This document shows positions 1-64,000 of a stretch of 64,000 nucleotides of DNA, in pieces. The notes beneath the pieces were generated by a model. That model made no database searches. It was not told the origin of the DNA and worked only from the letters and a program-made list of their open reading frames with translations. The stretch is from contig CATQJL010000001.1 in NCBI GenBank assembly GCA_958299035.1, positions 80,621,594 through 80,685,593 on the forward strand, in the 5' to 3' direction. Source of the DNA: Cylicocyclus nassatus (taxonomy: Eukaryota; Nematoda; Chromadorea; Rhabditida; Strongylidae). Made by a program: the position numbers and the translations under genes. The stretch's first letter is position 1; each line of letters opens with the position of its first letter.

Positions 1-243
1 TCTGGATTTTATCGCACAGTTTGTAGATTTTTAGAATTTTTGCTTAAAAATTCCGAATTTCGGATGATCTCGTTCTTTCCTTTTTATCTCTGCAACCTGA
101 GCATATTGGGAAGTCGCTAGAGGACATTTAGAAACTACATGCTTTACGCTTTCAGACAAATTTGACCTGCGCAAAATCTTCGTGAGGGAGAGAAATTATG
201 ATTTTTTGAAAATGGTGCGACAGAACTTTCGGGTCAACTTGAT
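1..243. mobile_element. Right-end fragment of a mariner-like foldback
   Basis: The stretch ending at about 243 (…GACAGAACTTTCGGGTCAAC) resembles the inner-terminal sequence of the neighbouring element read toward its right end (GAAAATGGTGCG…, CTTTCGGG). It looks like the truncated right end of another mariner-like MITE that begins outside the window, followed by the TA-rich junction gatata. No coding potential is seen. Confidence 0.4.
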
Positions 244-246
244 ATA

Positions 247-1150
247 TTAGGTTGGCCCGAAAGTTCTTACGCACCATATTCAAAAAATCACAAATTCCTT
301 GCTTCTCGATGGATTCGTTAAAATTATACCTATTTGAAAAAGCAATTCATGTTCTTTACAGCAGTGCCTAAGTCATGAATTACTTTGAGAGACTTCGAGA
401 GTTACAAGCAATTGAAGAAAATCAGTCAAGATTGACATTTTTCGAGCTGGGTCACGAAAAATTCTGGAAGTATTCTGTAAAGCGAGGTTCAACTTAGATT
501 TGTAGTATGCAGCGAATCACCGTTCGCTGCTCGTTACTGTAGGATTACGGTATGAACTTCTAACATGTGGACCTATTGTGAAATGTGCCATTTGACAAAA
601 TTTTTTTCAAAAATCTGAAAAATCGTGTACTAGGGTTTTCGCGCACGCTGATTTCATTACACAACTTTTTATAAGTGATTTCAGCTTTTTTTACGGTGTA
701 ATCATCTTTCTGACAAATGCTGGGAATTCGGTTATTACGGTTTAACCTGGGATAACTTTGGAAAGAAGCATCTTGGTAAAGTGGAAATTTCATATTCGAA
801 ATCAGCGTCTCCCATTTCCGTAGTATAAGAATTTTTGGCTTGTTTGGCTTTGTTCCGAGTCAGAATATAGCCTCCAATGGCTTTAAATCCTTGTCGAAGT
901 TTGTACCGTAATCCTGCAGTAATGAAGAGCGATGGACGACTCGCTCCATACTGTAAATCTAAGATAAACCTCGCTCTATAGAAAGGTGCATTAAGCTTAG
1001 CAAAAGACATGAAGGCAAGAGAGTTGTTAACGATCAAACAGTGTTCACATTTTTTTGGGACACCCTGTATAATTTCAATGAAATTTATCGAGCGGCAAGG
1101 AAGTTATGATCTCTTGAAAATGATGCGCAACAACCTTCGGACCAACCTAA
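247..1150. mobile_element. Mariner-like MITE, 0.9 kb, TA target duplication
   Basis: The termini are TTAGGTTGGCCCGAAAGTTC on the left and, on the right, the near-complement CCTTCGGACCAACCTAA. TA flanks both ends (245-246, 1151-1152). Inside, 1032-1067 carries the end of a second family (…CACATTTTTTTGGGACACCCTGTA, see 6357-6880), so the element is a nested composite. Short open frames on the minus strand inside it are shared with the other copies of that second family and do not look like genes. Its right end sits exactly at the outer edge of the giant inverted duplication. Confidence 0.7.
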
Positions 1151-1185
1151 TATATACTCATTTATCAAATCGATGAATGTGAGAT

Positions 1186-1383
1186 TTGTATGTTGATGAA
1201 GGAAAAAAGAAACCGTGCACAATCTATGACAAGCATGAAAAAGTTGTTGATAGAGTTTTGTTTACTGAGCTAAATAGTAAAGAAATGGAGGCTCAATGCA
1301 AATCGAGTTTTGGCTATGATGCTTACAAATCTTTCTTCATTCGCTGTGACGATCTTGGGAAACTGGAAATGGTTAACGACTGA
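1186..1383 (+). CDS. Hypothetical ORF D, possible terminal exon
   Basis: This is a 65-codon open frame beginning MYVDEGKKKPCTIYDK and ending GKLEMVND. It is rich in charged residues and has three Cys. It is open from a few codons upstream, so it may be an exon rather than a complete gene; a mariner-like element ends only 35 bp upstream and could have cut off earlier exons. The mirrored sequence near 22,560-22,735 has lost one A in the GGAAAAAAG run and carries further indels, so the right-arm counterpart is broken. Unlike genes A and B, it reads toward the centre of the palindrome. The family is not recognised and function is unknown. Confidence 0.3.
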   Translation: MYVDEGKKKPCTIYDKHEKVVDRVLFTELNSKEMEAQCKSSFGYDAYKSFFIRCDDLGKLEMVND

Positions 1384-1954
1384 ATTTCGAGTTGTTCTTT
1401 CAATGTGACTGACATTGAGAATATCGATTAGGTTTCTGTTCCGCTCTCTAACCTCCGTAGTATGTAGGGGACGTCTCAAATAATGTAGCAAGCATTTGAT
1501 CTTCAACAGCTCTCCTGTATGAATAAAAATTCAGGTTATTGTGAAGTTGGCTCCATTTTAATTTAGCAGCAGAGCGCTGTTCATCGAATTAATCATGTCG
1601 GAAACATTTCGCAAAATGTTTTGCGCAATCAGTCTCACTGCGATTGAGTTGGAAACTCTGTTAAAGATGGATGGTCTGTCGCTCATTTTCAGCATACCAC
1701 CTGACTAGGCTTTAATTCAAAAGTTGACTCAGGTGTATGGCAATAGTGCTAAGCCCGGTAATCATCAAAAAGCCACACTAACTTCATGTGATGGCGTTAC
1801 ACACCTGTGCATGCTTATTTGATGGAATAAGAGCGAGTTCAAATAATTCAACGCAAGAGTTTCAATAATTACCTAAATATCTGGCAAGGCAGCTAATTTG
1901 AGGAACGCCGTTATGCCACATGTTTCTATAGCATTCTCAAAGGATAGAAAAATA
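1384..1954. other. Palindrome-arm DNA without a clear gene
   Basis: This stretch is well conserved in the right arm (about 21,960-22,500). A short frame starting MSETFRK near 1595 is present in both arms, but the two copies diverge into different frames after about 15 codons. No gene is called. Confidence 0.4.
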
Positions 1955-2046
1955 ATGTTGATATAATAATATATAATATATATATTATATATATTATATA
2001 TTATATATTATATATATTATATATATATAATATATATAATAATATT
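1955..2046. repeat. (TA)n-type microsatellite
   Basis: This is an almost pure A/T run of TATA and ATAATA units. The right arm has only a short TA-rich tract at the matching place (21,775-21,790), so the tract expanded in the left arm. Confidence 0.85.
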
Positions 2047-2374
2047 GTTCATAATGTTGAATTCCTGAGAGATTAAACCCTTTTTGTTTGTTTGCCTGAG
2101 TTGGGAAAGCAGGAGTGTGCATCTGAAAGGCTTTTGGGAAAGCGACGAGCCTTTGGTGAGTTTTGCGCGTCTTTCTAATACAATCACTGCTAAGCTTAGA
2201 AAGCTGCGATTCAATCAAACCCAGCCTATCTTCATGCGACCATGTTAGAATATTGCAAGTTCGTAAAAAGACCAGTATAGCGGATAGTTGAAAAAACGTT
2301 CCAAATTACATCAAGATTGTTGTTAAGAGGGCACTGAGCTTTTTATTGCTGAGCGTACACATATAGTAATCTTA

Positions 2375-2837
2375 CAGGGGAAGGATACTTGGATGCCGTA
2401 GCCATTCATAATGATTTGTGTACCAAAAAATGCGCTTTTGAATGCTGGTTCGTAGACTGTCTTTCATATCTGCGAAACGATAATCTGAATGGAGTTATGA
2501 TTTTTTTCATTAAAAAAATTGCTTTCCTGCGGATGGCCAAAATCATCAATAAAAAAATTTTCTTTCCTTTCCAAATGCTGAGTATGATCCAGATAGTCTA
2601 AATGAATATTACTACGTCTAAAATTTTCTTCAGTAGCATCAAACGGTAGGCTAGATTAAATCTGGTGATTTTTACTATCCAAAAGTAGGCTAAATTTTCA
2701 GGGAAAAAAGTTCATAACTTTCTTCAATAGATCGTTTCGCAGATTTCGAGCACAGATTCAGAATCTGCATTCGAAGGCGCATTTTTTGGTATACAAATCA
2801 TTAGGAATGGCCGCGGCATCCAACTATCCTTCCCTTG
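2375..2837. mobile_element. Harbinger-like foldback MITE, copy 1 (TSD TTA)
   Basis: The left terminus is CAGGGGAAGGATAC and the right terminus GTATCCTTCCCTTG. TTA flanks both ends (2372-2374, 2838-2840). The arms continue as inverted repeats for about 90 bp (for example TTGTGTACCAAAAAATGCGC near the left end, with its complement near 2790). It is present only in the left arm of the giant duplication. The 3-bp T-N-A duplication and short TIRs fit the PIF/Harbinger superfamily, but no transposase is present. Confidence 0.7.
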
Positions 2838-3094
2838 TTAGAACGGATAGCCGTACTAAAATGGGGGTTGCAGCTGTCGTGCTCGCTTTCAAGAAATTTT
2901 TCATAAGCGAGTTGTAGCTGTATAGAACTTTGAGCGATGATTGAATGTTGACGTCTTGATCGTACTGTTAACCTTTACAGCTTTTACAACGAGAAGGAAT
3001 AGCAGAAGCGCTGCCTTTACTATAGAAGTCGTTTGGATTATTCTCAAATCATCTGAAGTTGTGTGCGGTTATATTAACTTGAAGTCTACATGTC

Positions 3095-3180
3095 GAGACA
3101 AAGGCAACCAGATAGTGCCAGTTTACGTTTCCTGATAGCAAGGAAATGTAAACTGGCACTATCTGGTGGTTTTTGTCTTG
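3095..3180. other. Long perfect hairpin, pre-miRNA-like
   Basis: The 27-nt arm 3107-3133 (begins ACCAGATAGTGCCAG) pairs with 3141-3167 through one G:U wobble, leaving a 7-nt loop. Weaker pairing (GACAAAGGC with the following GGTTTTTGTC) extends the stem to about 40 bp. The right arm at about 18,367-18,410 has only one of the two strands of the stem, so the hairpin arose in the left arm by a local inverted duplication. It may be inert DNA or a new small-RNA hairpin; expression is unknown. Confidence 0.6.
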
Positions 3181-3264
3181 ATATTTAGAGAAAGAATGAA
3201 CAGTGATGCATGCTGAAAACTTTACTCTTTGTTCGAAAAAGTAAGCGAGGTTATTTCAGATATT

Positions 3265-3499
3265 TTAGGAAGAGGTTACAACTCCATACGCGCTGATGGA
3301 ATAATTCTTGCTCTCAGCGACCACAGACCTAGGAATATTCGCTCGCTCGAAAAGGCAAAACACCGCTCCCTGTCCCTCGAAGTCGTCATCACACGCACAT
3401 CCAAGGCGTCCATTGCTCTAAAAATACATTGTGGAAAGTTATATTTTCTATTTTACTATCTGAAGGGCTACAAATTGCAGGAAAAGTGAGCATGCTCAT
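3265..3499 (-). pseudogene. Gene B', second copy with damaged first exon
   Basis: This is the counterpart of gene B at 18027-18294. Exon 2 (3417 down to 3265) is fully open for 50 codons and keeps the family pattern: SNG at the start, C-A-C, VFC, then KNYSI..YGVV and a stop. The intron 3456-3418 is 39 bp and runs from GTAAAA to TTTTTAG, like the right copy. In exon 1 the ATG at 3499 is followed by a 2-nt gain and a 4-nt loss relative to the right copy. That puts the start out of frame with exon 2, and an in-frame TGA lies upstream. Differences from gene B in exon 2 are in-frame and mostly replacements. It is probably a recent pseudogene, unless an unseen upstream exon supplies the start. Confidence 0.6.
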
Positions 3500-3922
3500 C
3501 TTGTATAAGATTACAGTGTTTTCAGTTTGTACCTCAGATTTTCGAAAATCTAGGAAGTTTTCACTTAATTACCTGAGGCATGTTGAGGGTGTGCAAATTT
3601 TTAATCAATGACACCGTCATCCGCAACTTGCACGCAGACCTTTTTTTGAAATTTTTGATATTTTCGCCTTCGTCTCTGGTGCGCTAGAGGCATCTAAGCG
3701 CCTCCACATGAAAGAGTTGAAGTTGCATTTTAAGAAAAAACAAAGAAGAGAAGAAACGGAAATACATAGAAAAACTTAGAAAATGAAATTTAGAGTGCTC
3801 TCACAAGACTGTTGTAATCTTGCTGGTTATTTGCGTACACCACCCATCATGCTGGTAAGTAGATCATGTCTTTGTCCTCACGTACAAAGCAAATTTTGAA
3901 GTCCTAAAACATTTGGAATTCT

Positions 3923-4024
3923 CTAAACTTGCTGGGTTGGACAGAAAAGAATGTCGATTTCTCCATGTTTTTCAGCAAAGATTTTTATTCTTAGACTTGT
4001 TCTGTTGGTAGCGGAGTTTGCCAT
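3923..4024 (-). pseudogene. ORF C', truncated copy of ORF C
   Basis: This reads 33 codons beginning MANSATNRTSLRIKIF and stops at TAG where the right copy (17503-17730) continues. The shared start keeps NRTSLRI, EID and LF.PTQ. It has the same orientation as B' and lies just before it in the direction of transcription. Function is unknown, and neither copy is certain to be coding. Confidence 0.25.
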
Positions 4025-4152
4025 TTTCCTTTTTTGCTACGAAAAAATGTAATAATTCACTGCAAAGAACTTTGTAGAAAGCACAATTTTAATGCAAAAG
4101 GATTTGAATTTTATCGAAGAGGTGAGAAGCAACTTCAAAACAATCTGATGTA

Positions 4153-5061
4153 TTAGGTTGAAGCAAAAATAAAGAGCGTTTCTCTACTTTTCATTTTGAC
4201 TTGCTATAATTTTCTATAAAATCTACATTTTGGAATTTGATTAAAATCCTCAGATGCAGCGAACCTTTCGCAATACAGCGCACATCAACATATACTCATA
4301 TCTCATATGGACGAAAAATATGGATTAGAAAACAAAAAAGTTTTTGCTGAAGTCTTGTATTTGACAAAACATAACTCCTCTCACACTTCGTTATTATAAT
4401 TTACAAGCGGCCTGTCTTGTAGCCGCAAGCCAGTAGTACAAATATACATGGAAAGGGCTTAAAGAAAAAGGACTAGCAAAGAGGGAAAATCGAAATTCAA
4501 AAATATCAACTTTTTTAGCATTTTTTAAGTAAGCCTCAGAATCCCGAAGTATAGATTTTTCTAAATTTCTGCGCACTAAACAGCTAGATGTCTTTGCTAA
4601 AACCGTCAACAAATGCCCTACCCTCGCGCTTACGGAGATGAGCAAAGGTTGAGCAACTGCATTTTACAAAAGAAAGTAATGAGCTCTGAAATGACTACAA
4701 CCATTACCCATTTAAAGCCGCCGATATCTCAATTCAGATAAATTCAAAAAATATGGTTAAGTATGCTTAATGTAGACAAATTCCTTTACATATAGCGGCT
4801 TAATTTTTGGAAAAGCATCTTCATTTGCGCTTAAACTCTGTCCAGAAAAGTGAATGCAAGGAAAATCTGATGTCGACTGCGATTTTTTAAAACTCTAGAA
4901 ATTCTTAACAAAGTGGGCTATAAGTCCCTTGAAAAGCATTAGATAATGCATAAAAGCTTTCTAACATTTTGCTGAAAAGGTTTCAAAGAAATAGTTTAAT
5001 GGAGAAAAGTTGCCCTGAAAAAAGTCCTAGGAAAACGCTCATTATTTTTGCATCAACCCAA
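4153..5061. mobile_element. Mariner-like MITE, left-arm specific, TA TSD
   Basis: The termini are TTAGGTTGAAGCAAAAATAA and, on the right, TTATTTTTGCATCAACCCAA, flanked by TA at 4151-4152 and 5062-5063. The right arm at about 17,350-17,375 shows the uninterrupted site (rc GATGTATAGTATTGGGTGAG), so this element inserted after the inverted duplication formed. It contains no transposase ORF. The small minus-strand frame at 4394-4645 is not supported by any second copy. Confidence 0.8.
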
Positions 5062-5252
5062 TATATTGAGTAAGATAATAGCTCCCTTTTAAAATCTGAT
5101 TGATTCGTAGCTGCACCCTATTCGAACGTACTTGCTTACAATAAATTCCGTCAAAAAAGAATACTCATCTATATCATAACACATCTTTTCTGCTCTTCAA
5201 CAACAGTAAACTTTAGTAAAAATTCGAAGAAATCTATCCTGCTATATTCTAA

Positions 5253-5673
5253 CAAGGAACGATAACTACTTACCTCAGCCATTATGAATTGTATATGAAT
5301 ATGCTCCTTCCTGAACACTTATTTCATATCCATACCCGAAATCTGCGAATCGTTCCTAACAAAAAAGTTATGAGGGTTTTTTCTCTCAAAGTGGCAAAAT
5401 TGGGTTGAGTAGAGCCGTCCGGATTAAATCAGTAGCGACTGCTGCAGTGGTAAGTGTGGCAGTCTTCCAGCCAATTCGTCCTAGGTTCGATCCCTGTTGC
5501 GGCATTTTCTTTTGTTTTTTCTCTATGATCTGTTTTCATGTTTAAGGCATCCTATGAAGACGATATGACAAAATTAGTTCAAATTGGATATGGATATGAA
5601 ATGAGTGATTAGGAAGGAGCATTTTCATATACAATTCATATTGAATGCTGGGATAAGTAGGTATCGTTCCCTG
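5253..5673. mobile_element. Harbinger-like foldback MITE, copy 5 (TSD TAA)
   Basis: The termini are CAAGGAACGATAAC and GTATCGTTCCCTG, with TAA at 5250-5252 and 5674-5676. The right arm near 17,160-17,170 preserves the empty site TTCTAAATGAAG with a single TAA, which fixes both ends and the 3-bp duplication. Inverted arms of about 100 bp flank a central spacer that contains a tRNA-like sequence (5430-5512). Confidence 0.8.
5430..5512 (+). other. tRNA-like sequence (tRNA-Gly-like) inside a MITE
   Basis: A perfect polymerase III B box, GGTTCGATCCC, sits at about 5493-5503. Upstream is an A-box-like TGCAGTGGTAAGTG and an anticodon-arm-like TGGCAGTCTTCCAGCCA that would present UCC. A T-rich run follows. 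The acceptor strands do not pair (TTGCGGC has no partner), so it is not a functional tRNA; it is a tRNA-derived relic, perhaps a captured tRNA or SINE head. It is absent from the other arm. Confidence 0.5.
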
Positions 5674-5869
5674 TAAGATGAAGCGCCAAAAGTCTAGGAT
5701 GCCGCAGAGCAATATGTAAACATGTTCCTCACAATCTGCTCATGTTGCTCTTCTCAGCAGTGCAAAATTTGTATTTATCAAGCTTTTCTTAAAAAAGGTA
5801 CAATTTCCGACGCCAAAAATGCGGAAAAATGCAAAAAAATCATTTTTGTGTTTTTTTTTTGCTTTTCCC

Positions 5870-5977
5870 TCATACATTCCAACTCTGTAGAAAAACGCTT
5901 GAACCAGCACAATTTTCACACTGCTCGAGAGGGCAGCTTACATAGAAAAATGTTTTTATCTGCAACGTTACGCACTT
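5870..5977 (-). CDS. Exon E', Cys-rich terminal exon, left copy
   Basis: Downstream of a nematode-type acceptor GAATTTCAG there are 35 open codons (KCVTLQIKTFFYVSC…CENCAGSS…FLQSWNV, then stop) with four Cys including CENC. The right copy (16872-16979) differs at only three residues (L/F, Q/P, V/I). That contrasts with gene A, whose copies differ strongly. The upstream exons are unresolved: a block at about 6040-6340 is nearly identical in the two arms, but the frames and one splice acceptor differ between copies. It could also be chance openness in a conserved stretch. Confidence 0.35.
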   Translation of the reverse strand, partial: KCVTLQIKTFFYVSCPLEQCENCAGSSVFLQSWNV

Positions 5978-6356
5978 CTGAAATTCATTATAGAACGAAA
6001 GCTAGAGTGGCCCTCCTGTTATGATAAGGGTTCCAAAGCTGTAATATATTTAACCCAACAACGCTAAGCATGTTTCGTTCTGACAAGAGCAAATTCCTTA
6101 TTGATATCAAATTTTTTGATATACTGGAAAAAAGAGAGAGCTATAAGCAGATGAAGAAAATTTCAAGGATGGCAGTTTTTGAAAGTCAAGAAAAAGAATA
6201 GCGAAACCATATTTTCACTCAAGAAGAAACTACTTCCTTACATGCTATCTACTCCTACTAAAGTTTTATTCTGCAACCTTTCACTATTTTTAGTCATAAC
6301 GTATGAAAAAAGCTATTCCTGATCCCACTTCTTCATTTGCTTCTCACTCTTATATA

Positions 6357-6880
6357 CAGGGCGGCCCAAAAGAATGCGAAGTTGAGGTATCTTGAGCTAC
6401 GAGCTAGTACGAGCTTGAGGTATCTTTCTGTAGAGGGAGGTTCAATGTAGATTTACAGTATGAATCAAATCATCAATCACTCTCTCTTATAGCTGGACTA
6501 CGGTACATTCAGCAAAAAGCTGTACTATGGAATAGGCCTTTCGATAGGAAAAAGAATAAAAAAATCTGGAAATTTGTTTAGTAAGATTTTCAGGGTGCTG
6601 ATTCCAGTACACAATTTTTCTCCAGGTTTTTTGAGCTCTTTTAGTAGTGTAATCACACTTTTTGACGGGCATTGGAAATACAGATGTTACACTAAACCTG
6701 AAATAACTTATGTAAAAAGCATTACAGTAAAGTGCAAATTTTATAATTAGAATTAGCGACTACAATTAGTCCGGCACTTGGTTTTCTTTCTGAGGCATAA
6801 ATAACTTTTACCTTCGTGTAAGTTCATACCGTATTCCAACAGTAATAAAGGACACTGTGCACATTTTTTGGGACACTCTG
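6357..6880. mobile_element. TA-inserting MITE with CAGGGCGGCCCAAAA end, left copy
   Basis: The left end is CAGGGCGGCCCAAAAG and the right end CTTTTTGGGACACTCTG-like (rc CAGAGTGTCCCAAAA), with TA at 6355-6356 and 6881-6882. The mirrored right-arm copy is 15829-16492, so insertion preceded the duplication. Other copies or remnants are at about 23,025-23,638, 53,484-54,094 and inside 247-1150. It is probably a Tc1/mariner-type MITE. The minus frame at 6487-6672 (MPVKKCDY…) recurs in copies of this family and belongs to it. Confidence 0.65.
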
Positions 6881-7019
6881 TAGTATTGCCACATTATAAT
6901 TCAAAGCAAAAGTTCTACTGTAATGTACATATTTCTCTCTCTCAAACAAAAATTTAAAATTTTTCTTGATCCTGCTAAAAGAATTCAAATTTTTATTGCT
7001 CTTTCTGGGTCAGCCTAAA

Positions 7020-7412
7020 GGTACTGCTGTAAAGAGCGAGAAGTTTTGCTTTTAGACAATGCATAATTTTATGGAGGGGAAAGGAAACCATGATTTTAAA
7101 AAAGGTGTCAAGGAACTTTGGAAAATGTAGGCAATTTCTCATACATAAAGTAGTTAGATTTTGAAGAAGCGACTTTCACTTGCGCAAATTTTGACCAGAA
7201 AAGTGAGTGCAGTGAAATTCTTATTTTAAAAACGATCATTGAAAACTTTGCAACTTTTTGACAAATGATTCCCGCTTCAATCATTTTCAAATAGAGCATA
7301 AAGAGACCATTCGATGATACTCTGCGAATTTTTTCAAAGAAAAAATTTTGATGAGAAAAAGCTGTCCCTAAAAGGGCTTGGAAACCGCTGTTATTTTTGC
7401 AACGACCTAACA
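7020..7412. mobile_element. Old mariner-like remnant shared by both arms
   Basis: The right boundary reads TTATTTTTGCAACGACCTAA, matching the TTAGGTTG.AGCAAAAATAA end type seen at 4153. Ends of other mariner-like sequences lie near 7085-7125. The mirrored sequence is at about 15,275-15,690. The overlapping 102- and 125-codon open frames (7108-7416 minus, 15281-15658 plus) fall inside this repeat and are not treated as genes. Confidence 0.4.
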
Positions 7413-8115
7413 GCATAAATTGATGAGAGTGGAGGCATCAACTGAATAAAGCTCCCAGGCTGTAATCGTGGCCCATTTGGCTCACGTACTACGGCTTTGG
7501 ATGATTTTATTGTAGTCGCGCGTTCAAGTTTTCTAGTTGAAAATTCCTACAATTGCCCTCCTACAAGCGCATCGCAGATACAAAAAGCAGATTTGGAGTC
7601 GGCATTCCATGCCCTATGCTCTATAATACAGTGTTCCCTTTATATGAAACCCCACTTGGACAGAGTTAACTTTTGCTGTTAGATTTTTGCATGTTTGAGC
7701 ATTATTTTCCAGGTGAATGAACGCTGGCCACTGTAAGGGAAGACTTCGCAAAATGTCACCAGTGATGCGAGTCCAATGGTGTGTGTGCTACCTCATTCAC
7801 TTCACATTTTTCACGGCAGATTGCTCACAGTTGTTGCTTATGCAATCTCGATATTTCGTCGCAGTGTCATTTCCTGTTGGAAGAAAGGGTTGGGAAGCGA
7901 AAGATGATTAAGCGACAAATCTTGTCGATTTTGAGATACGCATGCAACGATGATCGCATTCGTCATCAGTCCCTAAATGTTTGCATCACTAACCCCCAAG
8001 ATTTCGGTCCGATATTCCAAAGATGCCGATGCGCCGAGAAATGCAGCAGTACTCGTTGTTGGCCTAGAAAAAAATGGTTATCCAAGATGCCACCCTGAGA
8101 AGCTTACTAGGCAGC

Positions 8116-8484
8116 TTACTGATAAAGCACGGGCTTACACTCCGGGCGATGTGTCATAAAACATAGTTTTGCATGTTCTATGATATACCTCAGCCACCAC
8201 TGAAATTATGGAGCTTTTTTGCAGTGATTTAAAAAGAAAGAAGTTTCTCAAAACTAAGTTTGACCAACCAGTGTTGTCGGCTTGTGAGCTTGTTCCAATA
8301 CCATGGTAACAGAAAGCAACACCTCATTCTTGGCTTCCTCAGTTAACTCAAAATTTGGGCCACAAATACGCGATGCTCTCATTCTCCCAGCAAGCAATAT
8401 CTGAAGTTTTACGATTTCTAATGCTAAAAATCTACTAATATCAAAAAAATTGATTACCGCAAGAAGAGCAAAAAGTAGGCTCAT
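8116..8484 (-). CDS. Gene A', small secreted Cys protein, left copy
   Basis: There are three exons: 8484-8458, 8400-8269 and 8199-8116. Intron 1 (8457-8401, 57 bp) runs from GTAATC to CTTCAG and intron 2 (8268-8200, 69 bp) from GTTGGT to TTTCAG. The spliced product is 80 residues: signal peptide MSLLFALLA-ILLAG, then ASRIC, ELTEEA, and a last exon starting WW with AKLCF, EC.P and LY before the stop. Cys are at 22, 66 and 74. Exon lengths (27, 132, 84 nt) match the right copy exactly. Against gene A, intron 1 is identical over 57 of 57 bases, yet about 35 codons differ by replacement and only about 4 silently. A TATATAAA lies 30 bp upstream (8514-8521). It is presumably secreted; family and role are unknown. 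Confidence 0.75.
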
Positions 8485-8513
8485 CTCGAATGATTTAGTG
8501 AACGAGCTTACAC

Positions 8514-8521
8514 TTTATATA
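8514..8521 (-). promoter_or_regulatory. TATA box of gene A'
   Basis: TATATAAA on the minus strand lies 30 bp before the ATG. The block from here to the start codon is conserved almost perfectly with 14151-14190, consistent with a retained core promoter and a very short 5' leader. Confidence 0.55.
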
Positions 8522-9281
8522 CTGGAAGCAGCAATTACAGCGCACAATACATTTTAGCCTCAACAGCACAAAATTTGCTAAAAGATGAATAGGTATTTTT
8601 AACTCTTAACAAATTTGGCGTTCATTGCGCTTTGTAAGTGCAAATCCAAGGTTGAACAAAGCTTTATTATATTTTTGCTGGTACTTGTAAAACGCCGCAC
8701 TTTGCAGCTAAAAACGCTTTAGTTATTGTTCAGTCGCGCTAGAGACAATTCTGCAGTTCTCCGACATACATCTGTCAGAAGCATGAACGATAATAGCTTA
8801 TGAGATCAAAACGAGCTTTGGTTCACGTGCCAAATTATCGCTCCACTCAAATACATGGTCTAGTGTCGGTGGTCTGAGTAGTTCTGAATCAATGCGATTT
8901 GTAGATCCGTAAAAATAGAGTGCAAGAATCTTTTGCAAGCCTTCCATATGACTCGCGTTACTCATCTCTATTTTCTGCACCTCCTCCTTTTAAGGCCCTC
9001 TCTGCTCATGTCGTTTTATCAAGCAACAATCAAAATTAATTACATATATCCTTGCCGTTGCCAGTTGTTTCAAAAACTTTTGATATATGTAGTTGAAACT
9101 TATCATTGTAAGGTCGCTGCGGTAGGCTCAAAATAACGACTAGTTGCGGTTCGGTTAGCTGTCTTGCAGGAGTTACGATTTGTTATTTACCCGAACACGC
9201 TCAAAAATGAACACCTGGCAGCAACTTCAAAAACCACTGCTTTAAGACTGTCGACACGGTTTTTTACTTACTTTTTGCTGC
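8522..9281. other. Upstream flank of gene A', inner end of left arm
   Basis: This stretch mirrors 13510-14150. The short frames seen on both strands (around 8800-9130) do not keep a common reading frame between arms, so no gene is called. The region probably includes the promoter-distal flank of gene A'. Confidence 0.4.
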
Positions 9282-10239
9282 ACGTGCGGAATCAAAATAC
9301 CTACCTATGCGCACAAGACGTACTTTATCCGAAAAGGTGCAGCTGTTTGGTATCAAACAATAAAAGTCATCATTTTCTGTCTTTCATGTGGTTATGGTAA
9401 GTTGTTGCTCGAACAGCGTCACTGACGGATGTGGCATCAGGAGCTTTGGCAAACTCTTAGATTTCAGGAAGATTTGCCATGTGCGAAAATTTCCCCTTGT
9501 AGTCTCTTACTCTTTGGTCAAGTGTTTGAAATCGACTTAGTCTTGAATTTTGAGTTTTTGCCCTTATAATTTCATCTTAGACGCACCACCACCATACTGA
9601 AAATAATAGTTTTGAAAAAAAAACTTTGCTTCATCGCTTGCCTTCAAAGGTGTCACCAGTTATTCCGAACAGTGTCGGAGTGGAACACATGTAGACAGAC
9701 TCTTCAATAGGATCAACTCTTTGGCGAAAGATGGCACTAGATCGTTAATGTTAACTTCGTAAACATAAAGTATATAACGTGATCCAGAATGTTTGTGCCG
9801 TTTTCTGGACTGAATATCAAACCACATAAAATAGTAAAAGGGTAATGATCAGAAAATCATCGACAACAGTGTCTTATCCCTTATGGATGATTTTTAAATT
9901 GTTTTTTCTCGCTCACATGAGTAGAAGTTACAAGTTAATGCTTTTAGTGTCAGATCTTCAATTTGGACATTTAAAAAAATCTGATAACAAGTGGGCAGAG
10001 CAACCTGCAACGCTGATATAGCTCTCCTTCGCTGCTTATTGAAAATTTTTAAAACACCCGCTTAGGGCTTTTTCGAACAAGATGATTCCCAGATGCATCA
10101 CTACATAAGCGTGAGAACTTTAACACCTTCCCAACTCAATTTCCAACCAGCAGTACTAGTGCCATGTGAAAGAACTTAGCCGTAAGCAGTACACCAGCCG
10201 TTTCAAAAAGACTGACCTTTCTTATCCTGGCCCTACTCA
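9282..10239. other. Spacer of the giant palindrome, left part
   Basis: This is unique sequence within the window, with scattered stops in all frames and no convincing gene or repeat. Confidence 0.4.
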
Positions 10240-10684
10240 CACGGGAAGGACACTAATTTAGATACTTTTTTCAAGATGGGACAGCTTGAGACGCTGATTC
10301 CAAATGTGCTGTTCCTATCTGCTTAGCTTTATTCTGAAGCGAGTTATAGTCTCTTCTCCATGCAAAGTTTGCGTGCTTCTCGACTTACTGATGCTACGGT
10401 GTTTGACGTCTAGGTGGTCTTGCAATTGTATTATGCTCCCTTTCAAGATCAAAGAAATTAATCTGATGTTAGTTCAACATCCTAGCACTTTTTTCGAGCA
10501 GATTCTAATTTGCACGCCGTCTTACTACATTCGTTTGTTGATTACCCACAACAGCAAGCCCATAACTCGCTTCCGAATAATGCTAAGCAGTTAGGAACAG
10601 CATATTTGGAATCAGCGTTTGAAGCTGATTCCAAATGTATGTGTCATATCTCAAAGGCTAATCTAAGTTAGTATCCTTCCCTTG
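10240..10684. mobile_element. Harbinger-like foldback MITE, copy 2 (TSD TCA)
   Basis: The termini are CACGGGAAGGACAC and GTATCCTTCCCTTG, with TCA at 10237-10239 and 10685-10687. The inverted arms contain GCTGATTCCAAATGT, a motif shared with the subterminal part of copies 3 and 4. The open frame at 10304-10594 lies inside and is not supported. Confidence 0.65.
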
Positions 10685-10942
10685 TCAGAGTAATTCAAAA
10701 TTCTCAGGCCTTAATTCCGAACGAAAATTCCGTTATAGTAATCTAGAAGCTTTCGCCGTACATAAGAAATCCCATACAAATGACCTGCAAAACCACGTCT
10801 TTCCCTTCCTCCGGCTGCAAGGGTTATGCAGACTTGCATCTATGAGTGATCCACAAGAAACGTGACGCAGAAAGTGCTCATAACTCTGCATAAAAATAAT
10901 TCAAATTGCAAACTTTATCTGATAGCATGAAAACCCTACTTA

Positions 10943-11404
10943 CAAGGGAAGGATACTTGGTGACCGTGGCCTTTCAAAATGAAACGTACCATTAAATGTA
11001 TCTTGAAACGCTAATTCCAAATCTCCCTTTTGGTATCTGCCGTGCGCTCTTTCCAAAGAAGTATGAACATCTTTGACACCAAAATCCGCACTATTTTTGA
11101 TGCAGGATTTACCAATATCGTTAAAATGTTAACTTACGCACTATAAAAGAGCGTCCAAATAAAGTAAAGTTTTACGTTAAGCTTAGAAAAATTTACTCCG
11201 ATATATCGGAGTCTAAAAAGCTTGGATTCTGACGCTTCTGACTGCCTAGATCTCATAAAATTGATATGGAAAAAAGTCCATAATTTCGTTCAGAGAGTAG
11301 CACAGCAGATTATGAACATAGATTTGGAATCAGCGTTTTAAGGCGGTACCTACTGGTATACATCTCATTGCAAAAGGCTACGGTCACCAAATATCCTTCT
11401 CTTG
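10943..11404. mobile_element. Harbinger-like foldback MITE, copy 3 (TSD TTA)
   Basis: The termini are CAAGGGAAGGATAC and the right end ATATCCTTCTCTTG, flanked by TTA at 10940-10942 and 11405-11407. The arms share GGTGACCGT…, GTACCA and GCTAATTCCAAATCT with their complements near 11,310-11,400. Copies 2 and 3 lie 258 bp apart. Confidence 0.7.
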
Positions 11405-12152
11405 TTAGATTTTAACAATCACTTTCGAAAATTTTCGCTGACTACATACAATCATTTGATCAATTTCGTGATTTCTACGATGTGCGGTGTCATTTTCGGT
11501 ATGCCTTTACCGGGTTTGCTTTACCTGGTAAGTTTTGGAAGCACAAATCATAAAAATTCTAACAGCCTTTAACCAAAAGAAATTTACGTTCTTTCTAGAT
11601 AAGATGATAACGAAATACGCTTGAATTTTGCTTTTTTTCCAAGAGCTTTTCCACAAATTTCGTCTTAAAAACTATTAAGAATGGATTTAGTCTTTGAAAA
11701 GCAAATGAGGACATTGAAAATAAAAACGAGTTTTTTGAAAAAATGTCACACTTCATGTAAGCCAACCTGTGATCCTGCAACTTTAACGTTTTCACTCATA
11801 CAGAGTACACGTATGATCGTCTCCACGACTCGTGTAGAGGCGGATTGCGGACTTGCCCTGATTTAAAGGATAAACCTGTTAAACCTCCACGTTAAAGCAT
11901 TGTTTTTCGTACTCTCTCGCTATCAGAAACAGCCACGCATTGAGTTGGCAAAACCCTGCCTTGATGATACTTGCTTTGCTACAAAACGTTTTCAACAGAT
12001 TATATGAGCATAAAACGCGTCAATTGTGATCTGGCTAAAAACGGTTTTGAAAGGAACGACATACTCAAAGCCTTCTTTACAAGCTGCGCTTTCATGCCAA
12101 CACTTGTTCAGGGCCTTCGCTATGCTGAAAAGGGCCTCAAAATCTTAGTAAG
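11405..12152. other. Spacer of the giant palindrome, middle part
   Basis: No convincing gene is seen. Short overlapping frames at 11595-11866 and 11971-12165 have no second copy or splice support. Confidence 0.4.
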
Positions 12153-13497
12153 ACTAGCCTCCTGAGAGTTTTATGATGCAATTTAGCACTAAAAAAGTAT
12201 CAACTCCTATTTTTGTAGTGCAGTGCTTAGAGAGCTGCAAATTTCTCAGATTCCAAAGCTACTCAAAATTTCAATTACAAAGATTGTAAAGACGAATCAG
12301 GTGTTTATATAAATATGAAACTATAAGACATACGCCTAACATGATTCTCCCAAATGTCAGCCAATCTCAAGTCTGGGATAGAGGTACGGTTAAGATTTTT
12401 GTAAAGCACTAATTTTTTCCAATTTTGTGATTAAGGAACTAACGGACTTAGAGATGTTTGTACAATTTCAAACGCGTCCTGAAAAATGAATAAGAGCTAA
12501 TCACTAAAATTCAAATTTTAGCTCGGGAAACTTTGAGTGCGCTTGCAAAAATGACATTTACGATCATATCTGCAAGGTCCACTTGAATCACGAAAAAATC
12601 GTTTGATAATTTTACTACAGTACAATCCACTGTGGGTCGTAGGTGTTCTTTTAATTAGAACGGTGCGACTCATCGGTGGTTGTAAGAATTTTGATGTTTC
12701 AAACTAGCTAGATTACGATGGAATTCCCGCGGGATTTTAATAATGAAAGAACACTCCGCATAATGCCAAAAAATGTGATGAGGTGCTAATTTGATAATCA
12801 GTGCTCGATAGCCGCTCTAGGCATATTCTTGTGGACATGTTTTATTCGGTCGTAAATTGATTTTTTTTCAAATGATTTTCACATCGCGAAACGGAAGTGT
12901 TCCTAATCATTGCCAGAATCCCGCGGAATTACATCGTAAACTAGGTAGTTTAAAACATCAAAATTCTTACAATCACCAATGAGTCGCACCGTTCTAATTA
13001 AAAGAACACCTACGACCCACAGTGGATTGTACTGTAGTAAAATTATCAAACGATTTTTTCGTGATTTAAGTGGGCCTTGCAGATATGATCGTAAAGTCAT
13101 TTTTGCAAGCGCACTCAAAGTTTCCCGAGTCAAAATTTGAATTTTAGTGATTAGCTCTTATTCATTTTTCAGGACGCGTTTGAAATTGTACAAACATCTC
13201 TAAGTCCGTTAGTTCCTTAATCACAAAATTGGAAAAAATTAGTGCTTTACAAAAATCTTAACCGTACCTCTATCCCAGACTTGAGATTGGCTGACATTTG
13301 GGAGAATCATGTTAGGCGTATGTCTTATAGTTTCATATTTATATAAACACCTGATTCGTCTTTAAAATCTTTGTAATTGAAATTTTGAGTAGCTTTGGAA
13401 TCTGAGAAATTTGCAGCTCTCTAAGCACTGCACTACAAAAATAGGAGTTGATACTTTTTAGTGCTAAATTGCATCATAAAAGTCTCAGGAGGCTAGT
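12153..13497. mobile_element. Foldback element, 1.35 kb, arms about 600 bp
   Basis: The left arm from ACTAGCCTCCTGAGAG (12153) to about 12,760 is the reverse complement of about 12,895-13,497, ending GGCTAGT. Only a handful of differences are visible, so identity is above 95% by eye. The short central spacer of about 135 bp has no ORF. It abuts the inner end of the right arm. No clear target duplication is visible, so the superfamily is unknown. The 12903-13133 minus frame lies inside an arm and is not a gene. Confidence 0.7.
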
Positions 13498-14150
13498 CCT
13501 TTTGCTGCTAGTCCTAGCAGCAAAAGTAAGTAAAAAACAGTGTCGACATTCTTAAAGCATCCTTTTGATTTGGAAGTTACTTGAAAAATTTTAGAAACAA
13601 TCAACAACGGCAAGAATATATGTAAGTAATTTTGATTGTTATCTGATAAGACGACATGAGCAGAGAGGGCCTCAGGAGGGGTAGAGGTGCAGTAAATGGA
13701 GATGAGTAAGGCGATTTGCATGGAAGGCTTGCAAAACTTTTTTGCTCTCTATTTCTACGGATCTACAAATCGCATCTCAGAGCTACTTAGAACACCGACT
13801 CTAGACCATTATTTGAGTGGAACGATGCTCTGTCACTTAAGCCAAGGTTCCTCTTTGGTCTCGTGAGCTTTTGTTATATGCTATCGCTAAGTTATTCTTC
13901 ATGCTTCTTTTAGATGTATGTCGGAGATCTGCAGAATTGTCAGCGCGATTGAACAGTAGTTAAAGCGTTTTTAGCTGCAAAGCGCGGCGGTTCTACGAGT
14001 ACCAACAAAATTGGTTCAAACTTGGATTTGCACTTGCGAAGCGCAATGATCACCAAATTTGTTTAGAGTTAACAATACCTATTTGATCTTTTAGCAAATT
14101 TTGTGCTGTTGAGGCTAAAATGTATTGTGCGCTGTAATTGCTGCTTCCAG

Positions 14151-14158
14151 TATATAAA
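14151..14158 (+). promoter_or_regulatory. TATA box of gene A
   Basis: TATATAAA lies 30 bp before the ATG. The interval to the start codon differs from the left copy by one base only. Confidence 0.55.
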
Positions 14159-14187
14159 GTGTAAGCTCGTTCACTAAATCATTCGAA

Positions 14188-14605
14188 ATGAGCCTACTTC
14201 TTGCTCTTCTTGCGGTAATCAATTTTTTTGATATTAGTAGATTTTTAGCATTAGAAATCGTAAAACTTCAGATATTGCTTGCTGGAAGAATGGGAGCATC
14301 GCGTATTTGTCGCCAAGGAAATGAGTTAACTGAAGAAGCCGTAAAAGAGGTGTCACATGCTTTTAGCACGGTACTACAACAGCTTGAAAAGAGTGAAAGA
14401 GTGGTTGGTCATCTGAGAAACTTTTTTTAATTTACATAAAATAGGGCTCGCTGCCCCATGCTTGTAATTGCAGTACTTTTGAAATGGCAAACATCACTGC
14501 AGAAAAGCTTCATAATTTCAGTGGTGGACGATTCATCTCATACAGAAAGCAAAACTATGTTTTGCAGGATGGCACCCGAAGTGTACCCCCCTCCTTTATG
14601 AGTAA
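14188..14605 (+). CDS. Gene A, small secreted Cys protein, right copy
   Basis: There are three exons: 14188-14214, 14272-14403 and 14522-14605. Intron 1 (57 bp) runs from GTAATC to CTTCAG and intron 2 (118 bp) from GTTGGT to TTTCAG. The spliced product is 80 residues: MSLLLALLA joined to ILLAGRMGASRIC gives a clean signal peptide, followed by ELTEEA, a likely amphipathic helix, then WW…AKLCF…KC.P.LY. Cys are at 22, 66 and 74; the odd number suggests a dimer or one free thiol. This start gives the signal peptide and sits after the TATA box. Intron 1 is a multiple of three without a stop, so an unspliced message adds 19 residues in frame. Intron 2 is 49 bp longer than in the left copy. The family is not recognised; gene structure is the strong part, function unknown. 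Confidence 0.78.
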
Positions 14606-15280
14606 GCTGCTTAGTAAGCTGCTCAGGGTGGCATTTTGGATAACCATTTTTTCTAGGGAAACGACTACTGCTGCATTTCTCGGCACATTGGTAGCTGCTA
14701 AATATCGGAACGAAATCGCAGGGGTTAGTGATGCAAACATTTAGAGATTGATGACGAAAGCGATCATCGCATGCGCATCTCAAAGTCGACATTATTTGTC
14801 GCTCAATCATCTTTCGCTTCCCAACCCTTTTTTCCAATAGGAAATGACATTTTGACGAAAATTCGAGATTGCATAAGCAAAACTACGGGTAATCTGCCGT
14901 GTAAAATCGAAGTAAATGAAGTAGCACACATACCATTGAACTCGCACCACTGGTAACATTTTGCGAAGTCTTCTCGTTTCAATGGCAAGCGTGTCATTCA
15001 GCTGAAAAATAGTGCTCAAACATGCAAAAAATCTAACAATGGAAGGTAACCGGTCGAAGTGGCGCTTTCATATAAAGTGAACACAGAGTTATAGAGGTTA
15101 TAATGCTGAAAATCTGCTTTCTGTATTTGCAATGCGCTCCTAGGAGGGAGTTATAGGAATTTTAAACTTAAAGACTTTTACGCGCGGTTACAATAAAATG
15201 TGAAACTGTAGTCTTTGAGCCAAATGGGACATGATTATAGCCTGAGAACTTTATTCAGTTGATGCCCCACTCTTATCAAT
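14606..15280. other. Downstream flank of gene A
   Basis: This mirrors 7,450-8,115. A 61-codon frame at 14771-14956 (MRISKSTLFVAQSS…) is interrupted by TAA in the left copy after 11 codons, so it is not called. It may be 3' flank or a decayed gene. Confidence 0.35.
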
Positions 15281-15828
15281 TTGCTTGTAGGTTGTTGCAA
15301 AAATAACAGCTGTTTCCAGCTCTTTTCGGGACAGCTTTTTCTCATCAAAATTTCTTCTCTGAAAAATACGCAGCGTATTAAGCGCAGTGAATGCTCTTTT
15401 CATATTCTATTTAAAAATGACATAAGCGGGATCTATTTGTTGAAAAGTTACGAAGTTTTCAATGATCGTTTTCAAAACAAGAACTCCACTGCCCTCAGTT
15501 TTCTGGCCAGATTTCGCGCAAGTGAAAGTCGCTTCTTCGAAAACCTGACTACTTTATGTACATATAAGAAATTGCCTACATTTTCCAAAGTTCCTGAACA
15601 CCTTTTTCTAAAATCATGGTTTTCTTTCTCCTCCATAAAATTATGCATTTTTGTCTAAAAGCAAAATTTCTTGCTCTTTACAGCAGTACCTTTAAGCTCA
15701 CCCAGTATGAGCAATAAAAATTTGATTTTTTAAGAAGGATCAAGAAAGATTCTAAATTTCTGTTTGTATGACAGAAATATGCACATTACAGTAGAACTTT
15801 TGCTTTGTATTATAATGTGACAATACTA

Positions 15829-16492
15829 CAGAGTGTCCCAAAAAAATGTGAACATGTTTGATCGTCAGCAACTCTCTTGCTCTGACTTTTTCGCCGAGCT
15901 TGAGGGATCATTCCATACAGGTTCAATTTAGATTTACAGTTTACATTTAACTTAGATATACATTCTTTATTACTGTTGGAATACGGTGTGAACTCTGATA
16001 AGAATTTTAGGAAAGTGAAAGTGATTTTTGCCTCAGAAAGAAAACCAACTGAAAACTCTTGTAGTGGACTAATCGTAGTTGTTGATTCTAAATATGCATT
16101 TCTAAATATATCTAAATATGATTCTAAATTTTAACTTCACTGTAATGCTTTTTGTATGAGCTATTTTAGGTTTACTGTAACATCTGTTTTTCCAATGCCC
16201 GTCAAAAAGTGTGATTACTCCATTAGAAGTCCAAAAAAAAAAACAGGTGAAAAGTTGTGTACTGGAATCAGCGCGCCTGAAAATCTCACCTCAGGCTCCA
16301 GATTTTTTTGGGTTCTATTTCTCATCAGGTTTATTGCATAGTAGAGCTTTATGCTGAATGTCCCGTAATCCAACTATAATAGAGAGGGATTGACGATTTG
16401 ATTCATACTGTAAATCTACATTGAACCTCCCTCTACAGAAAAATACCTCAAGCTCGTATCGATCAAACTTCGCATTCTTTTGGGCCGCCCTG
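15829..16492. mobile_element. TA-inserting MITE, right-arm copy
   Basis: This is the mirror of 6357-6880. The left end is CAGAGTGTCCCAAAAAAATG and the right end CTTTTGGGCCGCCCTG, with TA at 15827-15828 and 16493-16494. It is longer than the left copy, which lacks internal segments. Confidence 0.65.
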
Positions 16493-16871
16493 TATATAAG
16501 AGTGAGAAGCAAATGAAGATGTGGGATCAGGAATAGCTTTTTTCATACGTTATGACTAAAAATAGTGAAAGGTTGCAGAATAAAACTTTAGTAGGAGTAG
16601 ATTGCATGTAAGGAAGTAGTTTCTTCTTGAGTGAAAATATGGTTTCGCTATTCTTTTTCTTGACTTTCAAAAACTGCCATCCTTGAAATTTTCTTCATCT
16701 GCTTATAGCTCTCTCTTTTTTCCAATATATCAAAAAATTTGATATCAATAAGGAATTTGCTCTTGTCAGAACGAAACAGCTTAGCGTTGTTGGGTTAAAT
16801 ATATTACAGCTTTGGAACCCTTCTCATAACAGAAGAGCCACTCTAGCTTTCGTTCTATAATGAAATTTCAG

Positions 16872-16979
16872 AAGTGTGTAACGTTGCAGATAAAAACATT
16901 TTTCTATGTAAGCTGTCCTTTCGAGCCGTGTGAAAATTGTGCTGGTTCAAGCATTTTTCTACAGAGTTGGAATGTTTAA
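16872..16979 (+). CDS. Exon E, Cys-rich terminal exon, right copy
   Basis: Following AAATTTCAG there are 35 open codons (KCVTLQIKTFFYVSC… to FLQSWNV) ending in TAA. The Cys pattern is C, C, C, C with CENC, and only three residues differ from the left copy. In this copy an ATG four codons upstream is also in frame (MKFQ), giving a 39-residue ORF; in the left copy that ATG is out of frame. No confident upstream exon could be joined. Between genes A and C in the same orientation. Confidence 0.35.
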   Translation, partial: KCVTLQIKTFFYVSCPFEPCENCAGSSIFLQSWNV

Positions 16980-17502
16980 GGGAAAAGCAAAAAAACACAA
17001 AAATGATTTTTTACATTTCCTGCATTTTTGTCGTCGGAAATTTAACTTTTCTAAGAAAAGCTTGATAAACACAAATTTTGCACAGCTAAGAAGAGCAACT
17101 TGAGCAGATTGTAAAGAAGATGTTTACGGATTGTTCTGCAGCGTCCTAGACTTTTGACACTTCATTTAGAATATAGCAAGATAGATATATTCAAATTTTT
17201 ACAAGAGTCTCCTGTTGTTGAAGAGCAGCAAAGTTGTGTTATAAAATAGGTGAGTATTCTTTTTTGACGAAAGTTATTGTAGGCAAATACGTCCGAATAG
17301 GGTGCAGCTACGAATTGATCAGATTTGAATAGAGAGCTATTACCTCACCCAATACTATACATCAGGTTGTTATGAAGTTGCTTCGCACCCCTTTTTCAAA
17401 AAAGAAATCATAATCCTTCTGCATTGAGATCTTGATTTTTACAAAAGTACTTTGAAGTAAATCAGTATTTTTTCGTAGCATTGAAAAAATAAAAAAAGGA
17501 AA

Positions 17503-17730
17503 ATGGCAGACTTCTCCACTAACAGAACTAGTCTAAGAATAACAATCTTAGCCGGAATACATGAAGAAATCGACGTTCTTTTCTTTCCAACTCAACATGG
17601 TCAAAATTCCAGAGTTTTACAATTTCAAAATTTGCTTTATACGTGGGGCTCGACAAGATCTATTTACCAGCATGATCGGTGGTGTGCGCAAGTAGCCAGC
17701 AAGTACAATAGTCTTGTAAGCGCACTCTAA
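17503..17730 (+). CDS. ORF C, hypothetical
   Basis: A 75-codon ORF starts after AAGGAAAATGG with MADFSTNRTSLRITILAG and ends VASKYNSLVSAL. The left-arm copy keeps the first ~30 codons but then meets TAG. No signal peptide or known domain is seen. It lies about 300 bp before gene B in the same orientation, so it could be part of that transcription unit or a chance frame. Confidence 0.3.
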   Translation: MADFSTNRTSLRITILAGIHEEIDVLFFPTQHGQNSRVLQFQNLLYTWGSTRSIYQHDRWCAQVASKYNSLVSAL

Positions 17731-18026
17731 TTTTCATTTCTTAAGTTTTCTCTAAGTATTTCCGTTTTTTCTTTCCTGTATATTTTTTTTTTGAAAAACA
17801 ACTTCAACTCTTTCGTATGGAGGCACTCAGATGCCTCTAGCGCAGAAACGGAGGCGAAAAAAATCAAAAATTTCAAAAAAAGGCAAGCAGCGGATGACGG
17901 TGCCATTGATTAAAAATCTGCACACCGTCAACATGCCTCAGGTAAGAAATAGAGTGAATGCTTCCTGGAGTTTTTGAAATCAGAAGTAAAGGTGTAAAAT
18001 TATTCCGCACTGTGATCTTATACAAC

Positions 18027-18294
18027 ATGAGCGCTCATTTACTTTTGCTGCAATTTGTAGTCCTTCAAATAGTAAAATGGAAAATAAAAATTTCGCAATG
18101 TATTTTTTTAGAGCAATGGACTCTATGCATGTGTGTGTCAAGACAACTTCAATGAGGAGGGGCCGAAGACAATGGGAACGGTGTTTTGCTATTTTTCTCC
18201 AGGAAATAATCCTATGTCTGTGATCGCTAGGAACAAGAATTATTCCATCAACACTTATGGAGTTGTAAACTCTTTCTCTGTAGAGAATGTCTGA
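18027..18294 (+). CDS. Gene B, small secreted Cys protein
   Basis: There are two exons, 18027-18071 and 18112-18294, separated by a 40-bp intron (GTAAAA to TTTTTTTAG), which is close to the nematode minimum. The product is 75 residues: signal peptide MSAHLLLLQFVVLQI-SNG, then a mature part with Cys at 22, 24 and 41 (C-V-C…VFC) and a Tyr/Asn-rich tail (KNYSINTYGVV). The left copy B' keeps exon 2 open with in-frame length changes and the same Cys pattern, which argues for real coding sequence. It is transcribed away from the palindrome centre, like gene A. The family is not recognised. The alternative is that it is a pseudogene in both arms, but here every element (start, donor, acceptor, stop) is intact. 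Confidence 0.68.
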
Positions 18295-18568
18295 AAAAAC
18301 CTTGCTTACTTTTCGAGCAAAGAGTAAAGTTTTCAGCATGCATCACTGTTCAATCCTTTTCTACATATCAAGACAAAAGCAACCAGATAGTGCCAGTTTA
18401 CATTTCCTTGCTATGAGGGCAAATATAACCGCACACAACTTCAGATGATTTGAGAATAGTTCATACAACTTCTTTAGTGAAGGCAGCTTGCTATTCCTTC
18501 TCGTTGTGAAAGCTGTAAAAGTTAAAGCACCGTCAAGACATTAACATTCAATTATCGCTCGAACTTTA

Positions 18569-20354
18569 CCGCTCACAGAATATGCAAAATTTCCGTGGAT
18601 GTCGCAGAATTCCGGGAATTCCGCGAAGGTTCGCGAAATTCCGGGAATTTCGCGACATTCCCGGAATTCCGCGAAATTCATGTAAATCACGCAAATTACG
18701 CAGGGCTATAACCTCTTTCCAAACGAGTATATTCGAAATTCGAAAACAGCATTGTACTCAGCTCGTCAAGGCGAATCTTTTGATATGCAGGTGTTTCCAA
18801 TATCTTGTTTTTAATAATCTTGAATTTGCATGCGTACGCCTCTTCGCATGGTGGTAACGCAACGAGGATCACACGTAGGAGATTGCCGTGGGTATCGTTC
18901 GATAGTACTCTTTCACTAGATTATCGTGCGCTAAACAGCAGCCGAAGACTCTCTTTTAAAAGAGATAGAAGAGCTGATAAACTCTGGAAAAATCAAGCTG
19001 TTCCAAGTTCTACTAGCCGTAACTTCCTTCAAAATGAACATTCTCGAAGTCCGAAAGCAGCACTGTGTTCACCTCGTCAAGGCAAATCTTACTGTGTACA
19101 GAATGCCCTTAAAATTCTGTTTCCATTTTTTCCAAAATTTCCTGCGCGCGTATATTCACAAGGTCGCAACGGAATGCACATCAAACATAAAAGACCCCAA
19201 TAAGCACTTTGGATTGTGCCACTTCCGCAGATTATCGAGCGCTAAAAAGCATCCCGGGAATGTTTTCGAAAAAAGATAGAAGAGCTGGTAAATTCTGGAA
19301 AAATAGTGTTGTCTCAAATTTTGCCCACCGTGACCCTACAATGGGAAGCTCTACTGCTAAGCAGATGTGATTTTCGTAATCAGCAGGTCAGACAATCTCT
19401 ATGAGCAAGTTTTCAAAGAATCTCGGTTGATCTGATTATTTCCCGTTCTTCGCCCTGAAGCTCGCCGATGGGTTTTGGTCGAAATGTCGATGATCTTGGA
19501 TCGTATGGAAACTCCGCTCAAAGAGGTTTTCGAACACGCTGTTTACGAAAATCACATCTGCTTAGCAGCAGAGCTTCTCATTTTAGGGTCACGGTGGGCA
19601 AAATTTGAGACAACGCGATTTTTCCAGAATTCACCAGCTCTTCTATGTTTTCTAAAAAAGATTCCCCGGTTCTTTTTTAGCGCACGGTAATCTGCGAAAG
19701 CAGCACAATGCAACAGTGCTTATTGGAGTCTTTTATGTTTGATGTGCGCTGCGTTGCGACCTTGCGAATATACACGCGCAGAAAAATTGGAAAAAATTGG
19801 AAACGGAATTTCAAGGGCATGCTGTATATAGGAAGATACGGCTTAACGAGTTGAACACAATGCTGCTTTCGGATTTCGAAAATGTTCATTCTGAAGGAAG
19901 TTACGGCTAGTAGAACTTGGAACAGCTTGATTTTTCCAGAGTTTATCAGCTCTTCTATCTCTTTTAAAAGAGAGTCTTCGGCTGCTGTTTAGCGCACGAT
20001 AATCTAGTGAAATAGTACTATCGAACGATACCCACGGCAATCTCCTACGTGTGATCCTCGTTGCGTTACCACCATGCGAAGAGGCGTCCGCATGCAAATT
20101 CAAGATTATTGAAAACAAGATATTGGAAACACCTGTATATCAAAAGATTCGCCTTGACGAGCTGATTACAATGCTGTTTTCGAATTTCGAATATACTCGT
20201 TTGGAAAGAGGTTATGGGCCTGCGTAATTTGCGTGATTTACATGAATTTCGCGGAATTCCGGGAATGTCGCGAAATTCCCGGAATTTCGCGAACCTTCGC
20301 GGAATTCCCGGAATTCTGCGACATCCACGGAAATTTTGCATATTCTGTGAGCGG
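18569..20354. mobile_element. Near-perfect 1.8 kb palindromic element, TA site
   Basis: Arms 18569-19381 and 19543-20354 (about 813 bp each) are reverse complements with few differences, around a 160-bp spacer. The ends read CCGCTCACAGAATATGC, with TA on each side (18567-18568, 20355-20356). The left arm of the giant duplication shows the site uninterrupted (AGTTCTATACAG). Each arm also holds two diverged direct copies of a ~310-bp unit (around 18,720 and 19,034: GTCAAGGCGAATCTT / GTCAAGGCAAATCTT) and a subterminal run of AATTCCGGGAATT / TTCGCG units. Overlapping frames in the arms repeat because of the symmetry; none looks like a transposase. Confidence 0.75.
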
Positions 20355-20460
20355 TACTGTATTTCAACTTCAACTTGCTTATGAGTAATTCTTGAAAACG
20401 AGCGCGGTAGCTGCAACCCCTGCTTTGGTACGTCTATTCGTTGCTACGTTTACTATAATC

Positions 20461-21477
20461 TTAGGTTGGTGCAAAAGTTTTGTCAGTTTCTTCAATCCGC
20501 TGGCAAACACGCTAGAATGAAGATAAACAAACACTCCAAAATGTATCCGATGCAGAATTTCTTCCTCTTTCTAGCGGCCAAACTGCTATTGTGTTTCGTT
20601 GCGAGAATGACGAGATATTTGCTGGAAATTACAACCACTCGTTTTTACCATGTCCGACTTTCGCTAATTTCCAAAACTTTTGTATGAGACTTTCGGAGGA
20701 GCCTTAATAACTAGCAGATAGAGCAAACCTTTTGCCAACTTATGCAATTTTTTCTTTCTTTCAGCTGCATTTTCAGATTTTTGCTAAATGAGTTTCTAGA
20801 AGTCTTGTGTTTTGGAAAAATCGCATAACCTGTTATTGCACCAAACACTGCAAAACCTGCAGAAAACTGAGGTTTCAGCACAAGATTATTACTACCGTTA
20901 CCATTACAAAGTAAATGAGCGATTTTCGCTTCAAATTATGAAGATTTCGAAACATAGGTTACTTCAGTGCGCGCTCCTGAAATTGAGAAATACTGCGATC
21001 CCCACCAATTTCGCCTGTCTCGGCAAAAAAAGGCAAGTGTTAGAAGGAGAAGAAAAAGCTGCATCGAACGGTGGCTGAAGTGTTTAAAATTTTATGTTCT
21101 ACGAGGTTAAAACAGGCTGAATGTAAAATATGGTCACTTCAAAAAATAAATCGTAGAAATTTGAAAGACAACCCGTAGGGCTACAAAAAATTGCTTCTAT
21201 TGGCAAAAGGTTTGCCTCATCCTTTGGTTATTGGTGCTCCTCCGAAAGTTTCATACAAAAATTTTGAAAATGATTGAAAGTTGGACATATTAAAAACGAG
21301 TGGTTTTGATTTTTAGCAAATATCTTGTCACTCTCGCAACGAAACACAGTGCGAGTTCAGCCGCTGGAAAGAGGAAGAAATTCTGCATCGGATGCATTTT
21401 GAAATGTTCGTTTATCTCCATTCTAGCGTGTTTGTCGATGGATTGAAAAAACTGTCAAAACTTTTGCACCAACCTAA
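20461..21477. mobile_element. Mariner-like MITE, right-arm specific
   Basis: The ends are TTAGGTTGGTGCAAAAGTTT and AAACTTTTGCACCAACCTAA, typical of mariner-family termini. Inverted homology continues about 300 bp inward (GATGCAGAATTTCTTCCTC with its complement near 21,370). TA follows the right end. The left arm of the giant duplication lacks it. It contains no transposase. The 20812-21078 frame lies in its spacer and is not supported. Confidence 0.75.
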
Positions 21478-22660
21478 TATATGTGTAAGCTGAAAATAAA
21501 AAGGTCAGTGCCCTCTTAACAACACTCTTGATGTATTTTGAAACATATTTTCTAACTATCCGCTATACTGAACCTTATACGAACTTGCAATATTTTTTAA
21601 CATGATCACATGAAATAGTTGGCTTTATTTGATTCGCAGCATTTTGAGCTTAACAATAATTGTATTAGAAGGAAGCTTGTCGCTTTCTCAATGACCTTTC
21701 AAATGCACACTTCAGCTTTCCCATCTCAGGTAAACAAACAAAAAGGGTTTATTCTCTTAGGAATTCGACATTATAAATATATATATCGCATTATCGCGTT
21801 ACCAAATGTGATTTTACCTACATTTGCATACTTCTCGGCTTATGAGGTTTGATAGCGTAACGTTACATAAAGAGTATAAAAAAATGACTTCGCATAACTT
21901 TGGATACCTTATTGCAAAGCGACAGAAAAAGGCGGGTCACTTTTTCTAACCTTTGAGAATGAGATAGAAACATGTGGCATGACGGTGCTCCTCAAATTAG
22001 CTGCCATACCAGGTATTTAGGTAATTATTGAAACTTTTGTGGTGAATTTTTTAGACTCACTTTAATTCCAGCAAATAAGCATGCACAGGCGTGTAACGCC
22101 ATCACATGAAGTTATTGTGGCTTTTTGATAATTACCGGGCTTAGCGCTATTGCGATAAACTGAGTCAACATTTGAATTATCGTTTATAAGGGGCCATGCC
22201 TAGAATGAGCTACAGACCATCCATCTTTCAATAACAGAGTTTCCAACATCGCAATAATGACTGATTGCGCAAAACTTTTTGCGAAATGTTTCCGACATGA
22301 TTAATTCGATGAACAGCGCTCTGCTGTTAAATTGAGGTGAAGCCGACTTCAATATAACCCAAATTTCTATTTATACAAGAGAGCTGTTAAAGATCAAATG
22401 TTTGCTACTTTATTTGGACATCCCCTACATATTATGGAGGTTAGAGAGCGGAACAGAAACCTAATCGATATCCTCGATGTCAATCACATTGAAATTAACA
22501 TTTCGAAATTCGGTCATTAACCAATTCTCAGCTTCCGAAGATCGTTATAGCGAATGAAGAAAGATTAATAAGCATCATAGCCCGAGTTCGATTTTTAGCG
22601 AACTTTTATTTCTTTACTATTATATTTAGCTCAGTAAACGAAACTCTGTCATCAGACTGA
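21478..22660. other. Outer right-arm DNA, no clear gene
   Basis: This mirrors 1384-2340. A conserved protein-like block is seen in both arms (right plus 21619-21852; left minus 2218-2050) with CIR, LVAF, FQMHT, AFP.Q and NKQKGF in common. Start and splice signals do not agree between copies, so only a possible relic is noted. Confidence 0.3.
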
Positions 22661-23024
22661 TGACAACATTTGTTAGGCTTGTCATAGATTGTGCACGGTT
22701 TCTTTTTCCTTCATTAACATGCAAATCTCACACTTCATTAATTTGCGAAATGAGTATATCATAATGAGTATAATGAGTACATCTTTTTTGGTCAAAAGAC
22801 TGTGCAATTTCTAGCTCATTTCATACCCTACATGGTATTGAGATTTGGGTGCGCCAGAATATGGATTATTTTTCCTGTGGGATCCAGAGTTCTGAATGTG
22901 ACTTTTGCAACTTTAAAACAACAGGATACAAATATTCCATAAACGGTGCTTCCTTAAACTAGACTGTAAAATTTGCAAGTTGGGTTGCTGTAGTGTTTGA
23001 CACATAATTTATGCTTTTGTTATA

Positions 23025-23638
23025 CAGAAGGTGTGCCTACTGTTTGATGGTTAATAACTCTCTTGTAATGAAGAGCCTTTTGAAAAGCTTTGAGTAGTTT
23101 ATAGAGCTGGCTTCAATTTAGATTTACTGGATGAGGCAATCGAGAATTCCTTTTCGTTACTGTAGGAGCACGGTAGCTTGTAGCATATGGCACCACTGTG
23201 AAAAAGGCAGTTTAGAAGAAATTGCCAAATGAATCTGAAAAATTGTGTAACATTTTCAGTACCCAAAATTTTGCCTTTTGTAGAGCTTTTTGACTTTTCA
23301 AATGACCTAGACAGATTTTCGCCAGTGGCAAACGTTGGTTGTTGTAGTATATCTGGCATTACTTATGCAAAATGTGTTACGGTGAAATGCCAGTTTCACC
23401 TTTGGAACCAGCGACTAGTTAAGCTAGCGTAGGAACTTTCAGCTTTTTTGGTTTTATTTCAGATACGAATTATAACCCATATTTACTCAACACCCTCTCA
23501 AAGCTTCTACCGTACTTACAGTAAACAGGGAATTTTGGTTTGCATCAACTGTAAATCTAAGCCAAATCTCGAAAGACTTCATTAGAAATGAGTTACTAAC
23601 CATCACACACTAGGCGCACCTTTTCGAAACACCCTGCT
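23025..23638. mobile_element. TA-inserting MITE, degenerate copy
   Basis: The left end is TATACAGAAGGTGTGCC followed by CTGTTTGATGGTTAATAACTC. The right end contains CATCACACACTAGGCGCACC…CACCCTGCTTA. The inner block matches the family at 15829-16492 and 735-1067. The short frames 23099-23359 and 23229-23432 belong to this repeat. Confidence 0.45.
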
Positions 23639-23813
23639 TATAGGGTAGTCCGAATTGTGGTATGTATAAGGTTAATGCAAAAATGATGGCCGTTTTTTCA
23701 AGTCTTTTTCCAAATCAACTTTTTTTCAATAAAAATCATCTTCGGAATAACGGCCCGTAGTAAACCCCCTTGAATGTATTCTGCATCTTACAAATAAAAG
23801 AAGAAAAAGAAAT

Positions 23814-23859
23814 TACCTAATTTCCGTCTCGTTCCTATCACTATACGGAAAATTAGGTA
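23814..23859. other. Stem-loop
   Basis: TACCTAATTTCCGT pairs with ACGGAAAATTAGGTA across a 17-nt loop (one mismatch or bulge). It is followed by purine-rich sequence (GAAAGAAAGAG) and lies upstream of the Penelope-like remnant; whether the two belong together is unknown. Confidence 0.5.
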
Positions 23860-24262
23860 CGAATACGATCTTCCCGGGACTTGTCAGTATTGAAGGAAGA
23901 TCGTAAGCGTGAGAGAAGAAGAGAAAAGAAAGAAAGAGAAAATCAAAAGTAAACTAACCTAGAATGGATTGAAATTTGGGTAACCCTCATGGTAGCTTGT
24001 TTTATTATGTTAGTCTAAATGGACTTGAAATGAGAGGAGAAGGAATGAAGAGATTGTAAGGTAATTCAAAGGTAGAAATTGGAAACACAAACGATTATGA
24101 TTGCAATCAAACAATAGTTCCAAAGGAAAAATTGGCACTCAATGACAATAGAGCTAATGTACAATGGAGCATATAATCGTATAGGTGTGTAGATTGGAGT
24201 GAAATATCCGATGGTGAAGGAAGGCAAATGAGGATTATGCAAGAGTCAAAGAGTTTTGAAGG
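23860..24262. other. Purine-rich and low-complexity DNA
   Basis: This stretch contains GAAGAAGAGAAAAGAAAG-type tracts and no open frame of note. It may be part of a decayed retroelement on the minus strand. Confidence 0.3.
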
Positions 24263-24484
24263 TTAAAAAATAGATTTGACCATGTTCAATATTTCACTGT
24301 CTTTACCAGAGCAAAAATATTTTGTAATTATGAATTTATTTCTATGTAAGCATCTGAATGTAGAACTCAAGATGAAGCTTTCTTTATATTCGTTCTCAAT
24401 AAGTTGCTTCTTAAGGATATCAATCCTATGTAAAAAGTCTTCCAATAAGGAACATGAACGAGCAATTCTTAGTGTTTGGACTGG
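24263..24484 (-). pseudogene. Penelope-like reverse transcriptase remnant (probable)
   Basis: 73 codons are open up to TAA. The segment SLLEDFLHRIDILKKQLIEN followed by EY.ESFI…F resembles the region after the RT catalytic core of Penelope-like elements, where F/H..E/I..LK..L..NGY...FI is typical. No RT catalytic motif (YxDD) or GIY-YIG domain is visible nearby, so it is a fragment. The assignment rests on family memory of this short motif only. Confidence 0.4.
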
Positions 24485-26559
24485 TTAATTTTTTGGGCAG
24501 TTGGGTCTTTTCACTTTTTGGCTCAAAATTGAGCTGTATTAGAGCTGTTGCTAAATCGTAAATAACATCTTGTAGAGCTTGCTTTGCTCTATCGAATTAT
24601 ACTCTGCAGCCTATCTGAAAATGAGAACTTTACGACTCAGTGGGGTTGAAAATCAAAACGGACATCGATTTCCGGAAAACCTAATGCTTGTTTTCAACTT
24701 ATAATCCAGGCAAACACTTCGAAGTATCCGTCAGGATTATAAGTTTATTTAGGTGAGATTATATAGATTATTCAGATGCGGTCTCAAAAACTAAAATCTG
24801 GTTTCATACGCAAAGTTTTGTAACTTACGTGCGGCAACGAAACAACTCGAATTTCTCAGAATAGAAGGTAAAAAGATGATTTTATAATACAGCAAATTGC
24901 AGTAAACAAGCTTCCATGGTTCCGAAAAGATTTAGATGCGGCCAGATATGACCCTTTCTTCAACTTTTATCGCCATTCATAAAGTTGTAAGAAAAACCAA
25001 AGGTTACGAAAAAGACCAGGTTTGGCGGAGCTTCGCAGGGCCCGCGGGCAGCATTACAAAAAGACTTACAATATGTTGATGGTCATGGTAGAGGTAAGCG
25101 TTTTTGTCGAATGTTTTAGACTTCACTGAGGCCCCTAAAACAGAATTTTTGGGCCACTGCTACATTCAACATCTGTGTCACATATACCCTAATTTCACGC
25201 GTATAAGGTGCACTTTTTCGAATTTTCAAGCGAACTGCTCAGCCGCTTCACTTTATTCCGAAAAGAAATCCTTACATCCACGATTCTCTCAAGCAATAGA
25301 CAGCACGTTATAGGGTCCTTTGGTTGTAAATTTGGCGTGTCTGGGCTGGTCGATTTAAAAAAAAATCCCCCGCGCCTTATATGCGTGAAATTAGGGTAAA
25401 TATCTTCGATAGTGTTTGAGCTTTTAGCGTTATTTTCGTTTTTTACTATAATTTCTAAAAGTGTTACTTTCGAATTTTTTCCGAACATTTAATTGCTATT
25501 CGATTTCCTTCGTCTTTAGTCAAATTACACCCTCTTACAAACCGCCTCCCATCGTAGGTCTACCTTTGTTGGGAAACTAAGTGTTCGGATTTGCTTGGAC
25601 ACTGCCTTTAAAAGGTAAGTTTCAACCGCAGCATATTTTAAGTGTCTTCAAAATCTCGAAAGGCAAACAGTTGCCATCATACTTGCAACTATTCCCCACT
25701 TCCAAATAAGGTTTTTTCTGTCACTGATTGCCAAGATTAAGATCAATACACTAGAAAGCTACAAGATGTCACTTTTTTATTTTAGGCACTTTCCAAGCTT
25801 TTTTTTGAATTAGGTGATGTGGTAGCAGCAGCTGAAAACCAGAGAATCAGGAGTATTCAAAACCATCTTACTAAAATAAAATTAGGCTTTTGCTAACATG
25901 AATATTGAACTTAACTGTAAGAAGCAGCTTGGATTTTAGTTATTGCCTTTTTATTGGAACCAAATTACAATTCGATGTTGCACATTGTCAAGTGAATCAA
26001 CATGGCATGCATAGCACACGCTTAATCACATATTATAACAGTTGTGCGTTGAGCCATAAAAGTGATTGCGTTGTTAGTGTTCTGATTGCTCATTTGTCTT
26101 TCAAGTTAAAACATTTCTGTTTTTATGGATATTGAAGCAGGAGCAAGAGCTCGCCAGGGGGATGGTCGGCAGAAAATTGCGATCAGGTTTTTCCTGATGT
26201 TTTCAAATCTTTGGTATTTCATGGATTACAATTACTACATGTCTAAAGTTATTTAAAGTTTCTGCCTATTAAAGTTTGGATTATAAAACCAATTGAAATC
26301 CCGTGCTCTTGCATGCTAGAGCAGTAAACTAATCACCTACATTGGAAATCTGATTCAAAGTTGTCTGGATTGCAAATTGTACACTATAAAATTGATTAAG
26401 TATGGTACAACATCAAATTTGATGCAAACAAAAGAAAGCGTTGGTCAGTTTTGCAAAGCAACCAGATATCACTCAGTTCTAATAATATGACTGCTATTGT
26501 TCCGGAGTCGCCGACTCTGGTAAATGCCGTGGAGTAGGAATGTATGGCTGTTGTACTCG
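24485..26559. other. No gene recognised
   Basis: Near 24,571 a copy of a short dispersed motif occurs (TGTAGAGCTTGCTTTGCTCT), also present at 42,470, 60,650 and 61,580. At 25,190 and 25,385 the phrase TAATTTCACGCGTATAAGG and its complement form a local inverted pair about 190 bp apart. The short frames here have no supporting second copy. Confidence 0.35.
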
Positions 26560-28930
26560 GGTTATCTAATCTCAACCAATCCTCCTATAATATAACATCG
26601 AAAGCGGTTTGTGGGCGGCGTTTCGCCAGAAGTAGAACACGCACGAAGTGAGGAGCGAGCTCGACCGCAGAGAATTTTGGGGGCGTAGTCTCGCGGGGTT
26701 TCATTCGCAGCTGTACAGCCACACAGTGCTGGCGTTCTTTCTAAAGCTCAGCAACTTAAGGAGAAGGGGGTATCAAGCGCTTTTCATTGTATGTAGCAAA
26801 TTGTGCAATGGTGCCAGTAATAATTCAGCCCAACACTGCTTGCGCTTTTCTTGCTCCGCAGATACTTCTGTTCGTTGCCTTCCTGAATTGTTACAAAAAC
26901 CCATTCATGTCGACGTTCCCTATTTTTACCACTTTGATGGGAGCTGAAGCTTTGATCTGGCATACTGACAGTCAGCAGCCTCTTAGTTCCACACCTCTGC
27001 TTACAAAATTATTTCGTTTACAAAATTTGGCCAGATTTTTGCCGAGCTGTGCCATTGATACGTTTTTTCATGACAGTGACAAAGAAACACCCATTTTTGA
27101 TGATTAAGTTCCAAAACGTTCTTAGGAATAACCTGTTGATTCAAGACAGAGTTAGAGTTTGATAAAACTTAACGCAAACAATCACAACTAGATTCACGGT
27201 GCTCAGCTCCAAAACTTATTAGCAAAAATACATGAGCTTCTGTTTATCGGCCTCACAGATCACTTTATAAGCGAATTGATCCTGCTCCCCATGTCATAAT
27301 GGAAGATGAAGTTTTTCGATATGATATAATACTAGATCGCATTACAGCTTTTTTTCAAAAATCTTTGTTAGACTATATACATGTCTGATTTTAGTAGAGT
27401 TGAACGCACTTCGCTTGGTAGTGTATAATATTCCCCAGATATTAGCGAAAATTTTGAGAACTTGGCGATGACTGCTGTTAAGTGATCCTTGAAATAGCAC
27501 CAATACTCGACCGTCGACCACAATGGATGCTGACTCATCGCGCTTGTTCTTCGTAGTAAGCTTGGACGGGTCAGCCAGTTTACGTGTCTGGACCGTTGAT
27601 CACGCCAGGAGCTGACTCATCATTGATCTTTGCAAACCGAGCCAGCCATGCATGCTTTGAACATCAACACAATAAATTGGTCATACTAGGGGTCAAAACA
27701 GCTGCCAACTTCGCCGGGAACTCTAATGTTGTTTAATAGAAGTGTTTTGATATAATATAATACGCGTAAACTAGCTCAGCTTTGAAATGCGATGTGCCAC
27801 ACAATTATTTTGCAATCAAAATTTTGTAACTTTCACTGAGCTGTGCAGTCCTTGAGCATTTTTCCATCAGGCACACTGCCATTAGATCGCATCACAATTT
27901 TTTTGTTAAGAAATCTTTGTCAGACTATATACATGTTTGATTTTAGTAGAGTTAAATGCACTCCGCTTGGTATATAATAGGCTCCTAGATATTAAATTGT
28001 GAGAATTTGGCGAAGACTGCTGTTAACTGATCCTTGGAATAGCACCAATACTCGACCGCCGACCACAATGAATGCTGACTCATCGCGCTTGATCTTCGTA
28101 GTAAGCGAGGATGGGTCAGCCAATTTACATGTCTAGACCGTTGACCACGCCAGGAGCTGACTCATCATAATTGATCTTTGCAAACCGACTCAGCCATGCA
28201 TGCTCTGAACATTAACACGATAAGATGGTCATACTAGGGGCCAAAACAGCTGCCGAATTCGCTGGGATTGATGCATTGTTCAGATCATGCCAGAATTGCA
28301 ATTTATACAAGTGACCTTCACATTTTGAAAAGAATCAGTCAAAATGAGAGATACGACGATCCTCACTTTATCTTTCTATATTCTGACCAATATATCAAAG
28401 CAGCTGTTAATCGCGTTTAAAATGGAAGGCTTTTATAATAGAGCAAGTTTTGGTCAAACTAACTAAAATAATTTTCAGGGCACATCCTCAAAATAGGAAA
28501 TACCCCCATTTGTTTTCATTGACTTCATTGAAAAATTCGATGCTTGGGTGGATTTATGGAAGAATTTGAGTTTTGTTCTACAAACAAATTTGGCGAACAA
28601 GCACTGGTCTCATTGAAAAGACGGTTGAGCGAGTTCTACGGAGGGACGTTTCAAAGGATATTTTCCCTCAACAATCCGCTAAAGACTTAATGAGAAATGC
28701 CCATCTAAAAGAATTTCCTTGAACAGAAAATCAACGTTAAAGAAAAGCGGTGTACAAGTTCCTTCATTAAAAAGGAGCTGGAACACTTTTACAGATATAT
28801 TTCGCGATTCAGCTTTTTCCTTTACCTAAAAATCTGACGTTGAAAATTTTTTGAGAATTCCTATTCTTTCACAAACAATTGCTACACGCAAGTTCAGTCT
28901 ATATGGACAAACATCCGGCAATTTCCACGG
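26560..28930 (+). repeat. Dispersed long repeat, copy 1
   Basis: This matches 39,880-41,420 in direct orientation. Both begin TATAATATAACATC.AAAGCGG, share a GC-rich block (GCACGAAGTGAGGAGCGAGCTC; GAGAATTTTGGGGG) and continue with similar segments to about 28,930 / 41,160 (CAACAATCYGCWAAAGACTT). A 106-codon frame at 26787-27107 (MYVANCAMVPVIIQ… to DKETPIFDD) is partly mirrored in copy 2, including the 9-residue run FMSTFPIF.TL, but is disrupted there. It could be a remnant of a gene carried by the repeat. Confidence 0.6.
27337..28270 (+). repeat. Tandem duplication, period about 547 bp
   Basis: The block GATCCTTGAAATAGCACCAA at 27,484 recurs at 28,031 with few changes, along with CTGACTCATCGCGCTTG, GACCACGCCAGGAGCTGA and CATGCATGCT. 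A third, more diverged match is in the second repeat copy near 40,499. Confidence 0.7.
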
Positions 28931-29166
28931 CAGAATTTTACAGAAGGCATCTTTTAGTCGATCTTCATATATCCCTGGATACATTGAAATTATTCTATTG
29001 CTGCTTTCAATTTCGCAACTGCAAACTTTTGTCACGCTGGGAAGAAACGGATTTCAGGATTGGCCACTCTTACACAAAAAATCATTCGTTTCGTTGTTCG
29101 GTTTTGAATGAAAATCGAACTTTTGAAAAATTTTACTCTTGTTTTGACTTGTTTTGAGAAATTGAG

Positions 29167-30190
29167 GCTTGCAAAATGTGGTCCCGCGGGTACCTGAATA
29201 CTTTGTAGGTCGGTCACTTTTACTTGTTTTGAGAAATTGAGGCTTGCAAAATGTGGTCCCGCGGGTACTTGAATACTTTGTAGGTCGGTCACTTTTACAC
29301 AAAAGATGTCTTCTGATAATTCTTCAAACAGATCGAAGATGCATTCTTTCTCCTCCAAGCATGAAATCCGAATACATTGGAAAAACTCCACTTCTGCCTC
29401 AAGAACATTGCCGCTTGCAAACGGTGGTCCCGCGGGTACCCGAGTAGTTTGTAGGGTAGGTCACTTTTACAAAAAAGACTTCTCGCAGTAATTTTTCCTA
29501 CAGATCGAAAAAATTTGGCATTATTTCTGCTCCATGCATGAAATTCGAAGACATTGGAAAACTCTACTTCTGCCTCAAGAACATTACCGCTTGCAAACTT
29601 TGGTCCCGCGGGTACCTGAATAGCTTGTAGGTTGGCCACTTTTACACAAAAGACTTCTCGCAGTAATTTTTCCTATAGATCGAAGATATGTGGCATTCTT
29701 TCTGCTCCATGCATGAAATTCGAATACATTGGAAAAAGTCTACTTCTTCCTCAAAAACATTGCCGCTTGCAAACGGTGGTCCCGCGCGTACCCGAGTAGT
29801 TTGTAGGGTCGGCCACTTTTACACAAAAGACTTCTCGCAGTAATTTTTCCTACAGATCGAAGATATTTGGCATTCTTTCTGCTCCATGCTTGAAATTCGA
29901 ATACATTGGAAAAACTCTACTTCTACCTCAAAAACATTGCCGCTTGCAAACGGTGGTCCCGCAGGTACTTGAATTGTTTGTAAGGTAGGTCACTTTTACA
30001 CAAAAGACTTTTCGCAATAAATTTTCCTGCAGATCGGGAGTATTCGACATTCTATTTTTGCTCCGAGCATAAAAATCGAAAACATTTGAAACTCTTACTT
30101 CTGCGCCCGAAAGCTTACCGCTTGCAAACTTTGGTCCCGCGGCTACCCGAGTAGTTTGTAGGGTCGGTCACACTAAAACTTTGAAACTAA
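29167..30190. repeat. Minisatellite, unit about 175 bp
   Basis: Units start with GCTTGCAAA at 29167, 29242, 29413, 29589, 29764, 29942 and 30120, so spacings are 75 (a short unit), 171, 176, 175, 178 and 178 bp. Each has GGTCCCGCGGGTACC, GTTTGTAGGGT.GG and CACTTTTAC. Diverged single units occur at 41,237 and 41,369. Open frames on the minus strand (for example 29032-29391) repeat the same peptide because of the array and are not genes. Confidence 0.85.
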
Positions 30191-31180
30191 GATATCTCGC
30201 TCACTACTGGAAATCGTTGAACTGTGAGTACTACTTGGTCATTTATTGAGTTGGTGCAATCGGGCCTCCTATTTTTGAACATAGTCAAGAATATCAGAAG
30301 CAGCAAGCCTTGCATAACTTAGCGCGCACCTGTAGTATACGTAGTATCTTGTTCTGTAGTCCTGTAGTATACAGAAAACACCTCAACAAAAGAGTTCTGC
30401 GAAAAGGAAAGATAAAGTTTCAACATTGTCCTTTTTGAGCCTGTTTGTGGTAGGCTTGAAAGTCCCAAATCACGAAAATTTGGATTTCTTCATGCACTGT
30501 ATGGCTGAGTTTCTCTGCAAAAATTGTGGGCAAGATATATTAATCTCAAGCTTACAGAAATGAGCGAAACTTCTTCGATTGCATTATCATGGAAAATTTT
30601 TGACCAGTAGAATGCCAGCAGCATGTATTTATGTTGGGGGCGTCAATTTCTCAGTCCAAATATTCTCGAAAAACCTACTTGAACACATGCACTGGGTAAG
30701 CAACATTTATTCCCTACAGATGCTATGTTTTCAAAAGAATTCGTTCGTTTACGAATGAATTATGGCCAAGGAAGTTTAAGCAATGAAATTTCGATTAAGT
30801 GCAGTTGTGCGAGATGCTGGTGAAATTCTCACAAATGAGGTGGAAGCTTAATCTCATCACTGTTGGAAAGTACATGAAGAATGCTTTCCAATGTTATGCG
30901 AAATTTATACCAAAAAAGAAATTTTGAAGGGAAAAAGTTTTCGGAAAGTAGGCCTAGAAAAACGGACATTATTTTTCTACCAATCTATTATTTTGGATTT
31001 TTGTTGAAAGGAATAACGGCTATTACTAGATTTTTGGGAGGCGAAAACTGTATGCGGGTTGCATCACCTTTTGAAACGAAGCCGAAGTGGAGGCATATTC
31101 GCTTGTTCTGTTGTATGGAAAACGGTTGTGACTAAATTGCAGTTTATCTGCAAGGAGAGCTTTGAAGATGACTGAGAACT
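30191..31180. other. No gene recognised
   Basis: Sequence of mixed composition. The frame at 30881-31135 has no support. Confidence 0.35.
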
Positions 31181-32570
31181 TATGCGTCCCTTCTGGCATG
31201 GAGGCCTTAAAGTGTCGATGACATTCGTTACTGTGGGTTCACCGTGGATTTTTCGGGAATGTACAGTCCCGGTAGGAATTTCGATTCGCAAAAGTAAGGA
31301 TCCTTTTGCCAGAGGATCTGAAGGGTGACCAAGGCGCTCTTAACCCCAGGGCCTATGACTGTTGAAGATACGTTACTACATAAACAAACAGAGATTCGTG
31401 AAATCCCTCTACTTGCAATAGGAGAACTAAAGCGTGTTTTGACGGATTCCGTTACTTCTGGAGATGCAAAGGCTTTCAAAGATTGGTAAGAGATGCCAGT
31501 ACTTCTGGTGGGAGATTGAGGTACTTGAGATCCTGCGTCTCCTCTGGAGGGAATTCTTGAAGCGTTGATGACATTGGGTGTACCGTAACATCTTTAGGAT
31601 GTGGAAGAAAACGAGACACGTTTGAAAGGGAAAACCAAGGAGTGTCTAGGTTTCTCGGCGTCACTAGAGCGAAGCTCCAGAATTTGAGAATCTTTGCACT
31701 ACATGGAATTGCAGGGTGTAAACCGCTTTACTTCCAGCAAGAAATCTTGAAGTAAAGGTAAAACTTTTTGCACATGTGGAGTTTCACAGCAGGAGTTTGG
31801 TACACATCTGGTAAGGGGCCTTCAAGTGTAAAAAGCGTTTTGACACACTGTATGGACTTTACCAGTAATTCTTGCTTTCTTGGTAAGAGAAGTGGAAGGT
31901 ATCTGAGGGGCTTTGTTTTCTTGCCCTAGCATTGGAATAAAGGAATTGAATTACTAGAGTGACTGTGAGACAAATGGCGGCTGAGAAAAAAACTGAGGGG
32001 GGTCTGAAGCGTTCAGCGTCACATCTAAAGAGAAGCCTTAAGAAATCCTTTTTGCATAGAATGCATATGGAGGAGGGTGAGAGGGAGGGTCCGCATCATT
32101 TGACCTAGAAGATTCACTGTGCAGATTTTTTATTTTTGAATAAAATCCGTATAGTTTTGTTAAAAAAGGGGTGTCTAAGGGTTCCGCTTCACTCTGTAGC
32201 GGTTTTTTTTGTGCAAGGACTTTTGAGGATGTAAAATTACACTCGTACTTCTGGTAGGATACTGAGGTCTCTGGAGGGAAACCTGGGAATGTCAAAGGCA
32301 TCGGATGCACTGCAAAGAATTTCAGGATGTGGCAGAAATGGCGGTGCTTCTGAAAGGGGAGCGAGGTGTTTGGAGGCTTCCGCCTCAAAGATGCCTCAAA
32401 GAAGGAAATCTTATGCATTTCCTGGAATTTGAGGAGGGGGAGGGGAGGGGGGGAGCGTCACTTTGGCAGAAAGCATTGCGATAAAAAGGGAAATTCTTTG
32501 CACTGTATCTAATTCTAGGGAAGAGATTTCGCGCTAGAAGGTTTCTGACTTTTAACCTTTGAATTCCTGA
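31181..32570. repeat. Degenerate tandem repeats, G-rich on plus strand
   Basis: Blocks around 31,500-31,670 and 32,230-32,400 share TACTTCTGGTRGGA, CTCTGGAGGGAA, TGACATTGGGTG-like and GGATGTGG.AGAAA. A weaker third match is at 31,195-31,350. On the minus strand both blocks encode VHPM…T…FPPET-like peptides in frames 31476-31664 and 32038-32418. That may reflect an old coding repeat or shared ancestry only. Confidence 0.5.
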
Positions 32571-33025
32571 CAATCACTGGAACTATGAGAAAACACTGTC
32601 CTGCTCCCCGAGTTCAAATGTGCAAACTTTTTCTTGTTGAAAAAGACCTGACAATTTTTACGACAATGCACGTTCAACGAAATATCTATCGCAGCTTTTC
32701 ATAAGTTTTTTCAATTAGTTTCAAGTAATTCTATATATCCTTCCAAAGCTGCAAATTGTAAACTTTGATCTCGCTGGACATTTGGTTATTAATTTCCGAA
32801 AAGCCTCGTCTCTGAGGAGTACCACATTAAGAAATCCCAATTTCACACCCAGCAGTGAGCAGATTCTGGCTAAATGACTGCTCAATGATGACTGAGGCGG
32901 GATACTGTTATAGAGAATATTTTAGCCGCAGTCTTCAGAATGTGAGATTAACTTGAAGTTCTCATGCCACGCAGGTTTGTCAAGAAAGAAATGCCAAATT
33001 TTACGAACAAAGAACACACGAAATA
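32571..33025. other. No gene recognised
   Basis: AT-rich sequence without supportable features. A short match to the minisatellite edge (CTGCAAATTGTAAACTTTGA) is at 32,750. Confidence 0.35.
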
Positions 33026-33848
33026 TTAGGTCATTTCAAAAGTTCGTTCGCATTGTTCTCAAAAAATCGTAGCTCTCTGCTCTCTGCCTAGTTTTGCCTG
33101 GGATAATTTTTCCTAGAATAAAGAGATCATGTAGTTTCTGACAATGGCTTGAATTCGCTCTACCAAGCACAAGTCGCAAAGTTAAAAATGCAAAAAGAAG
33201 ACCATTCAAATTTGGAAACTTCAAAAAAGCTCACCAAAAATTCTGGAACGTTACGAAAAATACCGAAACAAACACAAGCATATGTTTTATGTTCTCGTCT
33301 TTCTATCTAGGCAAATTCCTTGTTGAACGACTGTTCCTATGAAAAGTAATGATTTTTTAAGAAATTGCTATACGTTTCCATGAAAATCAAAACTGCTCTC
33401 CCTTAACACAAAAATCCCTTAACTAGAGAGAGAAGGTCACAAAACACCTGTTCTTGGCTTTCTCGCCTTTTTTGTGACGTTTTTGGGCTTTTTTGAGCAT
33501 GCTCAAAAATTGCAAAACTGAAATATTTCTCTTTATTTGCTTATAACTTTCGATCTTTTTGGTTCTAATTCATGGAAAAGGTACTGTTGTAATGAGCATA
33601 ATTTTCTCCACCGAGCAATAACACTTCCGGAATTTTTCGTGATCCAACTCAAAAAAGGTCAATCCTGCGTAAATTTATTCAATTGCTTCTAACTCTCGAA
33701 CTTTCTCACGCCATTCCATGGCGAAAGTGCTGTTGTAAAGAGAAAGGTTTCCTCTTTCAAATAAAAATCTATTCAAGAAATTCCACCAGGAAGGGAGGAA
33801 GGTATGATTTTTTGAAAAATTGGCGAACGAACTTTTGAAATGACTCAA
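33026..33848. mobile_element. Mariner-like MITE, 0.8 kb, TA TSD
   Basis: The ends are TTAGGTCATTTCAAAAGTTC and GAACTTTTGAAATGACTCAA, with TA at 33024-33025 and 33849-33850. The subterminal CGTTCGC / GCGAACG also pairs. It has no transposase ORF. Confidence 0.75.
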
Positions 33849-34283
33849 TACGTAAAAATAGTTTCTGAATGTTTATATATTTATATATTCATATAAAATA
33901 CATCGTAGGAACGATGTGCTATTACACAATCATAGTCATAAACCAAAATACTGCATACAATAAAACGACTGGGAGAGAAAAGGCAAATATCAAGTTTGGC
34001 TCTAGCTTTCGCATTGTATCGCCTTTATATGTTAGTTGATCGAATGATATTGAGACATATGGTATAGAATGTATGTTTGCTTTGATAGGTGGTAAGAATT
34101 ACTCTCAGTTGCAGAGGTCAACACATTATTAGAAACTTTGATCTCAGGGTTGAGGATATAGTTAATAGATCATATTGCACAAGAGCAACGGAGATATATG
34201 AAGTAGTTGGTGTAAAAGACCACTTTCGTGTGGTACGTGATGCAGCAATCCATCGGCCAAATCATCGATCCATTGTCCTCGAT
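33849..34283. other. No gene recognised
   Basis: AT-rich flank of the CATA microsatellite; no gene seen. Confidence 0.35.
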
Positions 34284-34434
34284 CATACATACATACATAC
34301 ATACATACATACATACATACATACATACATACATACATACATACATACATACATACATACATACATACATACATACATACATACATACGTACATACATAC
34401 ATACATACATACATACATACATACATACATACAT
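34284..34434. repeat. (CATA)n microsatellite
   Basis: About 37 tetranucleotide units with a single A-to-G change near 34,389. The long His/Tyr/Ile or Met/Tyr/Val/Cys frames across it are artefacts of the repeat. Confidence 0.97.
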
Positions 34435-34521
34435 GTGTTAAATCATACTCCATTTTCTTCGTGTTTGTGCAAACATACTACCAACTAGATGTAAGATCGA
34501 AGTCTCCAACAATGTAGTTAG

Positions 34522-34893
34522 CAGTGGCGTACCCAGGATTTCGGCTCGGGGGGGGGGGGGGCGCGGCAAAAAAAATTTTTAAATGAAGGTGCGTGGCGTT
34601 AGCCACGCACTCCGAAAAATTTTTAGGGGGGCTTCTCAACAATTCTGCGGGCCCCCAACCCCTAAAATCTGGAAAAAGGGGGCGTGGCCTCAGCCACGCC
34701 CCGAAAAAATTTTTTTATAAGGCTAATTTAAATTTTCAAAAAATTTTAAAAATTATTTTAATTGTTTACAAAAATAAACAAGTCATTTGCACATTTTTAT
34801 AACGCATGTAAGTAACTTTCAAAAATTTCGCGACCCGTTCTCGGGGGGGGGGCGCGCGCCCCCCCCCCGCCCCCCGCCCTCGGTACGCCACTG
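34522..34893. mobile_element. hAT-like MITE, perfect 8-bp TSD
   Basis: TIRs are CAGTGGCGTACC and GGTACGCCACTG. The 8-bp target duplication GTAGTTAG lies at 34514-34521 and 34894-34901. Poly-G (13 or more G near 34,548) and a G9CGCGCGC10-type palindrome near 34,843-34,876 sit just inside the ends. The 8-bp duplication and CAG.GGCG ends fit hAT. It encodes nothing convincing. Confidence 0.85.
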
Positions 34894-35096
34894 GTAGTTA
34901 GGTATATACGCAGGACTGAATTAGTGCATGATTGATAACTTGGTTGTATATTTTTCTTGTACAAGTAAGATAGGAGCTATTTCAAGGTCGTTTAGTTTCA
35001 GGAATAAAAAGCTCTAGCTAAGGCGATACAATTTGAAAGCAGGGAATAGCAACTAGAATTGTTTGCATTTCATCTCCAAAACATGGTACAAAGTTA
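34894..35096. other. Flank and 3' end of LINE
   Basis: Includes the probable 3' untranslated tail of the minus-strand LINE. Confidence 0.4.
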
Positions 35097-37917
35097 TTAA
35101 CATACAACGTCCTCCATTCCTAATAGTTGCAGAATATCCACTTTTTTCAAAGCATTCTTCAGTTGAGCACTTGAATTTAAAGATAAGAAAAAAGTTGGTA
35201 GTTTGTTCAAAATAGAGATTGCTCGATAAAAAAAGTTGTTGCGCTGTAGCAAAACATTGTATCATCCAAATCTAGAAATAGTCAAATTAAAAGAGGCTCG
35301 ACGTTCATCGATAGGCCGAAAGACCCAGTATTTGCTGGGTTTCAAACCTACCTCAGCTCGCAATATCTTAAAGGCCATAAATATATCAGCTAAAAATCTT
35401 CTATAGAAAAGAGTTTTGAGACCGAGCTTGCGCAATCTGGTTTTATAGTCAGGTAGGGCAAGAGGGTAGTCAGGGTTTGGAAAAGCGCGATAAAACACAA
35501 TTTTTGTAAAAGCTTTTTGAATTTTCTCAATTTTTTCAATATCTTTTTTCAAAGTTGGGTTCCAGACGTGGCTGCTATATTCTACTACTGGAAGAACAAA
35601 GGTTTTATATATTCTGAGCAGAAAATCAGGATCAGATGACTGAATAGTGCAAAGCAACGTATACATTATTCGAGTGGCACGTGAAGTAATTTTGTCTATA
35701 TGTTTTGAATAATTCAAACCAGATTCGACATAAACGCCCAGATCCTTGACTATAGACTTGCATTCAAGAATATCTTTTATTTCTTTCGGATAAATAGGCC
35801 AATAGGAACAATGCAGCTCTTAGAAAGATTTACTTTGATTTCCCACCTGTCTGCCCAAATAAACATCTGAGAGATAGAATTGCGCAGTGTCATGATGGCG
35901 TTCTCCTTATCATGCTGGTCATAAGCGATATAGATCTTTACATCATCAGCATACGCAGCTACTCCAATGCGAGGGTCTGTAATAAGAGCATTTGGAAGGT
36001 CAAGTGTGTATATATTGAACAGAATTGGGGATAAGATGCTGCCTTGTGGAACTCCAGACCTGCAGGATCTTGCCTTCGAAATCCTATCATGCACTCTGAC
36101 TGAAAATGTTCTATCTTGCAGATAAGATTCGAACCATCGTAACTGCAGACCTCTAATTCCTAAGCTCTCTAGTCTAGATAATAAGAGAGTATGATCTACT
36201 GTATCGAATGCTTTACTTAGATCGAAGTACACGACGCTAACAGACTAATTTCGACTCAACGCTTCTGTCCAGTCAAGTTGGCAATCCAGAAGCTGAGTGA
36301 CAGTAGATCTACCCTGCAAAAATTCATGCTGTTGCTGAGGGAGACATTGTATCTTGTCTAGCCATTTCAATAAGTTTTTCACAACAATTTTTTCAAGTAT
36401 CTTACAAGGTGTCGGAAGGATACTTATTGGTCTAAGTCGGAGAGCTTAGGATTGACAGAGATCTTGGGTAGAGGAATGACGATGGCCGATTTCCACAGAC
36501 GGGGCACTTCTGCATTCATCAAGCTTATATTGAAAATATGGGTTAGTGGGAGTGCCAATTCATTGGCAAACATCTTGTAGAAAATTGCTGGGATGTCATC
36601 AGATGTAATTGATAGTGCGGGACTAACTTTTTTCAAAAGTTGTCTAACAGTATAGGGATCTATCTCTGGTGAAGAAAATTCCTCAGAGGATTTGCTCGCC
36701 ATTATAGGACTTGAGGGGGTAGGTCGTTGAATACATTCAAAAAGTAATCTGCAAGCCCTTCAGCTTTAGAAATGGAAGTGTAGAAAACATTGCCATTAGA
36801 GTCTTACAATGGACCAAAAAACTTGGTTTCCTTTGTATGTTTCTTCAGGTATGCTCAGAGATGGCGTGCGGTAATTTTACCAGCCATTTTTTTTCTTTTT
36901 GCTTTAGGTAACGTTTTAAATGGAAAGATAACTTTTTAGAGACGGACTTATACTGTGCATTATTCAAGGGATTATGGCGTTTGAAAATAGTCTTATTCTG
37001 TGGGCATAGAGGTTTCTTATGTGTTTCGGATATCGCGAGAAAGGGGGAATTCTTTGTTTGAAAGGTACATATAGAAAGATCAGATTGCGGACTATCTTGC
37101 AGAATCGATCGTAAAAATCATCAGTAGAGGAGTACCCGTCAAACACATTTAGCCAATTAGTATTGGATAAGATTGCCTTTATAGAAATGGTATCAGCTTT
37201 GGAGTAATCACGTTTAGACGAATGTTCATTGATATCAACTAGACCAGCAGACAAGGCGATATCGAAAGCTACGGTGTTATGATCTGCATTACCTAAGGGG
37301 AGATAGTTTCGCACGTTGTAAACGGTATCTCTTTTTGCAAATATCAAATCTAAGATTGAAGCATCTTTGGTAGGATTTGTAACAAGTTGTGAGAGCCCCA
37401 AACACTCAAAAAAGGAAGCAAAGCGGGAAGGAGAAACAGTGAAAGTTTTCATTTCAGATCAATCCACACCAGCAAGATTGAAATCACCGAGAAAAATGAG
37501 GCTATTATTATTTGTGGAAGTTGCCAGGTTTTCTAGAAAATGGATTAATTCTTCATCATGTGTGGATGTCTGATTGGGTGGTCGATAAATTTGCACAAAT
37601 CTGATGTCATGAGAGCCATTAACGATCAGATCAAAAGTGAGTAGATCGGTAGATAGATAATGTCTTACATCAATATTTTGAAACAAAAGATCGAATCGGA
37701 TTAATATGCAGACGCCCCCTCCCCTTTTACTTTTCCGATCACTACGTAAAATGTTGTACGGTAGGTTGCCCAGTATTTCTGCGTCAGTGATATTGCTATT
37801 AAGCCAAGACTCGGTGATAAAAACAAGTGCTGGCTTGTAAGAATGAACGAAATGGTGGAATTCTACAAATTTGTTCACTAAACTTCTTGCATTAAGGAGG
37901 ATTATCCAGGCCAGAAA
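35097..37917 (-). mobile_element. CR1/Jockey-type LINE, decayed ORF2
   Basis: Reading from 37,917 downward, an endonuclease domain begins LLNARSLVNKFVEF and has ITESWLN, GGGVCI, YRPPNQ and FLGDFN. An RT domain follows with FDLSKAFDTVDH, GVPQGSILSPILFNIY and AYADDVKIY (the YxDD-type catalytic motif, here YADD). The C-terminal part has VVEYSSHVWNP and ends RNNFFYRAISILNKLP…MEDVVC, stop at 35097-35099. It encodes retrotransposition functions (target nicking and reverse transcription). It is broken: nonsense codons at 37459-37461 (GVD*SEM) and 35262-35264 (RFG*YN) both look like Trp TGG to TGA, and frames shift near 36,970, 36,420 and 35,775. No ORF1 is recognised upstream. It shows no long poly(A) or direct repeat at its ends. 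Confidence 0.9.
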
Positions 37918-39879
37918 TTAGTTTTTTTGAATGTTTACATTTTGACGATAAGTCTGTAGCTACAGAAAAAGCGAAGTGCAAGCTTTAGTCGAATATCAGA
38001 AGATGAGCTGCGTTTCGGCTCGGATCAGATGCGCTACATAATATAATAGATGAATGGTGGTGATTTCGGATATGAAAAAATGGATTCAGCTCTTGCAAAG
38101 ATGCTTTTGCAGTAAGAGCAACAAAGGTTGAATTATAGCTATCCACTCATTGCTTAATGCCTGTTCGTTGAAAGTACGGTATTGTGGCAACAGTCTCGAA
38201 CTCCTGTTTTATCATATTAGGTGAAAAAAAATCGTCAAATTGATAGATCTGCTTGTTGTAACTCATAGTAGCAAGAATGCTGCAGCTTCAAATGTATCTG
38301 CCCCAACCCACTTGCTAGCGACCCGTAGGGTCGCTAATCAAATGAAACCTTTGAAAGGCCTTCGATGGACCAAAATGCTATCACAAATTGTCAATGCACT
38401 GCGAAACCAATAAGTTTTAGAAGAGAAAAGTTTTTTACGTGATGATGGACATACTAAGTGAAATACACGTTTTTGAAACTATGAAGCGAGTAAGATGGAA
38501 AATTATTTCACTTAGTAGACGTAATTGTAGACGCAAATTTTGTGACTGTTTCGATCCAACATTATCGAGGATGTATCTTTGAACATTCATCTTTGCTGTT
38601 ATTGTCAATTTAAAGAGTCGGGATAGTCTACGTTTCTAGGCATGCTTGCTCCTGTCATCCTTGTCAAAAAGGAGAACGTACAACTTTGTTTTCATGAGAA
38701 TATGCGGTATTCCTTTTAAAAAAACTCTGCAAAATAGCATGCACTCTTGCACAATCGTGTCACTCTGTGATTTTATCATCTGAAGACAACAGAGGGACAA
38801 CGACACTACAAGTATGTATAAGAACCTTCCGGCGACAATCTTTCTGTATTTTGCTCTAAAATCTCCGTAATGCAGTGCAAAAGGTACATTTTTCTAAATT
38901 TATTCCACATTTTTACGACACTTAATCAATGGCAGAGAAGAACAGATAACTAAAAGATTTGGATTCAGCTGCATGCGACACTCATAAACAAATGGAAAAC
39001 ATGATATTTCGTTTTAAGTAACAGCTGCACTGCCACGATACTTAGGGAGAGGGGAAGGGTCCTGGTTCATTTATGCCATTACAATCGCCATTCCATCACT
39101 GTGTCATCAACGAGAGCAATTTTTTGGATGTTACAAAGCGACACTTCTCGAACTGTGCTAGAATCTTCAAGCAGAAATTTTTTCGTAGTTTGTTTCGATG
39201 AGCTTTTTGTAGCACGATAGCATTTATGTAGAAAGCGTGCTTTACTGTGGACCCGAGCAACAAGGCGAAAATGCCTTTCAAAATTTTTGTCTCATAAAAT
39301 CACATGACGCTTGAAATCAAAACTCAAAATCTCAATTTCCTGAACATTTCTGACCTTCAAGAAAATATGCTTTAGACGATAAACCAAACATATGAACATA
39401 TGACTGTCTCTGAGTTCGTCCAGTCTTCAGTTCAGTCTTCTTGTTGGAGATATATAGTCATTTTTCAACATTACTGTAGCAAAACAACGAAAGCTTTTAG
39501 AATTTTGGTGTTTGAAGCTTTATAATCATCGAATGTCATATGTGAAGAATAATCAAATTTGATATGTTCTGGAAAATCAGGGTTTTGATAAATTTAGCAC
39601 GATTGCGAGTTATATGTACTCAGAAAGCTGTGTACACCTTTCGCAAAAACGTTAAAAGACCCGCCATTCCACCCGGAGTTTATATCATATGGTTCTAGAC
39701 ACTATGAAATTTTTATACGAATCCTTTGCCCATATCTATCTGCTGAACGCCTTTATGGGCAGTTGAAGCGTTTCATCGCAAGGAGATACACGTGCATGTT
39801 TAGACACTTGATTGCTGCTTTGCCTCTAGTCATGGATTCAGAAGGTCAACCCATATGAACGCCTTGACACAACATCAAG
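37918..39879. other. No gene recognised
   Basis: A small inverted pair ACTAAGTGAAAT (38453-38464) and ATTTCACTTAGT (38505-38516) encloses 40 bp. The remainder is AT-rich without supportable features. Confidence 0.35.
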
Positions 39880-41420
39880 CCAAAACCCACCATATAATAT
39901 AACATCAAAAGCGGTTTCGGTGGGCGGTAACTCAAGAGTAGAAACGCACGAAGTGAGGAGCGAGCTCAACCACAGAGAATTTTGGGGGTGGTCTCGCGGG
40001 GTGCGCATTCGCAGCTGTATAGCAACACAGTGTCATTCGTTCCAAAATCAGCAATCTCAAGGAGAAAAGACTTAGCAGTTTTCTGCTGTACTTAGCAATT
40101 TGTGCCATGAGGCTAACACTTCAGCCCCAAATATTGCTTGCGCTTTTCTTGCTGCATTGCATCATGCGCACCGAGACTCCGGCTCATCCGGGCTCATCAG
40201 ACTTCTGTTTGTTGTCTTCTCGAATGAAAAGCCATTATTCATGTCAACGTTCCCTATTTTTGTCACTTTGATAAGAGCTGAAGCCTTGCAGTGCAGTTGT
40301 CAAGCATTTCTCCACCATGCACACTGCCACTAGATCGATTACAAACTTTTTTGTTAATAAATCCTTGTTAGACTACGTACATATTTGATTATAGTAGACT
40401 TGAACGCTACTTAAAGGGCTTCGCTTGGTAGTGTATAATAGGCTCCTCGCAGTATTAACTAAGATATTGAGAATTTGGCAACTATTGTTGTTCACTGACC
40501 CTTGAAAAAGCACCAAAATTCAACCGCTAATTACCCTATGAGCTGAATCACTATAATTGATCTTTGTAAATCGATCCAGCCATGCACACTCTAACATTAC
40601 TACAATAGGATGGTCATACATTGAGGATTACAACAGTTGACAAATTTGCTGGGATGACTCTAATGTAGAATTGTTTGATATATTTGTTCAAATAAACCTG
40701 TAAGAACTGCAATCTGTACAAGTCAAGCTGAAAATCTCAAAATTTTTAGGACACGTCCACAAAACAAAGAATATCTTCATTGTTTTTCATTGACTTCAGA
40801 ACAGCGAAGGAAAAATGGGAATCGTTTTATCGCTTGTATTGACTGCTATTATTGAGATAAAAGAAGAGCAAAATTCAAACTCTTCTATAAATGCACCCAA
40901 GCGTCAGATTTTTTAATGCTTGTCTGCATTTAAAGGAGAATTCGAATTTTGTTTTACAAATAAAAGTGCCGAGCAAGCGTTGGTCTCGGTAAAACCGTTG
41001 AACGGATCTTATGGCAGGACATTTCAGAGGATATTCCGCAACAATCTGCAAAAGACTTGATGAGAAATACCCATATAAGGGCATCTCCTGGACATCAACT
41101 TTAGCTAAAGGATAGCGGTGTACAAAAAAAATTTCCGGCTACTTTTACACAAAAAATCGTTTGCGATATTCTTGAGATGAAAATTGACATCATGAGAAAG
41201 AAGACACTGAATCTACTTTCGCGCTCAAGACTCCGCCGCTTGTAAACTTTGATCTTGCGGAAAAATTACTTGGATAGTTTATAGGGTCGGCCACTTTTAC
41301 ATAAAAATTTTGCGATAATTTCTTAGAATAACGAAGACACTAGAAAATTCTATTTCTGCGCCCAAAACTCTGCCACTTGCAAAGTTTGGTCCTGCAGGAA
41401 CGGTTTTGCAACTTCTAAGG
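39880..41420 (+). repeat. Dispersed long repeat, copy 2
   Basis: This is the direct counterpart of 26,560-28,930 with deletions. It includes single diverged units of the minisatellite at 41,237 and 41,369, so the ancestral repeat carried that sequence before its amplification in copy 1. Confidence 0.6.
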
Positions 41421-41537
41421 CGAAAATCTCTTCACACTTCCTTCGCGAGCATGAAATTTCTTGGGTAGCTGTCACGTTTGTTTCCTGCAAGGTGCAAACT
41501 CTGATCTCGCTGGTGAAGCTGGTTTGGCTGCCTCTAA

Positions 41538-41975
41538 CAAGGGAAGGATACCAACATTAGTCGGCGATTGAAGATGAGATGTACACCATTAGACACGCTT
41601 TTAAACGCTGATTCCAAATCTGCTTTCCTTTTTTGCGGAACTAGTTTTCAGAGAAGTTATGAGCGTTTGAGTGGCCTAAAATTGGCGAAAAGCTGTACAA
41701 AATACCGGAAAGTAGAAAATCAGTTTTGTGTAGAGTATATTATTTGCAAAAAAGCAACAAAGCAGGTGGAAATTACATAGATATTGTTTCAGAGCTTTTC
41801 GTTGATTTTAGGCCGCTCAATGCTTGGCAGAATTGGGCGTTCAAGCGCTCATAACTTCCTTCGGAAACCTACTCCGCAACAACCGAAAGCAGATTTTGAA
41901 TCAGCGTTCAAAGACGCGTTTAGTCATACACACCCCATCTTTAATCGCCGACTAACGTTGGTATCCCTCCCCTTG
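41538..41975. mobile_element. Harbinger-like foldback MITE, copy 4 (TSD TAA)
   Basis: The left end is CAAGGGAAGGATACC and the right end GGTATCCCTCCCCTTG, with TAA at 41535-41537 and 41976-41978. Arms of about 120 bp pair (TTAGTCGGCGATT; GATGAGATGTACAC; AACGCTGATTCCAAATCTGC). Three short frames inside are not genes. Confidence 0.75.
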
Positions 41976-42232
41976 TAAGGCAGGAACTTCTACACAAAAT
42001 TCCAAGATCTTCATCGTGAATTGATACACACAAGCATTAGCCTAGCTTCATAAAGTGTCTTGCTCTGATGGAATGCGAATTCAGGCTTTTTATGTGATTT
42101 GACACACATAGCGCGTCGAATAACCCCCTGGGTTGAGATTTCACGAAATTCCAAAATTTGCTAAATTACTGCACACCACGATGCCTCGCATGCCTGTTGA
42201 ATCTACGAGCAAAATGTACTCGAAAGGACTTT

Positions 42233-43111
42233 TTAACTGCACCTCTTCTGTTGTGCACTATTTCCACGTTAGACTGAAACGCGCACCAAACTCAAAGTTG
42301 GTGTTTGTCAAGATGCACGATTTTTGCTGCCAGATGGGCATCGATTTGCGCATTTTTAGTGTCTCAGGTCGGTGTTCTATTAGGTTGTCAAGAAAATAAT
42401 GTCCGTTTTTATTTGCTTGCTTCAACAAAGCAACAAAGACTCAACCCAACAAAGGGTAAGGGGTACTGTTCGATAGAGCAAAGCAAGCTCTACAAAATGG
42501 CATTCAAGATTTTGCGCCATGCTCGATCCACGGAGAGTTCGAACTCAAAATCTAAAGATTTCCAAATGCCCAAAAAATCGAAAAAATCAGATCTTCGTCC
42601 AAATAATTTCTACGGACCTCCCACTTGCTCATATCAATACTATCGATATCAGATATCCATATGTGCGATTGGCGTATTTTTTCCTTGACTAGAAATTGAA
42701 AAAACGAAAATCTCCCTGATTTTCTCAAAGCAATGCTGAGCCGTTTTTGCATATGTAGTTCTATACTACAAGCCTAGGTTAGTATAACTGTAGATTTTCA
42801 GCCCATTCCAAGCGGTACTTTTCGAAAAATAACGAATTCGGATTTTTTCGTTTCAGTTTCAGTGCTAAAATCGACATTTCTCGAAAAGTACCGCTCGAAA
42901 TAGGTTGAAAACCTACAGCTATGCTTATCTAGGCTTGCAGTATAGAACTACATGTGCTTTTTAACTGCACCTCTTCTGTTGTGCACTATTTCCACAATAG
43001 ACTGAAACGCGCACCAAACTCAGAGCTGGTGTTTGTCAAGATGCACGATTTTTGCTGCTAGATGGGCATCGATTTGCGCATTTTTAGTGTCTCAGGTCGG
43101 TGTTCTAATAG
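42233..43111 (+). repeat. Direct repeats flanking an inserted element
   Basis: About 150 bp at 42233-42379 (TTTTTAACTGCACCTCTTC… GTCTCAGGTCGGTGTTCTA) recurs almost exactly at 42957-43105. Between them lies a sequence starting TTAGGTTGTCAAGAAAATAA at 42380 (TA before it), related to 60320-61682, and a foldback of about 80-bp arms at 42742-42955 (ATGTAGTTCTATACT… and complement). It may be a tandem duplication later hit by a mariner-type insertion, or a small direct-repeat-bounded element. Confidence 0.6.
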
Positions 43112-44849
43112 CAGTTTGAATTTTTGACAAGATGTGTATTATCGTCCCACGGGTTGTTCAATCTTATTATTCTAAATTAGATTCTCTAATCGCGTATTTT
43201 GGAAATCTGTTGGTCTTCTCACGTGCGAGATGAACTTGGTATTTGTAACTAGTGTGTTATGCACTTACGACACACTTCGCCATAACACTCGATTTTTGAA
43301 TCTGGAACAAACATGAAAAGGTAAATTCGCAAGCTCATAATCTGGGAAATGATGCAGACGAAAGCACAGATAAAGCTGCTCTCTGTACTGTTCACGATTA
43401 CTCTAGCCTCCAAAATGTGCAGGCAGGTTCGGCAGATAGGCGAAAAGGGCAGGCAAACTCCCAAACTTGAGTGACTTAGCTAGGTACCGCTTAGTGTAAC
43501 CTTCAAAATAACCCTTTCGTGCAGAATAGCTAAGATTTTTGCAAACAGTGGGTTCTAAAACCTTTGCAAGCAATTCTCAGATCGAATCAAAATCGTTTAT
43601 ATTTCAGCCAGAAACCACGGCGAGCTCAAGAGCGAGAAACGAGAAAAAAAGCAAATGTCCCGATTTTCAAAAAGTCTGCCCACAAAAATCATCCGACCCG
43701 CTGATCATGAAAATCATATTTTATTTGCAAGATAGCTTCTTACTGTAAGGCTACGATAGGGAAGTTTTTGAATAAACATAAATTTTTCAAAATTTGCTAG
43801 CCATTTACTCCCTCACTGCAAAGGACTTTTTGCACTCTTCGTTTGCACTAGAAACTAAGAAGGCTGCTATATCGTGTGATGCCTACGGGAGCCACCATCT
43901 GTAGAAAGCATTGAGTTGAGAATCTACATGGACCCGCGCAAAAGGGAAGTAAAGAACTAAAAACTCGCAAAACTCAGCTCAGATGGGCAATATGACATGC
44001 ATCACTGTAACCTGTACTAACGCAAAACTCACTTTCTAAGGTGCTGCTGTAGACTTACGATAAATTGATAATTCCTAAAACTTGCATATTCCCAAAATTA
44101 ACCACTCTTTCTCTTGGCTTTGAGGAAAAAAATCTTTGTGTGATATTCTATCGGGGATGTTATGTGGACACAGCTCTACTGAAAAATACTTACTGAGGCT
44201 CTTATGTGCAACGTGGGCTGCGATGTGTTATGGTGAAAACATGTGCTCACAAAAAATATGTTTACCAAACACAGCTAAATCACGAGCGTTGAGTAAAAAC
44301 GTCAATTGTACTCTACGTCATAACGTCATAATGAATATTAGCTACCATTAAAAAGGAAATGATCTTTTTACAACTTTCGATCTTCGTAAAATGCATATTC
44401 AAAGCGTCTTGATAAGAACATCTACCTTTTCTAGCTGCGGACGAGTCTCCGGGAAAAGTTATGAGCGGTTGGAAGCATACCCTCGATACATAGAGCCACG
44501 TACTCTGGTAACCTTCACTTTGAGGGCTATGAGGGAACACAATTCACCTGGAAGAAAACAGAAGTCGGAACGAATGTTAGAGCAAATATAGGGAATAATA
44601 TTTTTAGCTTATCTCAGCAACTGAGAATTTGCGTTTTGATAGTCTTTTTTACTTTAAAAAAGGTTTCTGTGGGATTTCCGCCAGAATACAGAATTTCTTA
44701 GTTAACCTCTCATTTGAACAAAATTGAGTTTTAGAAGTTTAGGAATGCTATTGAGGTTCAATAAGAAAGAGAAACTGCGCTTGAATCTTGCGCAGAGTCT
44801 CGCGTACGAAAACGCCGGTCTATCTCGTTAATAAGTGGATCTCAGAGCT
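43112..44849. other. No gene recognised
   Basis: Scattered short frames without splice, homology or second-copy support. Confidence 0.35.
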
Positions 44850-45146
44850 TGGGACGTTGTCACTTCTTCTCGTCGTGTCATGGCGATCAGAATGATATAT
44901 AATGTTGCGGGGTTTCGTTGAGACCCCGCGGAGATCTACGACCAGAGCCAAATGCCCCGTCGGCTCCGGTCTGTCTCCGCTGCTCGTCTGCGTCTCCGCG
45001 CGCTGCGCGCTACCTCGCTACCCCAAACGCGGGGCGCGGGGCATTTGGCTCTGGTACCCTTTTCTTCGCTGTTTCGACCCCAACTTTAGCAAGCTATATA
45101 TCATTTTGAAGCTCTTGATCTCTATTTTCACGCTGACAACGTCCCA
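44850..45146. mobile_element. GC-rich foldback island
   Basis: The ends GGGACGTTGTCA (44851) and TGACAACGTCCC (45134-45145) pair. Inner arms GATCAGAATGATATATA and its counterpart near 45,090 also pair, as does the 17-bp perfect pair CCAGAGCCAAATGCCCC (about 44942) and GGGGCATTTGGCTCTGG (about 45038). The core (44,905-45,060) is strongly GC-rich against an AT-rich background. A further copy of the end (CAGACAACGTCCCAGG) is at 45,437. It is likely a MITE; no target duplication was found. Confidence 0.5.
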
Positions 45147-47640
45147 GTACCACATTTTTTGACTTGATCGAGAAATCCGGCAAAAACCTTGTTTTCGAAA
45201 ATCTCTTGTTTTTCTCCTATTTTAACTATTTTCACGCGGTTTTTTCGTGCATTCTATAGATCTTGCTTCTGTTCATAATGCAGACAACCACCCAGCCTTT
45301 ATCTCTTCGATTATCGTGGAACTTTTGCGAAAAATCGTAAAAAGTGCGTCTTTCTTTACTTTGTTCTGTTTCGGTGCTTTCGCATCGATTTTTTTCCAGC
45401 TTGGGCGAATGTTGCTCAGAACAATAAGCGCAACAATTCAGACAACGTCCCAGGAAACAGGAACGTCGATGCGGGGGTAAAAATTCAAAGGACGCATCAA
45501 AAATCAAAACCCCGTGTTGCGAATTGCTGGTCCTGAAGCGAAAACTTGCACTTTGAAAAGCCGCCAAATGAAAGATTTCAAGCCTCATTGCATCGTTTTT
45601 ATCCGGTTTTCAGCATTTCTTTTGCTTTTTATATCTGTTTTATGTCATTTTCTCTTCTCTGATCTTCTTTAAACAACCTTCACTATTTATGAAGTCAGAT
45701 GTTCAGACAACCTTCACTTTTGACGCCCTGTCTCTAGACTATCGAAGGTATGGTTGGAAGTATAGAGTCACTGTGTTACGTCTTCACATTACATTGAAGA
45801 CCAATTCGAAAGACCATAATGGGCATGATCTTGTGTGTACTCACTACAAAGTGCAAAAATTTTACTAGATACATGATGAAGGGTTTTTGTACCGCTAAAT
45901 TGTGTGATACTGATTGTTTGCAAAGTTTGGAGACGCCTAACTTTTACTGGAGACCGTTCAGCAAGTAAGGAAAGAAAGAAGGAATCAGCTCACCAAGGCG
46001 CATTTGATGAACCATTTCTTTCAGATAGCCAGTGCGACGTGAATCTTTCTGTTTAGGACGAACGGCACGTGAAAGCAACAATAAGCAACGTTTCGAACGC
46101 AACAAAATGACCTCACATCGCAAATCTCCCTGCGATGTAACCTTTGAAAACTAAATGAGGTAATTACCGCGATCAGCGCGCTAGAAATGCCCTGACCTGG
46201 AATTAGAACAAATCGATCAAGGTTTAAATTGATCTTTACCGTACTTCCACAGTATCCGTACGATGTGCCATCAGCAGCAAATCAATGACGATGTTGTAAT
46301 CAGCACATTGGCTAATCTAACCAAACCAAAACTGAGCGAAAACTCACTGCTTACCGTATACCTACAATACATCGGCAGATTGTGGCACTTCTACATACCG
46401 TACGATGCGTCTCGCGGAGCTGAATCAAACGATGTCCTCGAAATCAGAATTCATGCATTTTGAAGCGAGACATGGCGACACGACGCGCATTTCGACAGAC
46501 TCTAGTGATGTGCGGCGCACTTCGCTGCACTATAGTGGACTGCGTCTGCGTCGCAGTCCAGCGACTTTTTTGGCGAATTATGAGCAGTTTTGTATTAAGT
46601 CTTCCGAAAGTAATTTATCTTTTACTTTCAACGAGCTCCATATTCTGCTGAACAAAGTTTTATGAAAGTTTTGTTGACATTCGATGCGATTTGCAATCCA
46701 TAACCTGCCATAATTTTTTGACAGAATTTTGAACTGCATATCAAATTCCAGCCTAGTAATACCAAACGCAAACTAGTCGAGCGCAAATAGATTCTCGAAT
46801 TATGGTAAATTCAAATGTTGATTATAAATTAGCACTTTTGCAGAACATATGAGCGCTCAGGGACTAGAAATATCAAGCCTAGAATTCCTTCAGGCTTGAA
46901 GCACCTTAATAATATGGATTTTGTTGATTTTATCCCTCGAGACTGACGAATCAAAAAAACGTCCCATTGAAAAAGAGGAAAAAATTCGAATAACACCCGA
47001 GTAGAACAACAACTTTCTTTGTATTGTATCATGTAGGGTCTGTTCTATTTATGCGTTGATTAAACTTTTTCGAAACCAGTACAAAAATTTAGAAAAATTG
47101 CGAGACTTGACCATAATAAACATGGATCGCAAATTTTAGCAACCTTACGAGAGCTCGTTATTTAATCTGCAACATGGAGATAATCGTTCAAAGGGCATGA
47201 AAAACTGCACTGAACGTTAGCGAAATTTTATAAAACTTTGTTCAGCAGCATATGGCGCTTGATCATAGAAAGCGAAAGAACTTTTAGGAAGACCTGATAT
47301 ATGCATTAAGTGGATCGGAAAATTCTTTTCGTTTTTTCGACTTGTTGTAAGAGCATGCGGGGTAAAAGCGCGGAGAACTTCATAAAATTTTTGACGCAGT
47401 TTTTTCCTCTTTGCAACAGACATGTTTTTAAACCATCTACTTACATGGTCACTGGGATATTCATTTGAAATCCCGGACCCCTGACTTTTGCCACACCCAA
47501 TTTTGGCAATTTCTCGAAATTTTCGGTTTTAACTTTTGCAAAGGCTGCAAAAGTGATAAATGTGATGAAATAAACAAAGTGCAATACGGCAAATTTCCCA
47601 CGACTCAATTTTACGGCTCGACCTTCATTTCAGAAGACCA
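45147..47640. other. No gene recognised
   Basis: Near 46,500-46,560 is a local GC-richer stretch with TGCGTCTGCGTCGCAGTCC dyads. The short frames are unsupported. Confidence 0.35.
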
Positions 47641-50150
47641 TCAGCATCATCAACTGCTACTCTCCTACATCAGCAGCTGACGACTCAGAACTAGATGCTT
47701 TCCAGGAAGACGTAAAGCAGGTCGTCCGCAACGAGAAATCCGTTTACAAGTTCGTTGTGAGCGACTTCAACGCGAATCGGGATGCCACTAGAAGAGGAAT
47801 ACAGAATCGGGAAGTTTGAATATGGGCTCTGGAACGAAAACGGCAACCGTCTCGTTGAGCTTCTCTCCGCCGCACGACTTTACCATGGAAATTCCATCTT
47901 CATGAAGAAACATCGCCGGTAGACATGGGAATCGCCCAATGGAACGACATACGCGAAGATCGACCACATTCTTACCAACCGAAGGTGGAGCTTGCTCGAT
48001 GTATCGATAGTTCCATCCTTCTGCAGAGGCTTCGATCACCGCCTCTTTCGAGCAAAGATATGATAGTGGAAAGCTGGAAAAGAAAGTCTGTTACAGAAGG
48101 AGAAGGAAGAAAGTTGTTTATGACGGTAACAGGTTAGAAGAGCTCATAGCAAGTTGTGACTGGCCCACCGAGAAGGACCAAACGTACGACTACAACCGGC
48201 TTCTGAAAGGATTGCGAGCCTGCGGAGAGTGCCCCTCAGTGACTTCTCAGAAGAACTTGTAATGTTTTTTGAAGACCACCAAGGAATTGCTCGAAAAAAG
48301 AAGATTCCCAAGGCAGGATCCGAATGCAACCCATCTCGAACGACTGAAGCCAACGCCAGTTGCAGAACAGCTTTGCAGGAGGATCCCAGGAAGTACAGGC
48401 AAGCCAAGATACTGGAAGCAGCCGAAAGAAGACGAAGTCTTGAGAAATGCCGAAGGGACCTCTGCGAATATCATGTGCCGCTGGCTGCACTACTCAATGA
48501 AGACGGTCTCCGACTTTTTTCCGATACAAGAGGAATCTATCGCAAAGTATTTCTACACCAACCTCTCTTGCTCATCAACACCTTTGCCAATGCCCGTTGT
48601 TCCCACTGGAGAATTACCACCAAGGATTCTACCTGCTGAAGTGCGCACGGCGATTCAGACCATGAAGACATCTACGGCTCCAGGACCAGACCATCTTTCC
48701 GTCGAATTTCTGCGAGCCGGAGGACAACGTCTACACGAGATTCTCGCGTCGCACCTGACATCTTACCTTCAGAAGGAGAGGATTCCCGACCAGTGGATAA
48801 CGTCAAGAACCGTTCTCTCTTCAAAAAGGGCGAATGGGAGGATGTTCAAAACTATCGTCCAATATGCCTGCTGAGTGTGCACTACAAACTTTTCACGAAG
48901 ATTATCCTCGCTCGCATATCTAGAACACTGGAGTAGCTCAACCCCAGGAACAAGCTAGATCCCGCAAGAGATTTAGTTGCATGGCCACATCCAGACGGTT
49001 TCGAAGGTTATAGAAGTCTGCCGGGAATACCGACTGCCTCTCGTCCTAATCTTCGTCGACTACGAGAAAGCCTTCGACAGCGTTGAAACCAACGCCATCC
49101 TGTCTGCGCTAGTCGATCAAGGAGTGGACCCAGCTTACGTGAGGACGTTAGCCGACTGCTACAAGGACTGTACAACGACGATGCAGCTATTCCATCGCCC
49201 CCTGACCATACCAATCGGGAAGGAGATCCGACAAGGCGACACAATCTCGCCAAAGCTGTTCACCGCGGCCTTGCAGTGGGTGATGAAGTTACTGGACTGG
49301 GACGAGAGAGGCATACGAGTTGATGGGAGATTCCTGTCCAACCTTCGTTTTGCGGACGACATCGTTCTCTTTTCGAGCACTATCACTGAAGTAGAGACGA
49401 TGCTGAGGAACTAAACGAAGTGGGAATAAGATCAGACTGCGAATAAATCGGAAAAAGACTTAGTTTATGAGGAACGCCCTTTGCGAAGATGTAGAAATGG
49501 AATTGGAAGGCATCCGATTATGGAGACGTCTTCTTACGCGTATCTCGGACGTTTGATGAACATGGAGAACAACTGAGGGAAAAACTTAGCGGGAAAAGAA
49601 AAGCAGCCTGAGCCGTATTCGGGACTTTGAAGGAATCTACCGACCAGCTGACGGACCAGGAGCTTCGTGCCCAACTGTTCGACTCAACCGTTCTTCCGGT
49701 GCTTTGTTACGCAATTGAGACTTGGGTCGACACTGTAGCCATGTCGAAAGCTTTACGTGCCACCCACAGAGCGCTCGAGCGCAGTCTCCTGAACATAACC
49801 CAACGCAAGCAACATATAGTCGGACTTTGCAGTACGGATATGGGAAGAATGTCCCGTCTTCGTGACCCAGAGGAATACGTTGCGAAAGCGAAATGGGTCA
49901 CATCATGAGAAGAACAGACGACAGATGGACATCGAAAACCTCTGAGTAGATTCCTCGCGAAGCCAAACGTCCCCGACAAAGACCACCAACGAGGGCAGAC
50001 GTGTTCGTGAAACGGATGGACCAGCTGAGAAACTAGCTGGATACGATTTTTGCATTTTGAACTAATGCAGCCAGCGACGTCAATGAAGAAGATCATGGAT
50101 GTCTGAAGCGAGTGTGAACACGGCCCATCTAAGTATCTAAGTAAGTGTTA
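47640..50150 (+). mobile_element. RTE-clade LINE, decayed
   Basis: Endonuclease fragments appear in alternating frames from 47,690 ([18 protein letters not shown]; then IAQWNDIREDR). The linker reads KCRRDLCEYHVPLAALL, followed by RT motifs STAPGPDHLSVEFLRAGG (frame 48269-48874), then FVDYEKAFDSVETNAIL, PIGKEIRQGDTISPKLF and LRFADDIVLFSS (48977-49414; FADD is the catalytic box). The C-terminal part is LTDQELRAQLFDSTVLPVLC (49627-49908). At least five frameshifts or stops inactivate it. The 3' end has GGCCCATCTAAGTATCTAAG, a short-repeat tail in RTE fashion. This lineage is very common in strongylid nematodes. Confidence 0.9.
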
Positions 50151-50352
50151 TTCTCATTAAGTTTGAAATTGAGATCTAAAAAAATTCGAATATTTGATAG
50201 CTAAGAAAAGTCGCGTTTCTGTAAAAAAAATTCCAACGGAATTCCTAATTGCTCCAGCATGTACTCTTGCACTCTTTTCTGATTTCATGCGATAGAGGTA
50301 AAGGAATCCATAAAGGCTCGTCAAAGATTTTAGCTCAAAACTTCGTGGTTAA

Positions 50353-50560
50353 GGCCCTTGCCAGAGTGCCAAAGCCATGCCAGCGCTACGCCAGCGCTGA
50401 ACCAGCGTTTCGATCGATACACGTGTATTTCGTTGGGGCGGGGCTAGCTGACCTAGTTCTCAACAGGTAGATGTCCCCAACGAAATACACGTGTATCGAT
50501 CGAAACGCTGGCTCGGCGCTGGCGTAGCGCTGGCATGGCTTCGGCACTCTGGCTGGGGCC
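50353..50560. mobile_element. GC-rich palindromic MITE, TAA TSD
   Basis: Arms of about 85 bp (GGCCCTTGCCAGAGTGCC… to CGAAATACACGTGTATCG-type core) pair almost fully around a ~36-nt spacer. TAA flanks it at 50350-50352 and 50561-50563. The GGCC ends and TWA duplication suggest PIF/Harbinger. It includes internal CAGCGCTACGCCAGCGCTG tandem-like motifs. Confidence 0.7.
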
Positions 50561-52652
50561 TAAGTTGAGTCGCGCTTCCGAATCACCTCCAAAATCTGTT
50601 TCTTCAATGCCGTTAGAATAAAGCAACTCTTTATGGGTTTAACTTGTTACGTCTGTGAGCTCATAACGAAACGTAGATATCACAGAATCTCGTAATTTAT
50701 TGCTTTTGAAAGTCATGATTCGCAGATAAACATACAATAGGCAAAGCCTTTCTTTTGTTCTTGGAACGGTAATTCGCTTTTTTTATATATTAAAGCAACA
50801 TTACCACATAAGTTTGTAACAGGGCAATTCCAATTAAGTAGAACCATTGGAGATTACACACTGTAATAACGTATGCAGAAAACTTGGGTAGTACCAAAAA
50901 TACTTTGGGACGACCTAGTGAATGAGGGTGGTTTCATGCATGCTTTTTTCTTTTTCATTGTTCTTTAGAATCTTATAAAATTAAAATTTGAATCAAGACA
51001 ATTCTTTTTAGAATAATCCCTGAGCACATTAAAAACTGTTACATACTGCTTTGGCTATAAAACGCACACTTTAATATAATTGAGTTAGTGTGGGAAAGAT
51101 TTTTTTGACCCGAAAGCTTCCAGAAACTTTTTCTGGAAGGCTCTGAAGGGCGTAGCTTACTCTCAAAAGCACTAGAATGGCACAAACTTTGTTTGCTGAT
51201 AGCTGACCGTCGGCCAATTTGTGGAAAATAGCGAAAATTGAACTGGAATTTTCGGATGAAAATATTGCCAGACAGAAACTGCCCACTTTTTTGCTTCTAA
51301 AAAGGCAGAAAACAGCAATTTTTGAAATCCTCTAAAGCTTTTTACTCTAAGAAACGAAAAGTTTCTGGCGTTTTTTATCGTTAATAGTGCTATGTCGGCT
51401 CCACTTGTGCAAAGGAAGGGAAATATCTGCAATCGCATTTTACGAAGCTTTTGGCGTAGAATAATACAGCAATCGACCATACTTGCATCAAAATTTTTTG
51501 GCTCAAGATATTCTAAAAATTCAACCTTGATGAGCATGTTGTAACTGAATCTTTGCTATTATAACTGAATCATCATTATCTGATGCGAATTTGGGCCTTT
51601 TTCATGGATTTAGAGGAAGTAGAGTATAAGAGAAAAATTTCAAGTTTAATACCTTTGAAGGATTTAAGCTTAGGGTTGAACAGTGACTTCTGAAGGTGGA
51701 AGCTTACTTGAGAGACTAAAAAAAGCGTTTATTCAGTTACTACAAAAAATGTCCAAAAAATTGTCTCCTCTAGAGTTAGCGTTAAAAAAGGTAAGAAAAC
51801 GTGCATAACCAACTCAGTATAATATGTTAAGTTTATGCAGGCTTTCTCAAAAGCAAACATATTTGACTTTTCTTTAGCCTCAATGTTTTCTATAAATCTT
51901 TACACACTGCTTAATGAATCTGGCTCTATTTTGCTCCATAATGCGTAAGCAATCTTTCATTTCAGCGTAGTATTGCTGCAGAACTTTTGACACTTAGCGG
52001 CAGTGTGATTTAGCTGTTTTCAAAAATAGCGTCACTGTTCAAGGTCACAAAAGTTCTACAGATAGATATTCACGCAATTTGAATTTGGTATTCAACTTGT
52101 ACATGTGCGTAAAAAGGTTTGTCTGGTATTATGACGATTTCAAGTAATTCCCAGAAATAGCTGTGACATAATGCACTTGCATTGAGGATTAGAATGGAGT
52201 GCACTCATATTTACAATCAAAGACGCTGTTCGGCTTAGTGCGAGAATCTCAAAGTGTTGTATTTCATTCAGAGACCGAATTTGGCTCACGAAAACTGCAT
52301 TGTAAATCGTTACCACAGACTAAAACGATCGACGGGTTCTTCTAAAATGTAATTTCATGTTAGAATTATCTCTGCAATGTCTTGATTGAAGGACTCGAGA
52401 CGTTGACACAAAAGAGAGTACCTACAAAATACTGTATGCATAGCTGAGGATCTTTAATTTCCAAGAAGCATAGTTTATAGCAGCGCTTCCAAAAAATTTT
52501 ACGCTAATGTGAAGTTCAGCTAAAATGACGGTTACAAAATTTTCTGAATATGCCAAACTGAGTTCGTTTTTGGCTGCCTTGGATTTCTGAAAACTTCTTT
52601 TGAGTGCTTCTTTGAAGCAAAGTTGGGCCTTTGGTGAGCACCTTTTTGCTCA
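50561..52652. other. No gene recognised
   Basis: A lone mariner-like right end (ACTTTGGGACGACCTA) is at about 50,905-50,920. A 121-codon minus frame at 51172-51537 has no recognised domain, signal peptide or splice signals and is left uncalled. Confidence 0.35.
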
Positions 52653-52660
52653 CTAGGTAG

Positions 52661-52992
52661 CAGGGAACCAAGGATTTCCGTTGGGGGGGGGGGGAATTTT
52701 TTGTCGGATGGAGATGCAAGTGTTAGCCACGCATTCCAAATTTTTTGAGATGCTTTCCAAAACTTTTGCAGCCTCTGACCTTGAAATTGCAAAAAAGGGG
52801 GTGTGGCGGCAACCACGCATCTTAAACAATTTTTTACAAGGCTAATTTGAATTTTTAACAACAATTGAAATTATTATAATTATCTACAGGTAAGAGCAAG
52901 TTGATTGCATATTTTTATAAAACGTTTAATTAACTTTCAAAAACTTTGCAACCCATTTTCAGGAAGGGGGGACTCCCCTCGTTACGCCACTG
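52661..52992. mobile_element. hAT-like MITE, second diverged copy
   Basis: The right end TTACGCCACTG is intact; the left end is degraded (CAGGGAACCAAGG). Imperfect 8-bp duplication CTAGGTAG (52653-52660) and CTGGATAG (52993-53000). A poly-G run near 52,683 and TTAGCCACGCATTCC inside match 34522-34893. Confidence 0.65.
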
Positions 52993-53483
52993 CTGGATAG
53001 TATCAGGTTGAATCACATCGTGGGTTTCCCTTGCTTAATTCTATATTATTAAAAAAACACTCATGTAGAGATCATATCTCCGGGTCCCAGTCCTAAGCCG
53101 ATCGAGTTTGTGCGGACTGATTTCCACGAAATCACGATTTCTAAGGAAAAGCTTTGAAAAATGCCATCGTTTTGTATGTCACGTTGATAGCTTTTAAAAA
53201 GAATTTTAAATGTCATTACGTTAACAGGTGAAATGGCTGGACCGTGGTCCATTCTCAAGCACAATTGAGTACGAAAAAATATCCAAGTTTCGATCAAAAG
53301 AGCCGCTGTTAGGCAGCCTGATCAAGCCATAGTCACAGCTTTATGAGTGTTTCAGTTCCTAAGTAAAAATATACCATCAGCAACCAAATACACAAAAGTT
53401 TCCCTCCAAACATGCGTTGGAGAATACTTATCAAAAAGCAAAAAAACGCTTCGAACTCCTTGCAAGCAGTCGTCTTCCAATAA

Positions 53484-54094
53484 ATGTGCACACTGTTCGA
53501 TCGTTAATAACTCGCTCTTTTCAAGGTCCTTCGCAGATCTTTAAAAATTGCTTTGTAGGGCAAGCTTCAACTTTTGCAGCTTAAATCCAAATTTCGATCT
53601 CTCTTCATTACTGCGGAATTTCGGTTTTTCAGCATACAGCGCCATTTCAAATCAAGCCTTCTCTGGGAAAATTCCAAATGACCCAATGAACTGTGTAGCA
53701 GGGTTTTCGAACGTGCCGATTTTAGCGCAACTTTTTACAAGATTTCTAAGCATTTTTAGAGGTGTAATCACACTTTAAAAATATTGAAAGAGCACTTATT
53801 ACTGTTTTCCTGATATAACTTATAAAGGGAGCATGGCCGCGTGCAAAATTTATATCTGACAATGGGATTGGCGACTCCGATTGGTTTTAGTATGAGAGTT
53901 GTAGGCTTGTATGGCTTCCTTTTCGAGACAAAATGCGACTAATATTTTGAAACTCTCTTTGAACTTTCTACCTTAATTTTACAGTAATAAAGAATCGTAG
54001 ATTCGTACAGAATGGTACCTAGACGTCCACAAAGCACAATGAAGCAGGAAAGTATCAGAGATTAAACAGTGTGCACATTTTTGAGACTCCCGTA
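53484..54094. mobile_element. TA-inserting MITE, degenerate copy
   Basis: AATGTGCACACTGTTCGATC at the left and GATTAAACAGTGTGCACATT at the right are inverted. The interior (AATAACTCGCTCTTTTCAAG; GTGTAATCACACTTT) matches the family at 15829-16492. Confidence 0.5.
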
Positions 54095-54253
54095 TTTAGA
54101 AAATCGGAGACGAGTGACGTGGAGGTACGGGCCTGCGCTATAACCAAGTCGGACCAAAGTTCAAACCCACCGTCAACCAAAGCTTCTACCTTCGATAAAT
54201 TCCCTTCCTAAATAAATTGATACCCCACACTAACTTGGGAGGGTCGAAGACCT

Positions 54254-55016
54254 GTGGCCGTATTCATCAACGAACCCTGAGGGTTAAACTAACCCTGGGG
54301 GGTAAAACTCACGTAATTCAACAGGTTAATTTTACCCTAGCTTAGAGAAAGGTTAACTCTACCCTGACACTTCATACAAACATTTACTCGCATCTATTAG
54401 TTTTATGAAAAACGATCAACGAGTATTGTAGTATTCAGTATTACATTCATGTTATAGTATTTAGTTTCGACTTCGTTTTCGAATTCGAAGTTCAAATTCG
54501 AAGTACATGAAACACTGAGTTCGCGAGAAAAAGAATTCTAGCTTTGATGACAAATGAATGCGACGAGAAAAAATGGTTGCGCTTTTCACTCTGACAAGTG
54601 CCAAAACAGAAGAACCACTTTATGATAACACGCATTGACCCTTAAAAGAGTAGAACAAGTTTACAAAAACTAGTGCTAGAAGCTTATTCGTTGATTGTAC
54701 TACTAAAACAGTGAAAGAATAGAAGTATAAAATGAATTTAGCACGTACTTGGGCATTCTGTGATGTGAGTTTGCACAGCGCACGCGTAACTGACGCCTTT
54801 ATCCTGAGGGTTAGTTTGACCCTCAGGGTTCATTGGCCGCATTCATCAACCATAGGGTTCGTTGATGAATAAAGCGACAGGTTCGTTGATCGATACGGGT
54901 GGATTGCGTTCGGTGGCAAACCCTACCCTATGGTTGATGAATACGGCCAATGAACCCTGAGGGTTAAACTAACCCTGGAGGAAAATTTAACCCTCAAGGT
55001 TGATGAATACGGCCAC
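54254..55016. mobile_element. Nested palindromic MITE, GTGGCCGTATTCATCAAC ends
   Basis: The outer ends GTGGCCGTATTCATCAAC and GTTGATGAATACGGCCAC are perfect complements. A shorter palindrome (about 54834-54948, GGCCGCATTCATCAACC… with ATGGTTGATGAATACGGCC) is nested in the right half, and the flanking ACCCTCAGGGTTCATT / AATGAACCCTGAGGGTT extends it. AACCCTGAGGGTT motifs recur eight or so times. Confidence 0.7.
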
Positions 55017-56370
55017 TGAATTTGTAATTGACTGACCCCGCGAATCGCAGTAGAAGGTTTGCAGGCTTCAGAATCCTCTTTGACTATGATGTGGAACGCT
55101 TCCCATGTCGCATAGGGTAATGAAGTCGCCGACTTCATCTTATCCTTTATGTTATGAATAATCACCACTTCAAGAAGATACGATGGTATGGATTTTGCTT
55201 GGAAAGGCTGGTTCGAGATTTTACCATTTTTTTGTTAGTTAAACAGAAGAGAACCAAAATTTACACGGTTTACTGGAAATTTGTAAAGTTTTCTTAAAAA
55301 AGCACGTGATTTCGTCTTCTTACTAAATATGACGCTAAGCAGAATTTTTTTGGAAACAAAAAAGTGCCAATTTTTTGGAATTGTAGGACTTACTTACCGT
55401 TAAAACAGGTTGACAAAAGAGTGCTTTAAATTGCTTAATTTTAAATCAGACCCCATAATGATGCAAGGCTAACAGTGAAATTATTAGAGTGAACGGTAAA
55501 AAATGGGACAGCTTGATTTTCATTACATTTTGGAATTTTTTCTTCCTGGCAACAGCAAGTAAGCAGCAACTTAAACGTCGCTTACATGGGCGACCTTCGC
55601 TTATTATTCTGACAACGCGTTAACGCTCCTCTTCCACTAACCTACACGTGGCGCCGTGAAGAACTCGAACAGGGTTTCTTGGACAATCCTCAATCTTGCG
55701 CTGTTATACCGTAAAGTCGTAAAGAAAATGAAAATGACATAACACGAAAAAGCTCTTCATGCTCTTTCGAACGATACGTTGAATGCATATAATTTCTTTT
55801 CAATGTCAGAAAAAAAATCGAAAAAACCTGAAAAATAGCTATTTTTCGCGCAACAAAAAACCAAAAAATCATGTTTTGCCCTATATTTTTCGAAGATAGA
55901 TAAAATCTGAAGTAAGCTGCATATGGATGGATAGAGCGTAGAAAGCTCTATTAGATGATACCTAGAAATCATGCGTTTACCTGCAAAGAATTGAAAAATG
56001 CGTATCTTTGTTCTCGAAGCTGTTAATGGGCATATCTCCTAACATTGAGAGTTAAAGCCATCAAGTCGTCGTGGGTTTGGTGACTGTCCCACCACTCACT
56101 CCAGCAGTGGTACTTTGGGTGGTCTCACATGTTTCACGGCGCCGATACTGTATAAAAATTATCAATTATTTAAATGACCTTATATAGGCGATATCTGAAA
56201 GAGAATAATTTATTCTAATATCCATCAAAATTGGGAAGTTCAGTCACTTTTCTTCCTTGAGAAATCTGCAATCATTCTCAAGGTGTCCCATTTTTTACCG
56301 TTCACCTAATAGCAATGCCTCTCAAAAAATCTGTCAGAATCTTAGAATAGCATTAGTCCAGTTACCGTAG
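55017..56370. other. No gene recognised
   Basis: A weak inverted pair of AAAAATGGGACA (55,500) and TGTCCCATTTTTTACCG (56,284) bounds about 800 bp, possibly a further foldback (GAACGGTAAAAAATGGGAC vs GTCCCATTTTTTACCGTTC). No coding feature is supported. Confidence 0.4.
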
Positions 56371-56379
56371 CAAGAATCA

Positions 56380-57896
56380 GGGGGGCGGGCGTTAGGTACC
56401 CAGCCGAAGTGCAGGCGTTAGGTACCCAGCCGAAGTGCGGGCGTTAGGTACCCAGCCATTAGTGGTATACACTAAGCCACGCCCCTTGGTTGCTTTAACA
56501 GCAGGTGCCTAACGATACACCGTATCATAGCTGCTAGAACAGCTCACTTAGCTCGCTACAGTGCTGGCGCTTACAACACGCAGAAAAGAGATAGTTCCAG
56601 GAAATCAAAAAGAAATTGAGCGAATGAAGGCACAAGTTTATACGCAACGTTCTTCTATTGTGTTTATTTTTGATCAATTTCAGAATCATAGAAATTCGGT
56701 AATGAAAATTAAAAGCAGGTGAAGCTTTTATGAGCACTTCACATAATCTTACAAAAAATAAATAAAAAGTTGACCTTGTCATAGAATCCCAATAAACCAA
56801 AATTTTATGATTGAGCAAAGCGCACTTTTGAGAGTTGCTCCTGGCAAATAGTTGCACGAAACATCCCTTTGTTTCAAAAGCTGCTTCGATTACATTTCTG
56901 TCAATAAGAAGAGGAAGAGTTTTGACAAGAGCTTGCCACCAGTAATCAGAACAATATGGAGGTCTGTCTGTATGGCCCATAATCTATGGAAAGGGTACTA
57001 GCTCTGTTCCAATCAATGAAAATTTTGCATTAGAGGACGATTTTGAAGCCATTTTTGATGAAGTATGCCAATAGAATGAAATAGGAAAAAGCAACAAACT
57101 CTACTGAGAGCTATTTTGACAATTCTTCGCTTTTTAGTAAGTTCAAGAAATTCATAGATTTAACTGGAAAAATTGGTCATATCTTGGCTGCTAGAAAAAA
57201 GAATGAATATGAAACAACTGCAATATTAAAGTTCTCCAAAAAAAAGGAGAGAACATAGACATGATAAAATACAGTAGCTCAATGAAATTTTCATATGGGA
57301 TGTGAATCTTCCGAAATAGAAGAAAATAAGCGCTTTTCATGATTAAATAAATCTGCTGGCTTCAGCAGTGACCGAATTATTAGCCTTAAAAATCTTGCTT
57401 AATGTCGTTCACAATCCCTGTGGCAATAATAATGCACCTATAACTTCACACCTCAAAACGAGACCGATGCGAATATGTGGAAGGAATATTCCGTGCAACT
57501 TATTTGCCATCTCCGAAAGTGCGTTTCGCTTCAGTATAATCATAAGATTTTGATTCATATTCTACAAAGTTTTTTTTTTTTGAAACTATGTGAAGTGCTC
57601 ATATAAGCTTTACCTCATCACCAAATTCTGTGATTCTAAGATTTATTTGTAACAGAAGCAGTTGCGTACAAACTTGTGCTTTCATTCGCGCAATTTTTTT
57701 GCTTTCCACGGACTGTTTTTCTGTGGGTGGCAAGCGCCAGCGCTTTAGCGAGCTAGGTGAGTGTTCTAGCTGCTAGGAGTCACTATATGGTTAGGTACCC
57801 GCTGTTGAAGAACCAAGGGGCGTGGCTTAGTGTTTACCACTAATGACTGGGTACCTAACGCCCGCACCTCGGCTGGGTACCTAACGCCACGCACCC
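56380..57896. mobile_element. Foldback element, tandem subterminal repeats, 9-bp TSD
   Basis: A 9-bp duplication CAAGAATCA occurs at 56371-56379 and 57897-57905. The left end has a 26-bp unit (GCGTTAGGTACCCAGCCGAA…) twice plus a partial third; the right end has two in inverse orientation. Inverted homology continues inward for 450 bp or more (CCACTAATG; GGGGCGTGGCTTAGTG; GAAGTGCTCAT; TTGCACG-AA-AT-CC). A 148-codon minus frame (56534-56980) and its partial mirror (57368-57553) fall in the arms and share Q/NLFA.S.S…A. It could be a remnant or chance. TSD length and design recall Foldback/Mutator-type elements. Confidence 0.8.
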
Positions 57897-58057
57897 CAAG
57901 AATCACTCTCGCATGAAAATGCAGAAACAAAAAACTTGTGAAAAGTTACATAAAATAAAGACCCCTTATTGTACCTTAATCATAAAAACACCTCTCAAAA
58001 CCAGATATCTGACGAGTGCATTCGCTCAGATCACTGCACCAATTTATGGATATAATA
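57897..58057. other. Short spacer
   Basis: Flanking DNA between two elements; the right TSD lies at its start. Confidence 0.5.
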
Positions 58058-59081
58058 TTAGGTTGTCCCGAAAGTTTTGTCCGTTTTTTCAACCTATCAT
58101 AAAAATACGTGGAACAAAAATTGGAAAACGCTCTAAGCATTACCCGACGCATCTTTTCCTTCTCTTTCTAATTGTCATAATCTTGTGCAGATTAATCTTT
58201 TGCTCACTGAGATAAACGCCGAAATTTCGAACCCATAGTTCTTACTATGTCCAAGTTTGACAATTTTTCACAATCTTCATTTTCAACTTTTGAAAGACCT
58301 TTGATAGCCCTCAGATAGAGTAAGCAAAAGGCAATAGAATGCTATCATTCGGCATATCTAGCTGGCTTTGCAATATTTTTAAAAATAATTTTTTCGAAAG
58401 TCTTCACTTTTGCGAAGTTCTAAAATATAGAAACGCCTCGAACACTAACAAATCATCGGATTTTAGAGCTTCCAAAAACCGATTACGATTATTCACTATT
58501 TTTACGAAACAGGTGAGCGTTTCGAAATATAAGATTTTGTATTTTACGTGTACACGCTGAGGTGGGGTCAAATTTAAAAGATTTTTTTTTCTATGAAAAT
58601 TTTATCGCCAAAGACACCGCGAATTGGAGAGATAATACACTCACTGAAAAGAGGAGGAACACCTGCATCGAATAACACCTTAGTTGTGCGCCGTTTCATG
58701 ATCTCTGGCTTTTGGCATCACCAAAAGAGGAATTTGATAGCATCAAAAAAATAATTCTAAAAAATTTTCAAGGTTGGCTATAAATGCCGCAAAATTGCAT
58801 TATATTGCCCTTTGTTTGCTCTGTCTAACTGTTGCCAAAGCTTTTCCGAAAGTCAAAAATAAAGATTGTGAAAAATTGCCGAACTTGGACATAGTAAAAA
58901 CCATTAGTTCGAAATTTTGGCGTTTATCTCAGTGAACAAAAGATTAATCGGCATGGAAGCATAACAGTTAAAAAGAGGAGGAAAAGATGCGTCGGATAAT
59001 GTTTAGAGCGTTTCCCTATCTTCGTTCCACGCGTTTTTATGATAGGTTGAAAAAACGGACGATACTTTTGGGACAACCTAA
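58058..59081. mobile_element. Mariner-like foldback MITE, 1.0 kb
   Basis: The ends are TTAGGTTGTCCCGAAAGTTT and the complement-like TACTTTTGGGACAACCTAA. Inverted homology runs about 290 bp on each side (TTGAAAAAACGGAC; GATGCGTCGG; ACTTGGACATAGTAA). TA precedes the left end. There is no transposase. Confidence 0.8.
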
Positions 59082-59562
59082 TCTATTAAGTAACGTTAGT
59101 AAAAAATTTAATTTTTGAGTTTTCTGGAGACGGAATATGATTTGAGCGCCGTATCTGACATTTGTCCAAGCTTACTGACAATAAAGTCATGCTTAAATCA
59201 CGTTTGACGTTTAAACTGCTTGCCATTCTCTCAAAGACGAAATTGAATTTAATTCAAAATTTGCAAATCATTGAGTTTTTTTTTGAAATACGCAAAGAAG
59301 TTAGCGTCAAATTTTATATATTATTCCGCTCAATATTTCTCGCTTCTAAATTTGTAATAGAAGCTCACAAAACATCGACTAAATTCAACGGCTTAGGTAG
59401 ATTAGATTCAACATTTGTCCCCTTTCTGTTACCTACAATTTTTCGCCTGATATGTGGATTCTTTGCAATGCCATCATCATGAGTTTTGAAGCGAACAGAC
59501 ATGCCCCGTTCTCGCTTAAGATTTCAAGGAGTGGTCATTTGAATGCACTAGAATCAAAATTT
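59082..59562. other. No gene recognised
   Basis: On the minus strand a frame reading MSVCFKTHDDGIAKNPHIRR… (about 59,500-59,355) looks protein-like but cannot be joined to the neighbouring ORF in phase. Confidence 0.3.
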
Positions 59563-59601
59563 CCGTTTTGCTTGATTCCAAATCCTCCTCCCTTACTGAG
59601 G

Positions 59602-59880
59602 AGTTCTGGCGAAAACTTGAAAATCAATCATAATCTGTCTACGAGAAGGAACGACACGGAGTGAAAACGTAGCAACGCGATTTCGTTTTTTATTAGCACG
59701 TAGAATAAACTTTTTGACGCATTCAAAGGCACCGTCTACCCAAATTCTCGACTCCCATATTTTATCGCTTCGAGGCCTTCTGTAGACCCTCACTTCAAAA
59801 ATGGAATCGAGAATTTGCGAAGCCCCAATAAACCACCGTTTCGGAGAAGGGTGCAATGCAGTCGGGGCTCTGCGACGCTG
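59602..59880 (-). CDS. Hypothetical ORF, possible exon
   Basis: An open stretch of about 90 codons lies on the minus strand (WFIGASQILDSIFEVRVYRR…IWVDGAFECVKKFILRANKK) ending at CAG-TAA, where a donor-like CA|GTAAGG is also present. No ATG opens it; the first possible start is a TTG at 59856, so it may be an internal exon or decayed gene. The family is not recognised. Confidence 0.22.
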
Positions 59881-60319
59881 CTATACGCCGGGCTCGTCAT
59901 TTGCAAACCTGCAAATAGGCGGGGTGACCAGCTGGCGCACTGACCAGCACTGGATTACCCCCCCCCCTTTCGGAGCGGATTTCTAACTCCGGAAGCAAAC
60001 TTTTGCTGGGCAGCATGGGGATTTGCTTAATCTGGCCCACGCTAGTATGCCATCATAATCTCGTCAACCCCCACTTCAAATAGACGATGCTTTTGAGCTT
60101 TTTGAAATTCTTCTAATAACGTTTAGGGGTTGATAATTGTTTTAAGGAAAAGCAAACTTTTTTGAGCAACCCGCCCGTGAGCATTTCAAAAAGTGAATCC
60201 GGCATCTAAACTAGCATATTTTGCAGAGAGTAAATCGCTAGAACATTGGTAGCTTTTTTGTTCTTTCTGTTGCGATAAAGTATATCAGATTTCGACAAAA
60301 AAAGATTTTCAATTAAATA
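59881..60319. other. No gene recognised
   Basis: Includes a C9 tract near 59,960. No feature supported. Confidence 0.35.
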
Positions 60320-61682
60320 TTAGGTGGATCCGAAAATTGTGTCGTTTGGTTCCCAAACAATCGTAACTCTCTATCTAAAAAATTTGTTTTGCTTCTTGCC
60401 GAGAAAGAAGAAAAAGCCTTTTGCTTTGTAATGCTGCTTTTTACGCAGACATTGGTTGCAGAGGCAAAACTGGATTAGAAAGACCGCTCAAACTTCGATC
60501 ATTTAGACGGCCCTCAAAAAGCTAAAAGTTTGCAGAAAGTTTCGAAATCGTTAGAATAAAATTATTTGGAAAATAATGTCGCATCGTTATTCATCATGCA
60601 ATGTCGCAGCAGGCTGCGAACGAAAGTAAGTAAGCGGGGTATCAACCGATAGATCAGAGCAAGCTCTACGAAATGGACCTTAAATCTTCGCGCCAAGTTT
60701 AATTTGCTTAGAGTTTGGAGCCAAATTTCATAAGGCACCAAAGATCTAAAAAACGAAAATAATTGTTTCCACCCTTCAGAAAAGCCCTAACCCCTAACTT
60801 GCTCACGAATGGGCTGACTATACCAGACACTCGTGAGCACATTTTCGTGTTTTTTCCATAGCTGAAAACTGAGAAAACGACTTCGGCCTATTTTTGCCAA
60901 AGCGATCCTGAGCTTTTCTCACATAGGTGATTCTATACTATGAACCTCTAGGAGTATAACCATAAATTTTTAGCTACAGATAAGAGCTAGTTTTCGAGAA
61001 GAACCAAATTGTTTGAAAAAAACACAGAAAAACTCCGCTATTCGCACGTTTGTCCTATTTTTACTTGTCATACTGTAGCCATGGAAAATACCACAAACTA
61101 CACAAGTGAATGCCTAGTGTGGAAAGTACATGCCTGTGCAAACTGAAGATTTCTAATAGGACGTCTATGAACGAAGAAACGATCTTTCGGGTATCTAAAA
61201 ATTTTTATATTTTGAACTAGTTGACTTACCCGGCTCCGCCCGGCCCTGTCATTATTATATTCGTAATCAGCATGCTCGATTACCCCCCTGTGCCGACTCC
61301 CAGCCCCGTAGCTCAAATTTTGCAAAAAATCGATAAAATCGATATCGATCGATGACGAAAAGTAGCCTATGACACCCGCCGGGGCCCGAAGTGTATGTGT
61401 GCCAAGTTTGGTCCGGATAGGTTCAGAAATGGAATTTTCTATTTGGAACATACGTACACACAGACAGACAGACAGAGAGACATACAGACAGACAGACATA
61501 CAAACAGACATTCAGCTTTATGTATAAGATTCGAACTCCAGGTGAAGCAAGATTTTCGCGAAGGTTTGTAAACTAATTTGTAGAGCTTGTTTTGCTCTAT
61601 CGAATGATACCCCGTTTGCTGTTTATTGTGGTCATTCTGTCGCGGTAGGATACCTTGCGACATTAATTTCCGGACAATTTAA
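60320..61682. mobile_element. Mariner-like composite element, TA TSD
   Basis: The left end is TTAGGTGGATCCGAAAATTG and the right end CATTAATTTCCGGACAATTTAA, with TA at 60318-60319 and 61683-61684. Inner inverted pairs include GGGGTATCA..CGATAGA and AGAGC…GCTCTAC (60,637 and about 61,580-61,610). Related sequence occurs at 42380-42955. A CTAG-ended repeat (61207-61535) is nested inside. Confidence 0.6.
61207..61535 (-). mobile_element. CTAG-ended dispersed repeat, copy 1
   Basis: Read on the minus strand, it starts ATACATAAAGCTGAATGTCTG with a (CTGT)n-like tract (61,456-61,512), then a GGACCAAACTTGGCACACATA block, a GATCGATATCGAT block, and ends GGGCCGGGCGGAGCCGGGT…CAACTAG. The GC-rich hairpin and CTAG end recall Helitron 3' ends, but no other Helitron hallmark is seen. 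Confidence 0.5.
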
Positions 61683-61829
61683 TACATTAGTCATACTGCC
61701 TACTTTCTAAATGAGAAAAGTTTGTGATTGAACGTTTCTATGACAATCATGGTTTCTGAGTTTACAGTAGGAAATCATAACCTTTCCCAGAAACGCAATC
61801 AGCACAAACTTTTTACAGTTGGGAAGAAT

Positions 61830-62112
61830 CTTATATATATAAAGCTGAATGTATGTCTGTATGTCTCTATGTACGTATCTGCGGAATAGAAAGTTTATTT
61901 CCTGGACCGATTTGGACCAAACTTGGCACACATATACTTCGGGGCGGGGAGCGTGGAATAGGCTACTTTTCTTTATCGATCGATTTCGATTTTATCAATT
62001 CATCGCAAAATTTGGGCTACGGGGCTGGGAGTTGGCATAGGGAAGTAATCGAGCATGCTGATTACAAACATGTCATTGACAGGGCCGGGCGGAGCCGGGT
62101 TTGCCAACTAGT
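61830..62112 (+). mobile_element. CTAG-ended dispersed repeat, copy 2
   Basis: The same family as 61207-61535 in opposite orientation: TATATAAAGCTGAATGTATG, GTCTGTATGTCTCTATGTACG, CAAACTTGGCACACATATAC, CGATCGATTTCGATTTTATC, GAGCATGCTGATTAC and a terminal GGGCCGGGCGGAGCCGGGTT…CAACTAG. The frames across it on both strands are repeat-derived. Confidence 0.55.
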
Positions 62113-62670
62113 AGGCTGTAAATCGCAACCAGTATAAGGGATAAAGAGGGCACTACAAAGTAAAGGGCTTGTATTTTCAACAAAATTACAGCAAAGAAAA
62201 TCAGCAAGATTGCGAGGAGTTAACTTTTTGAGAAACGACACTTTCGAACCGACCCAATAATTTTGTGAAACAGCAAGCAACGCTTGTAAAATATGAGGTC
62301 GATCAGAAATGTGCCAATTTCTTAGCTAGTGAAAATCTCTTGATAAAAAGATTGGCCAACTCTTACACCGCTCAATGCAAAATTTAGCCCTTACCAAAGC
62401 TTTGTTACAGATGTGATTTTTACAAGCGCAGTGATAATCCACGGGATGCAACCCTTTGCTTTCATACACCTCATTTGACCGATAGAGTTTCCAATGAACC
62501 TTCGGTAACCAATGAACCGAGCAAAACTGCGGTGCAGTGCTTTTGCAATTCTTTGACTTTTGCGGAAATTTCTAACTTTCTAAAAGCAATTATTAGGAAA
62601 TTGTGATTCAAAATTAATATAAAGAATAAAAAACTTCTGAGACATCCAGAAATCAAACAGAATTAATTTG
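62113..62670. other. No gene recognised
   Basis: AT-rich, no supportable feature. Confidence 0.35.
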
Positions 62671-62678
62671 GTTGAAAA

Positions 62679-63065
62679 TAACTGAGGTATTGCCTACTTA
62701 CTTTGATTACTCAGATAGCTCGTCCCACTCGTCGTGCAAGCCTTCCAAGTATTTCGCCCATCCCTTTTTCGGTTTCGGGCAATTGTCATCCATGAACTTC
62801 TTAATTCGCGATTGCGACTACTTACGCAGCAGGTTTACACGGGCAATAGATTCTTCGAACAATCTCTTCGGTGGTTTCTTGCGTTCTGAAGCTTCTGGAA
62901 TTCTTTCCATTGTTTTTGCCCATTATCGTTTTCTTCCCTCTTTACTCGACCTTGTTTCTCAAAACGTACTCTGCTGGATCTAGACGGAAAGTTGCTGAAG
63001 TAGACCTTCGAAATTTAAAGTCGATACTGTCTAAACTTGTTTATCTTCAGCTATTTTTTAGGTAA
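62679..63065 (-). pseudogene. Possible decayed coding region
   Basis: On the minus strand a charged peptide frame reads ERKKPPKRLFEESIARVNLL, one in-frame TAG, then FMDDNCPKPKKGWAKYLEGL and HDEWDELSE before TAA at about 62,679. The composition is unlike random AT-rich DNA. The TAG could be a true nonsense mutation, and the short GTAAGT…AAG around it is too small to be an intron. Upstream frames (FRLDPAEYVLRNK; AALIGAAVAHYLKNS) suggest further exons or frameshifts. No family is recognised. Confidence 0.28.
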
Positions 63066-63744
63066 TGAGCTACTGCTGCTCCAATCAAAGCAGCGTTGCT
63101 TATCTAAGCGCTTGTCAGGAAAATCATCTTGTAAACACTTTCTTTGAAAAAAGCAGGAAACTCTGCATCGGTAGATGGTATGCGAAGTAATGGCCTGTCA
63201 CTATTCTGAAAAGCTTGCGCGTCAAAAACGACGCGAATATCCGGACCAATACAAAGATACTAGTTTACATCGCAAAAATTGCTATATTCATTCAATATCT
63301 GATTATTCTAGGACTATATGATAAACTTTCCTTTATTCAAAAAGTAGCCAGGTCAGATCAAGATAAACCTGAAAGTTTTTGGAAGTTACTAGAATACTTA
63401 GTCGTTTTTGCTAATGGCAAGAAGGAAAAAATTAGCTGCATTGAATGCACGCATATATGCAGTCGTTTCACGAGGTTTCAAGTTCTGAAAATACTGGCGA
63501 TTACCGAAAAAACGCAAACAGCCTAATATTAATAGGTTCGCTTGTAAGTTTTTGTTCTAAATTTTCATAGCAGTAAGTCGTAGCCTTCCACGTCCAAAAG
63601 GTTTCGGGTGCATTCCCATAGAGCTAAATAGGCTTTGCAAGAAGTTGTTCGAACATTTGCGACAATTCAATTGAAGATTGAGTTTGAAATCTAGCAAGAT
63701 CAAAAATCGATCAAAATCTTATCAAAAAAGAATCCCGTGCACTG
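63066..63744. other. Possible intron/exon mix, unresolved
   Basis: Minus-strand TTTTCAG acceptors at about 63,209 and 63,486 precede protein-like frames (NSDRPLLRIPSTDAEFPAFF; NLKPRETTAYMRAF). They could not be assembled into one gene. Confidence 0.25.
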
Positions 63745-63996
63745 TCACTTGCTCATGCATATTCTACAACGGACATTTATATTAGATCGCTCCGTAAGCG
63801 AGCTTTTTTGACAAGCGTAACATCCGCAGAACAAGGACTCCGAAAAGATTTTGGGCACATTCGCTGCAGCCTTTTGTTCCTCTTTCAAACGGTCGCTTTC
63901 TCGTGCCAATTTGACAAACCAACGAGCCCTCAGAATATGTCCAAAAACCCAGTTTTTGCCACGGTTATGTTTTGCTATTTTGCTTCTGCCAATCAT
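63745..63996 (-). CDS. Hypothetical small protein with paired CxxC
   Basis: An 83-codon ORF begins MIGRSKIAKHNRGKNW; a basic and helical middle follows (LARESDRLKEEQKAAA), and it ends with CYAC…CRIC, a CxxC-13-CxxC spacing that could bind zinc. It starts four bases from the window edge, so an upstream extension cannot be excluded, and a spliced form is possible. No family is recognised. It may belong with the minus-strand coding hints downstream. Confidence 0.3.
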   Translation of the reverse strand: MIGRSKIAKHNRGKNWVFGHILRARWFVKLARESDRLKEEQKAAANVPKIFSESLFCGCYACQKSSLTERSNINVRCRICMSK

Positions 63997-64000
63997 CGCA

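Follow-up and report, generated by a model that had tools for sequence, protein, structure and literature searches.

Two short genes in the genome of Cylicocyclus nassatus, a strongylid nematode that parasitizes horses, are more alike in their introns than in the exons encoding their mature peptides. What kind of family do they represent, and what has kept some parts of the genes alike while others diverged?

Structure of the gene pair

The genes lie in a 64,000-nucleotide stretch of DNA (hereafter, the window). As a first-pass annotation had placed them, gene A starts at 14188 on the forward strand and gene B (there called A') at 8484 on the reverse strand. They are arranged head-to-head in an imperfect palindrome of ~21 kb, P1 (1152..22759, no strand), with B in the left arm, A in the right arm and transcription running outward from the centre; arm pieces are 76–86% alike. 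In gene A (+), exon 1 (14188..14214) encodes the start of the signal peptide and exon 2 (14272..14403) its end and the first mature part, followed by an 80-nt exon 3 (14522..14601) and by exon 4 (14657..14744), which had been overlooked. The predicted introns are 57 nt (14215..14271, GT..AG, the same as that of B), 118 nt (14404..14521) and 55 nt (14602..14656, GTAAGC..CTAG). Gene B (-) has exons at 8458..8484, 8269..8400, 8120..8199 (80 nt) and 7973..8063, and introns of 57 nt (8401..8457), 69 nt (8200..8268) and 56 nt (8064..8119). Exon 4 ends in ..VSDANI-stop in both genes. A TATA box is found at 14151..14159 (+; TATATAAAG) for gene A and at 8513..8521 (-) for gene B, and the same site is TATA-like across aligned members, with D42 having lost it. 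The N terminus, as read from the sequence, is hydrophobic (MSLLxALLAILLAG..) ahead of a polar mature part, and the peptides are probably secreted. A noncoding RNA gene was discarded as an interpretation, the window having no Rfam or tRNA match.

We count at least 24 loci in the family, spread over two large contigs. Six palindromes (P2–P7) were found besides P1, each with one A-type and one B-type gene, so that head-to-head paralogous pairs occur in all seven. The structure of the first three exons is intact in 12 of the 14 palindrome genes, with varying intron lengths and a conserved exon frame; both P4 genes are broken. Among eight distant loci on the same contig, gene structure is kept in D36, D37, D39, D40 and D41, and in D43 over the portion compared; it is also kept at two loci on the second contig. 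The three cysteines previously described as conserved (C22, C66 and C74) do not vary across the nine rows of alignment A2 and may form disulphides. The tryptophan pair W54–W55 fared less well: W55 is present in 12 of 12 intact palindrome genes, but position 54 is Leu in P5A and P6A, Phe in P7A and Ile in P7B, and W55 is absent from part of the wider family (e.g. D36).

Some of these copies could be uncollapsed haplotypes rather than true duplicates, given that P5A equals P6A through exon 3 and that a single base in 418 separates P1A from P2A. We consider this quite unlikely as an account of the multiplicity. The spacer of P1 is structured unlike that of P2, P1B and P2B are ~2% apart, and the window's genes are ~2–23% diverged from those in the other palindromes. 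Furthermore, P1/P2 and P5/P6 are mirror images in orientation, which plain haplotig duplication would not give.

A fourth exon

Exons of 27, 132 and 84 nt had been proposed for both genes. These lengths can be read in A and B, but the last exon is more likely 80 nt and followed by another: the claimed stop of gene A (14603–14605) overlaps a GTAAG donor starting at 14602. We conclude that a splice donor very likely underlies the "stop" closing exon 3, that a fourth exon follows, and that the 80-residue products described earlier are very likely incomplete, with ~108 residues once exon 4 is included. Exon 4 reads open in the expected frame at all 22 loci (for D43 this covers just 23 nt); of the other two frames, one contains stops at 22 of these loci and the other at 13. 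Exon 4 also has a replacement excess of its own. Of the three bases before the T[A/G]A, the third is G in 21 of 22 loci (D37 has no donor G) and the first two vary; a G follows in all 22. All 12 intact palindrome genes continue through exon 4, exon 4 is present with its own stop in each of E59 and E60, NCBI model P0002 of an annotated relative includes it, and the NCBI model of D40 reads through the exon 3 "stop". A genuine stop after exon 3 would account for the in-frame TAA or TGA at that point in 22 of 22 compared loci, for the change in D37 that destroys the donor and retains the stop and the residue, and for NCBI model P0001 (D39), in which the exon 3 donor is unused; set against the evidence above, however, this three-exon model seems improbable. 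It is far less credible that intron 1 is retained and translated within a longer leader, although in A and B the 57 nt are stop-free and divisible by three. Intron 1 lengths in other palindrome genes include 58, 59, 60 and 62, read-through would run into a stop or out of frame in P3B, P4A, P5A, P6A, P7A and P7B, and GT..AG is kept in palindrome genes despite the length changes.

Divergence of exons and introns

The contrast noted between A and B was confirmed. Intron 1 shows 0 differences in 57 positions, and exon 1 differs by one base, changing one codon (Leu/Phe). Across mature codons 20–80 we counted 33 replacement and 3 silent differences, close to the ~34 and ~4 given before, and the last exon as first delimited has 14 replacement codons and no silent one, exactly as counted then. 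Mature sites (the mature part of exon 2 plus exon 3) differ at 59 of 182 positions and noncoding sites (introns 2–3 plus 300 bases of 3' flank) at 46 of 405 (Fisher P=2.9e-9), a contrast above chance. A first neutral reference had been dropped because its 3' flank contained exon 4. A reference including 300–800 bases downstream gave 5.5e-8 for P1, 1.1e-8 for P5, 1.2e-6 for P7 and P=0.33 for P3, but was dropped: in P2, P3 and P6 the segment is misaligned, with roughly half of its sites differing, and in P4 it is short.

A contrast of the same kind is found in a separate pair, D39/D41, where the mature part of exon 2 differs at 24 of 105 sites and the noncoding sequence at 14 of 297 (P=4e-7), with 17 replacement and no silent codons in exon 2; exons 3 (2/80) and 4 (omega 0.67) of this pair lack the replacement excess.

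Contrary to what had been suggested, intron 1 is not "frozen". Partners differ at 0–2 of 57 sites in P1–P3 but at 9–11 of 55–59 sites (16–20%) in P4–P7, a divergence below that of exons 2–3 (26–36%), and the identity in P1 belongs to a gene-conversion tract. Because near-identity is local to P1–P3, a constrained regulatory element in intron 1 was rejected.

Gene conversion between palindrome arms

Trees of exons 2–3 separate an A clade from a B clade, whereas in trees of flanking segments P7A joins P7B and the A genes of P1–P3 fall with B. This conflict indicates gene conversion that spares exons 2–3 of intact genes. The 5' tract differs at 5 of 219 sites in P1 versus 29 of 217 in P5 (P=1e-5), and, judged from such comparisons, the P1 conversion tract spans the promoter, the signal exon and intron 1. 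In the broken gene P4A, exon 2 contains a B-like patch, so conversion can reach this exon too. Synonymous divergence within exons (dS 0.23–0.36) exceeds noncoding divergence (0.12–0.16), and the A/B split is therefore older in the exons; since conversion lowers noncoding divergence, exon/intron ratios overstate selection. The palindromes offer a natural case of selection versus gene conversion, with 5' parts homogenized and exons 2–3 of intact pairs not.

Tests for positive selection

In site models, positive selection on mature codons is the favoured account. Under models that assume recombination to be absent, the likelihood ratio for M1a/M2a was 11.4 on 61 codons and 23.3 on 88 codons (an alignment from which one extra exon 4 codon of P1B, P2B and P5B was removed), and that for M7/M8 was 24.2. 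Exon 4 alone gave ratios of 20.6–24.4 and an M0 omega of 2.5–2.8. Overall, ratios ranged from 11 to 38, versus 0–2.9 in three noncoding pseudo-codon controls. With neither of its genes intact, P4 was kept out of the dN/dS and site-model tests; the P7 rows were left out of pairwise exon 4 comparisons. Pairwise dN/dS, which had been proposed as a check, gave a mixed outcome: values for A–B pairs are above 1 (1.27–1.83) but not significantly so, either by Nei–Gojobori (NG) codon bootstrap (P 0.06–0.26) or by maximum likelihood (ML) against 1 (2dlnL 1.0–3.3). For exon 3 alone, the NG bootstrap gave P 0.005 in P3, 0.043 in P6 and 0.075–0.37 in the other four A–B pairs. Same-type copies compared across palindromes have dN/dS of ~1 or lower (NG 0.14–1.14, ML 0.71 and 1.17), and M0 omega was 1.27 and 1.46 (ratios 1.0 and 3.7), overlapping the noncoding controls (0.87–1.40).

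Conversion by itself could conceivably generate the exon–intron contrast, the exons then retaining an older, neutral divergence. The excess of in-exon dS over noncoding divergence, the conversion signal in the flanks, the pairwise ratios and the control omegas as high as 1.40 are all compatible with such a scenario. We nevertheless regard it as unlikely. Both M1a/M2a and M7/M8 reject it and the three noncoding controls do not; the high omega of exon 4 alone and the purely replacement differences in exon 2 of D39/D41 also speak against it, and the sparing of exons 2–3 from conversion in six intact palindromes would require selection anyway.

Searches for relatives

We found no description of such a family: small, diversifying proteins with a signal-peptide-like N terminus in a strongylid nematode, as the first-pass annotation had surmised. 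A profile search of 5.8 billion proteins, its sensitivity limited by word and length filters, gave no hits at E<=10 other than two C. nassatus proteins, and no search yielded a convincing relative outside the C. nassatus genome. A single-sequence protein search gave three candidates and no match, and a PDB sequence search gave nothing better than E 0.65. The scanned members matched no Pfam or NCBIfam family at its curated cut-off. The best sub-threshold match was NF038378 (E 0.0026, 18 bits versus a cut-off of 40), and the Pfam-A matches at E<=1 for the sequences in A1 and A2 include no uteroglobin-type domain. Cyathostomin transcriptome papers found in a literature search did not treat the family in their titles or the openings of their abstracts. 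The genes appear to constitute an undescribed secreted-type peptide family of a horse strongyle, with site-model evidence of positive selection.

Possible roles

We propose, with a probability of about 0.6, that A and B belong to a new secreted multigene family that is converted between palindrome arms, diversified in its mature exons and probably host-facing. Each gene has a TATA-like promoter and four predicted exons, and encodes a signal-like leader and a mature peptide of ~90 residues in which three cysteines form the framework. A palindrome ancestral to P1–P7, with one A and one B gene, was copied at least six times along one chromosome. Arm-to-arm conversion keeps homogenizing intron 1, the signal exon and the promoter, and in P7 the 3' part including exon 4 as well. 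Diversifying selection would drive replacements in the exons of the mature peptide, and the A/B difference of exons 2–3 is maintained in all intact pairs. Gene structure, the copies, their conversion and the codons rich in replacements are seen in the sequence itself; splicing, secretion and disulphide bonds are predicted from it. By analogy, and at about even odds, the products may be excretory-secretory peptides at the worm–horse interface, varied to track host targets or to evade antibody.

The same genes under the same selection could instead serve reproduction, in seminal fluid, sperm competition or as pheromones. Palindromic, converting and rapidly evolving gene copies are typical of reproduction too, and the copies here are palindromic with conversion between arms; we consider this role possible but clearly less probable than a host-facing one. 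The mouse Abpa/Abpbg secretoglobin genes likewise encode small, secreted, fast-evolving proteins in much-duplicated head-to-head paralogue pairs (PMC2291036), and their products (ABPs) have been called pheromones (PMC3477143). A/B resemble them in head-to-head paralogous pairs and many copies. Cysteine spacing differs between Abp and A/B. Gene conversion, indicated in A/B, is discounted by the authors of the Abp report (PMC2291036), and the heterodimer is an Abp trait, conjectural for A/B.

It is also conceivable, though unlikely, that A and B are two subunits of one disulphide-linked heterodimer, an invertebrate counterpart of Abp. Conversion would then hold promoters and signal peptides in step, and selection would bar conversion of exons 2–3 so that the subunits stay complementary. 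The odd number of framework cysteines allows this, and the presence of one A and one B in seven of seven palindromes fits it, as does P4, with its two broken genes and the B-like patch in A. Since the palindrome is copied as a unit, however, neither the pairing nor P4 nor the odd cysteines prove a heterodimer.

Comparison with known systems

Returning to the proposed secreted, diversifying family, the kind of pattern is one already known from the small secreted salivary gland protein (SSSGP) genes of the Hessian fly. Those genes occur in clustered copies including one inverted repeat; their promoter, signal-peptide region and intron are conserved while the mature region is super-diversified under positive selection, and concerted homogenization has been proposed for the conserved parts (PMC2955719). 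A/B are similar in kind, not by homology: promoter, signal region and intron are more alike than the mature coding sequence, positive selection acts on the mature region (according to site models, pairwise dN/dS being non-significant), and the conserved parts appear homogenized between copies (tree conflict and tract test). They differ in phylum and in having palindrome arms, four exons and three framework cysteines; conversion in A/B is read from tree conflict, and salivary expression is a feature known for SSSGP and not for A/B. Homology to SSSGP was assessed through the profile search, which returned no SSSGP protein.

A conserved leader and introns also go with a hypervariable mature peptide in the venom genes for conotoxins and snake phospholipase A2. 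A/B differ from them in having only three framework cysteines and no homology or venom-apparatus evidence, a literature search on venom-type intron conservation gave no match, and the earlier comparison with venom found no specific support. Strongylid host-interaction families such as ASP, Kunitz and TIMP are secreted and diverse in a parasite of the mammalian gut (PMC10682056), but A/B are unlike them in that the scanned members have no Pfam match at the curated cut-off. Only two of the at least 24 A/B loci were matched as annotated proteins in our searches, which suggests that such families may go unnoticed in other strongylid genomes.

Organization and copy number of the A/B genes

Both genes predicted by the first-pass annotation are present, A on the plus strand (ATG at window position 14188) and B, which it called A', on the minus strand (ATG at 8484), and its exon sizes of 27, 132 and 84 nt were reproduced for each. 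Its codon counts between the two genes were likewise recovered, with 33 replacement and 3 silent differences across codons 20–80 and, in the 84-nt exon, 14 and 0. A and B lie in opposite arms of an imperfect palindrome (~1.15–22.8 kb of the window; arm pieces 76–86% alike), and transcription of both is directed outward from its centre. The spacer between them holds a separate short palindrome (window 12152–13498; arms ~606 nt, 96% alike) that looks like a fold-back element. At window 18567–20356 lies an inverted repeat whose 642-nt arms are 95% alike and separated by 506 nt.

The window occupies 80,621,594–80,685,593 of contig C1 (107.7 Mb; assembly total 514.7 Mb) of Cylicocyclus nassatus, a cyathostomin of horses. 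DNA searches identified 14 close copies forming seven palindromes (P1–P7, with P1 in the window), each carrying a single A-type gene head-to-head with a single B-type gene. Eight more distant loci (D36–D43) are on C1 at 77.8–81.2 Mb and two (E59 and E60) on contig C112 (89.1 Mb), giving a family of at least 24 loci. The exact TATA-to-ATG pattern matched the genome ten times, always on C1, and its reversed control had 0 matches. Twelve of the 14 palindrome genes are intact, both P4 genes being broken; five of the eight distant C1 loci (D36, D37, D39, D40 and D41) are intact through exon 3, D43 is open as far as the sequence covered reaches, D42 is broken, and D38 requires a shifted acceptor. 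E59 and E60 are both intact. P2 and P1 are mirror images (G000:C1:80603000–80644000, in C1 coordinates of the source assembly; A- B+ | B- A+), as are P6 and P5 (G000:C1:80406000–80462000; B- A+ | A- B+), so these pairs form palindromes of palindromes. At the level of genomic sequence, the predicted gene structure and its multiple copies are well established.

A probable fourth exon

The first-pass annotation ended both genes at a stop in exon 3, a reading that very probably does not hold: the putative stop sits inside GTAAGC and behaves as a splice donor. Across 22 loci (broken ones included, E59 and E60 left out), the base preceding T[A/G]A at the exon 3 end is G in 21, with variation at both positions ahead of that G, and the base directly after is G in all 22. 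A G kept on both sides in this way is expected of a donor, and a stop need not behave so. The sole counter-example is D37, where the preceding G is A, a change that is silent if TAA is the stop. An intron 3 of 50–57 nt is followed by exon 4. The expected reading frame of this exon is uninterrupted at all 22 loci (in D43 over 23 nt only), while stops interrupt one of the other frames in all 22 and the other in 13. Indels in exon 4 keep the frame as far as the VSxA motif in a 20-locus alignment, and the exon has its own replacement excess (M0 omega 2.5–2.8; M1a/M2a likelihood ratio (LR) 20.6–24.4). E59 and E60 also carry exon 4, with their own stops. The exon 3 "stop" is therefore very probably a donor leading to a fourth exon, whose addition gives predicted products of 108 (A) and 109 (B) residues. 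Public annotation is inconsistent here: the NCBI model P0002 (D40) includes exon 4, whereas P0001 (D39) uses another exon 3 donor and reads exon 4 in a frame differing from that of the family. P5B (G000:C1:80456722, +) has lost its terminal stop, the codon following VSDANI, and stays open beyond it.

Gene conversion around exons 2–3

The identity of intron 1 between A and B, taken in the first-pass annotation as a frozen intron, was reproduced (0/57 differences in P1; 2/57 in each of P2 and P3). It is explained by conversion between partners, since the intron differs at 9/56, 9/55, 11/55 and 10/59 sites in P4, P5, P6 and P7, respectively. The tract from promoter to signal differs between partners at 5/219 sites in P1 versus 29/217 in P5 (P=1.0e-5), and far upstream (-350 to -106) the differences number 4–9/245 in P4–P6 versus 34–37 of 221–222 in P1–P3. 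In FastTree phylogenies of all 14 palindrome genes, the mature part of exons 2–3 (182 sites) separates an A clade (support 0.97) from a B clade (support 0.96), P7 and P4 included. In the 5' tract tree, P7A and P7B group together (0.95), and the A genes of P1–P3 with P4A share a clade (0.95) with the P1–P6 B genes, P5A and P6A falling outside. This conflict, with the uneven divergence of partners, shows that conversion has occurred upstream of the mature exons in at least two lineages; the grouping of P7A with P7B (0.97) in the tree of intron 3, exon 4 and flank shows that in P7 it also reached the 3' region and with it exon 4. Taken together, the sequences firmly indicate gene conversion between A and B copies.

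The A/B difference in exons 2–3 is kept in all seven palindromes. The sole sign of conversion within these exons is a B-like patch in exon 2 of the broken P4A (G000:C1:80827160, -), where partners differ at 26/101 exon 2 sites versus 32–36 of 99–102 in the other palindromes. Exons 2–3 are thus spared in intact genes rather than immune to conversion.

Replacement excess in the mature exons

Mature sites (the mature part of exon 2 plus exon 3) differ between partners at 31–34% in six palindromes (P4 left out), compared with 11–15% in introns 2–3 plus 300 bases of 3' flank (P 1.5e-7 to 2.9e-9, tests not independent), a contrast that overstates selection because the flanks are homogenised. In-exon dS is 0.23–0.36 in four A–B pairs. 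The expected dN/dS above 1 was obtained for A–B pairs (1.27–1.83), but the excess is not significant pair by pair (bootstrap P 0.06–0.26, six pairs). Same-type copies from different palindromes gave 0.14–1.14 (NG estimates, six pairs) and 0.71 and 1.17 (ML, two pairs).

Codon site tests used our own implementation of M0, M1a/M2a and M7/M8. Over 61 codons, M0 gives an omega of 1.27 (LR 1.0 against 1) and the M1a/M2a LR is 11.4; over 88 codons including exon 4, M0 omega is 1.46 (LR 3.7), the M1a/M2a and M7/M8 LRs are 23.3 and 24.2, and ~46% of codons are placed at omega ~3.4. An alternative tree gave an LR of 38.1 (18.8 without exon 4), compared with 2.9, 1.5 and 0.0 for noncoding pseudo-codon controls in three frames. 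Control M0 omega (0.87–1.40) overlaps that of the exons, so the evidence for selection lies in the fast-codon class and not in mean omega; these models firmly support a subset of codons enriched in replacements. Outside P1–P7, D39 and D41 differ at 24/105 exon 2 sites versus 14/297 noncoding sites (P=4e-7), and all 17 of the exon 2 codons that differ are replacements, none silent (2dlnL 3.85); neither exon 3 (2/80 sites) nor exon 4 (8/64 sites, omega 0.67) of this pair shows the pattern.

Predicted peptides and possible roles

Conserved positions include C22, LC at 65–66, C74, Y79 and VS at 103–104. Splicing and signal cleavage are predicted, as are disulphides from the three framework cysteines, one of which may pair between molecules; a heterodimer of A and B seems improbable. 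An Arg-Ala at codons 17–18, just N-terminal of the first mature cysteine, recurs in many members (MRAS, GVRAS, GARAE, RRRRAV) but not in P1A, and may be a pro-peptide cleavage site.

No Pfam or NCBIfam family reached its cut-off for the members scanned, and PDB matches were at chance level. With cut-offs of E<=1 and of E<=10 alike, profile searches of 5.77 billion proteins returned solely two C. nassatus proteins, although their word filter and length limits may miss distant or unannotated relatives. These two proteins are recorded as "unnamed protein product [Cylicocyclus nassatus]". Among the papers listed in literature searches, none mentions the family in its title or abstract opening.

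Hessian-fly SSSGP genes are described with the same design, a conserved promoter, signal region and intron with a diversified mature part (PMC2955719). Fast-evolving head-to-head pairs like those of A and B are described for mouse Abp genes (PMC2291036). By analogy, we give about even odds that the peptides act at the worm–host interface; the main rival is that they act in reproduction instead.

Other features of the window

A reverse transcriptase fragment lies on the plus strand at window 48977–49414 (Pfam RVT_1, E 5.5e-12). Several open frames at 35262–37917 on the minus strand resemble a non-LTR retrotransposon by eye and include a YADD motif; one ORF from this region had no match in a Pfam scan. 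A tandem array of ~5 copies of a 177-bp unit lies at window 29242–30171.
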